Source: Cudoniella acicularis
Lineage: Eukaryota; Ascomycota; Leotiomycetes; Helotiales; Helotiaceae
Reading direction: 5' to 3'
Assembly (NCBI GenBank): GCA_013054445.1
Contig: JAAMPI010000030.1
Coordinates: 27,579 to 91,578, forward strand
DNA length: 64,000 nt
This document shows, piece after piece, positions 1 to 64,000 of this stretch. The first letter of the stretch is position 1; every line of letters starts with the position of its first letter. The position numbers were made by a program, and so were the translations under genes. Below the pieces are notes generated by a model. That model made no database searches. It worked only from the letters and a program-made list of their open reading frames with translations, and was not told the DNA's origin.

Positions 1-432
1 AAAGAGGCCGAAACTCAACTTAGGGTAAGCCAACTTCTTCAAATCGAGCAACTTGCTGATCTATTCTAGCTTAAATCTTAATGGATCATGCGTTTTCTCC
101 GTGACATGTCTCTAGATTCCGCAAAGGAGCAGTATACATCTGCCATACCATACAAGGATATGATAATAGGTGTAGGTCTCGATTCTGATGGATTCGAACG
201 GCCCCCGGCAATGTTTGAAGACATCAAAATAAAAATTGCGAGCGATGATCCGGCTTATATGGAGGATAATTGGGTTCTCCATAACCTCCTCATGCTTCGA
301 GAAAGGTGTAATATGACGAACGCGGATCTAGCACAGCTGCAACGTAATGCAGTTGCCATATGCTGGGCAAACTCCGATATCAAACGCTCAGTACTGGCTG
401 ATATTGATGAGTTTGAAACGTCTTTCGTCTGA
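1..432 (+). pseudogene. adenosine/adenine deaminase remnant
   Basis: The reading frame 88-432 matches the fungal adenine/adenosine deaminase family: a FLRDMS segment, then IIGVGLDSDGFERPP, then SDDPAYMEDNWVLHNLL near the C-terminus. In intact family members roughly 90-100 residues lie between the PPAMFED and IASDDPAY blocks and carry the zinc-binding HCD and HxxH segments. Here the blocks are directly joined in frame at about 222-228, so the catalytic core is gone. The N-terminal barrel with the HxH zinc ligands is also absent; an in-frame TAA lies at 79-81. The aspartates of the SDDP motif remain. I read it as a 5'-truncated, internally deleted pseudogene. An unusual intron could mimic the internal gap, but I see no GT...AG there. 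Confidence 0.72.
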
Positions 433-770
433 TATGGCATCTTGAATTTTGATTTTTCTGCATGAGATCTCAAAACAATGTTCAATATCCTTCGAGTTAC
501 TAGATGCGAATGTTTAAGGCCAAATTGTTCCATTAAAACAATTACCTTCTGCAAAGTGGGCCACTTTCCCGGTTTCACAAGTGTGTCGCGTGAAAACGGC
601 TGCGGCGCGGTATAGGAGACGATCTCCCCCACTCTCAGAGGTAAATGCAACGTACCACTGATAGCTTATCTTCACGGCCAAGAGTTATTCAAAAACCTTT
701 CGATGAGGGCTTTTTTGTCAATTTTAGTCCTAGAGTTTCTCTTTCGTTCATTTTGTGTACGCTCAACAAA
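433..770. other. intergenic, nothing recognised
   Basis: Short spacer between two decaying genes on the same strand. It contains a CT-rich stretch just before 771 that may be the old 5' leader of the downstream transporter. No intact ORF or repeat is convincing; the minus-strand ORF overlapping 255-650 is a shadow. Confidence 0.5.
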
Positions 771-2523
771 ATGGCAACCCAGAAGGCAGCCAGCATGGTT
801 GAAGGGGAACTTCAAGAAGTCAGCCTTTATACCCAAGCGTTAGCCAAACGAGTTTTACGAAAAATTGACACTCGGATATTACTCATTATGTTTGTCACCT
901 ATAATATGAATTTTATGGATAAGACTATTTTGTCATTGGCAGCTGTCTTTGGCTTGGAAGAGAACAATCACCTCGTTTGAACGCAATATTCCTAGGTATT
1001 CTCGATACTCTATTTTGGATACCTCTTCTTCGAATACCCTACAACCCTTTTGATCCAACGGCTACCTGTTGGAAAATATCTCTCCGGTGTCACTCTTGTT
1101 TGGGGTGCAATTGTTGCCTGTACTACAGCATGCACGAGCTTTGGAGGGCTGGCTACCTGTCGGTTCTTCCTTGGTGTAGCAGTAAGTTATGATTGTTTTG
1201 GTTAGTGCAGAGGTCATGCGAATAGCCTTCATCAGGAAGCAACTGTTTCGCCAGCATTTGTGTATGTCACAAGCATGTGGTACACTAGAGACGAAATCCC
1301 TGCTCGAACGGGAGTTTGGTTTGCGGGGAACAGCTGTGGTGGCTTCATCGCATCTCTTTTGGCTTACGGTATTGGCCAAATCAAGGAACCACTTCACCCG
1401 TGGCAGTGGATGTTCCTCGTATGCTGACAAGTGCTCTTCGCGGACTATCGCTGACCGAATGTAGATATTTGGAGTGGCCACCAGCCTTTAGAGTATTGCG
1501 ATATTTTTCTTCCTCCCCAACACGATCAGTCACGCAGAACTCCTAACAGAAGAAGAGAAACAATATGCTGAGGACTGCGTGGTTACTGGTGGGACGGGAC
1601 GAACTGAACCTATTAACAGCCAATGGAAAATCGAGCAAGTTTTTGAATGTCTTAGAGATCCAAAAACCTACTTCTTTGCTGTCATCTCTATCTTGACCCA
1701 GGTAAATAGTCATCTAGCCCCTACCTCTGATTTTTCTAATGTCTGGTAGATCCCAAATGGCGGCACAGGCAGCTTTGGAAACCTTGCACTTAAAAGCTTT
1801 GGGTTTATGAGCCTTCAATCGACTTTGGTGACTCTTCCCGCATCGGTCATTTCCATGACCATAATTTTGACAACTGGGTGGCTGGCGAGTCGGTACCGAA
1901 ATATCACGACATTTTTGATCATTGCGGTCGTCATTCCTCCTGTCGTCGGAAGTGCTCTGATTTTCTCCGAGAAAGTGAAGGGCGTTCGCCTTTTTGCATA
2001 TTATTGTGTTAGTCAATGCAGCCTTATGTTTTTTTTGTTAATATATCCTTGATTTTACTGACATTTCACAACTTCAAACAGGCCCCAGTGCTATTTCCCT
2101 TGCGCTAGGCCTGGTCTCCTCCAATTATAAAGGCGTCACGAAGAGAATGGCGGTCACAGCCGTGCCTTTCCTCACCTATTGTGCAGGGAACATTGCTGGA
2201 CCGCAAACTTTCATATCCTCGGAAGCAAAAAGGTTCGTAATTTCTCTAGGGGCTGGAAAATGTTGTGCGCGATACTTAAAACTAACCTTCTTCCAAGCGG
2301 CTATCCTACTGCTTTTAAGGCAATCGTCATATGCTACGGCTTCGTTATGATCATATCCCTAAGCTTCCGACTCTACCTGACACTAGCCAACAGGTCTCGC
2401 GATAAAAAGGAAGGGGCTGCGACAGTCGAACAACCTGCGATACCAGGCAAAGTAGAACTGACAGCGGAAGATTACGAGGACATCACGGATTTCAAGACAC
2501 CAGGATTTCGGTATCGCATGTAA
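771..2523 (+). pseudogene. MFS transporter of allantoate permease (Dal5) type, broken
   Basis: Pieces in all three forward frames line up with the anion:cation symporter (allantoate/nicotinate permease) family. The N-terminus starts at ATG 771 with KIDTRILLIMFVTYNMNFMDK, followed by GVTLVWGAIVACTTACTSF near 1085-1150, then YTRDEIPARTGVWFAGN near 1280-1340. WKIEQVFECLRDPKTYFF lies near 1625-1680, YCAGNIAGPQTF near 2175-2215, and a C-terminal tail ends at TGA-adjacent TAA 2521-2523. The frame breaks near 965-980, 1010-1050, 1420-1500, about 2005-2080 and about 2230-2300, including stops inside conserved helices. Two plausible introns (from about 1183 and 1700-1749) survive. In a live cell this would have been a 12-helix plasma-membrane permease for a nitrogen compound. 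Multiple independent lesions make it a pseudogene rather than a sequencing error. Confidence 0.85.
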
Positions 2524-3218
2524 CGTGCAACGAAGATTTACAGAGTGAAAGCCAGGGCGGAAGCCCCGAATGCGACCACGCGTAAAGTGGTTGAGGCTCA
2601 AGCGGTGAGTCGTATAAATAACGCCAATCATGAAGAAAGAAATGTCGAAAGACGCGTCGTGCAAATGCGGTGCAATGACCCACTTTCTGGTGTTTGCTTG
2701 GTCCTAAAATAGATATTTCGCTTGTTGTTCGAATCAAACCCCTTTTTCTCGTGTTAGTAGGAAGGCTGTGAAGAGGCCCTTCCAGCAATCTCGACATGGT
2801 CGCATATTTCAAAAATTGAGCCAATTAGTACGCAGATTTCGCGATCACGGCTAGGTGCATCAAGTGCTGTGCCAACCGGCGCTGGTGTTTTGACAAGGGG
2901 GGCCGCCGAAATTCGCCTGCCTTACCGCAGAACCCTGCTTACCTTGACCAATGCAGGATGAGGCGGTGTTGTACGGAGCGCAAGGAATGCGTTCGTGTAT
3001 GAGCATACACGTAAAGAATTTCCTCATACATATATGGGGGCTAGTGCCTTTCCACAGCTTTCCATCTTCACTTCACTTTTCCTCATCCTCAGCCGTCAAG
3101 TCAAAGTCAAGTCAAGTTCACTATACAATAATCACTCCGTCTCCTCTTCACTTCCAATCTTCTCCTCAACAACAAACACACATCCATCCTCTCGAAGTTA
3201 ATTCAAGCAACTGCCAAA
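2524..3218. other. intergenic and promoter of the small gene at 3219
   Basis: The first 400 bp hold only shadows. From about 3020 it looks like a fungal promoter/leader: a TATA-like ATATATGG at 3029-3037 and a long pyrimidine-rich CT/TC tract from 3050 to 3180 leading to ATG 3219 in a GCCAAAATGGCC context. A 5'-UTR of roughly 100-150 bases is inferred. Confidence 0.5.
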
Positions 3219-3458
3219 ATGGCCTCAGTCTACGGAACCACTGCCACTTCCCTCGCCTCCGTCGGTACCGTCCTCCCAACCGGCATCGCAAACGGCACCT
3301 ACACCAACGGCACAACCACCGGTGTCACTGCACCAACACCAACCGGTTCCAGCCCCGCTGCCACGACAACCAAAGCCTCTGGCGCCAGCGCAGGAAAGAA
3401 AGCGAGCCTCGGCGGCATCGCCTTAGTCGGAATGATGCTCTTCGGACTATTGCTATAA
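3219..3458 (+). CDS. small Thr/Ser/Gly-rich protein with hydrophobic C-terminal tail
   Basis: 79-residue intronless ORF. The start is supported by the AAAATGGCC context and the pyrimidine-rich leader. The sequence is dominated by T, S, A, G and N, with two or three N-G-T sites that could be glycosylated. It ends in a strongly hydrophobic stretch (GGIALVGMMLFGLLL, residues about 65-79) preceded by GKK. That resembles the tail of a GPI-anchor signal or a C-terminal membrane anchor, but no classical N-terminal signal peptide is visible, so secretion is doubtful. Small proteins like this are common in filamentous ascomycetes; the function is unknown. Codon use is C-ending rich, unlike the A/T-rich flanks, which supports real coding. 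Confidence 0.65.
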   Translation: MASVYGTTATSLASVGTVLPTGIANGTYTNGTTTGVTAPTPTGSSPAATTTKASGASAGKKASLGGIALVGMMLFGLLL

Positions 3459-4690
3459 ATGGCGACAGACACATAATTCTTGGGCGGTTTTCTGCATCAC
3501 ATCGATCGATCGATTCTGATGAGTGAGAGGAAGGTTGGATACTTGGGACTGGGGAAGGAAACGAAGGGAAGGGAATGAGGCTTCGTCTCAGCTCATCTCT
3601 TACATTTTAGAGATTTAGAGAGCGAGAAAGGGGAAGCGTGTATTAATTTTTCTGGTTGTGCGGATGTTGCTATTTTTTGTGTTGTTTTCTAAAATGGCAA
3701 TTTGTAACTTATATACACCGCATTATTATGGCATGGAATGGTTATTGGTATTTACAATGGCGACGTACGCGTCGTCTCATCTCACAATCAATTTTTATTG
3801 TAGCTTGCTCTTTAACAATCAAAAGAAGCTGCAATAACTTTTACCCATTTGGATCTTCTTTCTCGAGTGACTTCGTTATTTTTTTGGGGGGGGGTTCCTG
3901 TGCCTGTTTAATTTCTTCCCTCGTGTTCTCGGAAATGAAAAATTGGTGAGACCGTGAGAGAGAGACGCAGGTGTGAGGCTCAGTAGGCGTTTAGGACACC
4001 GATAACCTTACAGTACGTGGAGGAATCCTATTTTGCATAGCAGGATTTCTTATGCACAGCAAGAATTTTCATGTACAGTTCATGTTTCAGCACCATACTT
4101 TCCTTAACCACACACTCTATTACATAGACGAAACTCCATAAACACGTAAAAAACAAGCTTTCTCAGTTTTGAAAGTTGCGTGTTGTTTGTGTACGTATAA
4201 TAAGGTGAGGCTGGGAGCCTCATGCACACACAACCCCTTCAGGATGGACGCACAGTTACAAAGTCACGGCTGGGGACTTGGCGTGTACACGTGCCATGAT
4301 TCGTGATTGGTTGCTAGGTGCGAGGGGGCTGTGAGATGTTGGGTGGTGGGTGGTTGGTTGTTTGCTGGTTTGGGGGCCAGGCAGAAAATACGGTATGCGA
4401 TATTGATATGCAATGCGTGCGTGTGCGTGCACGCATGCATGGGAGAGCCTCAAAGGGGTGCGATGCGCTGTTGATGAGGCTCGGGTGTGGGCCGGTTGGT
4501 GTTTGTGGCGTTTCGTGTTTGTGGCGTTTCGTGTTGATTGATTGGCTTGATGGTTTCAGGAGTTGGGGCCGATGTTAGTAGGGGATGAGGGTTGGGCCGA
4601 AACACTCGGGTCGAGTGATGGGTTGTGAATGCAAAGGGTAGGAAGAGGGATTAATATATTCAGTGTTTGTCGTTTTAAAAGAGATTTTGA
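3459..4690. other. intergenic with an alternating purine-pyrimidine stretch
   Basis: No convincing gene. Contains a G run near 3888-3895 and a purine/pyrimidine alternating GTGCGTGTGCGTGCACGCAT stretch around 4415-4436, which could adopt Z-DNA. A CGTTTCGTGTTTGTGG duplication lies near 4505-4535. ORFs here are shadows of low-complexity sequence. Confidence 0.45.
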
Positions 4691-5130
4691 CGGATGTTGT
4701 AGTGGTTTGTTTTTGAAGTGCTTTGGGCGAGTTGGTGCGATAAATCGTAGACTTCTTCAGGTAGTTGTGCTAGAGCAAAATATCAGAAGCCTTTAAAAGA
4801 TTTTAATTCAAACAATTTATTTTCATCAAAAAATTACGATTTGTACTAATGAGAAATGTGCGCTCTAATTGATTGCTTCTGTTTTAAGGGTGTTTTAAAG
4901 TGTTGTGGTGGTTAGATTTTGAAGCGTTTTGGGCGAGTTGGTGCAATTGATTGTCCACTCGTTCAGGTAGTTAGCTGCGCTGAAGCAAAGCGTCAGAAGT
5001 CATTAAAAGATTTTTAATTCAAACAACTTATTTTCATGAGTAAATTACGATTTATATCAGTGGGAAATGTGCCTTCCAATTGATTGCTTCCGTATCGAGG
5101 GTGTTTGAAAGTGTTGTGGTTAGATTTTAG
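4691..5130. repeat. imperfect direct tandem repeat, unit about 206-210 bp
   Basis: Unit 1 (about 4691-4896) and unit 2 (about 4897-5105) share long blocks. TTTTGGGCGAGTTGGTGC-like sequence occurs at 4721-4738 and 4927-4944, then TTCAGGTAGTT, AAAAGATTTTTAATTCAAAC, TTATTTTCAT and TAATTGATTGCTTC appear in both units in order. A third partial copy begins with GTTGTGGTTAGATTTT at about 5112. The copies differ by scattered substitutions and short indels, so the duplication is old. No coding capacity is seen. Confidence 0.8.
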
Positions 5131-5771
5131 AAAGTTCATAACTCCGAAATAAGATCTTACGCATAAATTCAGGCAACGAAATAGAGGATTTAAAACTTGC
5201 GCAATAAACTAATCAAAAAATACTGTTTCCCGTACTGACTGATAAGTAAACTAGTTAACTACAGCCACGCCTGTGAAAACTTTTCAAAACGAAGTTGTGT
5301 CTGGATTCTGGAGTGTTGAGTGAAACTGTGGCTTATGAGATTGGTATTTACGAACTCTTTATAGTTTCATTGTCGCAGAATTCCAACTCAAACCGTCGCT
5401 GTGTCAGTATTTCTAATTTACGTTTAGATCTTTCATTACTATTTTCAATTGTTGTTCGGTTGTGCCAAAATCAACCACGATTCCGGAACAAGATGTACCT
5501 ACACTGAAGACCCATTAGCCGCTGCCAACCATTGCAAGCGGCTATTGACCGTGTTGGTGTTTCCGTATTATCGTTTACATCAAATTTTACCAACATCTCA
5601 TCGCGGGCCTAGCTTCAAATTCCCACATTTAAGTAGATCGTGCACGCCGGAATTTGATTGGGACTTCCACTCAAAGGATCGACGAACTGCAGTATCTGAA
5701 ACTTCAAACAAACTAATCCTTCATTCTCACCTTCAAAATCGCACAACTTGTCTCTCATCCAACCTTCCACG
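5131..5771. other. intergenic upstream of cysteine-rich gene
   Basis: AT-rich first half. From 5449 an ORF reads GCAKINHDSGTRCTYTEDPLAAANHCK, which has the look of a cysteine-rich secreted domain but lacks a signal peptide and runs on into unrelated sequence that overlaps the next gene. I treat it as a possible relic, not a gene. 5710-5771 is the pyrimidine-rich leader of the gene at 5772. Confidence 0.4.
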
Positions 5772-6377
5772 ATGTCGTGCGACCCTATATCCAACTTCAA
5801 TACAACCACCATCAGCAGTCAGAACAGCTGCTTCCTCGCCAACATCGCTCCTAACACAAACAAAGCCACCAACCCTACTATAACCACCGTCTTCAACAAC
5901 TGCTGCAACTCATTCGCGCCTGCAACCATCAAAAATACCTCAGATGGCTGTTACCTCTCCTGCAGCAATTTTGACAGCAATACCCAAGAAGGAAGATTTG
6001 CAACTTGTTTTACGATGAGCGTAGCGAGTGCGAATAATGAGGTCCCAATTGCAGATTTAATGGCGATGGAGTGGCGTTGTTTTCCTGGGGAGGTGGGGCC
6101 GGTGCCGAAGAGTTTGGACTCAACTTTGGAGCTGAGGGGTATGGCGGGGAGTGTGGCGTCTTCTGAAAAAGGGTTTTCTGTTGGTGCAATGGCTGTAGTG
6201 GGGATTGCGCTTTTGGGATTTTTTAATGCAATAGGATGGGACAAGGTGTTGGGCGTGGAATGTTTTTGGCGTTTGAAGGAGAAAGTGCATTTCTTATGGA
6301 GTTTGGTGTTACTATACTGTACCAGGAAGGGGTCGGGTTTTCAGTGCGCATTAAATAAGCCTGGACTTTGGAGTTAA
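5772..6377 (+). CDS. cysteine-rich protein with C-terminal hydrophobic segment (paralogue of 7021 gene)
   Basis: 201 residues from ATG 5772 (CACGATGTCG). An upstream in-frame ATG at 5748 adds eight residues but does not fit the paralogue, which also starts with MSS. The domain has C near residue 23, then a vicinal CC (NNCCNSF), then DGCYLSC and FATCF; the paralogue at 7021 shows the same C...CC...CxLxC...C order. A hydrophobic stretch (MAVVGIALLGFF, about residues 139-152) follows, as in GPI-type or tail-anchored surface proteins. About 48 further residues follow it; they look non-conserved and may be a stop-loss extension. There is no clear signal peptide. Probably a surface or secreted protein of unknown function. 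Confidence 0.6.
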   Translation: MSCDPISNFNTTTISSQNSCFLANIAPNTNKATNPTITTVFNNCCNSFAPATIKNTSDGCYLSCSNFDSNTQEGRFATCFTMSVASANNEVPIADLMAMEWRCFPGEVGPVPKSLDSTLELRGMAGSVASSEKGFSVGAMAVVGIALLGFFNAIGWDKVLGVECFWRLKEKVHFLWSLVLLYCTRKGSGFQCALNKPGLWS

Positions 6378-7020
6378 AATGGCGGGCATGGGAGAGAGGT
6401 TCAATTGCCTAAGCACTGTAAAGTACTGTAAATTAGCGAATATATGCTAGAAGTTTGTGGGCTGATTCTTGAAGCTTGGTGATCATGCACAGCGATGCAT
6501 GCCCTGAAATTTAGCGAACATGCACTGTTTTTTAGTAGTTGAGCACTGTAACTTGGCGACAAGTACGCTGGGGATCCGGCAACTAATTCAGCAGTCTGTG
6601 CTGCGCAGTCACCTAAAACACTTCAAAAAATAAACTCTCTGTCATAATATTACACGATTAAATCACAAGCAAAAAGAATTATTTGACTTCATTCTTCCTG
6701 TTGGTTGCACAGATTTTCTTTAAATTTTGTAGTTGTTTAACTGTTTTGGAGTGTTCTTCCTCATACACAGGAGGTCTTACCTAGGGGAGGCGAAGCCAAA
6801 TGTAGTCGCGACAATATCGCCCTGAAACTCAATAGCCGCTGGGCAATTTTTTATGTCAATAGACAATTCTCTTAAAATCAGTCCACTGCGCTCTGTACTA
6901 ACTAACAAGTTTGGGTCCTCTCTTGCCTTATCCGTCGTTACGACCTATAAGTTCGGATCTCGAATCCAATATATCAATTAAATACCACAAGCCCTCGAAC
7001 GAACCCAATTCTCAGTAAAT
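6378..7020. other. intergenic with short degenerate repeats
   Basis: 6410-6575 carries three degenerate copies of a motif resembling GCACTGTAAATTAGCGA followed by ATGC-like sequence (AAATTAGCGA at 6430-6439, AAATTTAGCGA at 6507-6517, a weaker TAACTTGGCGAC near 6551). The rest, up to the ATG at 7021, is unremarkable; 6960-7020 may be the leader of the next gene. Confidence 0.5.
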
Positions 7021-7419
7021 ATGTCATCTAATTCATCAAATGGAATTCCCAATACGTGCAGCGGACCATTCTCACCCGCCTCTTTACTCAACTCATCCTC
7101 ATCCGACTACCAAAATGTCTGCGTTATCGATACCGCTCCTACCTCGAGCACTCCTGCACAGGCCATTCTTGCATTCAAGGACTGTTGCACAATGGAAGGT
7201 CAAAATGGAAAATTCACAGAGAAGGACGACGTGTGTCAGTTGACTTGTAAGCTTTCAAACACCGACATGGGAACATTGAACTCTTTTGAAAATTGTTTTG
7301 TCAACAATGCAAGCAATTCTACGATCTCCTGCCTCGATCTAAGCCTCTTTAATAGCCTAAATGTCCGCAAACTTAGAATTCGGACTAGTCCCAACCTTCC
7401 GTCTTTTCCTAGGCTCTAA
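7021..7419 (+). pseudogene. 3'-truncated paralogue of the cysteine-rich gene at 5772
   Basis: The first ~100 residues parallel the 5772 protein: an S/N-rich start, a cysteine near residue 35 (NVCVIDTAP), a vicinal CC (FKDCCTMEG), DVCQLTCKL, NCFVNNASNS and a further cysteine. Homology to fungal sequence ends abruptly at about 7325-7335. From there the frame reads through the antisense of a transposase relic to a chance stop at 7419. The hydrophobic C-terminal segment present in the 5772 copy is therefore lost. I infer truncation by transposon insertion or rearrangement. It may still be expressed as a shortened secreted-type domain; the cysteine core is intact. Confidence 0.6.
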
Positions 7420-7542
7420 CTACTCAACCCGAGCTTCTAACTGTTTAATTCGAAGCTCTGCCTATACTAAAGCATAGTCCTTTTCCTCGAATCCTTTTAT
7501 AACCTTCTTAAAGAATAGACGACCAGTTAGAAGATCAGGCTC
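7331..7542 (-). mobile_element. C-terminal end of a pogo/Fot-type (DDE) transposase, RIP-mutated
   Basis: Read on the minus strand from 7542, the frame gives LTGRLFFKKVIKGFEEKDY, then RIKQLEAR, LEPRKRRKV and TSPNSKFADI. This coiled-coil plus KRRKV...SPNSKFA arrangement is typical of the C-terminus of fungal CENP-B/pogo-like transposases. Four in-frame stops are all TAG at places where CAG (Gln) would fit, as expected from C-to-T mutation at CpA, the RIP pattern. Only the end of the element remains; the DDE catalytic region is not seen. It sits antisense against the truncated gene at 7021. Confidence 0.6.
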
Positions 7543-7552
7543 GCCTAATCAG

Positions 7553-7858
7553 TGTCACAGACCTAGTTCGACGCCTTGGCGCCAGGCTAGATTGACTTGA
7601 TAATAGTCGACTTAATGACTTGATTCGACGCTCGTCGATTCAATGACTTGACGACTGACCGAATGACTCACTATCCAGGGGAGTCACTTACGGACTGCTT
7701 CGCTTACTAGCGCTATTTGTGTAGTTAAATAGAGCTTCTCTCTCCGGAAGAACCTCTTCTTCTCTCCTTAGCTTAGTCTCTTCGATAATACAGCACCTTC
7801 TTGCAAATACGTCCCCACGTGACGTCAGGGCCCCTAGTGCCTTTGCAGAGCTGTAACA
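7553..7858 (-). mobile_element. solo-LTR-like segment, about 306 bp
   Basis: On the minus strand the segment begins TGTTACAGC and ends CTGTGACA, giving the short TGTnACAG...CTGTnACA inverted termini of LTRs. Inside are a TATTTAA box-like sequence and CACGTGGGGACG. No matching second LTR, primer-binding site, gag or pol was seen in the window, so it would be a solo LTR. The flanking five bases (ATCAG and CTAGT) are not a target-site duplication, which weakens the call. It lies directly beside the transposase relic, suggesting nested insertions. Confidence 0.4.
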
Positions 7859-8773
7859 CTAGTACTTGTCTCAAGCACGTCTCACTTATAGTCTAGATAT
7901 ATAGCTTGACGCCCTTATAGTTTACTCGACATAGTTAATAATACACTTGATTTACCCTAATTGAGTCCTCTAGACGATCTCCGTGATTCTATTGCTTGTA
8001 TTGATGATACCACTCATCCGACTAGCTGGAGTCGACAATTCCAATAGCTCAAGCGTTGTCCTATAATCACGTGCTCTACGTTGACGGGGCCTCAAGATCG
8101 TGCGCTTCTTCTATCTGTCGCAAACTTCGTCAAGATCGCCGCTGAACCGATCTACCCTAGGTATTTTGCCATCCGGGGACCCAATCCTTTTGCAGTCAAT
8201 ACAATAAATAGCACTGGTTGATACCATTTTGCTATGATGGGGTGGTGATAATAGAAGTTCTTATGGGATGGTGGTAAGTCATCGAGCAAAGATAAGCAGT
8301 ATGTGCGAGGGCTGTACGTGCTCGAACATCTTGTCACCTGCAGAGATTTAATCACCAGGCATATTCGAGCTTCGTCCATTCTTCTATGTACAATTTGAGT
8401 TTTGCCAGTTGACTGACAACGGTGCAGACCAACTACCAATCATCTCACAAATCAAGATTTTGTGGATATCACTCTTGCATAAGTCACGAATTCTCGCTAG
8501 TCAACTACAGGTGTGGCAATGTATTCTGGATATATTGTTTTTTGCAGCGGAAAATGCCGAAAACGAGGCAGAGCTGAAATGCGAAGCAAAGAAATTGCTT
8601 CCTGCTATTTCAACGTGATACGTCGCATCCTACTGCCACCAGTCCTTCGACGGCGTTTCAAACAAGGCGGATAGGCAACTCTTGCATGCCCTTCAGCTTC
8701 TGAGTCTATATAATCTAGCTTTAAAACAAGTTATATGTTAAGCGTGTGGCCTTAACCGCCACAACACGATAGT
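7859..8773. other. probable degenerate repeat followed by intergenic sequence
   Basis: 7859-8160 continues the base pattern of the adjacent relics; on the minus strand one frame stays open if TAG is read as a mutated CAG, but I recognise no domain. 8160-8773 shows only shadows and should contain the 3' flank of the sugar transporter, whose stop is at 8774. Confidence 0.35.
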
Positions 8774-10950
8774 TCAATTTGCAGCCGAGTTCTCTCCTGG
8801 GACCTTAATAGTCTCGATAGTCTCGACAGTAGCATTGTTACCACCAACAGTGGAATGACGCTTGTTCTCGACATAGATCAAATCGCCACCCTTCTCCGTG
8901 TGATTGGCCCCTCCGAAAAGCGCATCCATCTCTTCAAGCGATGCTTTTTTCGTTTCTGGGATGCAGAAGTACACAAAGATTGCAAGTAGGAAGTCTAAAG
9001 TTTCGGGGTTAGCTATTTTTCGGGTAACATACAAGGAGTGGAAGTGATCAGTAAGACAGATCTCGAAGACAACTCGAATTGGTAGCCGACAGATGATTTT
9101 TGTATTGTATTCTTGAGAAATGCCTCCATCCCTGGTTCCATGCTCGAGGTAGGGAATTTGACTCCAAAAAGAATGAAGTACTTACTGCAAGTCATAAAGA
9201 AGAAAAATGATTTCCTGGACCCAAATGTTAGTCTCAAAGGCAAATCTTGGTAGGGGGTGTTGGTAAAGCTTACAATCCACAGTTGGTGTAGAACGTAGGG
9301 AAGAACTGGTTAAAGATGCAAGATGCAACGTTCTGCATCTGGATACACATGCCAACTGCTTGTGTTCGCACATTCATTGAAAAAACCTCAGAAGTCCAGA
9401 TCCAAACCGTTGCTCCCCAAGACGGCTTGTAGAATAGGATGAACAAGAAGAGCATGGCAACGATAGCGATGCCAACCGATTCAGTTTTCGTGCCAGTCGC
9501 CGTATTCGGTGTCTCCAAACCAATTACCGCTACAAGCAACATGCACACCCCCATTCCAACGGCTCCGACAACCAGCAAGAATTTTCTTCCATAACGATCC
9601 ACGGTCCATGTTGCGTTGAGTGTGAAAAGTATGCTAAAGGTCGCGTTCAAGGCATTAATAAGATTGATGGTTTGAGTTGACGTCCAAATCTTTTTGTAGA
9701 TGGTGGAAGAGTATTGGGCCAGAGTACCCTGACCGGAAAGTTGTTGTCCGATGTTTATGATAGATCCTAGGAACAGTCGCTTCCTGACAGACTTATCCTT
9801 CCATAGTGCATGATAGGAACCAGTAATGACCTCTTTCTCGAAGGTGATGGCCTCGCGGATACCCAGGATCTCGATTTCGATCTCTTCGTCGGTGGCTCGA
9901 ACTCTTCGCAGCGCTTTCCTGGCATCCTCGATACGATCGCCATGCTGAACGTACCACCGAGGGCTTTCGGGGATGAACGGTAACTGAAGCAAGATGAGAA
10001 CTGGTGTGACTAGCTGAAACAGCACCACCATCTTCCACACCCAATTGCCAAGAGTGTCGTTGTGCTGAGCGAGGATGTAGTTGATCCAGTAGGCAATAAA
10101 GGAACCAATAGCAAAATTGACTTGCCAAATAGACACTATATTGCTTTAGTAAACATCAAAATCGGGCCGAGGAGCCTCATAATACTCACTGACTGTGCCT
10201 CGAATGTCAGACGGTGTTATTTCCCCAATGTAGACCGGCCCAGCAGCTAATTCAACTTAGTTATTGTGAAGGTGGTATCTCAATGAATGTAACTCACTAG
10301 TGACAAATCCTTGTCCTAGACCAATGAAAACTCGGCCGGCAATAAAGTAGCCAAGCTTATGGTGTGGTCCGAAAGCTTGGAATATAGCGGCAACAACGGT
10401 AAAAAAGCAGCCAGTGGCTATGCCCACTCTTCTTCCAAAACGATCAGCCTGCAAAGGAGTTGGAATTAGACAATCGATCGTGGGGTAGTACAATGTAGGG
10501 GCTTAACATACAGTGGGGCTTGCTAAGAACCAGCCAGCCACGATGGCTCCAATATTCGCCGATGTGTTGACAATTCCTAGCAAGTTTCCTTTCTAGAAAA
10601 CTGTCAGTTTAGAACTTAGAATTCGCTCCTAAATCCCCTGGTGATAACCAACCGGAGTATTGAACCAGTCCAGCCAGTGCATGTTCGTTTGAATCGCGTT
10701 GAAGACTGCAGCATCAAAGCCGACCATGATAAAGCAGGCTGCCGCTACTATAGCGACATACCTTGATATTGCATTAGCTCACAAGAACATCCCACAATGA
10801 CGGATTGGATTAAATACCAGTTGTAAAGCCGTTCCTGGCTCACTATCTTGACGATTTGGTAAGTAGCTAGTCAACCGCACCCACAAAGTCGAAATAGAGA
10901 ATTGATGGTATGGAATAAAAAGACCACGACGGTTGGATTTCTGTTCTGGT
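8774..10950 (-). CDS. MFS sugar transporter (hexose/disaccharide permease type)
   Basis: Multi-exon gene on the minus strand. Exons I can join in frame: 10760-10653, 10592-10512, 10448-10298, 10246-10190, 10135-9274, 9214-9186 and 8994-8774. The product has the sugar porter signature motifs: DRFGRR after helix 2, GQGFVTTAGPVYIGEITPSDIRGTV, PESPRWYV in the central loop, DRYGRK after helix 8, and PETKKASLEEMDALFGG at the end of helix 12. About 503 residues are joined, 12 predicted helices, plasma membrane. One donor is weak (GTTGGT, 10652). The N-terminus is unresolved: a frame reading EPGTALQL lies near 10820-10870, but I could not join it in phase or find its ATG, so the right edge is approximate. 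It precedes a GH78 rhamnosidase and an AKR gene on the same strand, suggesting uptake of the released sugar. Confidence 0.85.
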
Positions 10951-11752
10951 TCGAATAGATTGAGAATGTCAATGGATGGGTTAAAGTTATATCAAAAAAC
11001 TGTCCGTTGGCAACGCAGCGGTGGCTGTACAAGGGATCCCAGCATCTTCCCCGCGTGCATCTCCATATCAATCCAGTCTAAATCTCCAGATATCTCCAAA
11101 GAATCAAACCAATCTCCCGGGTGCCAGGAGACACGCTAGTGTTGACTATGGGGACATTTCCTCGCCTATACTAACCGTTCTTGGACGGTTTCAGTCCACA
11201 ATTGCCGCGGACATATAGCAGCAATGGGGTTGTGGCTTCCACTTCTCGGTACAATAGAGGTAGGATATGAGGAATGGTGAGCGGTACCCTCGGTATATCT
11301 CAATAAATTGGCTGTAGAGCCTTCCAATATCATCTCGCTGCTCTTTCCCACTGTTTCACTTCTCCACTCGTGGTACGCAAATGCTTAAACCCCCCGCTTC
11401 ACGCCTAGACTTGCTCGGTCTCAACTCTACCGACGCGAGGGAAATAGTAGTTGAGGGGTGCGAAAGCCTAGGGAGCGCTCCTCTGGGGCGTTTCGTGCTC
11501 GGACTTGCATTTCGGACTCAGCCGTCGTATACGAACTTACGAACTTACGAACTTACGAATACGAGTCCACTAAATCCGCAATTTGCTGCCCTTCAATGAG
11601 ACTAGATGCGCAGAGGATATACAGGGCATTAAGGTGGGAAATTATTTCACGGGTTTTGGAGGAGGCATCAATTCTACGTCTTAAAACTTAACATGTACGA
11701 TGAAGATGATGAGAAAGCTCTGGATATATAATTTATCTGAGGGCCTTATTGG
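10951..11752. other. intergenic between transporter and GH78 gene
   Basis: Contains the promoter side of the transporter. A short tandem CGAACTTA/ACGAACTT microrepeat lies at about 11533-11562. No intact gene; small ORFs are shadows. Confidence 0.45.
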
Positions 11753-14602
11753 TTAATTACAGCAGTCACACAAACGAGTGGCCATGAAAGTTTCCTGTGT
11801 AAGTTCAGGAGGCCACTGGCCAGCTTCGTAGTTAGAAGAGAATGCGTGCACCCCAGAGCCTACCACAATACTGGTTGCTTTATCATTTCTTTCGTCGATC
11901 TGCTTCCCAGGCAAGACCACTACGGCCTTTGAATTCGGAGGAATAAGGATTTCCAATCTGAATACCCCACCCTCAATGCTCCAACTACTCTTCACCAATC
12001 CGTACGGCCCCTCGAATGACACATTTGCGTTCCAAATGCTGCCGCCTGGCTTTGGACACACCTGCACAGTGCGCCACCCGTCTTCTGAACTGATCCCTCC
12101 TACAGTATCATACAACCAGCCCGCTACTGCACCCAGTGCGTAATGATTGAAGCTGGTCATTTCCCCTGGATTTATAGTCCCGTCAGGCAACATACTATCC
12201 CACCTCTCCCAAACGGTCGTTGCGCCCATAGTTACGGGATACAACCATGATGGGCAATGTTTCTCAAGGAGCATTCGATACGCAAGCTGGGTTTGCCCTG
12301 TTTGAGTCAAAGCATGACAGATTACAGGTGTACCTGCGAAGCCAGTTGCAATACGAAACTTGGAGTCACGAACGAGGCGTCCAAGACTAGTTGCTGCGAC
12401 CACAAGCTGCTCAGGGTTTCTGCCAGGATAAAGGGAGAAACGCAACGCTAGAGAGACGGCAGTCTGGGTATTGTTCGCAAGGAGTCCATAAGGGGTGATG
12501 TACTTGTGTTGGAACGTCTCTTTGAGCTTTGCTGCCTCGCTTTCATATCGAGCTGCTTCATCAACCAAGCCAAGTATACGGCAGACAGCAGCGAGGGTTG
12601 ATGTTACATGCACAAGATATGCATCCGCAACAAACGTGCCATCTGTACGCCCCCGACCTGGTTCCTCCGGAGGGGCCGCAGGATCAAGCCAGTCGCCTAG
12701 CTGCCAGACTTTTGGATCACACAAACCATCAGGGCCGCGACGAATTGTCTTGTCAACCCACGCACTCATGCTGAGGAATTGTCGGGATAAGATTGTCGAG
12801 TCACCAGACGCAGTGTAGAGGTCCCATGGAGTCAACACAATAACATCATGCCAGATTGCTTGAGGCATTCGTTTCCGTTCTTTAGGAAGGACATCGGGGA
12901 TCACAAGTCCTGGAATCCCAAGGATATTGTCTTCAGCTAGCTGCTCACTAGAAAGATCATCTAGCCAACTGGATAACATACCAACCGTGTCGTAGAGGAA
13001 AGTTGCTGTTGGGCAGAATACTTGAATATCACCTGTCCAACCCAATCGCTCATCTCTTTGCGGGCAGTCCGTTGGAATACTTAAGAAATTTCCACGCATA
13101 CTCCAGACAATGTTTTCGTGAAGCCTATTCACAAGCGGATCCGAGCAAGCAAACCAGCCTCTTCGTCGCATATCAGTGTGAAGTACTAAGGCTGTAAAAT
13201 CGGCTTTCAATGGAGTTCCAAACCATCCGTTGACTTGTACGTAGCGAAATCCTTTTCAATTTCTCAACGTCAGCCTTTTTATTTCAATCCCTAAATCAGG
13301 GCCATTTGTATGTAGGTGTTTCGGGAATTTCCAATATAACTACGTACCATGGAAAGTGAACTTTGGATACCATCCTTCTAACTTCTGGCCAGAAGAGATA
13401 ATGGAGTCGGTACATTTTGCGAAACGAAGAGGACGTAGAGCTAGTTCGCCGTTTTCAAGTGCCTCTGCGTGTACCAGGGAGACTTTGTGCCCTAGTGGTG
13501 TATGCAGTGACCTCACCTGGACTACACCAACCAGGTTTTGTCCGAAGTCGATTATTATTTTTCCGGATTTGCTTGTGAATATATCGGTAGGTTCAACTTT
13601 CCCTGTAATCCTCACCGGAGGCGCATCCAAACCGATAAGCTTAGATGTTGGATCTGGCAACACGCGTACTTCTCCTGATAACGTGTTCCAGTCTGTTGTT
13701 TCCTCGCGCATGTCGTAGACCTCGCCATCGTAGAGTTCGCTCTTGACAATTGCACTCGCCATGCACTTCCACGACTGGTCTGTACACAGACTCCAGATAT
13801 TTCTGGTATCAAAGTACACCTCCAGCTGCGCCATAGCAGCTAGTTCGTCATCATAGATGTATCTCCGTCCGCCCCTAAATCCTAGGCGGCCAGCATACCA
13901 CCCCTCCCCGACTTCTACGAGCATAATGTTATCTTCGCCTTCATGCAACAGCTGCGTGACATCGAAAGTCTGGTAACTGAGCCGGTGCTTATAACTGGTC
14001 CACCCAGGAGCCAGAACATGGTCTCCCACTTGTGACCCGTTGATACTGGCTTCGTACACGCCTAAAGATGTGATGTATAGTCTTGCCTTGGTGACAGACT
14101 TTCCCGTGGGCAAAGAAAAAGACTTCACAAATTTAACCGGACGTAGTGTGTCCCCAATGGCCTGAAAACGACTCCCGGCTGTGATAAATTTGGCCCTCCA
14201 CTCTTTCTCCTCAAGCAGCGCTGTCTCAACTTTACTCCAAGGTGACCAGCCAGTCGGTACACCTGCCAAGCTATACGATCGAACTCTCACGCAGGCAGCC
14301 TCGCGAGAGGGCAACGTACTTCCTGGCCATGGTACCAGTACCGATTCAAGACTCTTCACATGAAAGGTATTGCTCGCTGGTGGCTCGCCGCCGTCGCCGG
14401 TCGTTGGAGCGATCTCAATGTCGTACGAACTCTGTTCCCAGTTATCCACTGAGATGCCATTATCTGAAATGAGAAATCGCCATGAGATTCGAGGGCGAGA
14501 GTGGCTGATCCCAAGGCCAGAATGGTGGTGCTCAAAGGTCGGTGCAGAAATGCGGGGGGTGGAAGGCTTCGTGAACATGGCGTCTGGTACGGCCAAACTC
14601 AA
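11753..14602 (-). CDS. alpha-L-rhamnosidase, glycoside hydrolase family 78
   Basis: Two exons, 14602-13348 and 13251-11753, joined by a 96-bp intron (donor GTACGT, acceptor AAAAG) give 917 residues, normal for GH78. Hydrolyses terminal non-reducing alpha-L-rhamnose from flavonoid glycosides, saponins or pectic side chains. Order: N-terminal beta-sandwich (RPRISWRF near residue 35; AGWTSYKHRLSYQTFDVT near 200), a second beta domain, then the (alpha/alpha)6 catalytic barrel. CPQRDERLGWTGD at about 481-493 carries the candidate general acid E486, and WERWDS carries the candidate base E767. A C-terminal beta domain ends the protein. No signal peptide is seen at MSLAVPDAMF, so it is probably intracellular and would act on imported glycosides, which fits the neighbouring permease. 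No lesions found. Confidence 0.93.
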
Positions 14603-15475
14603 AGCATGGAGACACTCGTTTCAAGTTTTTAGATAGCTACTGTGAACTTGAATATGAGATCATTTGAATAGCAAACCCAATGCCGCACAATCCGGGAACC
14701 GTTGCTAATGTTGCCAGAGTCCGATTATTCCGAGAAATGTCGACTTCCCAAACTTATGAGTCATATAATTTCGCTGTCTTCTACCACGATGAACCCCCGC
14801 TCGGTGTCATTTGTCCCAGAGCACGCTGATTCCCGCTGCGAAACCCTAGGGCCTTCTCTGTGTATGGGGCGTTGACTACAGGAAGACCCCCCTATTCTCT
14901 TTCGTGCAAAATTCCGTTAGCAGAATGAACACTACTACCCCTACCTCCTGAGCCAAAAACCACGCAAGTTTGAAATCTCTTGGCCTTGACTTACGACTCG
15001 AGCTGCGGGTTTCAGCTTATTGTCTATGGAAATGATTGTACTATGCGCAAGCCGCTGGATCAGACGCTGACCATTGGATATCCAAAGCGATGGGTAGTTG
15101 GTTAAGCACCTCCGTGTAGCAGAAGAATGTGTGCCTTATAACCATAACCGTTTCAAGCATTTCTTAGGACACGGTTTCTCTTCCATGACTCAAATTTAAA
15201 TACTAACTAAGGATCAACGTCCAAATATCAGCTTCGCCTCTCGCCAGTCGGCTTTCATTTTTGATCCTTTACGACCGCTTATGCATTCTGAGAGTGGGGT
15301 GGCAGAGGCTCTGAAATGAACCCCATCCGTCTCTTAGATGATTGGGCCTCCGCGAAGTAAATCGAATTTTCATATGATGCGGAATAGGAGTAAAGTTGCT
15401 ATTTGATTAACTTATGCAACGAGTTTGGGGCTTTAAGATCGGCTTCGTATTCGAGTTCTAAATCGAGTGTTTAGG
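14603..15475. other. intergenic, GH78 promoter region
   Basis: Between the GH78 start and the AKR-RidA stop. No ORF of interest. The first several hundred bases should hold the GH78 promoter; I could not identify a specific binding site with confidence. Confidence 0.45.
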
Positions 15476-17171
15476 TTAAGATTTCGAAATCCTCAAAACA
15501 CCTTGGCTCCCTGACCCTACCACAGCCCAAGTCTCAATCTCCACTAACATTGCCTCACCCACGATTCCGGCTTTTACGAGTGTATTCGATGGCAAGATAC
15601 CCTCACATCCGAATCGCCAGCCATGAGCACGACTTACCTCCTCACAATCCTTCAGATCCTCGACCAATAGCCGCGTCCGGACAACATCCTTCATCGAAGA
15701 GCCTAGAGCCTTCAACGCTCCCTCGATGATGTCTAATATCCATACTGTCTGGCTGCCCACTGAGGAGCCGCCTATAGCTGGTATTTCGGCTACTGGTGAG
15801 TTGGGCGTCGTACCCGACACGTGAATCATGTTGCCTATACGGACGGCACGGCAATAGCCAGCAATTGACTCCCACTTGCTACCTGAAGTGTATTCAACAC
15901 GTTGCCCTTTTGCAATAGCATCGCGTACTTGACGACTCCGATCCGTCTCCTCCAAATGATGGCTCATATCACCTGCAGCAGTCAGATACGGGGGGCGCCG
16001 ATACTCGTCCCCACAATCTCCTGGCAGATCACTCAGGGCGTCTTGTGCTTTCGCAATCAAGGCGTTATCCTCCGCATCTAACTTGAAAGAAAAGGCCTTC
16101 AGGTTGCTCGTAATATAAGCTTCAGACTTTGAGCTCAGTCGACTTCCAACAATGACGGCCTTGACCGAAGGGATGTCAAGAACGTAACGGGTTGCTACGG
16201 CTGAAATAGGTACACTGTGTTTTTTGCCGATAATATCGAGGGCTTTCAAAATGCCCTGGTAGGCATCCCAACCACCAGCTGCCCAGATAAATCGTAGGTA
16301 CTTGCGTAAACTCCAGTTGAGTTCGTTGATATCTTCCGGTTCCGGTTTGCCAACCCATTTTTCACTCAGAAAGCCGCCGAGAAGGGTGCCGTAGCAGAGG
16401 AGGCCAACGTCTCTCTCAATACACAGGTTATCAAGGCCACCGCGCGTGATACGGCGATCAATGACAGAGCACGGAACTTGGTTTGTTGCAATGGTAAATC
16501 CGCTGTCGAGAAGCATCTTGAGATGGGCCGTATTAGTGTTGGTGAGGCCGATGTGAGCGATCTTGCCTTGTTTCTGCATCGTTCTCAAATGTGTCAAATT
16601 ATGGATGAAGGTATCATCCGAGTAGTCCCATGCATGATCTGTCCCCTTACTATCAATACATCACCGGGATTACCAAGGCTATTAAATCCCGACTTACACT
16701 GCAAAATAGCGATCTGCTTTTGGCTTAGCCTGCTTAGAGCTAGATCAATTGCCTTCTCGGCATTCCCGAAGGTCTTGACTCCGTTCTCTTGCGGACACCA
16801 CTTAGTGAAGGCCGTCAGGGGAAGCTGAGAATTGGCATTGTGGTGGCCGACGACGAGCTCTAATCACAATTCAGCTTCTGCAGTCGTAGGAATGGGAAAA
16901 GATCGCCAACTCGTACTGACCTGCATCACCATAATGATCCGCCATATCGAAGCATTCCAAGCCAGCCTTAATTCTGTTGACCGTACATCAGAATGGTTCA
17001 AATTGATTAAATAGCTCTTACTCACAGAGATTCTATTGCATTTGATGCATCTGCAATTTTCACATCTTTATGGTGACCGCCAGCAAGCTGCCAAAGACCA
17101 CTGATCATCCGAGGAATCTCGAGCGTAACTCCGATTATCGTTCGCTCTGGCCGTACAGTTGTAGTGTCCAT
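15476..17171 (-). CDS. aldo-keto reductase fused to a RidA/YjgF-like domain
   Basis: Exons 17171-17026, 16973-16921, 16859-16698 and 16638-15476 join in frame to 507 residues. Residues about 10-345 are an aldo-keto reductase. The catalytic tetrad is visible as D58 and Y63 (CFDMADHYGDAE), K86 (AFTKW) and H122 (LQYHAWDY); VGSR near 284-287 is in the NADP-binding region. Residues about 372-500 are a RidA/YjgF/UK114 fold (AVRIGNMIHVSG, VVRTRLLVED, MLVEIETWAVV). The arginine that RidA uses to deaminate enamines (PxRS motif) is replaced (PSNT), so the domain is more likely a ligand-binding or scaffold form than an active RidA. It probably reduces a carbonyl of a small sugar- or amino-derived metabolite in the cytosol. 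Same strand as GH78 and the permease. Confidence 0.88.
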
Positions 17172-17711
17172 GGTCTCAACTTTCCGCTCAATCTTCTCTT
17201 CGTGAGTCTAAGTTGTGCTGTCATGCCTCAGACAGGGCGATCTGAGCAGCGAAGGAAGATCCAGACTTTTTCTTTCGATGTGCGCGCTGGAATTTATAGA
17301 TGAGCCCTGCCGCTTGAAATTAATTCCAAATACGTTCCTAAATCTCCACCATAGGTATTCCCAACAGAATAATGGCGATTGTTGAGACCATACCATCCGT
17401 AGTGTTCCAAACGATAGGTGGGAGAGCTGACGGCCAGAGCCCCACCTTTAACGACGGTGAAAGTCAACCCATATGAAGTGGGGGTAGTAACTCCACTCAC
17501 GACCGATCACGAAATGTCCTCCATACCAACCAGACTAGACTTTAGATAATCGCTCACAGGACACAGAATTTCATGCCGTAGAAGATGAAAGGTCTAGAGG
17601 TGTGGTTCTTTTCTTTGTGCTTACTTTCCCGAAACCCTATTCCTTACCACCGATCTAACAGCATTCGGAAAACTCTGAATAAAGCCTAGAAGAAACTGCC
17701 TCGAGATAGAA
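17172..17711. other. intergenic, divergent promoter region
   Basis: Separates the minus-strand AKR-RidA gene from the plus-strand D-amino-acid oxidase relic. A minus-strand ORF at 17294-17500 has no recognisable domain and is left out. Confidence 0.45.
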
Positions 17712-19068
17712 ATGTCGGACGTCAATGTTGTAGTGGTTGGGTGAGTCTCTTCGCTGCTTATATTTCTGTTTCAAGGACTCAAAATACATACAGAGCAGGC
17801 GTTTCGGGACTCACATCTGCCCTCTACTCGCTGAGGGAAATCCAAGCTACAAAATCACAGTGGTGGCTACATATGCCTGGAGATCTTCAAAGCATCGAAT
17901 GTGCGTCACCTGCGGCTGGTGCAAACTTTATACAGTAGGTTTTTCTTGAGATCCTTTTTTTTAGATTATGAGCGCCTCCTGAAATCGTTCGTGGCAAAAA
18001 GATCTGCAAAGAGAGGCTCAAAAGACGCACAGTATGAAATAGATACGTTTCCAATTCTGTACCACTTAGCAAAGAATGTCCCTGAAGCCGGAGTACACTT
18101 TCAAGGTCCTCCACAGTCTCCCAAATGCCATAGCACAGCAGTCAAAATGGCTAAACTGCTTCTCAGAATGTAGCATCCATCAAAAAGAGCGAGAGTGAGT
18201 CGACTGCTGGCTATTGGATCACTACCTTGAGAGATGCAACGCAAAGATGGAAAAAGGGGTTTCCACGTGTAAATTTACCCGTTCCACAAATTTCAATGGC
18301 CAAGTGAAAACTAAATTCTCCATTGCCTTGTTAGTACCGAGATATCCCAACCTCTGAAATCGCCACAGGGATAGAATCCACGAGCATGTTCTCCACTGTC
18401 GTCCTCAACGCACCATATTATTTGAATTACCTCGCCTCGCGGCTGCTGGTACTTGGTGTCATCTTCAAGCGCGCTGTATTTACCCACATTATGGATGCTC
18501 GTTTCGTCCACCACTCTGCCGAATCAACATAATTCGTTATCAACAGTACTGATATATCAGCACGATCCCTGGGGGGTACAGAGGACAAGGCAGTATTTCA
18601 TACGCGGGCTCAGATTGTCTTGGTACGAAACTCGGCGCTCTTTCGAGGGAGTATTCCTTGCCCAAAAGACACGGAGGGTGAAGTCACATATTTGATAACC
18701 CGCCCAGTAGCCGGAGCAACGATGCATGGTGGATGTTATCAGAAAGATAATTGGAATAGTGCTGTCGAGGAAAAGTTAGCGGAGAGGATAATGAAAAGGG
18801 CGGTTGATTTTGCCCTGACCTGATCAAAAAGGGTCTCTGGATGTAGTGGGCTATAAGGTTGTGCTTCGACCGGTGAGGGAGGGAGGATTTAGGGTGAAAA
18901 AGGAGATTATAGGTGACATGGCTTCCAAGGTTGGGCATCTGGTGGTGGTGCGTAATTATGGCCATGGAGGGGCGTGGGAGGGCTGGCTACCAGGGTAGCT
19001 GTGGGTGTGCGATGAAGGTTGTCAACCTTGTAGCAGAGGTTTTGAATGGAGCGAAGATATGGGTGTGA
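17712..19068 (+). pseudogene. D-amino-acid oxidase, frameshifted
   Basis: The start at 17712 reads MSDVNVVVVG, followed by an intron (GTGAGT...ACAG) and AGVSGLTSALYSL, completing the FAD-binding GxGxxG region. Next comes YKITVVATY in another frame and then IECASPAAGANF, where intact enzymes read xxSPxAGANF. VPEAGVHFQ lies near 18080-18110, TRPVAGATMHGGCYQKDNW near 18700-18755, and LRPVREGG near 18860-18890. VRNYGHGG is near 18945-18970 and the C-terminus ends at TGA 19066-19068. At least four frame changes and several stops occur between these blocks. The living enzyme is a peroxisomal flavoprotein that oxidises D-amino acids to keto acids with release of ammonia and hydrogen peroxide. The scattered breaks show real gene decay. 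Confidence 0.85.
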
Positions 19069-19699
19069 ACGCTTTAAGATTGATGAGTTCAGAATCAAGT
19101 AAAAACAATTTATGTTGCGCGCTTCAGAGTCAAATTAGCGAGCGAGATGGGGATGACGCGACGCGCCTGCCAGATTTAATCCACCATTAGCACAAGCTTC
19201 TCTATGAAATAATCAACAGACGGGACAGCGAAATGATCACTCTGAAAAGTCGATGATTCGTTGCGTCTTCCGTGCAAGGTGCTACCCCCGCATTCCCCAA
19301 GGATCCGGTCAAAGGAGTTGTTGCACGCTGTTTTTGTACCCCTCGCCATCGACTCCACGGAAGCCCTAACATTCAGTCTTGCAAGAAGAAAATAGCACCA
19401 ACACACGGCATTAGCGATGCGGAGTGGTGCTTCTAAATGTATTGTTCGTGCTTTACTAACTCGTAAGGGCATTACAAAACAGAACGAGTCGCAAACGTCG
19501 CAGATAACCCACTGCCATCAGACAGCCCGATATATCGAACTCGCCCTACTCCATATTCCGCACCTCTTCTTCCCAGCTATTTCTACGAGCTTCGTCCCCT
19601 CTCCAAGTGATGTCAAATGCTTGGATTGGACTGGCGAGTGGGACGACCTTCCTCATCAAAAGCACGACAAATCGAATCGAAAAGATGCAGGGAAAAGCA
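19069..19699. other. intergenic, nothing recognised
   Basis: Contains AAATTAGCGA at 19132-19141, a motif also met at 6430, 46279 and (as AATTTAGCGA) 6507 and 46480. ORFs on both strands are open but without any domain I know. Confidence 0.4.
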
Positions 19700-20160
19700 G
19701 ACGTTCCAAAGACCTAGCTGTTGTCAACTGCTGCGATCCATTTATCGATCCAAAACTCCTTGCCGACTCGAGGGTCTGTTGGTACGCGCTCATCACTACT
19801 GGGCATTCCAAAGGCAGACCTGTAAACGCTCGATGAGATACCGAGGACTTTGAGGAACTCCCCTCATGCTAGGACCATGAAGTGGAGATGCTGTTGAAGA
19901 CTAGCACCGGAAAGACCCAACTCCAGAGGCAGCATGAAGAGATGCTGGAAACCATACAGTATACTGACAATACAGGCGCTATTCCGGCTTCCATATTCCA
20001 CCCAGCGCTTGCAGAAAGAGTGGGAGACATATGCAACTGGCATGACGAACCTGCGTGTTGCCAGTTTCGCTTTGAGGTTGAACCTGCGAGAAAGTTGCTC
20101 ACAGAACAAGCTCCATTCGAAGACTCTTGTTGAGGCCATCCATATTGCTGCTCTAGTTAC
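19700..20160 (-). pseudogene. fragment of an MFS sugar transporter
   Basis: On the minus strand, pieces in different frames read WVEYGS then GFQHLFMLPLELGL, then PQSPRYLIERLQ (the PESPR-type central loop motif), then TDPRVGKEF. This is the order found around helices 5-6 and the central loop of fungal sugar porters. Frames change at least twice and stops intervene. No N- or C-terminal parts were seen nearby, so only a fragment remains. The assignment rests mainly on the SPRYLIE motif and its spacing; moderate to low certainty. Confidence 0.42.
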
Positions 20161-21232
20161 TAGGAGGTAAGTGTAGCTTCCTTAGGGGACTATGAATGAG
20201 TGCTGTGTTCCTTTTCTTAATCGTCTTCTGCTCTCTAAAAGTTCTCTAAGCACAAAGACTCTCCCAAATCACCAAATTTGATAACTCCATTTTTCCTAAT
20301 CATGAAATAATTCGAATCCTCACCCTCTTTTATCCAACTATTTGAATCTTTCTCTCGTGATTTTCCTGACATTGATTCGTACGGGCTTGTTGTTTAGTTT
20401 ATGCCTGTCTCATGTTCCCAATCTATGTTCACATTTCTCTCAACATTGAGTCAACAACCACACCGATATTGGAGTTCTATTCGCCTTGAGAGAAATATGA
20501 GAAAGGAGATTTAAGTCCCCCAGAGCTGGGAAAGAATGGCAAAGTGAAAACAAGTTGGCCAGGCCTCGGAAAATTTGTTGTCCTTATAACAGTCGGCATC
20601 AGGTTTTGAACGTGGTAACACAGCACCTCGAGCCATTGTGCCCAATCGAGACTTTTGTGAGTGTGCTAGCTTAAAGAGGGGAGAAATTTCTCAGCGTATT
20701 CATCTCAATGAAGTTGAATATTTTTACAACTGTGGCACATTAATACCCCTCGTTGGCTTTCGCTCCGTCTGCCTAAGGATTGCGAGAAAGTTTCAATAAG
20801 TAATAGATGGTTTAAATAGGCACCTGGTATTCAGAAAATACCAAACCGAGTATTTTTCTTAGCTGGGATTTTATAAGGAAATCGAGATTTGAGAAAGCTT
20901 TTTGGGTGTCGCGAGGGTATGGAGCTAGCAACGTGCCCATATACAAAATCTGCGGGGTTAAGTTCTGGGGCAAATTTGTCAAGGCAGCTAGAAAGGCACT
21001 TTACATTTTTATTCACCTTAAATTCATATCAACAGAAAACAAATGGTCCGCTATCTTTCCTCTGGATGTCATGGGCAATAGCTGGAGCTTGGACCCAACT
21101 TAATGTGTCGCGTGACCTGCTTACGTGAAGCATATATCTTTTGTGGGTACCCGTGGACTCCAACATGAAACTCCGAATTTCTTGCTTTAGCCAGTTCTCG
21201 ATCTCTTCTGTCTCCCCGCAATTCAAGCTTTC
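20161..21232. other. intergenic upstream of HET gene
   Basis: No convincing gene. AT-rich, with pyrimidine-rich stretches near 20200-20460. Supplies the promoter of the HET-domain gene; no specific element recognised. Confidence 0.45.
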
Positions 21233-23230
21233 GTGAATCAGTCAATGCTATTCCGGAGCCCGAACAAATGGCGGGGTTTCACTTATGTATTCAGCCTCTT
21301 GGTCACCAGCAGGTTACAATTGAGGAAATTCGTCGCGCCCTCTTCACCACTCCGAGGTGCCCTTCAATTCGGAACCGTCTCTGACTCCACCGACCCAGAT
21401 GTCAGCATGACTGCCAAATCCAGGGAGAATTCGTTCAATGGCAATGCAAGGAAATATCAATACAACCCACTCGACCCTTCTCGGGACTCGATAAGGCTTC
21501 TCCGTTTAAAATCCGACGAAAATAGCAACGCGCCTATTAATTGCACACTATTTCACACAACACTTTCCGAAGCACCACGATATGTAGCTCTCTCTTACAC
21601 ATGGGGAGATCGTTCTGGCTCCCGTCAAATACTCATTGGGGGTGAAGTGATATCTGTAACACCCAATCTAAAACACGCCTTGCAGCGACTCCGACGTCCT
21701 TCCGGAGAAGATCTCATCCTGTGGGTTGATGCTATCTGTATTAACCAAGAAAACATTCCTGAACGCAATATTCAAACTGCTGGGATGCGAAGAATCTACC
21801 AGAATGCAGAGAGTGTCGCAGTATGGCTTGGAATAGAGTACAAAGGCAGCGAGCTTGCTTTGGAATTGGCTCGTGAACTCAATCTTCTCCAACGAGATGA
21901 GATTATCGATCTGATCAAAGATCCGGCGCGAACTGAGCACTTAGAAGCTCTTGTTTTGTTGTTTCGACGGCAGTACTGGTGGCGTATTTGGGTTATTCAG
22001 GAAGTGTCTTGTGCAAAGGATGCAACGGTATATTGTGGGCTAGAAGCTATTTCCTGGGCTGAGCTTGACAACTTGAGTGATATCTTGAGGGAACATGAGA
22101 TTCATCTACGCGATTTGTTCTACAGAAGCCCTTCATACGTCAGGACGCTCACACATGGAGGACCTCGCGGGCTGCAAGTATCCCGATTCTCCCCAAAACT
22201 GTCTGCTCCTCCTCTTCTGGAGCTGTTGCTCTCACACAAAGGTAAGAAATCGACAGACCCAAAAGACAAAGTTTATGCTTTGGTTGGCATATCTAGCAGT
22301 CGTGGCACATTTGGAGACATTGATTACTCTCGGTCATTGAAGGACATTTATACCCATACTGCGAGACACATTATCTCTTCATCACATAGGCTGGATATCA
22401 TATGTGTTAAGCAACATGACAATGGTCCTAGCTCTTTACCATCGTGGGCACCTGACTGGACTCGACCGCCACAAAAGTATGGCGTCTTGCCCGTGGGACT
22501 ACACCATCATGAGCCAGAATTCCAAGCCGATGGAAACACTATTGCCGAATACAAATTCTCGTCTGGTGGCGATGTCTTGGAAGTTGCTGGTATCGCCATC
22601 GATACTATCACGAGCGTCGGCATGGATTTCAAGCAGAAAGGAGCGCATAAAAATGTCGGGCCTGCACTGCACGTCTTTCACGACTGGTGGAATTTATTCT
22701 CTGCCTCATTCGGCGACTGCGAGTCATTGCCTGCCCAGGCTTCTTTCGGCCAAGCAATATCCTGCGGACACTGGATGTTTGAAGATATATCTGTTTATGC
22801 GGAGAAACTGAAAGCCATCTTTGATCTTTCGGGAAATGTGCTTGCAGAAGAAGATGTTTTGCACCTGGATATGCCAGAATATGGTTCTCTTGCAGGGTCA
22901 GTCACTTCTTTGTTGGAGGAGAATGAAGAACCCGAGGAGGATTTGGGCGACAAGCAGCAACTTTCTGTCATCATAAATGCCAGTTTGACGATGAATAGAA
23001 GGAGATTCTTCGTAAGTCGGGCTGGGTCCATTGGTTTAGCTCCGTCAAATGCAGCTGTGGGAGACTTGATTTGTGTTTTGCTGGGTTGTCGGTACCCTGT
23101 CATTTTGAGAGAGGTAGACGGTCATCATCTGCTCGTCGGAGAAGCTTACGTAAACGATTTCATGAACGGGGAAGCAATGGTTGGTTTTCGGGATGGAAAG
23201 CTCAATTTAAGGACCTTTCAGATTCATTAA
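21233..23230 (+). CDS. HET-domain (heterokaryon incompatibility) protein
   Basis: Single-exon ORF of 665 residues from 21233, or 607 from the in-frame ATG at 21407. I prefer 21407 because conserved sequence begins soon after it (YNPLDPSRDSIRLLRL). The HET domain shows its three blocks: RYVALSYTWGD; LILWVDAICINQENIPERN with MRRIYQNAESVAVWLG; and WWRIWVIQEVSCAKDATVYCG. HET proteins act in the cytosol as inducers of programmed cell death after fusion of unlike hyphae; many copies per genome have no assigned partner. The C-terminal ~350 residues contain the usual DPKDKVYALVGI and LPSWAPDW motifs found in this family and an acidic stretch (EENEEPEEDLGD). No NACHT or repeat domain follows. Intact. 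Confidence 0.92.
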   Translation: MNQSMLFRSPNKWRGFTYVFSLLVTSRLQLRKFVAPSSPLRGALQFGTVSDSTDPDVSMTAKSRENSFNGNARKYQYNPLDPSRDSIRLLRLKSDENSNAPINCTLFHTTLSEAPRYVALSYTWGDRSGSRQILIGGEVISVTPNLKHALQRLRRPSGEDLILWVDAICINQENIPERNIQTAGMRRIYQNAESVAVWLGIEYKGSELALELARELNLLQRDEIIDLIKDPARTEHLEALVLLFRRQYWWRIWVIQEVSCAKDATVYCGLEAISWAELDNLSDILREHEIHLRDLFYRSPSYVRTLTHGGPRGLQVSRFSPKLSAPPLLELLLSHKGKKSTDPKDKVYALVGISSSRGTFGDIDYSRSLKDIYTHTARHIISSSHRLDIICVKQHDNGPSSLPSWAPDWTRPPQKYGVLPVGLHHHEPEFQADGNTIAEYKFSSGGDVLEVAGIAIDTITSVGMDFKQKGAHKNVGPALHVFHDWWNLFSASFGDCESLPAQASFGQAISCGHWMFEDISVYAEKLKAIFDLSGNVLAEEDVLHLDMPEYGSLAGSVTSLLEENEEPEEDLGDKQQLSVIINASLTMNRRRFFVSRAGSIGLAPSNAAVGDLICVLLGCRYPVILREVDGHHLLVGEAYVNDFMNGEAMVGFRDGKLNLRTFQIH

Positions 23231-24423
23231 GGTGGCTTGTCATCTCCACTCAATTTACAACGGAGATGCAGTGGCCATTAGCCAAAAAAGGGCTTTCCTC
23301 ACCGAAGTTCACCGAGGCCGAGTACCTCTGCATTAACAGAGGCAAATCCTCAATTAAGTAGGGGTCGCACTAGGTGGTCAAGTGCATACAACGAGAGAGG
23401 AGTGGGGTGCAAACAACACTTTCGTCCGGTTGAATTCGCATCGCCTTTCAAATTGGGGCCAAAAACAAAATCTACCAGGAAAGGAAGTTTCGGTGAGCTA
23501 CCGTTTTCGAGGGGGCGGAGTCGAAAGCGGGAACCTGCGATCCTTCGAGATGTACATGTATTCCTGAATTCAATGCGCTGCACGTAAGGTTGGTCCAACA
23601 GGTCACACTTGGAACGTGTTGGGTTTGTGGTGGGGGAAAACAAAAAAAAATTTCGGTGAGAGGTGTTGGAAGTGATCAGCAGGCTTGTTAGCCGAACCTA
23701 TTGATTGTATGAAGGTACCTATTCGTCGTACCTACAGTACATACTTTGAAAGGCAACTGTATGTTCTTACGTTGAAAATAACGTAAGAAGTAAGACACAA
23801 AATCTACCCTTGATTTATTTACCTTTTTAAATCGTAAGAGCTAAGTACCGCTTTTGAAAGGAATGGTTTCAAGTGACTATGGATACGAAGTTACCGGTAC
23901 ACAAGGTCATCTTAGCGCAACCAAAAGTAAATGGCAACTAGAGGAAGCGTATTCTGGAATGTTATCGTAGTACCCTAATTCACCCATTTTTGGTTACATC
24001 AAAGAGTGAAAATATGGAATTCAATATGCTACATCCGCGACCTCAATCTCTAGGCTGCTGATGTACTCACGGAGGCGTAAAGTGCTCGTACAGCGCACGT
24101 GATGGACGCGTCGATCCAGAATGAAATCATAGCTCGCTAAACTTTAAGCAAGAACGACTCCAAGACGCGTCCACGCGAAATCGACTTAGTAGTGCTCCGT
24201 ACCGTAGGTTCATTTCTTCTGGCTTCTGAACCATCACAGTTCTGCGGACTGGGATGTTTGGTTTCTTGTTCTCTGCGCAGTCTCTTACTCCCACCTTACA
24301 ACCTTGTGTTTGCGCGCAGAACACCACCAATTACGACACTCCCTTTCGGGTAATTCTGAGCACCAACTGAGAGCCTCGTCAAGCCTACGCAGACGCAGAC
24401 GCAGACGCCCGGCTGCGGCGAAA
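23231..24423. other. intergenic upstream of the SNF2 gene
   Basis: No gene seen. A short (CAGACG)n-like run lies at about 24388-24408, just upstream of the chosen start at 24424. An in-frame ATG at 24304 could add 40 residues of low-complexity Arg-rich sequence but is unlikely to be used. Confidence 0.45.
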
Positions 24424-27400
24424 ATGGAGAACGCCGCCATGTCTGAGGCCACCCAACGGCTGATCGAAGACACTTTTGAAGAGCTTAGTTTCCAAAAGGT
24501 CCTGTTAGCATCTATCGACGACACAGTCACGAATCGCGAGGATGCCGAGGCAGAGGTTCGTCAGGAAATCAAGACCCTCGAGAAGCGAATAAAAGAACTG
24601 AAGCGAGGAGGTCGATCTTCCGCCTCTCAGTCTTCGACCGCAGCCTCGTCGACTTCACCGTCAAGAAACAGATCGAAACCTGCGCCCACCGCCAACGGAG
24701 CGGCATCAGGAACAGTGATGGAAGGCTATCAAGGTCAGTTGCTGCCTTTCTTTTTTCTTCTACCTCACAATCTTGTACCTCTCGACCTGCAACTACAAAC
24801 TCTCCCAATACTTCCGCCGAGATTTCTCCCAGACACTAACAAGATGACAGCCAGAGACCAATGGCTCCCTCGATCCACCGTCGATTCGATGGTGTCTACT
24901 CCCAACTCCCTGGACTCGTACCCAGAACTCCTGAGTCCCTCTCAAATGAACCTTCCCACACGAAAGCGATCGCACAGCAAACACCTGGATGGCAGTTTAG
25001 CACCAGCATATGGCGATAACAAGTCGAGGCGAACCTCTCCAAGCCCATATACGACAAATCCTTCAACACCTGGTGGTTCAAGTTCGGGGTATGGATACCC
25101 CTCATTTGGTGATGGTTACTTCGACCTCACTTTGTTTGTTCACAAATTCACTTTTCCCCTCTACTTTTTCTTGGATGACATCTGCCCAAATTCACGTTTC
25201 AAATGTGGAGACTGATTTGTTATTTCTTTAGAGAAGATGAAATGACTGCGTTTGACGACTTCATTCAGCAGCAGCAGAAGGCTCAAGAAGAAATCCGCAA
25301 GCGCGAGAAACTTGATGAAGAGTTTGCTCGTAGTCTCCAAAATGAGGCTCAGGGCTTTCGACCTAGCGATCAACCGCAAAGCTCAGCATATACGGCTTTC
25401 AGCCGGATGAGTGGGATGCGGCCTCCAGCATCTAGCGCTCCCGCTATGCCATCATCCAGTACACCACAGTTTGGACAACCATCTGTGAGAAAGCTTCCAC
25501 CGGGTTGGAACAGCACGCCGCCTAGAATGGCAGGTAGTGTTGTTAAACCTCAACCACAACTAATGAATTCGCGAGTGAAAGCAGAACAACCTTCAATGAA
25601 CAGTATGACATCTCTTGCAGCTTTCGGTGGCGACCAATCACGAGCTATACCTGGCTCTTTTCCAGATGACTCGTCGAATGCGAGTGATTCCGACATAGAG
25701 ATTATTCCACCTGAGGCTTTTAGGGACAATGGAAGACATTCTCATAGTGCAATGCAAAACAACCACCGCCTTGGATTTTCGCCCGCGGCCCAAACTGCTG
25801 GTGCTGCCACTCTCCGTCGGCTCGAGCAAGCAGCAACTAACGATGCTCTACAAATGGCCATGTACGGCGGTAGACAAGTTCCAAGCTGGATGTCCACTCC
25901 CGCACCAAGCAGCCCTTCATCCTTTGAATCTTCGATGAACTCACCCGGATCCGTTGGGATGGGAGTGTATGGTGCCAACATGTACCCTGGTGGCTCCTTC
26001 ATGGATGGTTCTTCAGGAGCAACTTTTGGTACTGCAGGCTCAATGAACAGTGCTAGTATGTATTCTGGATATCCTGGAAACAGCATGCAGCCATCGGTGT
26101 CAAGCTTTTCCTTCAACAACTTGCCAGGCGGCATGATGGCCGATGCCTATGGAAGCTTTCAACCTCTTGATCCCCTTGCAAATATAATACAGCATACCAG
26201 CAACCAGCAATTTGACAATTCAGCAGGATATTTCAATCGCTCATTTGGTCCAATCAGCGAGGAGATGGCCGAGAAAGTCGACTTCGTCATAAACGACCCC
26301 CGAAAAACTGGCGACGAAATCAGGAAGTTGCTTGAAAACATTCGACCTGATGTCGATTTACCAGCAGAGAATAGAGAAGGTACCCCTCCAGGTCTGAAGT
26401 ACGCACTTGTAAGTTCTACCAGGATCTCAGAGAATGCTTTTGTGTTGGAAGGGCAGTGGACAACTGCTGATGCGTTGATATAGTATGAGCATCAAAAGCT
26501 CGCTTTGACTTGGCTAAAATCGATGGAAGATGGCAACAATAAGGGCGGTATTCTTGCTGATGACATGGGACTGGGAAAGACCATTAGCGCTTTGGCTCTC
26601 ATGCTTAGTCGACCATCCAGCAATCCTGCACGCAAGGCAAGTTTTGTGGAATGATACTTGTTAAAGCATTTCTAACTGACAACAGACTAATCTTATTGTT
26701 GGCCCCGTCGCTCTAGTCCGTCAGTGGCAACGCGAAATCCAGCAAAAGATCAGTGCATCACATAAACTTAGTACACTCCTGTTACATGGTCCTAAAAATG
26801 GAAATTGGGACTGGGACAATATCCGCAACTACGACGTTGTCCTGACTACCTACGGAACACTTGGGCACGAATACAAACGCCACAGCGTTTTTATGGACGA
26901 GAAAAAGCGGACAGGTATTACGGAGATCGACTCGGGCCCACTCAAGAAGTTGTTTCCCCTCCTGGGACCGAAGAGTCTCTTCTATCGGGTTTTTCTCGAC
27001 GAAGCGCAATGCATCAAGAATAAAAGTACAATGGCTGCCCGTGCAGCCTGCAGTATCAAGGCCATATTCAGAATCTGCCTCACTGGAACTCCAATGATGA
27101 ATAATATTGGAGAGCTCTACTCTCTGATTCATTTTCTGAAGATCAAGCCATATAACGAGTGGCAAAGATTTAACTCGGTTTGTCCCCCCGCTCCTGCAAT
27201 TTACAATCTTCTTCACCCCGAGCTTGGATTCTTTGTGCTTTTTGTCGCATTGCTATTTAACCGCACATCTTAATATATCCCCCAATCCTTTCAAAATGCT
27301 AATGACTTGCAGGAATTTGGCGCCTTGACCAAACATGATGGCAGAGGGGACGTTGACAGAGCTATGCGGAAACTTCAAGCTGTTCTAAAAGCTATCCTAC

Positions 27401-29016
27401 TTCGCCGCACAAAATTTTCATTGATCGATGGCAAGCCAATCCTGAACCTACCACCTAAGACCGAGGAAATCCAGCATGTTGTCTTCAGCGAAGATGAACA
27501 GGCATTTTACGAGGCCCTCGAGAGCAAGACACAGATCCAATTCAACAAATATCTACGAGCGAATACCGTTGGCAGGAATTATTCAAACATTTTGGTTCTT
27601 TTATTGCGCCTTCGGCAATGCTGTTGCCACCCGCATCTGATTACCGACGTCGAACAAGCACTTCCAGCAGGCGCCGACCTCACTCCCGGTGTCATGATCG
27701 AGCTCGCTAAGAGCCTCGCACCTGACGTTGTTGGCAGGTTGCTTGCTACTAATGGATTTGATGTAAGTCCATTCTAACACCTCAATTTTTCCCATTTCCC
27801 TGCTGACGATCTCAAGTGTCCTATATGTTTAGATGCCACAGAGAATCCGAGTATTGTCACTCCCTGTGGCCACGGTACTTGCGCAGAGTGTCTCACCAGA
27901 ATTGCCGATCAAACCGTCCAGCAAAATGTCGCAAATGGAGAAGAGACTGGAGACTCGAAATGCCCATCTTGCCGTGGCCCGATGAAGATGAGCAAAATCA
28001 TCGATTATGAAACATTCAAGAAGGTCCACGTTCCAAACACCGACCAAGACAACAATGACGATGATGAGACTGCAAGCGAGAACAGTGATAGCGAAGCTGA
28101 TTCCAACTCCGACTCTGACTCCGAGGACGAGGACGACGTCAACGATGATGGAGACTTGAAGAATTTTATTGTACCAGATGATGTTGACGATATCGAAGAC
28201 ACGGAAGATGAAAGCGATCCTGCGAAAAATGAAGATGCTTCAGTCACATCGAAAAATATCAAGGGCAAGGGCAAGGACAAGAGTCGAAAAAGAAACAAGA
28301 AAGGTAAAAAGAAGGAAAAACGAATTCCTAAATCTCTAGCGGTTCTGAAAAAGGAGGCATCAGGATCTAAGGAAGGACGCAAAAGATACATGCGTGTACT
28401 CAAGAAGAATTGGCAGCCATCAGCTAAGGTGACAAAATGTGTCGAACTCTTGGATCAATTCCAGCAGGAGGGGGAGAAGACAATTGTATTCAGCCAGTTT
28501 GTCTCACTCTTGGATCTTTTGCAAGTTCCAATCGAAGAAAAAGGATGGAAATACGAGAGATATGATGGAAGTATGTCCGGGAACGACAGAAACCATGCAG
28601 TCGAGAGATTTCAGGACAACCGAGAGTGTCAAATGATGTTAATTTCTCTCAAGGCAGGCAACTCTGGTCTGAATTTGGTGGCTGCCTCTCGGGTTATTAT
28701 ACTAGACCCTTTCTGGAACCCCTTTATCGAAATGCAAGCCATCGACCGAGCACACCGTATTGGACAACAGAGACCTGTCGAGGTACACCGAATCCTGGTC
28801 GAAGGAACTGTGGAGGATCGAATTATCGAACTCCAGGAGAAGAAGAGAAACTCGTCGATGCCGCTCTTGATGAAGGCGCGAACAAGTCTCTGGGTCGTCT
28901 TGACGTCCAACAACTGGCTTTCCTTTTCGGAGTTGGTGGCAATCATTAGGATTTGCAAGAACAGAAGAGCTCTCGGTACTGAAGGTTATTTTCTTGGCTG
29001 CATTTTCAGCCCATGA
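24424..29016 (+). CDS. ULS1: SNF2-family translocase with RING finger, ULS1/RIS1 type
   Basis: Seven exons (24424-24733, 24851-25133, 25232-26408, 26484-26636, 26686-27177, 27313-27762, 27817-29016) join in frame to 1354 residues. The N-terminal ~590 residues are a coiled coil followed by Ser/Met/Gly-rich low complexity. The ATPase core begins at YEHQKLALTWL; Walker A is DDMGLGKT (K about 622) and motif II is DEAQ (about 746-749). The C3HC4 RING CPICLD...CGHGTC...CPSC (about 956-1007) is inserted between the two lobes, followed by an acidic D/E/S linker and a KKGKKKEKR basic patch. Helicase lobe 2 ends in QAIDRAHRIGQQRP. This is the layout of SUMO-targeted ubiquitin ligase/translocases of the Rad5/Uls1 group in the nucleus. 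Exon 4 ends in a GC donor. After ELQEKK the frame is shifted, replacing the conserved ending. Confidence 0.92.
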
Positions 29017-30563
29017 AAACTTAGCAGCCGGTCAGCTTGTACTCATAGCGACATTGGAGTTTGGGTCATCTGTTTCCTTTCATTTTTTCTTTTGCTCATT
29101 ATACGAGCATTTATGAAGGACAGCATATTACAAGTCTGCTTTTGGCATGGCTAGCGGAAAACAGCGAATTAAAGCCCGGTGCTCGTTCGTTTTGGTTTTC
29201 TTTGCGAGGATACGACACGATACGATAATACCCTTTCGATGGCGTTCATCCGGCTTTGGCTCTAGAGACGGTGGTCATTTTGCTTCTGCCTTTACACTTG
29301 CTTTTACTCGGGACTCATTGGCGTGCGTGCATTAGATTGGCAAATACCACAAGGAGCAGGGAGGTTTTGAGTGAGCATATTTTTGGGGAACGAAAAACAT
29401 TTGATACATGCAATAAAAAGGGAGCAACCATAATAAATGTATTGTAACGATTAGGAACACAAATACAAAATAAGCGCATATTTATCAATCTCTTGGGTGA
29501 AATGAGGTGGGTTCTAGTTCCTATTTTTGGTGGTAGGTTCCCTCTTCTCAGATTTCTCATTTTTACTTGGTAGTCGAGACTCCCCAGAAGATGTTGCACA
29601 CCCTGATTTGTTTACTCTTTTTCCTCCGCTGTGTAAAGTCCCGCATTCGAAAATTCTTTAACAGCGCTCCGCTTTCAACAGCACAATCTGTATTTACCAG
29701 CTCTTAATTTACCCATTCCCTTTCTTACAATGCTTTTAGAGGGGCCCTTTCAGACAAAACTACATTCAAAAAAAGTACATCAAAAACCAAAATATCTTAA
29801 TTGCTATGAATGACTCAAGCCTAGGAAAGGCTTATAGACTACCTGGCGATTATTTTAGAATGCCCTATTTTTGCTGAAGTGGCATTCGGGGGTGTTTGCC
29901 GCTCTAGACAAGGAAAAACAGAGAGGTGATTGAGTTTGTTGTTTATGATGGTAAGTGGAAGGGGAAGGGGAAGAGGAAGGGGATAGTGGTAGGTTGCATT
30001 GAGTGTTTAGCCGGTTTTGAGGTTGCCGATGCAGGAATTTGGCACCGGGAATTAATTGTGAAGTACTTCGGCTTGTGGGAAAGGGGAGATCTCGGAAGGG
30101 GAAGAGGTAGAAGGAGAGGGGCACAGAAGGGCTGAGGCGTTTGATTTGGAGTTGCAGTTTCTAGTGAAGAGAGTCAGATAAATGATACTAGTAACGCAAG
30201 AAGATGGAAACATCGTAGAGAGATACAGGTGTCATTGGCTGTTGGGGGTTTGAATCGAGGGAAAGTCAATGAAGGGAGAGAGGAACTTTTGAGTCTAGAT
30301 GGAGTGAGCTGGTGTTTAACAACACTCATTCGGGATAAGATTCTGAAAGAAACAGGTGAAGATCCAGAAGAGACAGGCAGAATTGGTGCGAAGAAGGCGG
30401 AGGGAAGAAAGCAATACAGGGACAAACACACTTCGATCACCAGAAATCAACATATGCATAAAGATCCACGGTCAAACAATCTGGAATTGGAAAACATCGA
30501 ACTTTGAGATGGTACCACTTTCAAAACCCGGCATCTTTCACTCAGTCAACCCAATTGCCCGTG
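29017..30563. other. intergenic between convergent genes
   Basis: 3' flanks of the SNF2 gene (plus) and of the unknown gene at 30564 (minus). Purine-rich GGGGAAGGGGAAGAGGAAGG-type sequence at about 29958-29980 and 30085-30130. ORFs here follow from the low complexity and are not supported. Confidence 0.45.
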
Positions 30564-31508
30564 TCACAGAAACTTGCCATTCCAAGCATGCTTGTAGGCC
30601 ACATCTCCACCAGCTCTACGAGGGATCGGTCTTCGTGGAACCTCATCACAAGGATAAATCGGACCCTCCCCTCTCGGAATACCTGATTGATCCATGGAGT
30701 CCGGATCTGGGATGAAGTAGCAGTACGCATAATTGGCCCAGGAATCATATCTGCCATAGCTGTGGATCCAGATCACTTTGCCCCTGAATCGTTCGTAGTA
30801 CAAATGTTTCGACGGTGGCCATCGATCCACTCTCTTTGGAATGGGGTTGGTGTTGAAATCCCAGGGTATATTGTCAATTGGCACTGGGGGTGGAGGGTTG
30901 CGATTATTTGCACACCTCGCGTCGGCACAATGCTTGGTCCAATTTGTCCATCCGCGAGAGTCGGCGAGTTTCTTGTTATCGAGAACCTTAATCGGATCAA
31001 GGACAACTCGTGTACTCTCGAAGCCCTTTAGGCGAACCTTTGCGAGGTTCTTCAATTTTTCGTCTTTCACTTTGCCCTTGTCAAGCTTTGCAGCAAAGCT
31101 TAGTGCAACGTTGTAAACCCACCTGTTGCCATCACCCTGATAATACAAATCCATGAAATCCAGGCCATACTTTTCCTCGCCAGGCATATCAAGACGCATG
31201 ATGAGCCCTTTCTTGCGGAAATATTGCACATCCCATTCGGCACAGATGTCAAGAATCTTCTCAATCTCGTATGCGATGCCTGTTTGCCCTAGCCATGGTT
31301 CGAGTGGTTCTGCAAGAGCAAAGCAAAACGTTCTCCAGTCGTCTTTCGAAATGCCATATACGTCTAAAATTTTCGGCCAAGGAAAACCGGTTTTAAGATC
31401 TGGTGTGTTGTCGGCCATTACTTGGAGACCCCGTGGAATACCATCCGGTCCTTCTGGACTCTGCCAGGGATCATCGGCTTTATGTTTGGAGTGGTGCTTC
31501 CTCCCCAT
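30564..31508 (-). CDS. conserved-looking hypothetical protein, 314 aa
   Basis: Intronless ORF; I take MGRKHHSKHK at 31508 as the start rather than the ATG at 31538 (MPPPAQLFTI), because the basic start reads like a true N-terminus; both are possible. The protein is rich in W, Y, P and K, with no signal peptide or membrane segment. Features seen: FPWPKILDVYGISKDDWRTF (about 42-61), a lysine-rich helix (KLDKGKVKDEKLKNLAKVRLK, about 142-162), TKHCADARCANNRN with two cysteines, and a C-terminal IPRGEGPIYPCDEVPRRPIP. The helical first half and basic middle suggest a soluble protein. I do not recognise a family and give no function. Coding is supported by its length, lack of low complexity and codon use. 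Confidence 0.72.
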   Translation of the reverse strand: MGRKHHSKHKADDPWQSPEGPDGIPRGLQVMADNTPDLKTGFPWPKILDVYGISKDDWRTFCFALAEPLEPWLGQTGIAYEIEKILDICAEWDVQYFRKKGLIMRLDMPGEEKYGLDFMDLYYQGDGNRWVYNVALSFAAKLDKGKVKDEKLKNLAKVRLKGFESTRVVLDPIKVLDNKKLADSRGWTNWTKHCADARCANNRNPPPPVPIDNIPWDFNTNPIPKRVDRWPPSKHLYYERFRGKVIWIHSYGRYDSWANYAYCYFIPDPDSMDQSGIPRGEGPIYPCDEVPRRPIPRRAGGDVAYKHAWNGKFL

Positions 31509-32177
31509 GATTGTGAAAAGCTGAGCAGGTGGTGGCAAGTCTTGAAAAAGATGCGATTACTGACGAGAGTGTCGAGAAGATGTTGAGATGGGCTGCGTGC
31601 TGCAGATGCCCGAATGAGTCTAAAGTTTATTAAATTTCGCCCCAGAAGTGAGCAAGGAAGACTTGATCACCTACCAGAGTGCTGCGCATACCAAGAGTTG
31701 ATGACCCTGCCTTGTTCGTCGACCACGATCAAGAGGAGTTCTCACCCTGTTTTGGTCAGAACATAACCTCTCCGTTGATGAATTTACTTACAAGAGAAGC
31801 AAGTAGGTAATGATGTTTAGAGGGAGGGGATATTCAAAAGAGGATTCAGGTATCGATGAGCAACATTGTAGAGAAACGGAAGTCGGAATACAAAAAAAAA
31901 AACTCAGTTCTCAATATTTCCAACTCAAAATCGCTCCTGCCTCGTCCAACTCATCACACATTAGACGGCTGCTTCACATTCCGAGTGTTTCGATCACGCC
32001 TTCCTATTTACGCTCCATGCATTCAAGTGTATGCCGATGCAAGATGAAATGCTTTTATTGGTATCTTTGAAGACTGGAAGAGAACCCCCCTTTCATATAA
32101 GCTTTTCAACCTTACACATAAATCGTACAACTACCTTGATCCGAAACTCCAGCGCTTCAAATTCAAATCAATATGTA
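31509..32177. other. intergenic between two minus-strand genes
   Basis: Promoter side of the 30564 gene and 3' flank of the RNPS1-like gene. An A-run lies near 31892-31901. No gene seen. Confidence 0.45.
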
Positions 32178-33113
32178 TCAACGTCTTCCTCTTCCACCAC
32201 GACCTCGGCTCCTGCTCCTGCTTCTATCATCATAACTACTGTAGCTGCTATAACTTGGACTTCTCCTTCTCCTACCTCCATTGCGACCGGGACTATCTCT
32301 ACGGCCTCCTCTGCGTCTAGGAGGGGATCTTGATCGAGATGAGAAAGACCTAGAGCGAGTTCTGTGGCGTCTTGGCGATCGAGATCGAGACAGAGATCTG
32401 GGTCTGTATGTATCGAAATTCCTCTCAGGTCGTCCATAGCTTGGTGGTGGGGAACGTCGACGCGGAGGTGGTGGTCCACGAAAGCTTGGGAGTGGAGGTC
32501 CTCGAGGATCAATATTTGCACCACGTCTTGCAAGAGGAGGTGACGGAGAGAATTTGCGGCGAGGGAGTACGATCGATACGTTAATGACAGCTCCATCAAT
32601 TTGAGATTCGTGCATGTGGGCGATTGCTGCTTCGGCATCTGCTTCGGAGGTATAGAGGATGTAGGCTGTTCCGCGGTTCGTATTAACTATTTAGTTAGCG
32701 TATGTGATTTCGCTGTACTCCAGGGTCTTACATTGTCTATTCATGGGCATGTCGAGATCGCGGATCTGGCCATAGGAGCCAAAAATTTCGCGGAGATGAT
32801 CTTCATTGACATTTTTTGTGAGCTTCTCAACAACGACCTATAGGAGTTAGAAATACTCTTAGAGGTGATACTGCGAACTTGCCTTTGTGCTCCTAATCGG
32901 ACTTGGGCTTCTGCCACGGCTGCCGCGACTGACACTGCGACTCTCACTCCTGTACCTGCCATTTCTTCGAGGACTGCGACTGGCGGAACGAGGGGAAATC
33001 GTGCGACGAGGTCTGGAAACGGATCTTGTTCTCGATCTGGAGGCAGGGCGTGAAACGTCTGAGTAAGGCGACCGGGTTCGGGCCCTCCCACGGGAAGGAG
33101 ATCGTGAAGGCAT
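32178..33113 (-). CDS. RNPS1-like SR/RRM splicing activator
   Basis: Exons 33113-32883, 32837-32732 and 32686-32178 join in frame to 281 residues. An N-terminal RS/RSP-rich domain (about residues 1-77) is followed by one RRM: RNP2-like VVEKLTKNV, then DHLREIFGSYGQIRDLDMP, RNP1-like RGTAYILYTSEADAEAAI, and VINVSIVLPRRK. A C-terminal proline/arginine region and RS/RG-rich tail ending GRGGRGRR completes it. This is the RS-RRM-RS/P layout of RNPS1, a nuclear exon-junction/ASAP-complex protein that activates splicing. The start MPSRSPSRGR at 33113 is preferred; an in-frame ATG at 33176 gives an extra non-RS peptide. The first intron uses a GC donor (AAG|GCAAGT), which the AG acceptor CTATAG pairs with; no in-frame alternative is evident. 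Confidence 0.9.
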
Positions 33114-33828
33114 TTTATAGTTGGATGATGTTGAAAGGTGGGACGCGTTCTTGAGAAACGCGAGGCTTGATTTCATATTGAGGCCTTACTTTTCTGTTAC
33201 AGCCTTAGGCACCAAACCTTCTCCCAGCTCTTTCGTAATGCGGAGACCCAGGATTCTCGAAAGAAAATAAGTTTTCATGCAGTTTACTCGAGGTAAATGT
33301 TATGAAGCAAATTTCTTCTATTATGGTAAAATGAGTACTTCTATTACTTTGTCCAGTAAAGGCATATAACCCCGCAGCTCTGTTATAGATCGGATAATCC
33401 CAAAATCACAGAAATCTTTAATAATGAGCAGCATTATTTAAGCGTATTTATCATTTCAAGTCTGAATTAACACGCCATCAGGACAATGAAAACATGAGAT
33501 AGACAAGTAAAATTTGGGTTCTTAACGAAGCTAAAATTTAAATTCTCGATTAAGACAAATTTGAAACTTGCCTAACTTTTAATAATATAATTGATACATT
33601 GTGCTCTACTTCGTATTAGATAGAAATTTAGATTCTATAATTGGTGTTCATGTACTCCCACTAAAAAGTTGTTCCTCCCGCTTCCACTCGCCAGTGGGGT
33701 GGTCAGTGAGCGAAATGACAAGCTTACCAACCAATCACTGCCCCACCTTTAAATAAATACAATATTCTTTTCGCTTAAAAAGAAGCAGGGACCTTGAGAT
33801 ACGGACAGTAATGGAAAAAAAAAAAGTT
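33114..33828. other. AT-rich intergenic
   Basis: Promoter of the RNPS1-like gene near 33114-33300, then AT-rich sequence with no ORF or repeat I can support, running up to the tRNA terminator. Confidence 0.5.
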
Positions 33829-33840
33829 AAAAAAAGAAAA
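33829..33840 (-). terminator. Pol III T-run terminator of the tRNA gene
   Basis: On the minus strand TTTT (33840-33837), one C, then TTTTTTT (33835-33829), starting 13 bases after the tRNA discriminator base. A longer T run follows at about 33825-33815. Confidence 0.75.
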
Positions 33841-33864
33841 TAGGCTGGGCTTTTGCCCTCGGAC

Positions 33865-33970
33865 GGAATCGAACCGGCAACCTCGTCATTACTAGTGACT
33901 GTTTATTTATTAGTATGATATTTAATAGCGATTAATAAATGATTACTAACCGCGCTCTACCATTGAGCTA
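33865..33970 (-). promoter_or_regulatory. internal Pol III promoter (A and B boxes)
   Basis: A box TAGCTCAATGG at 33970-33960 and B box GGTTCGATTCC at 33875-33865, both matching consensus. The insertion lengthens the gap between them to 84 bp, which TFIIIC tolerates in intron-bearing tRNA genes. Confidence 0.75.
33899..33950 (-). other. spliceosomal-type intron inside the tRNA gene
   Basis: 52 nt, AT-rich. Read on the minus strand it begins GTTAGT (33950-33945), contains a near-perfect branch site TACTAAT (33915-33909) and ends ACAG (33902-33899), with 10 nt between the branch A and the 3' end. These are the same signals and the same short length used by protein-coding introns in this window (for example a GTTAGT donor near 53756). 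Exact GT-AG removal rebuilds the tRNA anticodon stem with no base gained or lost. The segment GTTAGTAATCA resembles the exon segment ACTAGTAATGA, so a partial duplication of the anticodon loop is an alternative origin. Confidence 0.7.
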
Positions 33971-33977
33971 CGAGGGC

Positions 33978-35880
33978 TGTTTGGACTATTTGTGAAGAAA
34001 AAAATTGTTATTTTAATTTATATATTTAGTTGTGTGTGGGCACGGCCTGCTGACACGTTGCCACTTTTCCCCCGAAGCTGGCATCCAATCACGGAAATTA
34101 CGGCATAGAACCATGTATGTGTATTATAGCTTATGATTGGCTGTTTGTTTGCCTGCCACACGAACCTCTTAAAAGGGAACCGTCAAAATGAATTTTATTA
34201 TCAATCATTTGATTATCTTCACTTCAAATTTATGAACGCCTAACAACTTCTAATCTTCCTCCTTTCTTGTCAGATTCTCCCCTTCACACAAATATTGTAG
34301 GGTTAATTTTCCCTTGAACTCTCGGAGAAAACTCGAGCCAACCTCATCTGTGATAATTATTCACCCCGAGCCATGTCATGCTGATTTATGCAACTCCTAT
34401 CATTTTCTGTCCCATGTTCTACTATTTTCTATCGGTCTTTCTTTCACTGGCAATGCCATGTCTAATTTGCTCTTTATTAAAAATACTTCGCTTATCCGAT
34501 AATTTAATGATACATGTCGGGGGTTGCTTACAAGATCATTTTTGCTGTCAAAACTGGGATTTCAATTTGAGAATTTGACATATCCCTCCAGCGGTTTCTT
34601 GGGAATTCCTTCTATTCTTGCTGTGGTGAAAAGTATCGCTGACGGAAATGGTCACAAGATCAGCCAAATGAGAAGGTCACGTGGTTGCAAAATACATCAG
34701 GCATACCACAACTACCAGATTTTAGTTGTTTTAATACTAGTTATACCAATTCCATTCTCTCACTTACGATTCTGGAGTCGTTGCATAGCTACCTAGTTTC
34801 GCGGGGCTCGCTTAATTCCCCTAACCCCTTTTCTTATTTGAATATAGCAGGAGTGACTGGAATGCACGAGGTGGCCTAAGTTAGATCTTTTTCGATCAGG
34901 ATACAGGCGCGGGGACTTCTCGTGAACTCCGTTCTTACCTAGGTAGATCAAGTCCATTTGTGGCGACAGCCGAACATCTACCTATACTCATTTACACAAT
35001 ACCAATTCGAGGGTTCTCAGCGTTTGGATATCACGTGCCAGGAAAAGTTACTGTTATGACAGCGCGCCATGCCGCAAGAGAAATGCAACTTGAGATTGAA
35101 AATCCACTTTTGGGGGGAGGGGGGGGGGTTCCTGTTCGGACTCCCTGTGAATCGACTTGGGCTCCGTGAATGCAGTCGTGTAGAGGAGCGGTGATGCTAA
35201 TGATTAATCGCGTTCGATAACCAGTCAGGTTTCCTAACCGATCACACCTAACACTCCAAAATCCATGCGTTCCTCACCACCAAGGACTCCGCCAGTGCAG
35301 AAAAAGGGAGTTCTCTGTGTCTCTCGTTTCTTGTGCCAACTAAACTCTTGAATTGTCGATCTCGAAAACTTCAATTAATCTAAAAACCCCCACTCAACAT
35401 TCACGCCCCACACAATTTCCAGGGCCTCCTCTCACCCCTGCAACCATCTACGTCATCCCCACTTCCTTCCGCACGCAAATCCCTGATTTCTTCCCCGCGT
35501 TTTTACCCGTCACCCTCCTAAGGGGAAAAAAAATTTAAAACCACGATACAGGATTGGCAACAGCATGGCTCAAAAAAAAAAGCAAGAAGAGGTGTGCGCC
35601 TTTTATGCAAGCTCGTCATAAATGATGCACATGAATAGGTGATATGTGCATAGAATAGTACATATATGGCGGGGGGTTTCGGGAAGGTTTGATCAATCAA
35701 TATCGCTGCACAGAGAAATCACGACAACGACGATACCTAGCTAGCATTCCTGGAAAGTGCGACTCCTTCCCATTTACATCCGCAATAGGATTCGGCCTCG
35801 ATCTACAATCCAACAGTATCTCAAAGCGACAAATAAAAGAACAAAACAACCGCTCGCAGGCAAAGCAAGAATAAACAACC
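33978..35880. other. intergenic, nothing recognised
   Basis: CCAAT-like ATCCAATCA and GATTGG lie near 34083 and 34134, then pyrimidine-rich sequence to 34450. A frame from 34524 reads LGFQFENLTYPSSGF and another from 34960 reads LPILIYTIPIRGFSAFGYHVPGK. Both look faintly protein-like but I cannot tie them to a family. A G run sits at 35115-35131. 35689-35880 is the leader of the next gene. Confidence 0.4.
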
Positions 35881-36433
35881 ATGGGACTCAAACACGGCTG
35901 CGAGCTCACAATGGGCTACATCCTCCACACCATCTACCGCTTCCTGCAGCTGGTCCTCGCGCTCACAGTCTGCGGTCTCTACGGGACAGACCTCAATGCC
36001 GCCGACAAACAGCACAAATACTCGGACGGAAAATGGGTTTGTGCCCCCTCTTCCCTCCATCCCTCCCTTCCTTTCCCTCCCTCTCCCACCACCCAACTGA
36101 CTAACATCTGCACAGGTATACGCAGTAGTAACCGGCTCCCTCTCCGCCTTCACGGCCGTCTTCTACATGATCCCCTTCGCCTCCCGCATCCCATTGATCT
36201 TCATCTGGGACAGCATCCTCTTCATTCTCTGGATCGCGCTCTTTGGCTTATTCGGAAACATGTATATACATACGGATGCGCAGGGTGATAAGGGCATTCA
36301 GAGAATGAAGAATGCGGTTTGGGTCGATTTGGTGTGCACGTTGCTTTGGTTGGGGAGTGCGGTTGGCATGGCGGTTTATTGGGCGAGGCATAGGGGCCAG
36401 AGGACGAGGTGGACTGGTAGGGGGGCGGTTTAA
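35881..36433 (+). CDS. four-helix membrane protein, MARVEL-like domain
   Basis: Exons 35881-36036 and 36116-36433 (79-bp intron, donor GTTTGT, acceptor CACAG) give 157 residues. Four hydrophobic helices are visible: about 11-34 (YILHTIYRFLQLVLALTVCG), 53-75 (VYAVVTGSLSAFTAVFYMIP), 79-101 (IPLIFIWDSILFILWIALFG) and 123-145 (AVWVDLVCTLLWLGSAVGMA). The spacing, with a short acidic loop after helix 1 and a loop with HTDAQGDKGIQRMKNAVW before helix 4, is that of small fungal MARVEL-domain proteins of the plasma membrane or endosomes. The C-terminus is short and basic (RHRGQRTRW). No signal peptide cleavage is expected. Starts in a CAACCATGGG context after a purine/pyrimidine-mixed leader. Confidence 0.85.
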
Positions 36434-37409
36434 GGGTGAGGATGAGATATGAATGGAGAGGGAGGGAGGGAGAATGATTAAGGGGTGGAAATAATGATCA
36501 AGGGGTGGAAATAATGGTGGAGGGGATACGGAGATGACGATCATGATACGATACCAGGGACTGTGCGATGCATTTGCTATTCTTTCTGTTATTATACCAC
36601 TTCCGCGTTTTGCCCTTTAGAGATACCACTTTACTGCTTTTACACGAATTACAAGGAAATACCATTACCAACCCCCCTGTTTCAAACTGCGTCCTCCAAC
36701 TACGGCGAGAAACTCTATTTGTCTCTGGTTACTTTGAACCTCTAATATGAAGTACCCCTCAGTATAGTCGGTACATGCCAAATTTACCACAAGGTTGCTT
36801 GCAACAAACAAAGAAATTATTCATTCGTAACCACTCCCAAATCAAACCGTCAAGGAAAAGCAATCTCGCATCAATCTCTCGCTCCCACAAACAAGCATTC
36901 ATACCACCAAAGATAATCAATCCCCTCCTAACCCATCCCTCAAGTTCGGTGTGTATAAAGGAAGAAAGGAAACAAGAGGCAAGGGTTAAATATACAAATG
37001 TATATACCTTTTATTTCCACACCGCTCCTCCCTACTCTCTCCCACTCTCGGAAATTGCTCGTTATGAATACATATACTAAATGGGGGGCACCGAAGAAGA
37101 GTTTTCTACACTTTTAGTATTTTCTCTCACTCGCTGGTTCATAGAAGAAAACAAGCCGTCCGGAAATAGATCAAGGATCTAAAGGTGTTGTTGTGTGGAG
37201 AAGGGGAAAAGAACATGAGAGGAAGAAACTGTAAACATATATAAGCCGTTTGCAATCAAGCAACTGAGTGGGAAATTGATATTTTGGGTATATTAAGGAA
37301 GCATTGTCTTTTTTAGTTAAAGGAGCGCGAAAGAGGGAGTTGCAGATAGGGGATAACATGAGCTATGAATGTTGACACTAATTCACAGCTTGGTTAAGCC
37401 AGATAAGCA
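36434..37409. other. intergenic with a short direct repeat
   Basis: A 22-bp direct repeat built on AAGGGGTGGAAATAATG occurs twice in tandem at about 36479-36516 in the 3' flank of the MARVEL-like gene. The remainder has only shadows. Confidence 0.5.
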
Positions 37410-38291
37410 GTGAAGAATTTGAGTCTCGATTCACTGCTCAATGTAATGAGGAATGGGCTTTGCACCTCGATTCACTGTACTCTACTGCTCAACAAAGCCA
37501 CAATGTTGAAATTTATTATCACCATTTGCGCCTCTTTTACCTCAGAGTCAACTACTCCGACCAGCAACACCATTGTCGAAAGACGTACCAAGCATGGAAA
37601 ACTGCATCAGCACTCGCAAGGAGAAATACAATCAAAACGTTGCCTAGTCAAGAGCCTTCTAACTCGAGATGGCTTCTACTACACCGGCATGCGAACAAGT
37701 GTAGATGTGGATAGGCAATGTGAGAAAAATCAAGCTGCCAGGGAGATCTGTACCAAGCTGAAGCAAGGGGAGAAGGTGCCTTGCCCTTACTGGGTAGTAT
37801 TCCTGAAGAAAGAAGTTGAGACGAAAGATGGAAAGGAGATGAAAGGAGCAATTGCGGGAGAAAGTGGAAACAAGGAGGGTAAAGCACTTACTTCTAGAAT
37901 GGAGACCGTTGTTCGGGACGGCGAGAGATTGCGTGGTAGTAAGGAAGGTGAAGGCGAGTTCGTTGGCATAATTAGCCTTCATCAACGAACAAGCATGGTA
38001 CCTCCGGACCTCGGATGGGCGGTTTTGGAAGAGCAATCGGGGAAGGGATATGCGACCGAAGCAGCGGCTGCCGTGTTGAAGTTCTAGACTGAAGATATCG
38101 GCATCAAAGATATCTGGGCTGGAGTCTTCCCGACAAATCAGTGGTCGAAGAGAGTGGTCGAGAGGATTGGATTTGTGGATGGTGGTGCCTTCAAGGTGAG
38201 GCTACCAAATGGAAATGAGCGGGATGTCGTTGGGTTGGTATTGCCCGGGATGGAGAAATTCAAGAGCGATTTTGTGTTGGTCCTTCGCTGA
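37410..38291 (+). pseudogene. GNAT N-acetyltransferase with an in-frame stop
   Basis: One continuous frame from 37410 to TGA 38289-38291, broken only by TAG at 38085-38087. The C-terminal half is a GNAT fold: GEFVGIISLHQRTS, then PDLGWAVLEEQSGKGYATEAA (Q/RxxGxG/A acetyl-CoA loop), AAVLKF-stop-TED, DIWAGVFPTNQWSKRVVERIGF and a C-terminal VVGLVLPGME. Relatives usually have Trp or Tyr at the stop position, so TGG to TAG is the simplest change. The first ~120 codons match no GNAT start I recognise (there is no LxTxRLxLRP motif), so the 5' end may also be damaged or spliced. Downstream of the stop the frame stays clean for 67 codons, which means the lesion is recent, or the stop is read through, or it is an assembly error. 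Confidence 0.65.
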
Positions 38292-40050
38292 AGGGATGAC
38301 GGTCGTTGGAAGTTGTACCAATATAGACTTTCAGAATTGGAGTATGAGCGGCAGACTCGGCGTAGAACGAGTTTTCGGCGACCGACATGAATACAAGAGC
38401 TTGTTCGTTCCTATGCAAGATAGATGAGGATACGAAAACGGGAATGCTTGACCAAGAGCTAGCACAACTTCCAAATGAAATCCCTTGTGCCAGAGAGAGT
38501 GGTTAATTTGAAATGACCACATAAGCATTCCGAGCTTGTGTGATGCCAAGGATCTTTCTAAAAAATACCCTTTTGAAGAGGGGATAGCTGTCAACACAAG
38601 GCCAATCCCTTGCAATTCGAGAGCGAGGAATAACCTGGGCCCGAAATCAACGGCACAGATTCTTATTGGGGAGAGACCTGATCTACAGGTGGCTTGCCCA
38701 AAAATGTCTCACTTTTCTGAATAATTCAGCAGCGGGTACGAAGTACGCGAGACAGATCACGTCAGTGGACGTGCGCTTAAGACATCATAACGATGTTACT
38801 GTCACACGTTCCACGTCTCTCGTATCTTCCGAACCGCATTGTTGAACAGCAGATAATTCGTGATGTATCGAAAAGCAGTTGATGAATGTTCGAAAAGAAA
38901 TGAATGCCGCGGTCAAAACTTTTGGCCACCAGCACCCTGAAGATCAAGGGTCTACATCCTTTGCTCGCCGCTGATAACAGTCTGAAATTGCCCCGGTCCC
39001 ATCACCCAAAAAGGCGGATCTGCAGGTCATCTCTTCAACATGGTGTCACAGCCCCCATGTTTATCAAAATATATTTTCGCCCTTTAGTGGGTCTCAGCAG
39101 AGGAATATATCCCATTGGAGATTCTGAAAGAATGTGGATTCGGTTCTGCAGACACAAGATTTGCATAATTGCTGTATGCGAGCGCCAAGTAGCTTTCTAC
39201 GAGAGGCGTATTTCGAGGCAAGGCGGATGTACGTCGACGGAAAGGTCGGCTCTGGTGGGTCTTGGTGTATGGAGAGGGAAAGTATCGGCGGCGGTGGAAG
39301 TAAAGGACTTCTTGGTATCTGGTTGTTTATTGCTGCACAGCAAGGGAAACGTGTTTCAAGGACGAGCCGGTCGTAGGTGGAAATTATACATAGTGAAGCC
39401 TTGCTCAGAGAAGTGACGAAAGAATGATTTTGATTGAGACAGGAGTGCAGAACAGAGCCATTCAGCACCGCACAATCTCAATCAACTCGTCATTGAGCTG
39501 CTGGACTCGAAACGGCCGCGACGCAACGAAAAGGTCAAAACCCGGACATGCTTCCGGTCGCAATTCGAATATTCGTATAGTCTTCACCTGCGTTGCTCCG
39601 GAAATAATCGGTAATCATACCCGGGTCTGTCGTCATCAATCATCAACCACTGCCTTCACCATCGAGACTGCCTTTGGCGAGCAAGGTTAACCATCCACGC
39701 CAACCTTCGCGATTCATCTCACTCTTTGCCTCTTCACCTCCAAAAGACAACTCGACACTGTCACACTGCCTTGTCCAAAACCCAAACCCAGCGCCCAGCA
39801 TCTTCGGCACCAGCTCCGAGCCCTCAACCACCAACATCCTCAAGGCTCACCCGCACAGCCAGTTGGAGCCGCAGAACGAATTTTCTAGCTTCACCTCTAG
39901 CTGTCACCGCAGTGGGTATCTTGACGGTGTCTTGCCTTTTCAGGGCATCGTCACGATCACAAGCCCCCCCAAATTCTCCACAGGGCCTTCTGCTCCGGCG
40001 TCAAGAGCCCAGCGTCCTGGCTCAAGGCACGGTGACGGAACCGATCCAGT
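38292..40050. other. intergenic; long but unsupported ORFs
   Basis: A plus-strand ORF at 38904-39416 (170 codons) shows no domain, odd composition and no leader, and I do not accept it. From about 39640 the sequence becomes C-rich and pyrimidine-rich, as expected of the promoter and leader of the gene at 40051. Confidence 0.4.
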
Positions 40051-41392
40051 ATGGCCAGTCGATCCTTCAAGCCGGCTTCATACCTAGCATCGGCTGCACA
40101 GCAGAAGCCAGGCCGAAGCTCACGACCCACGTTTGTGCGCACCAGCTCCTCGTCCTCCACGCATTCCAACAAGGGCGATGATTCCTTTCTGGCATCCTTT
40201 CGATCTTTGAATACTGGTATCGACGGTGGGAAGGAGGGCGATTGGACATCGGCTGGCAGTGGCAATGTCAGTTGCAGTGGCACTTCTCCGCATTGTCGCA
40301 CGCCTAGTGAGTTCATGCTTCTCCTAGTGCATGAGGGAGGAGTGGGGTGCAGCAGCAACGGGAATGGCGTTGAAGCCCCTCCCCACCCCACACGCCGACT
40401 TTTGGTTCTTGGGACTGGCTAACATTTCTGTACAGGCAGTGCTAGTCCCGGATCATTGTCGACACAAAAGGTGGAGGAAACCCCGTCGAGAAAGAGAAGC
40501 AAACCCATCGCTATCGAGTTACCTGGAAGAAGCTCGCCTAGTTCATACACTCCATTGACCGCACGCGGTGACCTGATTGGGTATGTCTTATATTCTTGAA
40601 TTGTATCCATTCTTGGCTTTGTGTATATTCTTGAATTTGTTTCGCAAACAAAAATCCCGGATATTTCTTTGGGATATGGATTAATTGTTTTATAGTGGCT
40701 ATTTTCCTGATTTCGAAGACATTCATCATAAGTCGTATAGACCACACCCTTTTGCACCACACAATATATCCGGAGCATCGACACCTGGATCACCTTCAAA
40801 TATGTCTGCTTCCTCTTCACACTCCTCGCCAGGCTCGGAGGTAACTCCCCGAGGCCCAGCATCTGTTCTTACGCCTCTCCTTAATTCAAGCCCTACCTTT
40901 CCGATCATAGACGCTCTTGGTATACCACTTGGTAAATACTACCCCTCGAACTATAAATCCACCGCAACGACAACCGCTTCTTTCCCTCAGGTCACAGCTG
41001 CTCCTCTTCCACCTACAAATCTAACAATTCCGTCCACGTCCAAGGCCAAGACCAAGAAAAAGCCAGGCCATGAGCGAGACAGCAGCGATGTCAAGAGAAA
41101 GTTGCAACAATATCAACGAGATATGATTGCACAGGCCAGAATCGCAACTTCGCAAGGCGGTCCTGAACTTATGATGCCTGAGCCTATTAGCCCGAGATTG
41201 TTGCCGACGGGAAGTCCAGGACCTATTACACCATTTGAGTTGGAAGAGGAGCAGGGTTATCTTATCGCAGGTACTCGAGGCAGAGGAAGTAGCTTGATCG
41301 GAAACGGCCTCGAAAAGGAAAAACACATGGTTGAGAGGATGATCACAACAGAGCAAGGCAGGGCTGTCCATGTGGAGAGTTCCGGCAGGTAA
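40051..41392 (+). CDS. serine/proline-rich hypothetical protein, 365 aa
   Basis: Exons 40051-40306, 40436-40580 and 40696-41392 join in frame (donors GTGAGT, GTATGT; acceptors TACAG, TATAG). The product is largely disordered: a serine-rich N-terminus (RTSSSSSTHSNKGDDSF), an RKRSKPIAIELPGRSS segment, then a conserved-looking aromatic block SGYFPDFEDIHHKSYRPHPF split over exons 2 and 3. LGIPLGKYYPSNYK is followed by a basic patch KAKTKKKPGHERDSSDVKRKLQQYQRDMIAQAR that is probably helical. The end is acidic with EKEKHMVERMITTEQ. No signal peptide or membrane segment. This looks like an ascomycete-specific nuclear or regulatory protein, but no family is recognised. The start in a CAGTATGGCC context is the first ATG of the open frame. 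Confidence 0.75.
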
Positions 41393-42843
41393 TCTGGAAC
41401 TTTTATGCCAAACACTTCCGTTGAGTGCTTTGGTCATATATCATATGAGGATACGAAATGTGTCGTGAATGCTGGCATTCTCGGTATTTCGCAACTCTTG
41501 CTTTGCACTTCGACACTATACATTCCGCTCAGCACACTTCCAGGGAATGACCTAACAAATTTTCCACTTTCAAGGTTGCGCGAAATACAAATCGATAGAT
41601 GAAGAGATCACTCTCAACCACATGGATATGGCTAGTATGCACAGATAAATGTGGCTCGTGGGTCACACCAAGTGCTGGTGTTTGGCTCTTTCTGCATGGA
41701 TTTGGGTTTCTCTGCGCGGGCGTTGGGGCATACCATTTGCTTTTATTAGGATGATAGAGACCAGTGTCTGAAAAGATCTGGGAAACCGAAGGATTACTTC
41801 AGAAGGATAGATTGATAAAATGAATGAAGGCTTCTTCACCATTTGCCACTTTCTCGTGGGTTCACCCACGTGAGATTTATATCAATTGAGATGACCTCTC
41901 CATATTCCTCTCATCCCACTTACTAACGCCCTCCATTAAAAAATGGCAAGTGCCAACGCTATACCAGATGAAGCTCAAACCATTGAAGCGGAAACTTCTC
42001 ATGAATTTTTACACTAAAAAATACTAAAATCAATGAGTAAATAGTGCAATGCGAGTACTTAGGAAGGTTAAAAGCAGCTCCCCGCACTAGTCCCCAGACT
42101 TTCTTTTCTGTAATCGAGTGACGAACTTTCAGTCTCATTACCATTAGTGTCTCTATGACGGACGCGGTGGCGTCTTCTCTTGTGATTCATCGATCGAGCA
42201 TCGAGTGATGACCATGTTTCACGTGAACGGAATTCAGAATTGTGAAACATCACATTCTTGACGACTTGAGACATCACGAGAGTGGGATTTTGGCCGGGAG
42301 AGAGGTTTTAGTCGAACGAAGCTTTGCAAGTTTGCATAGCAGACGGTCGATGTTTCGGACTGCCAATTTCGCTACTTATTGTACACCCGAAATGTTCACC
42401 CCTTTTCCAGCTGAGCTCAGACCATGGGAATATGGCTGAGGCCTCTACAGCCACCAAGGCGTTTTCTTTTGCGAATCTTGGTACTTGGTTTTGAACCCTG
42501 GTCTATTGAGACTGATACATGGCTTCAAAATGAGATGTTGTGGTTTTTTGCGTTGCGTTGGATTGGGTCGTTGGAAATGGAATTTCTTGTTGACAAAGAA
42601 AGCACATCAGAGGCCTTGTCGCGGCTCATGGTATGAAATTTCGATGTATTAGAAGGAAACAAACCAGGTGTCTTTCGTCGAAACAGTTACGGCCTTTATT
42701 GGAAAGGCGCAGTAATAACTAAAAACTGCTTTGGTACCTCTACAGTTAACACTCCATTCCCTTCAACCCTTCAGCCTGCACTTTACGATTTCTCAACTAT
42801 TCATCCATCCATCCTTTCCTTCATTCCTATACCCCCAAAAGCC
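41393..42843. other. intergenic, nothing recognised
   Basis: Small ORFs on both strands without domains. 42740-42843 is the pyrimidine-rich leader and promoter of the secreted protein gene at 42844 (CATCCATCCATCC-like sequence at about 42803-42815). Confidence 0.45.
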
Positions 42844-43887
42844 ATGAACTGCCTCCTCCCCCTCCTCTGCCTCTTGCACACCCTCTACACCCTCCCCATC
42901 ACCGCCTTCTCATTACAATTCCAAAGCACCACAACCACCACCACAACATCCATAATAACCATCAACACTACACAAACACTCTCCCCCAGACAAGAAGACG
43001 TATGCACCTCCGTTGCCTCAGCCCTCAGCGCCTGCTCGTCCACCAACCCGAATTTCTTCGCCCTCCCCTCCTCGCAACAAGCACAATGCCTCTGCTACAA
43101 CTCCAACACCATCTGGACACCACAGATCTTCGATAATTTGGTCCTGGCTTGTATCAATTCTGCAGAATACACTGTCAATGCATCGAGCTATCTGTTGTTA
43201 TCTACTTTGGAGAATTTTTGTGCTAGGGTTGGATCTGTTTCTCCCCCTTCAACACCAGCATCTAATCTTTTCTCTTCGACGACGACGATGCGAAACCCAA
43301 CAATCACATCCCCACCTCCTTCTCAATCAAACACCAACTGCGAATCCGTAACCAGCATCCTCTCAAATTGCGGCGCCGCCTCGCCGGGTTTCGCAACCCT
43401 CGCAGCAAGCGCACAGGCTCCTTGTCTCTGTTACATCACCGGCAACGGCGGGAACAGCATCTCATGGGCACCTCAATTTTTTGATGGGTATCTGTCTTCT
43501 TGCATGGCTGCTGTTTCCTCTACGTACTCAGGGTTTTCTGCCTTGGAAGGCGTTTGTGCTAGTGCTGGGGATGTTTTGTCTTCTCAGACTATGACGATTG
43601 GGAGTACTTCTACTTCTAGTAGCCTTCCAACGACGAGCATGACTACCGGTGCTGTGGAAGGCACAACAACTGCGAGTACGAATACACAAGCCGGCAAGGG
43701 AGGAAGTAAAACGAGCGCAAGCGCAACGACAACGATGTCGCCAGCTGTTGGCCTGTCGAGCATTCCGGTTCGGACAGATTTGGATTTGGGGCCGCTATAT
43801 GGGGCTGCGGGGATGGCGAGGGGGGCTGGTGGTGAGAGGTGTTTGTTGGTTGTGGTAGTTGGTTTTATGGTGGGGGTTTGGTTGTGA
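42844..43887 (+). CDS. secreted two-repeat cysteine-rich protein with GPI-type tail
   Basis: 347 residues, one exon. A signal peptide covers residues about 1-22 (MNCLLPLLCLLHTLYTLPIT). Two copies of a cysteine module follow a Thr-rich spacer. Copy 1 (about 53-127) runs C-x8-C-x..QAQCLCY-x..WTPQIFDNLVLAC-x..NFC; copy 2 (about 165-240) runs C-x8-C-x..QAPCLCY-x..SWAPQFFDGYLSSC-x..GVC. The shared pattern is C..V...L..C....F..L....QA.CLCY......P..FD..L..C. A Ser/Thr-rich stalk of ~70 residues and a hydrophobic end (CLLVVVVGFMVGVWL) complete a cell-wall GPI protein layout. The module resembles CFEM-like cysteine domains in size but lacks the full eight-cysteine CFEM spacing. It is probably on the cell surface, function unknown. 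Confidence 0.82.
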   Translation: MNCLLPLLCLLHTLYTLPITAFSLQFQSTTTTTTTSIITINTTQTLSPRQEDVCTSVASALSACSSTNPNFFALPSSQQAQCLCYNSNTIWTPQIFDNLVLACINSAEYTVNASSYLLLSTLENFCARVGSVSPPSTPASNLFSSTTTMRNPTITSPPPSQSNTNCESVTSILSNCGAASPGFATLAASAQAPCLCYITGNGGNSISWAPQFFDGYLSSCMAAVSSTYSGFSALEGVCASAGDVLSSQTMTIGSTSTSSSLPTTSMTTGAVEGTTTASTNTQAGKGGSKTSASATTTMSPAVGLSSIPVRTDLDLGPLYGAAGMARGAGGERCLLVVVVGFMVGVWL

Positions 43888-44772
43888 TTTGAAGGGGGGG
43901 GAGTGGGGAATAGAGTCGCGAAGAGGTTGGGGTTTGTGGAGAGGAGGGTGAGAGGGAAATTTAGGGGAGAGAGAAAGGGAGGGAGGTATATATATTTGAA
44001 TAATTCGGGATAATCTACAATTGCGATGTGTTACTGTGTATTTGTCGCTTCTACAGACTAGCTTCGTGATACATACTGCGATCATCTACAACACTTCAAA
44101 TAATTCTACTGATAAGAAATATTTTGAGATAAAACTAGCATTTACATTCATCTCTCCTCTTTATCTGATTTCTATTTTCGAGATTTTAATCCTGTCAAAT
44201 TAGTAGTTATTTATTAACTTTCAAGTGTTTTATATAATAAAGTTTTTTGCGATTTTACGAAATGGACGGGTCGCTGATCAATGTTGAAAAGAAAGTGTTA
44301 ATTCTCACTATATAATAAAAGTTCTCTCTGCGCATATAAATTTTCACTCACACACTATAAAAGCTTTTTTGGCCTATGGGAATCCTGAAGAAACTTCATC
44401 AGGAAAGAGGGAGAGACTTACGGGACATACAATTTTCTCTTTTAAAACACAAGTGACGATTTCTTAAAGGTATAGATATTATTCTTATTAAGAGAAGAAA
44501 GGAGAAAATATATTTTCAATCAAGTTTTAATCCCTCGGGGGTTGCCCGGTTTGTCGCCCATGCAGGTGATCTCTTAAATCCGTCTATTGAAAGTATCGAA
44601 TTTGGATACGAACGCTGCTACCTGCGCTCGGCCTTTTTACAAAACAACAACACGAGGATTAATTTTCTTGCTATGTATATATATTGCCAAGACCCTTTTC
44701 CTTTTCGTGTTGTTGAGAGTATTTTGAAATCTCACAAACTCCAATCTATCCTTATAAACGAAAAAACAAAAT
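43888..44772. other. AT-rich intergenic with TATA box
   Basis: No gene. A TATATATA box-like TATGTATATATATT lies at about 44672-44685, roughly 90 bp ahead of the F-box gene ATG. Confidence 0.5.
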
Positions 44773-46149
44773 ATGCACTCCAACCTCTCCTCCCTCCCAC
44801 CCGAAGCCATGCTTCTAATCGCAAGCTATCTCTCTACGCTTGACATCGTGAGCTTACTGCGAACCTCAAAACATTTCCACCAACTCCTTGAGACCCGTCC
44901 CTGGCGAGATATTAATTTTCACGTCGGCTGGAACCATGGGCGAAAAGTATTCTCGGATAGCGTCGATTCTCGCGGGGCTTCGCAGCTAGACAGTCACCAA
45001 TTTCAGTACAAAATACTCACTAAAAAGTGGCAATTCCTTATCGTGTGCGAAGCACTGCAACGTACGAAACCAGCTTCGTGGAAGCGTTGTCGGAATGCTG
45101 TGCGTACGCTGCATATCAGTCTAGCAGATGTGTCAGATGGTTGGGACTTTATCTTGTCCTTTTCGAACCTCACGGAGCTTTGTGTGAACGGATATTGGCT
45201 CGGGCGGAAATCCTCCTACCTCCCAGTGTGGGAGCGTCCGGTACGGCTAGCCGGAGCGGAAACCCCGGCTGAAAATCCAAGATCCAAACCTATATTCCCA
45301 AACTTGTCCAAAGTCACGCTGAGCGAATATATTCCAGCCAAATGGGCACTCTCACTGCTCCTTGGAACAGCAGATGCCCTGAAGGATCTCAATCTGGCGC
45401 TTCTCGCGCCGCCGCTCTCTATACTCGTCGACACGAGGTGCGATCTCCCCCATGGCGCGTATTTCTTTCACCCGCATGGGGTTCGCCCTCGGCTATGGGC
45501 TTCTACGTTAGACGACACGACGGAGGAGGAAGAGGACGAGGGTCTCGATGAGCACTTTTACGCCGAAGATGCTATCGCTATATCACCTCTTCCGCTCGCC
45601 TTCAACAAGTACATGACAGGCCTCAACTCCGGATTATTCACACAACTCCGCAGCCTTTACCTCTGCAAACCGACAGAATTCCAGGACCACGGGCCGGATC
45701 GCGTGGTGCACAATCTGCTGCGAGAGAAAGCCGTATTGGGGGAATGGGCGTATCTTCTGTGGAAGGCAAGAGCTACATTGGAGGAGGTGGTGTTTGATTT
45801 GAGGCCTGTAGTGACGGAGATTTGGAAAGATGGGTCGGAGAAGGATGCACCGGTGCAGAGGTTCAGTAATCGAGAGCCTGGTGATGAGAGGTTTGTGGAG
45901 GTGGTGTTGAGGCCGCTTTTCTTTGGGGATGTAGATGTGGAGGGGGAAGGCTCTTGGCCGAACTTGAAGATGCTGCGGTTTTCGGGCGTGGAGATTGATG
46001 AGTTGGTCGATGGTGGTGAGAAGGCCAGTGGTGGGCGGCAGAGGTTGGCTGAGAAGTTGGGGCCAAAGGTGCTGGTAGAATATATGTCTGGATTGTATTC
46101 GTTTATTAGTAATGGCGAGAATTTGACGGGGAGGGGACAATTGCTTTGA
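44773..46149 (+). CDS. F-box protein
   Basis: 458 residues, no intron. The F-box is at residues about 4-45: LSSLPPEAMLLIASYLSTLD then IVSLLRTSKHFHQLLETRPWRDINFHV, with the expected LP, LL..L.. and SK.F..L positions. This would bind Skp1 in an SCF ubiquitin ligase. The rest has leucine-rich segments (LTELCVNGYWLG; PNLSKVTLSEYIP; LFTQLRSLYLCKP; WPNLKMLRFSGVEIDEL) typical of degenerate LRRs that recognise substrates, and an acidic stretch TTEEEEDEGLDEHF near 255. Substrate unknown. Start is preceded by AAACAAAATATG and a TATA box about 90 bp upstream. Intact. Confidence 0.88.
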   Translation: MHSNLSSLPPEAMLLIASYLSTLDIVSLLRTSKHFHQLLETRPWRDINFHVGWNHGRKVFSDSVDSRGASQLDSHQFQYKILTKKWQFLIVCEALQRTKPASWKRCRNAVRTLHISLADVSDGWDFILSFSNLTELCVNGYWLGRKSSYLPVWERPVRLAGAETPAENPRSKPIFPNLSKVTLSEYIPAKWALSLLLGTADALKDLNLALLAPPLSILVDTRCDLPHGAYFFHPHGVRPRLWASTLDDTTEEEEDEGLDEHFYAEDAIAISPLPLAFNKYMTGLNSGLFTQLRSLYLCKPTEFQDHGPDRVVHNLLREKAVLGEWAYLLWKARATLEEVVFDLRPVVTEIWKDGSEKDAPVQRFSNREPGDERFVEVVLRPLFFGDVDVEGEGSWPNLKMLRFSGVEIDELVDGGEKASGGRQRLAEKLGPKVLVEYMSGLYSFISNGENLTGRGQLL

Positions 46150-47029
46150 TTATGGAACATGATTGGAGGGTGTATACGAAACCGACAGCATGTTTTCGGG
46201 TCTAGGATTGATGTATTGTGACTTGCTTGTAGAGAACGGATTGGAAGGAAATAGTATTTGAAAGAGTCGAACCCCTTTAAATTAGCGAGCAAGAGCGACC
46301 AGGTGGCCCGCCTGTAACACGGGGTTTTCAATACCTAAATATATTGCACTTAAATAGTTCTCTATAGATTATCTACCAAACACACACGCATTCCATTAAT
46401 ACCACCCCTTTCACTTTTTTGCTTTAATCAGTGTACAAGAATATGGGCAGTGCGCTAGGATTAAAGTGCAAGTCTCTATAATTTAGCGAGTGCCCCCTGA
46501 AACAACATACTGGAAAATAACTTTGAGAGATGAAACATGGCAAGATAGCTATTTATTTATAATTATTCAAACTTGATACATATTGTTTATTTTCGTGCTT
46601 GTATTTAGCTGAAAGAAAGGTACTAGGTAGTCTAAATAAGCACTTCATAATACCGTGAAACGTCGCTGGCACGCTGCTGCTTAAACTTCTTGCACATGAC
46701 CTCTTCCCTTCAGAAAGCAAAATATCCCAAGCGCTAACATATAAGACTCTTAGCTCTACTTCATATCCTTCTAAAAAAGCAAAGGTATCCGATAAGTTTG
46801 TGCTTGAAGATTACTTTATTATAATAATAATAATGGGGTCGATTTTCAGCCGTGTCACCCCTGTCCAATCCCACCGGTCCCTCCCACGCTATTGCTATCC
46901 CAAGTGAAGAAGAGCATCCTGTGCTGAAACTAAATTGCGTTCGGTATAACAACTATGGAACACTCGAGTTCGACTTCTCTCTCTCTTCTCCCCTCTTAAA
47001 AAGTTGGAAATCAAGCACACCAAAAACCA
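46150..47029. other. intergenic
   Basis: Contains AAATTAGCGA at 46279-46288 and AATTTAGCGA at 46480-46489 (the dispersed motif) and an (ATA)n microsatellite at about 46820-46834. A short ORF from 46852 has no recognisable domain. Confidence 0.45.
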
Positions 47030-47815
47030 ATGACCCAAACAGCATTATCGCCATCCCCCCCCCCCCCCCCCCCAACTCCTCCAACAAGTCCTAAACCACA
47101 CATCCAAATCCTCCCTCCCATTCCTCCATCTCGTCTCCCGCTCCTTCGCAACACTGGCTTTCACGCCCCTCTTCTCACATATTACCTCCTAACTTGACTT
47201 TGAGATCTCGCATCGGGCGGTGTTGTCGCTAGCGAGTGATAGGTGGGGGAGGCCTGCTTTTGTGTGGTCGCCGTGAGTTCTATTTTATTCTGTGAATGAT
47301 ATTTTTTTTTTTTCGGGAGAGGGAAAGGAGGGGAGGGGGGAAGGGAGTTGTTGTTGTGAGGATGTGGAATGGGGAGGAGGCTGAGGGTGAGATTGAGGAG
47401 TGGAGTGTGAGGTTCAAAGAATGGAGGATGGGAAAGTGTAAGAATGAACAAATGGGCTAACGACATCTTCCAACCAGCTGGGCAACCGGATCCGACGGGC
47501 CGTCGACGAAATCTGGCTAGGGATTGTCTGGAGAGCATTAACCAAAACCTCTCCTCCCGGCCTATCTCTTCCCTCTCTTCCCACCCACAATCAAGAAATC
47601 ATCAGAAACCAAATTGATGACAGAAAAGAGGAGATAAAGTTAACAGCTGAGAACTTCGCCGAATTGAGTGGAAGGAAGGAAATGACGGAGAACAGGTTAA
47701 GAACCGGGCAGAATCGTTTTTTGTTGCATAGGTCTTATAGTGAGGAGTGTGAGGAGGAGGGGCTTTGGGGTAGAAGGGAAGGGAGTGGTTTGGGGGGGTG
47801 TGGTGAGGGGTTGTA
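47030..47815 (+). pseudogene. F-box-like gene broken at a 19-C homopolymer
   Basis: From ATG 47030 the frame enters a run of 19 C (47055-47073). Past it, the frame with an F-box-like sequence (LLQQVLNHTSKSSLPFLHL then VSRSFATLAFTPLFSHIT) is one base out of register. It then meets TAA, continues as LDFEISHRAVLSLASDRWG, and ends at a GTGAGT that could be a donor. A later open piece (about 47481-47815) begins NRIRRAVDEIWLGIVWRAL. The SRSFA.LA...LFSHI pattern is typical of the end of fungal F-boxes. It is either decayed or mis-read at the homopolymer; the extra TAA argues for decay. Low confidence. Confidence 0.35.
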
Positions 47816-49970
47816 GGGCTGAGGAGAGGTGGGAGTTTGGGGTAGAATTGTAGGTAGTTTTTTTTAGTGAGTTTGGGTGGTTGGTTTGTGTAGGTGGATG
47901 TTGGGGCCATTGGTTTCTGTTGGTATTTCAATATTTAATGCAGATGTCTGAGCCTCTGAGGATCGAATTCAGATAATAGGGGCGGGAGAGCACATGTTGG
48001 GTGTAAAACTCTCAAAAACTATAGCAGAACGAAATAAGCAGTGGAGATAATCAATAGGAGAAACCGAGAATTGAGATAAAATAATGAAGGCTGTGTACGT
48101 ACTAACGAATTCATGCTCATGCTCATGCTCATGCTCATGCTTCTCATTACAAAGACTGCAGATTCAGTGCAGAAAAAATAACTCAGACACAAGTAACGCA
48201 GCCTTCTATAGAACATCTCAAACCTTGCTTGAAGAACGCGTTCTTATCTGCGGATTTTCCCTCGTTGTGGCTCATCACCCAAAAGCAAAAACAGCAGCGT
48301 CATCAGTTACACAAGCACAAAACACTCGTAGCACATTGCCTGCCTGCATCTCATCGAAACGCAAAACAAATTTCCTGATAGGTGATTCGGCGGAATACTC
48401 ATTGGCTCTTGTATCTATTCGAAGAGAACACAACACAATGTTTTTCTGCTATGCAAGATAAAAGCAAAGGCTTAGAAAATCTTTGCCAAATCAAATTTCT
48501 TGGATTACCCCTCTTTTGACGCGTGGAGTGTTCTCGGACCACTTTCTCAAAGATCGTCTATTCTTTTCCCGATACGCTTGCGATCTGCATTTGGACTACT
48601 GTATTCACGCTTCTGAAGTTCTGTCACAATTTAAAAAGAGTTTAGCCGCGCTCGCGGCAAGAAGCCATCCGAAGAGCTAAATTATTTAGTTCGAGTCATG
48701 ACCCAAGTCAAGTGCAAGGGGCGAAGAGACACATTGAGGTTGGTTAGTCTTCTCAACCTATGAGAATCCTAGAACGGTCTAAATATCATCATATAGGGAT
48801 TTTTGTTTAGAGAACGAGAAAATACTCCACATGTCCGCTCCTCACTTGAATGGACATTGGACACCGAAATGATGTCCAGCTCTTTCGCAGTCAGTGCATC
48901 GTCACAACCATGTCACCTTAGCATCTTTGACATTTTGGCAATCTGCGATTGACAGGCTCTCAAAATCGAGGGCTGAAATGGCCACTTTTGATTGGTGTAG
49001 GATAAACACAAGGGTACTCAACTTTATTTCCCAAAACAAGTAAGCGCATGAAAAGTACTCCACAAACCTCTTTAGTTCCGGTGGCCCCCTTTCTCCTTTC
49101 CAGCTTGTTAGGGTATCCTCAGCTTGGTTTTCGGCCCCAAGAAAAATTGCTTGGCTGAAAAGATAATTCAGACGTTAACTGCGAAAGCGTAGCACCAGTA
49201 GCTGTTGTTATCGTCATCGCAGCGTAAAACGCTCTGCATACATATACAGATACGAACAAATGAAATATTGACCAGCTGAGGATCGCGCAATATCGGCGAT
49301 GCAATCCCCGGCAAAAAAGTTTCAGACGTCGTCGCCCTCGTGCTGGCTAGCCAATAGTCGCAATTGCTGTACCAGGCCTGCAAGCCTCCCGGGCCGCAAA
49401 AGGTACAAGTCTAAGCCTCTTCAGCCACGCCCTCCCTAGATATTGTTTTTCCCTCGTGGCATGACGGGGTTTCGCTCTGCCAACGTCTTTTTTTTTCAGC
49501 TTAACTGGATCTTGGATAGGAGAGGCCTTACTGGCTGCCGAAAAGGCCAGATAATTGTTTGGCTTCCCTAGAATGTTCTGAATTTTGCTTCGTTTGGTAG
49601 TAAGGTAGCGTCAGATGGTACGAAAGGTACGAGTTGCAGATCCTATGCGTTGGGTGCAAGTATTGCCAAGTATCGCGGATCGACACCAAATCGAGGTCGT
49701 CAGAAAAATCCAGGAGCACGGAACGTGCACTGACAAAAAGACCGTTGTGGTATCCACCCTTATCCCATGTTGCGCCCCTTCATCTGAGACCCATGGGGTT
49801 AGACGCCGCAACGTAAAGGTCCAAAAACAAAGCCCGATCTTTCCACGGCATCACATATCTTCAGCGCCTCATCTCCCTCCTTATGAACCAACCTCCACAC
49901 ATTACACAACCCGAAACAAACTACACTCGTTACTTCCCTTCCCTCTCTGCCGAGCCGCTTCTTCGCCATC
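47816..49970. other. intergenic
   Basis: No gene I can support. 49880-49970 is the pyrimidine-rich leader of the CFEM gene. Poly-T at 49489-49498. Confidence 0.45.
48111..48140. repeat. (TCATGC)5 microsatellite
   Basis: Five exact tandem copies of TCATGC. On the minus strand an ORF turns it into alternating Met-Ser, but nothing else supports coding. Confidence 0.9.
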
Positions 49971-50752
49971 ATGAAATTCTCCTACGCCACCATCGCTGCC
50001 GTGTTCGTCACTGTCGTCAGTTCTCAGACTGTGACCAGTCTTGAGGCTCAACTGCCATCGTGCGGGTTGACGTGTTTGGAGAGCTCTGCTGCAAGCGTGG
50101 GGTGTGGAACGACAGATGCAGTGTGTCTGTGTGGCTCACATAAGGCTGCACTTGCAGCCGTTGCGACGCCGTGTATTGTTACAAACTGCAGTACGGCAGA
50201 TGCTTTAAGTACGTTCCCATCGCCTTGGATTTATGTTAGTTTTCAGGGACGATAGTTGCTCAAAGTTGAGTGACTAGTTGAATGTGGATTTATTGAAAAG
50301 CCTAACTCCTCTCGTTCCTTCCTGTATCGGGCAGTTCAGTCTTGTATCCTTTTAGGGATTTTGTAATGCCGATATTATGCTGGAAGCATCTTAGCTTTTG
50401 ACGTACCTTTCGAGAGTATATCCCTAAGCTTTACTAACACCTTTCTTCAGGTACCCAGAAAATCACAGCTCAAATCTGCGCCTTAGTAGCAGGAGGAAGC
50501 TCCTCATCTACTACTTCATCAATATCATCAGCATCTTCAGCCATAACCGGTGCGTCGACGACCTTGGCTTCGTCAATATCCTCAACAATAACCTCGGCCA
50601 GCTCTGCTGCGAACAGTACAGCCCCGAAAACAAGCGCCTCGCCTAGCTCAAAGTCTTCAAGTGCTGTCCAGGTTTCTGCGGGTGGTGGATCGAAGCTTCA
50701 AGTGGTGGGTGCAGTGGCTGGGGCTGCTCTACTTGCAGCTTTTGCTTTGTAA
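49971..50752 (+). CDS. CFEM-domain GPI-anchored protein
   Basis: Exons 49971-50208 and 50451-50752 (242-bp intron, donor GTACGT, acceptor TTCAG) give 179 residues. Signal peptide about 1-18 (MKFSYATIAAVFVTVVSS). The CFEM domain (about 20-92) has eight cysteines in the order C..C (LPSCGLTC), C (VGC), CxC (VCLC), C (ATPC), C (TNC) and, across the intron, C (QICALV). The aspartate of TTDAVCLC that ligates haem iron in characterised CFEM proteins is present. A Ser/Thr-rich stalk and hydrophobic tail (VVGAVAGAALLAAFAL) indicate GPI anchoring to the plasma membrane or wall. Likely role: haem/iron capture or surface interaction. Intact; the intron is longer than most in this window. Confidence 0.93.
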
Positions 50753-51054
50753 TGATTTTGGTTCAGAGTTGTATATATTTGGTAACATATGGGAAAGTAC
50801 TGGAAAGGGTGGCAAAGCGATGTTTAATCAATGAGACAGATATGCCTCTAAATAATAAATTAATAAAAGAACCAAAACATCGTCCTTCAATTCGTGTAAA
50901 CCAAGAAAACAATTAATAATAATCAAATGAGTCTAAAAACATGTAAATGGCATTATTCCTGGCTCTTAGCAGCTTGCGAGTTGCCCTTGGGTACCCCCTT
51001 GCCCATCCTAGTCTATCGCATCTATTGTATCAACAAAACTAGAAGTAACTTGTT
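50753..51054. other. short spacer between convergent genes
   Basis: 3' flanks of the CFEM gene (plus) and the thioesterase-like gene (minus). AT-rich, nothing else seen. Confidence 0.5.
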
Positions 51055-52267
51055 CTACCAAATGCTCAAGGGAGTTGAGAAGCTCCCTAAAGCAGGTTCT
51101 CGGCTTCCCGAATATTCGTGATGTAATTCATCCAAAGCGGCGAAATGTACTGCGAACGTCAACCCTTTCTTGTTCTGAGCCTCTACTCGCTTCCAATCCC
51201 ATTCCTCAGTCGTCGCGCCAATCTCAGCGGTTCCGTTCGCTTCGACTTTAAGTGTCTCTGGTGTGACTTCTCCGGATGGCGTAGATTCCCCAGAAACACC
51301 AGTCATCGTAGCCCATCCCCCAGGTCGAGGCGGCAGTACTCCAGAAGCGTTCAAAAGAACTTCAGGGTGAATCGTCAACCTTCCCAGTTTTACCACATAC
51401 TTCGAGACGGCACTGGCAAAGATGGCTTTCTCATCAATTTCGGCGCTCTTTGCAGCACCGTTCACTTTCTTATATCCTTTCTTGCCGAGCCAGCTCCCAT
51501 CCTCAAGAATATAGGCGGAAGGCTTGACGGTGCCCTTTTTGACGAAATGTGTAACAATATAGATCCACTTGCGATCCCAGCATAGCAGCCTTGACCACAT
51601 TTCGTAGCCCTCGTATATCCCAATTTCTCTCTTGAAGCTACACATTACGCTTCCAAGCATAATGCCCCACTTCCCCAAGACTGGCTTGCCATCTTTGTCC
51701 AAGACTAACTTCGACCGACGGTTCTGTTGTAGTTCTGCAATGCCCGGCTGCAATAAAGCACAAACCATATGTGACCTTGTAACATCAAGATCTGAGAAGT
51801 AGGTGGAGTTGGATTTGTGGAAATTGTAATCACATTCGTATAAGGGTGAGCGACTTGTCGAGATAACTGGAGCGAAGAGCGCTGACGGAGCGAGAAGGGG
51901 AGGGATGTTGGGCTTGTTGAATAGACAATGCCTGAGTATGGCACCCCAAACTCGATACTGATCGTCATTAGTGCTGTGTGGATGAGAACGGAGCATACTG
52001 GAGGAAAGGCAGAGTCTCCCAAGACTGTTGCAAAATAGACCATGTGAGGAAATTTTGAGCTTTTCATAGACTTACATGCCACACAAATGGAAAGTTCTTG
52101 AAGTTAGCAAGAATCACCAGGAAAGCAGCGATCCTAGAGTACTTTCCTGGGCCCGTAAACGTGTTGAGAAGGAGAGTTCGTAATCTTAATCGAGATGCGC
52201 CAACGCCCACAACCAGCGAAGCAGTAAACAAGATGGATTTTAACGGAAGACGAGTCGCGGAAGCCAT
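51055..52267 (-). CDS. THEM6-like hot-dog fold (4HBT_2) protein
   Basis: Exons 52267-52076 and 51957-51055 join (donor GTAAGT, acceptor ATCAG with a CACTAATG branch site) to 364 residues. A hydrophobic N-terminal segment (about 10-27, LKSILFTASLVVGVGA) probably anchors it to a membrane. FKNFPFVWHYRVWGAIL leads into the hot-dog domain: SPLYECDYNFHKSNSTYFSDLDVTRSHM, where the D..LDV.R motif is characteristic of the family. It continues with GIMLGSVMCSFKREIGIYEGYEMWSRLLCWDRKWIYIVTHFVKKG. The C-terminal third contains the GGWATMTG linker common in fungal members. The usual hot-dog fold acts on acyl-CoA or acyl-ACP thioesters, but the family is poorly characterised and activity is not established. 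Confidence 0.8.
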
Positions 52268-53627
52268 GCTGCCGGATGAATGAACTCAACAAGCTACGAA
52301 AGAAAGAAGAGAAAGGCGAAGCCCTTTGCTGTGAAGCTGACTAGTATGACAGCGAATTTGCTTATTCACATCCCCGTTTTGGCCGAGGCTCGGGGAGTTG
52401 AGTCCCCGATGCAAGGACTCGCCAGTCACGTGTAAAAGCTTCACACAGCTTGCACATGCCTTTTTCTTTCTCCATATCTTTCTCATCCATTTTCAACCTT
52501 TTTCCCATCGACTTCTTCTCCATTTTCCCTATCCATCTCGCCTGTATATAGAAACAAGTATGTGGATGGATATTGATACGACCACTCGCGAGATCATGAG
52601 CAAAATAAGTCCCTTGGTGGATCTGGATACATCTTTCTCTCCACAATATCAAGAACAAAAATCACATCAATCAATCTGCCAGGTCTTCTCAGGATAGTCG
52701 CATGGGAGCGCCACATGACTGTTCTCTTTGCTCTTCTTGTCAAGTGACGACTAGTACAACGAAACCAGTATACTGCCTAGCTCACATACCCCTTTCCCTA
52801 TACAAAATTGCTATTCTTGTCTTGTTTTCAGGAGAAACTGATGTCTCTTTATATTCGTCTCACGGGAATTATTTCTAATATACGAGAGACTTCTAAATTG
52901 CTAGGGCCATTGCGTCGAGATATTTTCGGCTGAAACCTGGAGTTTGAGTAAGGGAAGGCCCGATAGAAGTCCTACAGTTATTATGTAGCTGGTATTGCTG
53001 GTGCGTTGATGTCATTTTATTATGGAAATTCTGGTCGTTTTCCTTGAAGAAAGCTCTTGCTGACTTTTGATGTCATGCGCGCGCCATCTCATTCTTTCTT
53101 CTGTGACAGGGCGTATTACTCATTAGAAGACTACTATCCGTACCACTTTTAGCAGTCAAAATTGCTGGTAGAATTAAGGTTAAAAAGGCAGTCGTAGTGT
53201 GGCAGAACATACGGGCTATTGGAAATTACAATACGCTTTCCCGCTGAGCCTCGAATCAAAGTGCGAGACAGAGATTCGGTTATTTCTTCAATGCTCAGCT
53301 CTATACAAATCCAAAGCAACAAAATCGTTTACCTCCGTGAATTGCCGACGATAGTTGCAGTACTACCGCATGGAACAGGCAAAGGATAATGGCGTAGTAG
53401 GGCGCATTACAACTCTTCATATTTTCAGTACAGCCTACAAATCTGAGGCGAGAGAGAGGTACTCCTTCAATGCTCCGTTCTCTATTAAATCAACAGTTTC
53501 CCCTCCTCTAAACTTCATTATCAACATCTCAGCTAGATATTCCCATCACTGCAACCTTCTCACTTCTTATACTTCAAATACCCATTTACTATATTACAAT
53601 ATTTCAATTTTCACTTCCTCCATCAAA
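52268..53627. other. intergenic
   Basis: Promoters of the divergent thioesterase-like gene (minus) and small secreted gene (plus). 53480-53627 is pyrimidine-rich leader. No further gene seen. Confidence 0.45.
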
Positions 53628-54095
53628 ATGCTATTCTCCACTTTCTTCGCCGTTCTCTTAGCTAGCGCTACCTTGGTCGCCGCCTTCCCGTTGAAGGAGA
53701 AGCATCCAGCCTTGTGCGCCGCGACTGTTCCTATCGATTTGAAGCTACCAGTGGGGTTAGTCCCCAAATTACTTGACCCCTCCCCTCCTATAACCCATGC
53801 ATATTCTAACCTTTCTTTTCAAACAGCAATGCAACGGAGATTCTTGCAATCTTGGGATTTGGGGAGGCTGGAACGTGTAAGTCTATTTGAAAAAGGAAAT
53901 TGCAGCACAGAGTACTAACGTATAAAACAGTGCATGTAAAACTGGATCGGTGAGAATTACAAACCCAATTCTGTTGAACACTTTCATGGCTAACAATTCT
54001 AGTACACCAAACAGTCCGGTGCTGGTGATGGGGCACCATGTGGATACCTGAACGGTGATTCTGGCAATGCGATGACTTGCCCTGGCCACAACTAG
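53628..54095 (+). CDS. small secreted cysteine-rich protein (candidate effector)
   Basis: ATG 53628 (CAAAATGCTA) begins a signal peptide, MLFSTFFAVLLASATLVAA, followed by FPLKEKHPALCAATVP. The following exons fit a cysteine-rich frame. From 53827: QCNGDSCNLGIWGGWNV. From 53932: ACKTGS. From 54003: YTKQSGAGDGAPCGYLNGDS, ending in MTCPGHN and TAG 54093-54095. Total about 105 residues, about six cysteines, glycine-rich. Introns 2 and 3 have normal donors (GTAAGT, GTGAGA) and acceptors (ACAG, CTAG). Intron 1 is a problem: the good donor GTTAGT (53756) leaves the wrong phase, and the in-phase donor is GTGGGG (53751). A one-base error in the adjacent GGGG run would also explain this. Secreted, function unknown; exon boundaries tentative. 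Confidence 0.58.
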
Positions 54096-56145
54096 GACTA
54101 AGCTCCATCTCACAAATACGGGTTAGAAGTTGGCGGATGGTTTTGTGCAAAGAGATGATGGCAGGTTTTTGCTCAGCACTGTACTTGTTTAGTCGTCGCT
54201 TTTCCTTGGTTCGATTTTCATCGCATTGTGGCAGTTTAGACAGCATTGGGCCACGGCCCTGGGGGTTTTGGGTGCATTTTGGGATATTTATCCAACACAC
54301 TCTCTTTTTATAATTTATAATACATTTGCAATTGCATTTGCTGGCTGCAAGCACGAATATTCTCCCTTTTTATACCTGCGTGCTAATCACTTGTGACATG
54401 TATGTGAGACAGAGTTTTCAATTTGACTGTATACAATCTAGCTTTAGGTTGTTTCCTATGCACAGAGCAACTCTAATCACACCTCTTTCTCCTCCTCCAA
54501 ACTACCTGTGCCCGTGGCTATACATTTTCAAAATAGAACGTAGTTTAAGAGTGACTTCTCTGCTAGTAAGTATTCTTTACCGATATAGGTGATGCGTTCG
54601 TAAAGAATAATCATCGGCAAAACCCCGCTGGACCTCGCTCGGCTCGAGTCCTCCCCACATTATATAGTTATATAGCACAATAAGCAATTTTTGTTTCCAA
54701 GAGACAGGTGGCCTATGGCCTCCTGGATGCTCTGCTAGAGATAACCAGGCGAGAGGTAATCAATGTGGTGATTTTCTTGATTATGTCTACATGTTTCTCG
54801 GATCCATTTCCTGATCCAGTTTCTCCATTAAGAGGGAAAATGGGTCGCACGGGAAATGGGTTTTCTTTTGGATATTTTAGGTACCTTTGACGCGCAGGTT
54901 AAACCCCGGAAATTTTTTAGCATGTGCAGATACTTTTTTTGGAATTTGTTTGACTTCCTCCCCTCTATGCGATATACTGTACCTATAAATTCGGTTAGCC
55001 GCCCTCCCCCTCTCCACTTCATAATCGCATGCATTCAAATGTCAAACGATGGCATTATTCACGCATAGCACGTTAAAAGGTATTCGAAAATCGATAGGAA
55101 GAGTTTGATAGTGAAAAGCGATTTTGTAAAGGGCATCTAGTCGACTGCCGTCAGTGTACGCTGTTGCCCTTCGAATCCATGTGCCAAGATAATATGCGAA
55201 GTAAAGCCGAAAGGCTTCAGTGTTGAGGAGCCCCAAAACCAAACGTGCCTCCGCCACAATCTTCTAGCCGCGCTGTTGCCGCGGTGCAGCCGTTTGTGTC
55301 AGCGACAACCCCATTTCACCTCTTCCCGTAACTGCAATGTGCACACTGCTGCTTGCTCGCAACTAAAGCTTCGCTCTTTAGTACCGATGAAGCGTGCACC
55401 ATCGTCAGGTTCGTAGAGGGCACAAGTTCAGGCGAATCACATGCGACATGCGGCAGCCTCCTCTTCGCCTCGTCGTCCTCCTCCTCGTCCGCGGCTTGAC
55501 CGTTTTGACAGGCTGATGGCTCCGCCAGTGATCCATCAAGGATGCTCCGCCGCGGTACTTCGATCGCAAAGTAGTCAGGCACTGCAGTGCAGTTTGCAAC
55601 GCTAAGAATATGACCGAATCACGATGGCCGCTGGTGCCACGAACTGCTCCAGCATCTGCCGGGCCTTTTGGCGGTTGCAGGCAACATGCAGGCCGCTGCA
55701 CATCATTTTGTCCCTAGTGTGGTGCGCTGGTGGACATTTCTCTCGAAATCTTATCTTGTGGCGACGAAGTCTGGATCGCTTCCAATGACGGCTCTGTTTC
55801 CCTCTCTCGATTCCTGGGCTCGGATACAGGAGTTTCACCAGCCGCCTTCTTGGAAAAGCAAAGAACTGGGCACATCCCTCGCCATGAACTGGTCGCAGCC
55901 GTCACTTGAAGGAGTGCTTCATTCGATGTGGTTGTCAATTGCGGGGACACCCTGCAAATGACTTCGGACCGGTGATCCCCATTGGGCATGTCCTTTCGAC
56001 TCCTTTCCTTATGGAGGATCGTGAATGACGAGTGGCCCAGGCTCCTTCCCTCAGTGAATCCAACATAAATGTTGTCCTTTTCCTATATTCCTTCTCTTTG
56101 GTCTCTTTTCATTCAGCGCCGTGCAAACAGGTACAAGCCGACAAA
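54096..56145. other. intergenic, with a more GC-rich stretch
   Basis: 54100-55260 shows nothing. 55261-55990 is visibly richer in G and C than its surroundings and has overlapping ORFs in several frames on both strands, none with a domain I know. It may be a decayed gene or a GC-rich promoter. 56030-56145 is the leader of the phosphodiesterase gene. Confidence 0.4.
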
Positions 56146-57079
56146 ATGTTACTCAAACTCTTCTCAACATTCTGTCTCTTGATCGGTTCCAGTACCGCCC
56201 AAACAGCTTGCAACGGCAATGCTGCTCTTTGCAGTCGCCAGTATTCCAATGTCTCGCAGATCGGCACTCACGACTCTGCTTTTGTCGGAAGTCTACCTAC
56301 AGACAATCAGGGCGTGTCCGTTGCGGATCAACTGAACGCTGGCATAAGATTTCTACAAGCACAAACTCACAGCTTCCTCGGAGAAATCATGTTGTGCCAT
56401 ACATCATGCTGGGAGGAGGATTCAGGGTTGTTAACGGACTACCTGTCAACTATCAAGACTTTCATGGACGCAAATCCCAATGAAGTGGTTACGCTACTCT
56501 TGACCAACCAAGATAGCATTGACGTCAGCGATTATGGCACTGCGATGTCGAGCGCTGGACTCGATAAATATGCATATACCCCACCAAAACAACTAGCCTT
56601 GAGCGACTGGCCTACCCTCCAGGAACTCATCACCGCAAACACTCGACTAGTCATGTTCATGGGTAAGTCCTCTCCACCTTTTAAGAAAAAACTCCCGGGT
56701 ACTAACAACCATTCCAGACTACCATGCGGATACCAGTAAAGTATCCTACATCCTCGATGAATTCACCTACTTCTGGGAAACCCCCTACGACGTCACCACA
56801 CCCGCCTTCCCAGACTGCTCCATCAACCGCCCCCCAGGATCCAACGGCGACGGACTCATGATGATCGTAAATCACTTCTTGGACCTCGATATCCTCGGCA
56901 TCTTGATCCCAGACGATAGTGCAGACACCACTACCAATGCTGCAACTGGGACAGGTAGCATTGGTGCCCAAGCTGACTTGTGCACTTCGCTTCACGGCGT
57001 AAAACCGCATTTTATTCTAGTGGATTATTTTGAGAATGGGGATGTGTTTACGGCACAGAATACTTTGAATGGTCTTTAA
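56146..57079 (+). CDS. secreted PI-PLC-like phosphodiesterase (PLC-like TIM barrel)
   Basis: Exons 56146-56662 and 56718-57079 (55-bp intron, donor GTAAGT, acceptor TCCAG) give 292 residues. ATG 56146 starts a signal peptide (MLLKLFSTFCLLIGSSTA); the longer frame from 56032 lacks one. The barrel starts SNVSQIGTHDSAFVG with the first catalytic-type His, then VADQLNAGIRFLQAQTH, MLCHTSCW with the second His, and PNEVVTLLLTNQDSIDVSDY. LQELITANTRLVMFMDYH and a C-terminal LVDYFENGDVF complete it. This is the PLC-like phosphodiesterase superfamily form common in fungi, related to bacterial PI-PLC without the calcium-binding C2 part. Acts outside the cell; substrate uncertain (phosphatidylinositol or GPI-type glycolipids). 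No GPI tail. Intact. Confidence 0.9.
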
Positions 57080-58151
57080 GGGGCGAGGTTTTATTTTATT
57101 TTTGGGATGGAGAATTTTGATTTATTGGAAGGAACGGCGGATGTTTGTAGCATGAGATACCCTGAATAGCGTTTGGGGTTAAAAATTATCATTTTGGTAA
57201 TTAGCACATATGCTAAAGCGTACATAATCAACATGATTTTTACACAATCTGGGAGTCCAGAAAATATCTTCCATCTTGTGATTATTCCCCGCAGTTCACT
57301 CCAGTCCAATGTATAGTTTGCTTCAAGGGCTTTCTTTCATTTTGTTGACGAGCATATCATGTGAGCTCTACAAAGCACTCGAAATTACAACTTCGCTTTC
57401 ATTCGATTATCCTGTTCAAGGAAGTATTTCTTCTGTGCTGTGCTGTGTCCTAAGTCATAAGGCCAAGAAATTTATTTTGAACAGAGGTGAGTAGTCTGCT
57501 GCTCCGCGGTCGAGTACTTAGAAACTTTTGGACATTATGCGTCTCACTTATACGGTTCGCTACAGAATATTTCGCTCTGGACCGAAGGATCCAATTTGGA
57601 TTTCTTCTGTCCCTCTCCTGCTGTGACACTTGTTAAGCACTGCTTCGGAACGCTGGGAGTGAGCTGGCTCGACGCCGATGACCCCGGCCGCAGGTCATAT
57701 TACAATGCAGGTGGTCTCTAGCTCCTAGGTGTAGGAGTGTATTTAAGTGTGTATATGTATGTAAGTGGGAGAGGGAGAGGGAGAAGACAAGAAACTTTTC
57801 TAAGATAAAACAAAAGTTCCGAGGATAGATGCTAAGACATAGAAGATTCGGATAGAGCAAGTGCAGAAGTATCCCAAAAAAAACCAAGTAGAAGCTAGAA
57901 TCTATGTTGAAGATGCTAGCTAAGATGCCCTATAAAATCTATGTGATATCCGACTCAAAAGACTAGCCCAACAGTACATTTCCAAGCCCAAGCCTCAAAG
58001 TAAGTATCAGGTTCCAAAAGCAAAAAGCAGGCGTTTTGCTCTAAGGAATGGATTAGGTAGTGAGCTTTGTATGTTTGGCATCGATCACTGAGCGTTGGTG
58101 TTTGACAGGAGGTGACCTTGAATCTGTTGTCGCTACTTTTCGTTTTCGATT
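57080..58151. other. intergenic
   Basis: 3' flanks of two convergent genes. Nothing else recognised; GAGAGGGAGAGGGAGAAG purine stretch at about 57768-57786. Confidence 0.45.
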
Positions 58152-59107
58152 TTAGTGGTCACTTGGATCTATCTTGGTGTTTTTCTTGTAGTTGTCAAAG
58201 TTTGCGGAGTTTTCTTGCTGTATGTCTTCCTTTTTCTGGTCTACTGGCGCCTTGGTCTCCACGATGCCCCGGATTATTTGTAGAAGCTTTTTGGGTGGGT
58301 TGAGTGGTATGCTTTGTTGATTTATAGCAAGACGTGCAACGGAGCGAAGATATGGGTATGCGAACTTGTTTAGAAACTCGATGGTAACTTCGGCGGAGTA
58401 GAGGAGAGATTTTCGATTCGGGGATATTGTAAAGAGGTTGATCTGTCAAAATATTAATGTAAGACGAAATACAGAATATAGAAAGAGCTTACGTGTCTGG
58501 ATTCTTGTCCTGCTTGTGTACACCCCTGTGTCATCGCAATAATAAGAGCGACAAAGTATGGATCGATCACTTGCACTTCTCTTGGCTCCGCCCTCCCTTT
58601 CCGCTTCCCGTTTAAGGTTCTGGCAGGAAAGCACTTTCGCCCCTCACTCCGCATCCAAGTTTCGTCAATAAAGGCGTACGCCATCCTTGAAGTTTTCTTT
58701 TCCCAGACAAGTAATGGGTAATGGACCCGTGCCACTTCTTTACCTCCAAAGGACAGAGGTATTGGCACACTGATGTTCTGACCGTCTACTGGTGCCCAGT
58801 CAACTGTAAATCAGTTATCGATATCCACAAGCCCAACTAGATGTGTAAAGAAAAGTCGGATCGCTCTATCTCGCATATGATGAATATGCGTAAGTCCAAC
58901 TTTATGAAGTAAAATAGCCACTGATTTGTATGTCTGACAGTTATGATACGCCTCGAAGCTAGAGACGGGTTGAGAACGCGAATTTATGGTTTGTGATTGC
59001 CATTGCAAGGTAGAAGCGGTTTTGGAGCATCGCATTTCGGTTTCGCTTGATAATCGAAGTCGAAGTAGATTGCGCATTCGAAGGCGTATCTAAATTACTG
59101 TGCCTCA
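58152..59107 (-). CDS. conserved-type hypothetical fungal protein, 5' part unresolved
   Basis: Two 3' exons are clear and in phase: 58803-58493 and 58442-58152 (50-bp intron, donor GTAAGC, acceptor GACAG). They encode about 200 residues. The first gives DWAPVDGQNISVPIPLSFGG, KEVARVHYPLLVWEKKT and VQVIDPYFVALIIAMTQG. The second gives INLFTISPNRKSLLYSAEVT then IEFLNKFAYP and a charged tail. The layout (a GG.EVARVHYPL block followed by a nuclease-like or transport-like beta block) resembles large lineage-specific families of unknown function in Pezizomycotina. Upstream of 58803 there is an acceptor but no single good exon. A frame from ATG 59107 reading STSIIKRNRNAMLQNRF is a candidate first exon, but I could not join it. 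The gene may be truncated at its 5' end. Confidence 0.55.
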
Positions 59108-62100
59108 TGTTGACTGATTTCGATTTCGATATTAGATGTTCGATATTCAGAGTTAAGCTTGTGATGTCTTCATTTTCGATGTTTATATCCTGTCTACGTT
59201 GGCGTCGGCGTATACTGGAGGTCGTGGGGTTCGGATCAACTATTCAGCGGGGTGAGCATGTCCAAGGTCGCGAGTCACATGTCTAGCAAGCTGCAAACCA
59301 TGTAGCTTACTGTCAAGGCTATTGTCGCTATCGTAGGTACTGTCACTGTCAAGTTTATTTTCGCTGCCAGACTTTGCTGCTAAACTCATTGTAGCCACTA
59401 GTTTATCAGCCCCCCTTTCTAAGCGACTTAGTACCCTGTATTCTTCAGAGAGAAATATTTTCGAATGAATCTTGCGCCCAGCTTTTAAGCACGATCAACA
59501 CTACTCTATTGATCTCGACGCATCTCCATGCTAGGAAAGCCACAAACTCCAACTTGCAGTGTAATGGGAAAATCTCTGAGAGGGGCAATAGAGGGGTAAT
59601 TTATATGGGATTAGGTTTCCCTAGCTGCTGTAACGCCGCATATTTCCTCCCCTTCTTCCCGCCCCGGCGCCCTCTAACCATAATAGTAGGGGATAGTACC
59701 GTACTATAAGATACCGTGGATATTAGTACGAGTCCTTGCAAAAAAGTGTATTCACCAAGAAGTTCTGAAACTAAATTACGTTTTCTACTTCACTTCACAG
59801 ACTGTTCACTCAAGACTCTTATGCTGGTACGCTTGTTCTACCCCGCTTCCTAGAGATGTTGGATTTTTAAATTTTTTTTTTTTTGCTTTCCGGGTTTTTG
59901 AGTAATCTAGTTCTCGGGTTCGTGATTTTGGTCGTGGCGAATTGTGGATAGTGGGTTTGAGAGCGAGAGTGGTTTTGACAGTGCAACAGCTTTGACAGCA
60001 AAATTACACAACATACTAAAGTCACATATAGTCTAGATTCAGCCAGTAACTTTTCACCTTCTACACTCGAGTACAAGCGAATCAGGTTACTATTCACTGC
60101 TGGATAACAGACTAACAAAAGATCTCGTGCCTCTTTCACTTCAGAATTCGATCATAAACTAGGGAATAGTTGATGATTTTCGTCTTCAACACTTAGTAAT
60201 TCGTTATTACGTTAATATCTCGCAGTATAAATAGTTAGAAAGGCGACAGGCGTGCCGCGGTGGGCGAGCTGAGATTTACCTAAAGAGCTGCATTAGCTCT
60301 GAGTCTAAAGCGTATTCTCGTTCAAGTTGACTCTATTCGTTCTTGGTAGGCAGGTAGTTACTCTTCCCACCTACAATTTCTTCCCTGTGAATAATGTAAA
60401 GCAAAATTTTGTTAAATAAGAATCAATGCTTAGTATACCAAGCACCAGAAAAAAGCCAAGCCTCCTTACACATTACAGATTTTGGGATGCGCAACTCTGT
60501 GCGGGGTGCTTAGTCTGCATAAAAACTTCAGATCGTTTGTTAGCATGAATACGAATACCATTCCCTGTCTGGAGCAATGCTTGAAATTCCGAGGACAAGA
60601 GACTTCCCTGAAAGGGAACGCGGTACATGTACTATTGGGAAGTGTTGTTTGGGCTCCTGCCGTAGATTAATTAGTGGAGAAATTGCGCAAATCTCGAGTC
60701 GAGGTCTCGATAACTATATAGAATTGACAGCAACGGACCGATTTGGTTTCTTGGCAGTAGGATCGGGGATTCTAGAAGGCTTAACCCTAACTATTGAGGA
60801 TAGCACTGAGGCTTCCCATTCGAGGAGGAAGAGCACCAAAGACCGGTTGATTTCCACGACCTATCTGGGCCGACCGTGAGCCACTAGTAGCACCCTCTTG
60901 GGGAGAATGAGGAGAAGCAGGACTATTGCTATTACTGAGGGCAGCCGCTCCAATATTATTGTATCAATATGATTTATTTATCATCGGGTGGGAGAAACCT
61001 CTCTGCACTATAATACCCTCTGATTCTCAAAAACAAGCAAGTTACCACTTAATACTAACGACTCAAAACATAAAAAGCTCAATATCGATGTCTAGTCTTA
61101 GTTGTACTTAGAAAATCGAATCGTTGCGGCGGGAATGGGGAAAGGCTCAGGAATAATCTCTAGCTTGGTGATGTGTTTGTCTGTGTAGACGATCAAGCTC
61201 AAGGGGTTAGTATTATTAGTCTTTATAAGTGTGGAGGCTGTGTTTGTGGTAGTAATTGTGGGCCTATATCGTCATGGTGGGCACTTGGGTTATGACGTAT
61301 ATGTCAGTTGGAAATCCAATACAGTGGCCTCTAGGGCTAAGCTAATTTAGCATGGACACAATCTCTATAAAAGAGAGTCCAAATACTTGTAAGAAATAAT
61401 GAATTCAAGCAACTCAATCCATCAAGTCAAATATCACTTATTATTATATTCCTGTGTACAGCAATAACCCTGCCTCCTTGAAACAGGTTGTGAGGTTTCA
61501 GTGCTTCAGTTCCTAGAACGTGGTTTCGTGAAATAGTGAGTCGAGCGAGGTGCCTTTGTTTTGAAGAGTGAAGACTTTGTACCGATGATTTTGATTGATT
61601 TGAATAGATTTAAATTGAATTCAAGTCGGATTCACACTAGACTTGGAATCTACTTCACTTTTTTGCCGTCGAAATTTCGTGATACGTACTCCTGCTCTCT
61701 CTTTAGTGTGCTCCTTTGTGTGATGCGTCTGCAGAAAAGATCACTGATAAGGCCGTATAAATACTCCAGTAGTACCAATGCCAGTCAAATAGCAACAAAT
61801 TGTGTATACCAAAATGCTCCACTTCCCCATCCATCACTTAGTGGAACAACGTTGCAAAACAAATTTGCTCTGAAAAGGGATATAATGTACGAGAGTGTTG
61901 ACGAAGGTCTGGGTTTTGCTTACGAGGTCCTGGCACAAGTAGAGCATAGACTATTTACTGGCTTTGATAGTGATAGGTTGTTGATATTTTGGCAGCGGCA
62001 ATGACTTTGGCAGCATTGCAGCAACAAAAGTCCGGGTAGCGAAACGCATAATGAACCCCCCCCCCCTAGTGCACCAAAGAATCAACAGCTACATACTATT

Positions 62101-64000
62101 ATTTCCAACGCGTTACCAACCCGATCCTTATTGGCTTTCCCAACTTTTTCCTATACGTAGGTAGTTGGTTCCTTCCTACGCACCAATCCAGTCTATTCAC
62201 TCATTTCCATCAGAATCCATGCTCATAAGCCTCGATTTCTTTTGTTGATCGTCTCGACTTTCATCAAGAGAATGAGCAATATTTTTCTTGAGGACTGATG
62301 CTGTCGAATCACTTCTCGCTGTCATCTCACCTGCCACTATAGCTGTACATCCAAGGCCAGTAGGATAGATTTCTTGAATTGATTCAATTGAATGTTTATT
62401 ACTTGTATACTCCGTTAATCTTGGAATTTCTGCTCCCCGATTTCTGATTCCTACTCGGATGGTAGTACCAAGCTTTGTGTTGACCCACAAAAGGTCAGGC
62501 TATGTTTCCCTTTCATTGAAAGTCCTGGAAATTCATCTGCTAATATAGCTACTTCGACCAAAATGAATCTGGGCATATTTTTTGGGTAGGGGACTTTGTA
62601 AGTACCGAGAATTCAGGTCTTTGAGATGAAGTTGAAGAATTGGTTGAGAAGAAGAAGAGAGTGGTATCTTAGGAGGGGAAGCCTCTGTTGTCGTGGATAT
62701 TTACATAGGTAGCTTTTTTGTAGGCTCTAAACATTGGTGACTTTTTAAGCCAAAAATGTTGGTTTTGATAGAAACCTCTCCTGAGCTATACGTTTAAGGA
62801 CCCTCCTACCCCCCTCCAATCATTATTCAGTATTAAGCGAGCGCGTCTCTCTCCTCATCTAAAAAAATAATAGAAGGAATCATTAAAGCCTAAGAAAGAG
62901 ACCGCTACACATAACAAGCCTACTAAAAAATAACAAAACGATCGATAGGTCATGGAACTAACTTCTAAAATAGCAAAAACTCAGATGGCACGGCGGGTTA
63001 CATGCGCCCTCAATCATTTTGTAAAATCCCCGTGGATAAGGGTTTTTAAAGTGGAGCTAATAGACTGGATCCGCCAATTCAGGGCTTCCAGAAAGTGCAC
63101 TCATAAAGTGAGTGGTGCGACTTTTAAAGTTTCCATCCGATTCCCTAGACCTATTAATTTGCGAGTACATTTGCCTAATTGAATATATGACTGAGGAGGA
63201 AAACGTGGGCTTTATTGGCTGCAGAGGTAAGGGCCTACTCGCTTGCGGGGCATTTTCGGGGGAGAGGGCATTGCAGTCAAGGAGGTTAATGGATAGATAT
63301 GTCGCTCTTTCCTTAGTACCTTCGATAGAGCCTTCAAACACCCCAAAACATCCACAAATTGGCAATTTATATAACACTTATGGCTTTTTAATTGTGGATT
63401 GGAACTTTTGGGGAACGTCCGTTCTTTTTATCGTATTGATATAAGAGATGTTCTCGGTATCAATTTGTTATTTGTAGTTTCCCCTCGACGGAGTATTATG
63501 TCTCGCTTTGACTGCCAATACCCACAAATAACTTCACCATTTCAGCAGCTTCTCAAGACTTTCATAATCTGTTGCTTCATATATCAGATAACTCGAATTT
63601 TAAAATACTACTGCGCTTGTGCCTGTAATGAAATAATTCGTGCCTGTTTTTGATAATTGAAGTGTTTTGGGGCAAATTAACTAAATCATGGGCTGAGTCT
63701 AGAAGCGCTTGGGTATTTGGAAGTGCTCCGCTGTCTAAAAGTGTGTAGAAATAAGAGAAATTTTCACTTCGATCAACTTTATTGTAGATCAACGTTCAGA
63801 TATTGCATAATTCTATTAATTCCTTAACTATTCTATAGTTTTCATCCTTTTTACTAGAATCTTATCTAAAAGACATAAAAGTGCTACGATCCGTATCTGT
63901 AATTATCACCAAGTATACGCCGAACTAATTAATCAAATCTATCGGGTATTTAACAATCTAGTATCATCATTACAAAACTCACCTCATTCTCTCTTTTCCT
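59108..64000. other. gene-poor, AT-rich stretch
   Basis: No gene, RNA gene or intact mobile element that I can support. ORFs of 60-147 codons lack domains and leaders. Seen in passing: T run at 59872-59883, C run at 62055-62066, and a frame from 62952 (MELTSKIAKTQMARRV) that looks weakly protein-like. May hold degenerate repeats not recognisable by eye. Confidence 0.4.

Follow-up and report, generated by a model that had tools for sequence, protein, structure and literature searches.

In textbooks, tRNA splicing, in which an endonuclease and a ligase deal with one intron at position 37/38, is held apart from the splicing of mRNA. According to PMC5832005, introns were known to be frequent in just two small structured RNAs, the U3 snoRNA and the U6 snRNA; U3 introns are present in Leotiomycetes, average 92 nt and sit almost exclusively in one stem-loop, and U3 paralogues occur both with and without an intron. 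Ectopic spliceosomal introns are also described in lichen rDNA, and yeast was found to excise them from Pol I transcripts (PMC8527467).

The window, the whole stretch of 64,000 nucleotides of Cudoniella acicularis (Helotiales, Leotiomycetes) DNA that was analysed, holds a nuclear tRNA-Thr(AGU) gene interrupted by 52 nt. Judged on its sequence, this insert is very probably a working U2-type spliceosomal intron, one of many in the tRNA genes of this assembly. Such introns would resemble those of fungal U6 genes in being short GT-AG introns of the spliceosomal type within a small, structured transcript of Pol III, and differ from them in that the hosts are many tRNA genes with up to four introns each. 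With the U3 introns they would share a spliceosomal character, a small non-coding host RNA and the coexistence of paralogues with and without the intron; they differ from those introns, confined almost entirely to one stem-loop and 92 nt long on average, in being 50–61 nt long and in occupying 15 sites in tRNAs. The lichen introns likewise interrupt an RNA that is not a product of Pol II, although the hosts are Pol I rRNA genes there and tRNA genes here. Ordinary 37/38 introns occur in the same genes, many of the split ones having one as well, and are distinguished by position, length, ends and, by established knowledge, enzyme. Among the open-access PMC papers listed in literature searches, none announces spliceosomal introns in tRNA genes in its title or the opening of its abstract, and the relevant passages of PMC11782384, PMC6461891, PMC12730881 and PMC8393795 report none in nuclear tRNA genes. 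As far as we could see, the extension of structured-RNA spliceosomal introns to tRNAs is new.

A tRNA-Thr(AGU) Gene in Two Pieces

The first-pass annotation, made from the letters alone, had described a tRNA-Thr(AGU) gene at 33854-33977 split by 52 nt after base 28. This description holds: despite the long insert, the minus strand at 33854-33977 scores 42.7 bits with the Rfam tRNA model, the exon limits agree, and excision restores the stem and loop. The features of the locus are these:

33951-33977, minus strand: tRNA-Thr(AGU) exon 1, 27 nt (bases 1-28: acceptor 5′ strand, D arm, A box TAGCTCAATGG)
33899-33950, minus strand: intron of spliceosomal type at 28/29, 52 nt, with 5′ site GTTAGT and 3′ site ACAG
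33909-33915, minus strand: branch-point-like TACTAAT, 10 nt before the end of the insert, its A 11 nt from the intron 3′ end
33854-33898, minus strand: tRNA-Thr(AGU) exon 2, 45 nt (remainder of the anticodon arm, T arm, B box GGTTCGATTCC, acceptor 3′ strand)
33829-33840, minus strand: Pol III-type terminator TTTT C TTTTTTT, 3′ of the tRNA
34008-34024, minus strand: upstream A+T-rich stretch TATATAAATTAAAATAA, about -47 to -31, a variant of an ATAAG-containing element

The GTTAGT start, the TACTAAT and the ACAG end all lie where they had been placed. Excising the insert gives a CGTCA/TGACG stem, a CTAGTAA loop and 72 nt of tRNA, named Thr(agt) by ARAGORN; the unspliced form is given as a nonsense Tyr(ata), and in its default form the program reports no tRNA anywhere in the window. 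The folding of the precursor is one point that counts against the spliceosomal reading: within 33925-33953 (minus strand), GCGGTTAGTAA, which joins the exon end to the intron start, pairs with TTATTAATCGC deeper in the intron in a predicted 11-bp hairpin that fully pairs the 5′ splice site. The unspliced RNA also folds better than its shuffles (z -3.84). Averaged over the 28 introns of this kind, 3.5 of the six opening bases are predicted to be paired, so burial of the 5′ site is not peculiar to the window gene, though it is no advantage.

Further copies were sought with the window region and the spliced tRNA as queries and with patterns for the anticodon arm and the 3′ acceptor. One more Thr(AGU) locus was found, on contig C1176, with both exons identical to those of the window gene (72 of 72 mature bases) and divided into five pieces: GCCCTC / GTAGCTCAATGG / TAGAGCG / CG / TCACTAG... 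Its inserts measure 55, 52, 51 and 51 nt, all four run from GT to AG, and one of the exons they separate is only 2 nt long. The 28/29 site is occupied in both genes, the two introns being identical in 40 of 54 aligned columns; at this site the C1176 intron could form a shorter helix, GGTTAGT with ATTAACC (by eye). The T stem common to both copies has one mismatch, C50-U64 (by eye).

Several intact Thr(AGU) copies elsewhere, which the first-pass annotation had named as one sign of a plain insertion-inactivated tRNA, were looked for and not encountered. The sequence and pattern searches found no intact copy, with the proviso that one split inside both probe words would escape them, and the exact anticodon-arm and 3′ acceptor patterns led to two tRNA loci, the window gene and the C1176 gene. 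A third exact occurrence of the anticodon-arm word, on C1340, was rejected as not a tRNA. In eukaryotes, ACU and ACC codons are decoded by tRNA-Thr(IGU); if the assembly is complete, the two split Thr(AGU) genes therefore cannot both be dead. The suggestion that the window gene might be a dead tRNA is thus disfavoured, given an identical second copy and no intact one found.

Split tRNA Genes across the Assembly

In the assembly (53.2 Mb, 1836 contigs), tRNA loci were gathered through T-arm patterns, mature-tRNA queries and the tRNA model, and then read by eye. The first T-arm pattern gave 410 matches against 352 in a reversed control, of which 100 were listed and 90 fetched or read; further patterns gave 65 against 14 and 60 against 30, and these lists were read in part. 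Fifty nuclear tRNA genes were read in this way, 22 of them split by a total of 28 inserts and 28 unsplit, counts that are lower bounds and do not represent a genome-wide share, since the lists were partly read and some of the unsplit genes came from the tRNA model, which favours them. The window gene itself is not among the genome matches listed for that model (62 of 2112 candidates scored). A few additional Gly tRNA genes are known as matches only. Three exact tRNA-exon patterns gave no match against viral contigs.

The first-pass annotation had proposed looking for similar inserts in other tRNAs, and 20 tRNA genes besides both Thr(AGU) genes have them. The split genes comprise Thr-AGU (two), Arg-ACG (two), Arg-CCG, Gln-CUG, Gln-UUG, Leu-AAG (three), Leu-CAA, Leu-UAG, Ala-UGC, Ile-AAU (two), Val-AAC, His-GUG, Glu-CUC, Lys-CUU (three) and Trp-CCA; the anticodon arm of the Leu-CAA gene on C249 is poorly resolved by eye. 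Among the genes seen, all three Leu(AAG), all three Lys(CUU) and the one Trp(CCA) are split. The 28 inserts fall at 15 sites and none at 37/38 (positions by eye), as follows:

Acceptor to D arm: 6/7 (three), 8/9 (three), 9/10, 11/12, 12/13, 15/16 (two), 18/19 (two), 19/20 (three), after 20 (two)
Further 3′: 26/27 (two), 27/28 (two), 28/29 (two), variable arm (two), 50/51, 57/58

Ten introns interrupt the A box region and one the B box. The latter is the T-loop intron of the Leu(AAG) gene on C1338 (L145, minus strand), whose B box is whole only once it is spliced. Pol III would be expected to dislike such interruptions, and they count against the spliceosomal reading.

What unites the inserts is their form. 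All 28 are 50–61 nt long and follow GTNNG...AG. The 5′ sites conform to a GTRNGT-like consensus, GTAAGT (10), GTAAGC (5) and GTTAGT (4) being commonest, and the 3′ ends are TAG in 19 and CAG in 9. A CTRAY motif with its A 9–14 nt before the 3′ end is present in 27 of the 28, the exception being the Ala-UGC intron, whereas in 5000 trials with shuffled interiors the number averages 1.11 and never exceeds 6. Each insert can be placed in one to five equivalent ways that leave the same mature tRNA, and never does more than one of these placements have GT-AG ends. Such a placement is possible in 28 of 28, against 0.06 of 28 expected from the introns' base composition, an optimistic figure in that exon limits were set by eye; for Arg-ACG, an intron-free paralogue of identical mature sequence gives the exon boundary without such judgement.

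Five protein-gene introns in the window, mapped with relatives' proteins by rough alignment and forming a small set kept by judgement, are 54–135 nt long, with GT-AG ends and CTRAY 11–14 nt from the 3′ end; introns of an SNF2 gene model in low-complexity coding stretches were discarded. The notion that the inserts are introner-like copies finds no support: when 12 of the 28 introns were concatenated and compared with the genome at E <= 0.1, they matched only themselves.

Mature Sequences and the Integrity of Split Genes

With the inserts removed, ARAGORN recognizes a tRNA in 22 of 22 split genes and the expected anticodon in 20, the misses being Val, which becomes Ala(agc) because the program picks a different 37/38 intron, and Glu, given without an anticodon. 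From the unspliced forms it recovers a tRNA in 11 of 22 and the expected anticodon in 3. All nine paralogue pairs compared have identical mature sequences (72 to 81 bases), and at shared sites the introns are identical in 34/63 to 46/59 aligned columns (54–78%), the flanks varying likewise. The three Leu(AAG) genes have one mature sequence and different intron pairs, in the D loop and T stem on C168, in the variable arm and T loop on C1338, and in the D loop and variable arm on C1659. An intron-free Arg-ACG paralogue on C1496 is identical in mature sequence, and paralogues without an insert also exist for Ala-UGC, Ile-AAU and His-GUG. This combination of shared and private intron sites speaks for introns gained and lost over time rather than in one recent burst.

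The intron-free paralogues of these four tRNAs, together with the C-U mismatch in the T stem of both Thr copies, could be taken to mean that split genes are dead, insertion-broken copies and that intact copies do the work. We consider this very improbable. It would have to accommodate the failure to find any intact Thr(AGU) and the fact that the Leu(AAG), Lys(CUU) and Trp(CCA) genes seen are split without exception, as well as mature sequences that stay identical across copies while introns and flanks have diverged, a pattern for which concerted evolution offers an alternative reason. Nor would insertions at random show GT-AG ends with a suitably spaced branch point 27 times out of 28.

The Inserts and the tRNA Splicing Endonuclease

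In archaea and red algae, tRNA introns that lie outside 37/38 and are cut by the endonuclease are known. This precedent, and the ordinary 37/38 intron kept in many split genes, lend some colour to the idea that the inserts are unusual substrates of the tRNA splicing endonuclease, recognized through an archaeal-like bulge-helix-bulge or by a relaxed enzyme. The 37/38 introns of the same genes nevertheless look quite different: the 13 that could be delimited are 12–29 nt long and none has GT-AG ends (ten of the split genes stay outside this comparison, having no such intron or one without delimitation). The inserts differ from them in length and ends, and have a branch point. A bulge-helix-bulge, sought as a four-pair central helix with two 3-nt bulges at the junctions, occurs in 0 of 28 where 0.55 would be expected by chance, which says only that there is no enrichment. 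Taken together, these points leave the endonuclease an exceedingly improbable agent for the inserts, and removal by the spliceosome the preferred reading.

Transcription Signals and Other Structured RNAs

Among the 16 split genes with at least 27 nt of downstream sequence, 14 have a run of at least four T within 60 nt. Upstream, at -60 to -16, 13 of the 19 split genes and 17 of the 27 unsplit ones contain ATAAG; shuffled upstream stretches give a mean of 4.1 and a maximum of 11 against this total of 30 of 46. The window copy reads AAAATAAC, without ATAAG, and its A+T-rich stretch is a candidate promoter element. An external promoter element of this kind would account for the tolerance of broken A or B boxes.

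The same kind of upstream element is found at a U6 gene. One U6 copy (C1226, L142, around 25895-25998) has two introns similar to the tRNA inserts, both with GT...AG ends and the first lacking CTRAY, and another in the assembly (C522, L141, 38755-38854) is uninterrupted and rather different in sequence. The proposal that the window insert is spliceosomal accordingly emerges strongly supported, by the second Thr(AGU) gene, the 20 further tRNA genes and the split U6. The 5S rRNA genes, also transcribed by Pol III, count on the other side, with no insert in 33 matches (47 of 2276 candidates scored, in a search that favours intact genes). The two unlike U6 genes and the 1836 contigs might also suggest that the split genes belong to one organism and the unsplit ones to another, or that the inserts are assembly errors, but this has next to no probability when split copies on separate contigs agree exactly in their mature tRNAs and in the sites of their introns, when the upstream ATAAG is common to split and unsplit genes, and when a window protein (51055-51996, minus strand) shows 100% identity, along the aligned stretch, with the Cudoniella acicularis hypothetical protein G7Y89_g856.

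Two other kinds of tRNA-like locus were noticed during the survey. One is a multi-copy family with acceptor, D and T arms and a structured insert of about 80–100 nt on an extended anticodon stem, sharing GGGGTTC...TTGAGGGGTTCACCCTC, an upstream CAACAAACAAAGCAAACA and T-run ends, with inserts that are not GT-AG (L024, L027, L033, L048, L080, L092, L104, L106, L113, L115, L158, L170, L178, L179, L181, L182, L185, L187 and L188); it seems to be an undescribed Pol III RNA or a SINE-like family. The other is a short tRNA-like sequence in a nuclear contig (L073; C162, around 3027-3039) that resembles a mitochondrial tRNA and is possibly a transferred mitochondrial piece.

A Proposed Order of Processing and Its Consequences

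From how the genes are built, from their splice-site and branch-point motifs and from the unchanged mature sequences, we infer splicing, a polymerase and an order for the two splicing systems. The precursor tRNA would be transcribed, probably by Pol III because of the upstream A+T-rich element and the T-run end. The spliceosome would then excise one or more GT-AG introns of 50–61 nt from it, the tRNA body could fold once these are gone, and the tRNA endonuclease would come last, taking out any ordinary 37/38 intron.

On balance it seems probable that translation here relies on the spliceosome for part of its tRNA. For Thr-AGU, Leu-AAG, Lys-CUU and perhaps Trp-CCA, every copy would be spliceosome-spliced on Pol III precursors, including those of the four-intron gene with its 2-nt exon and of the gene with a split B box, and two machineries would act in succession on one tRNA. 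Standard tRNA finders miss genes of this kind: ARAGORN found none in the window, and the window gene was unlisted in the tRNA-model search.

Paralogues with and without introns in one genome also constitute a natural system for studying how genes without a protein product acquire introns. If the spliceosomal reading is true, the spliceosome acts on another class of essential, folded and probably Pol III-made transcripts, and the supply of tRNA becomes sensitive to splicing. Overall, the evidence suggests that in Cudoniella acicularis the spliceosome helps to make tRNA.
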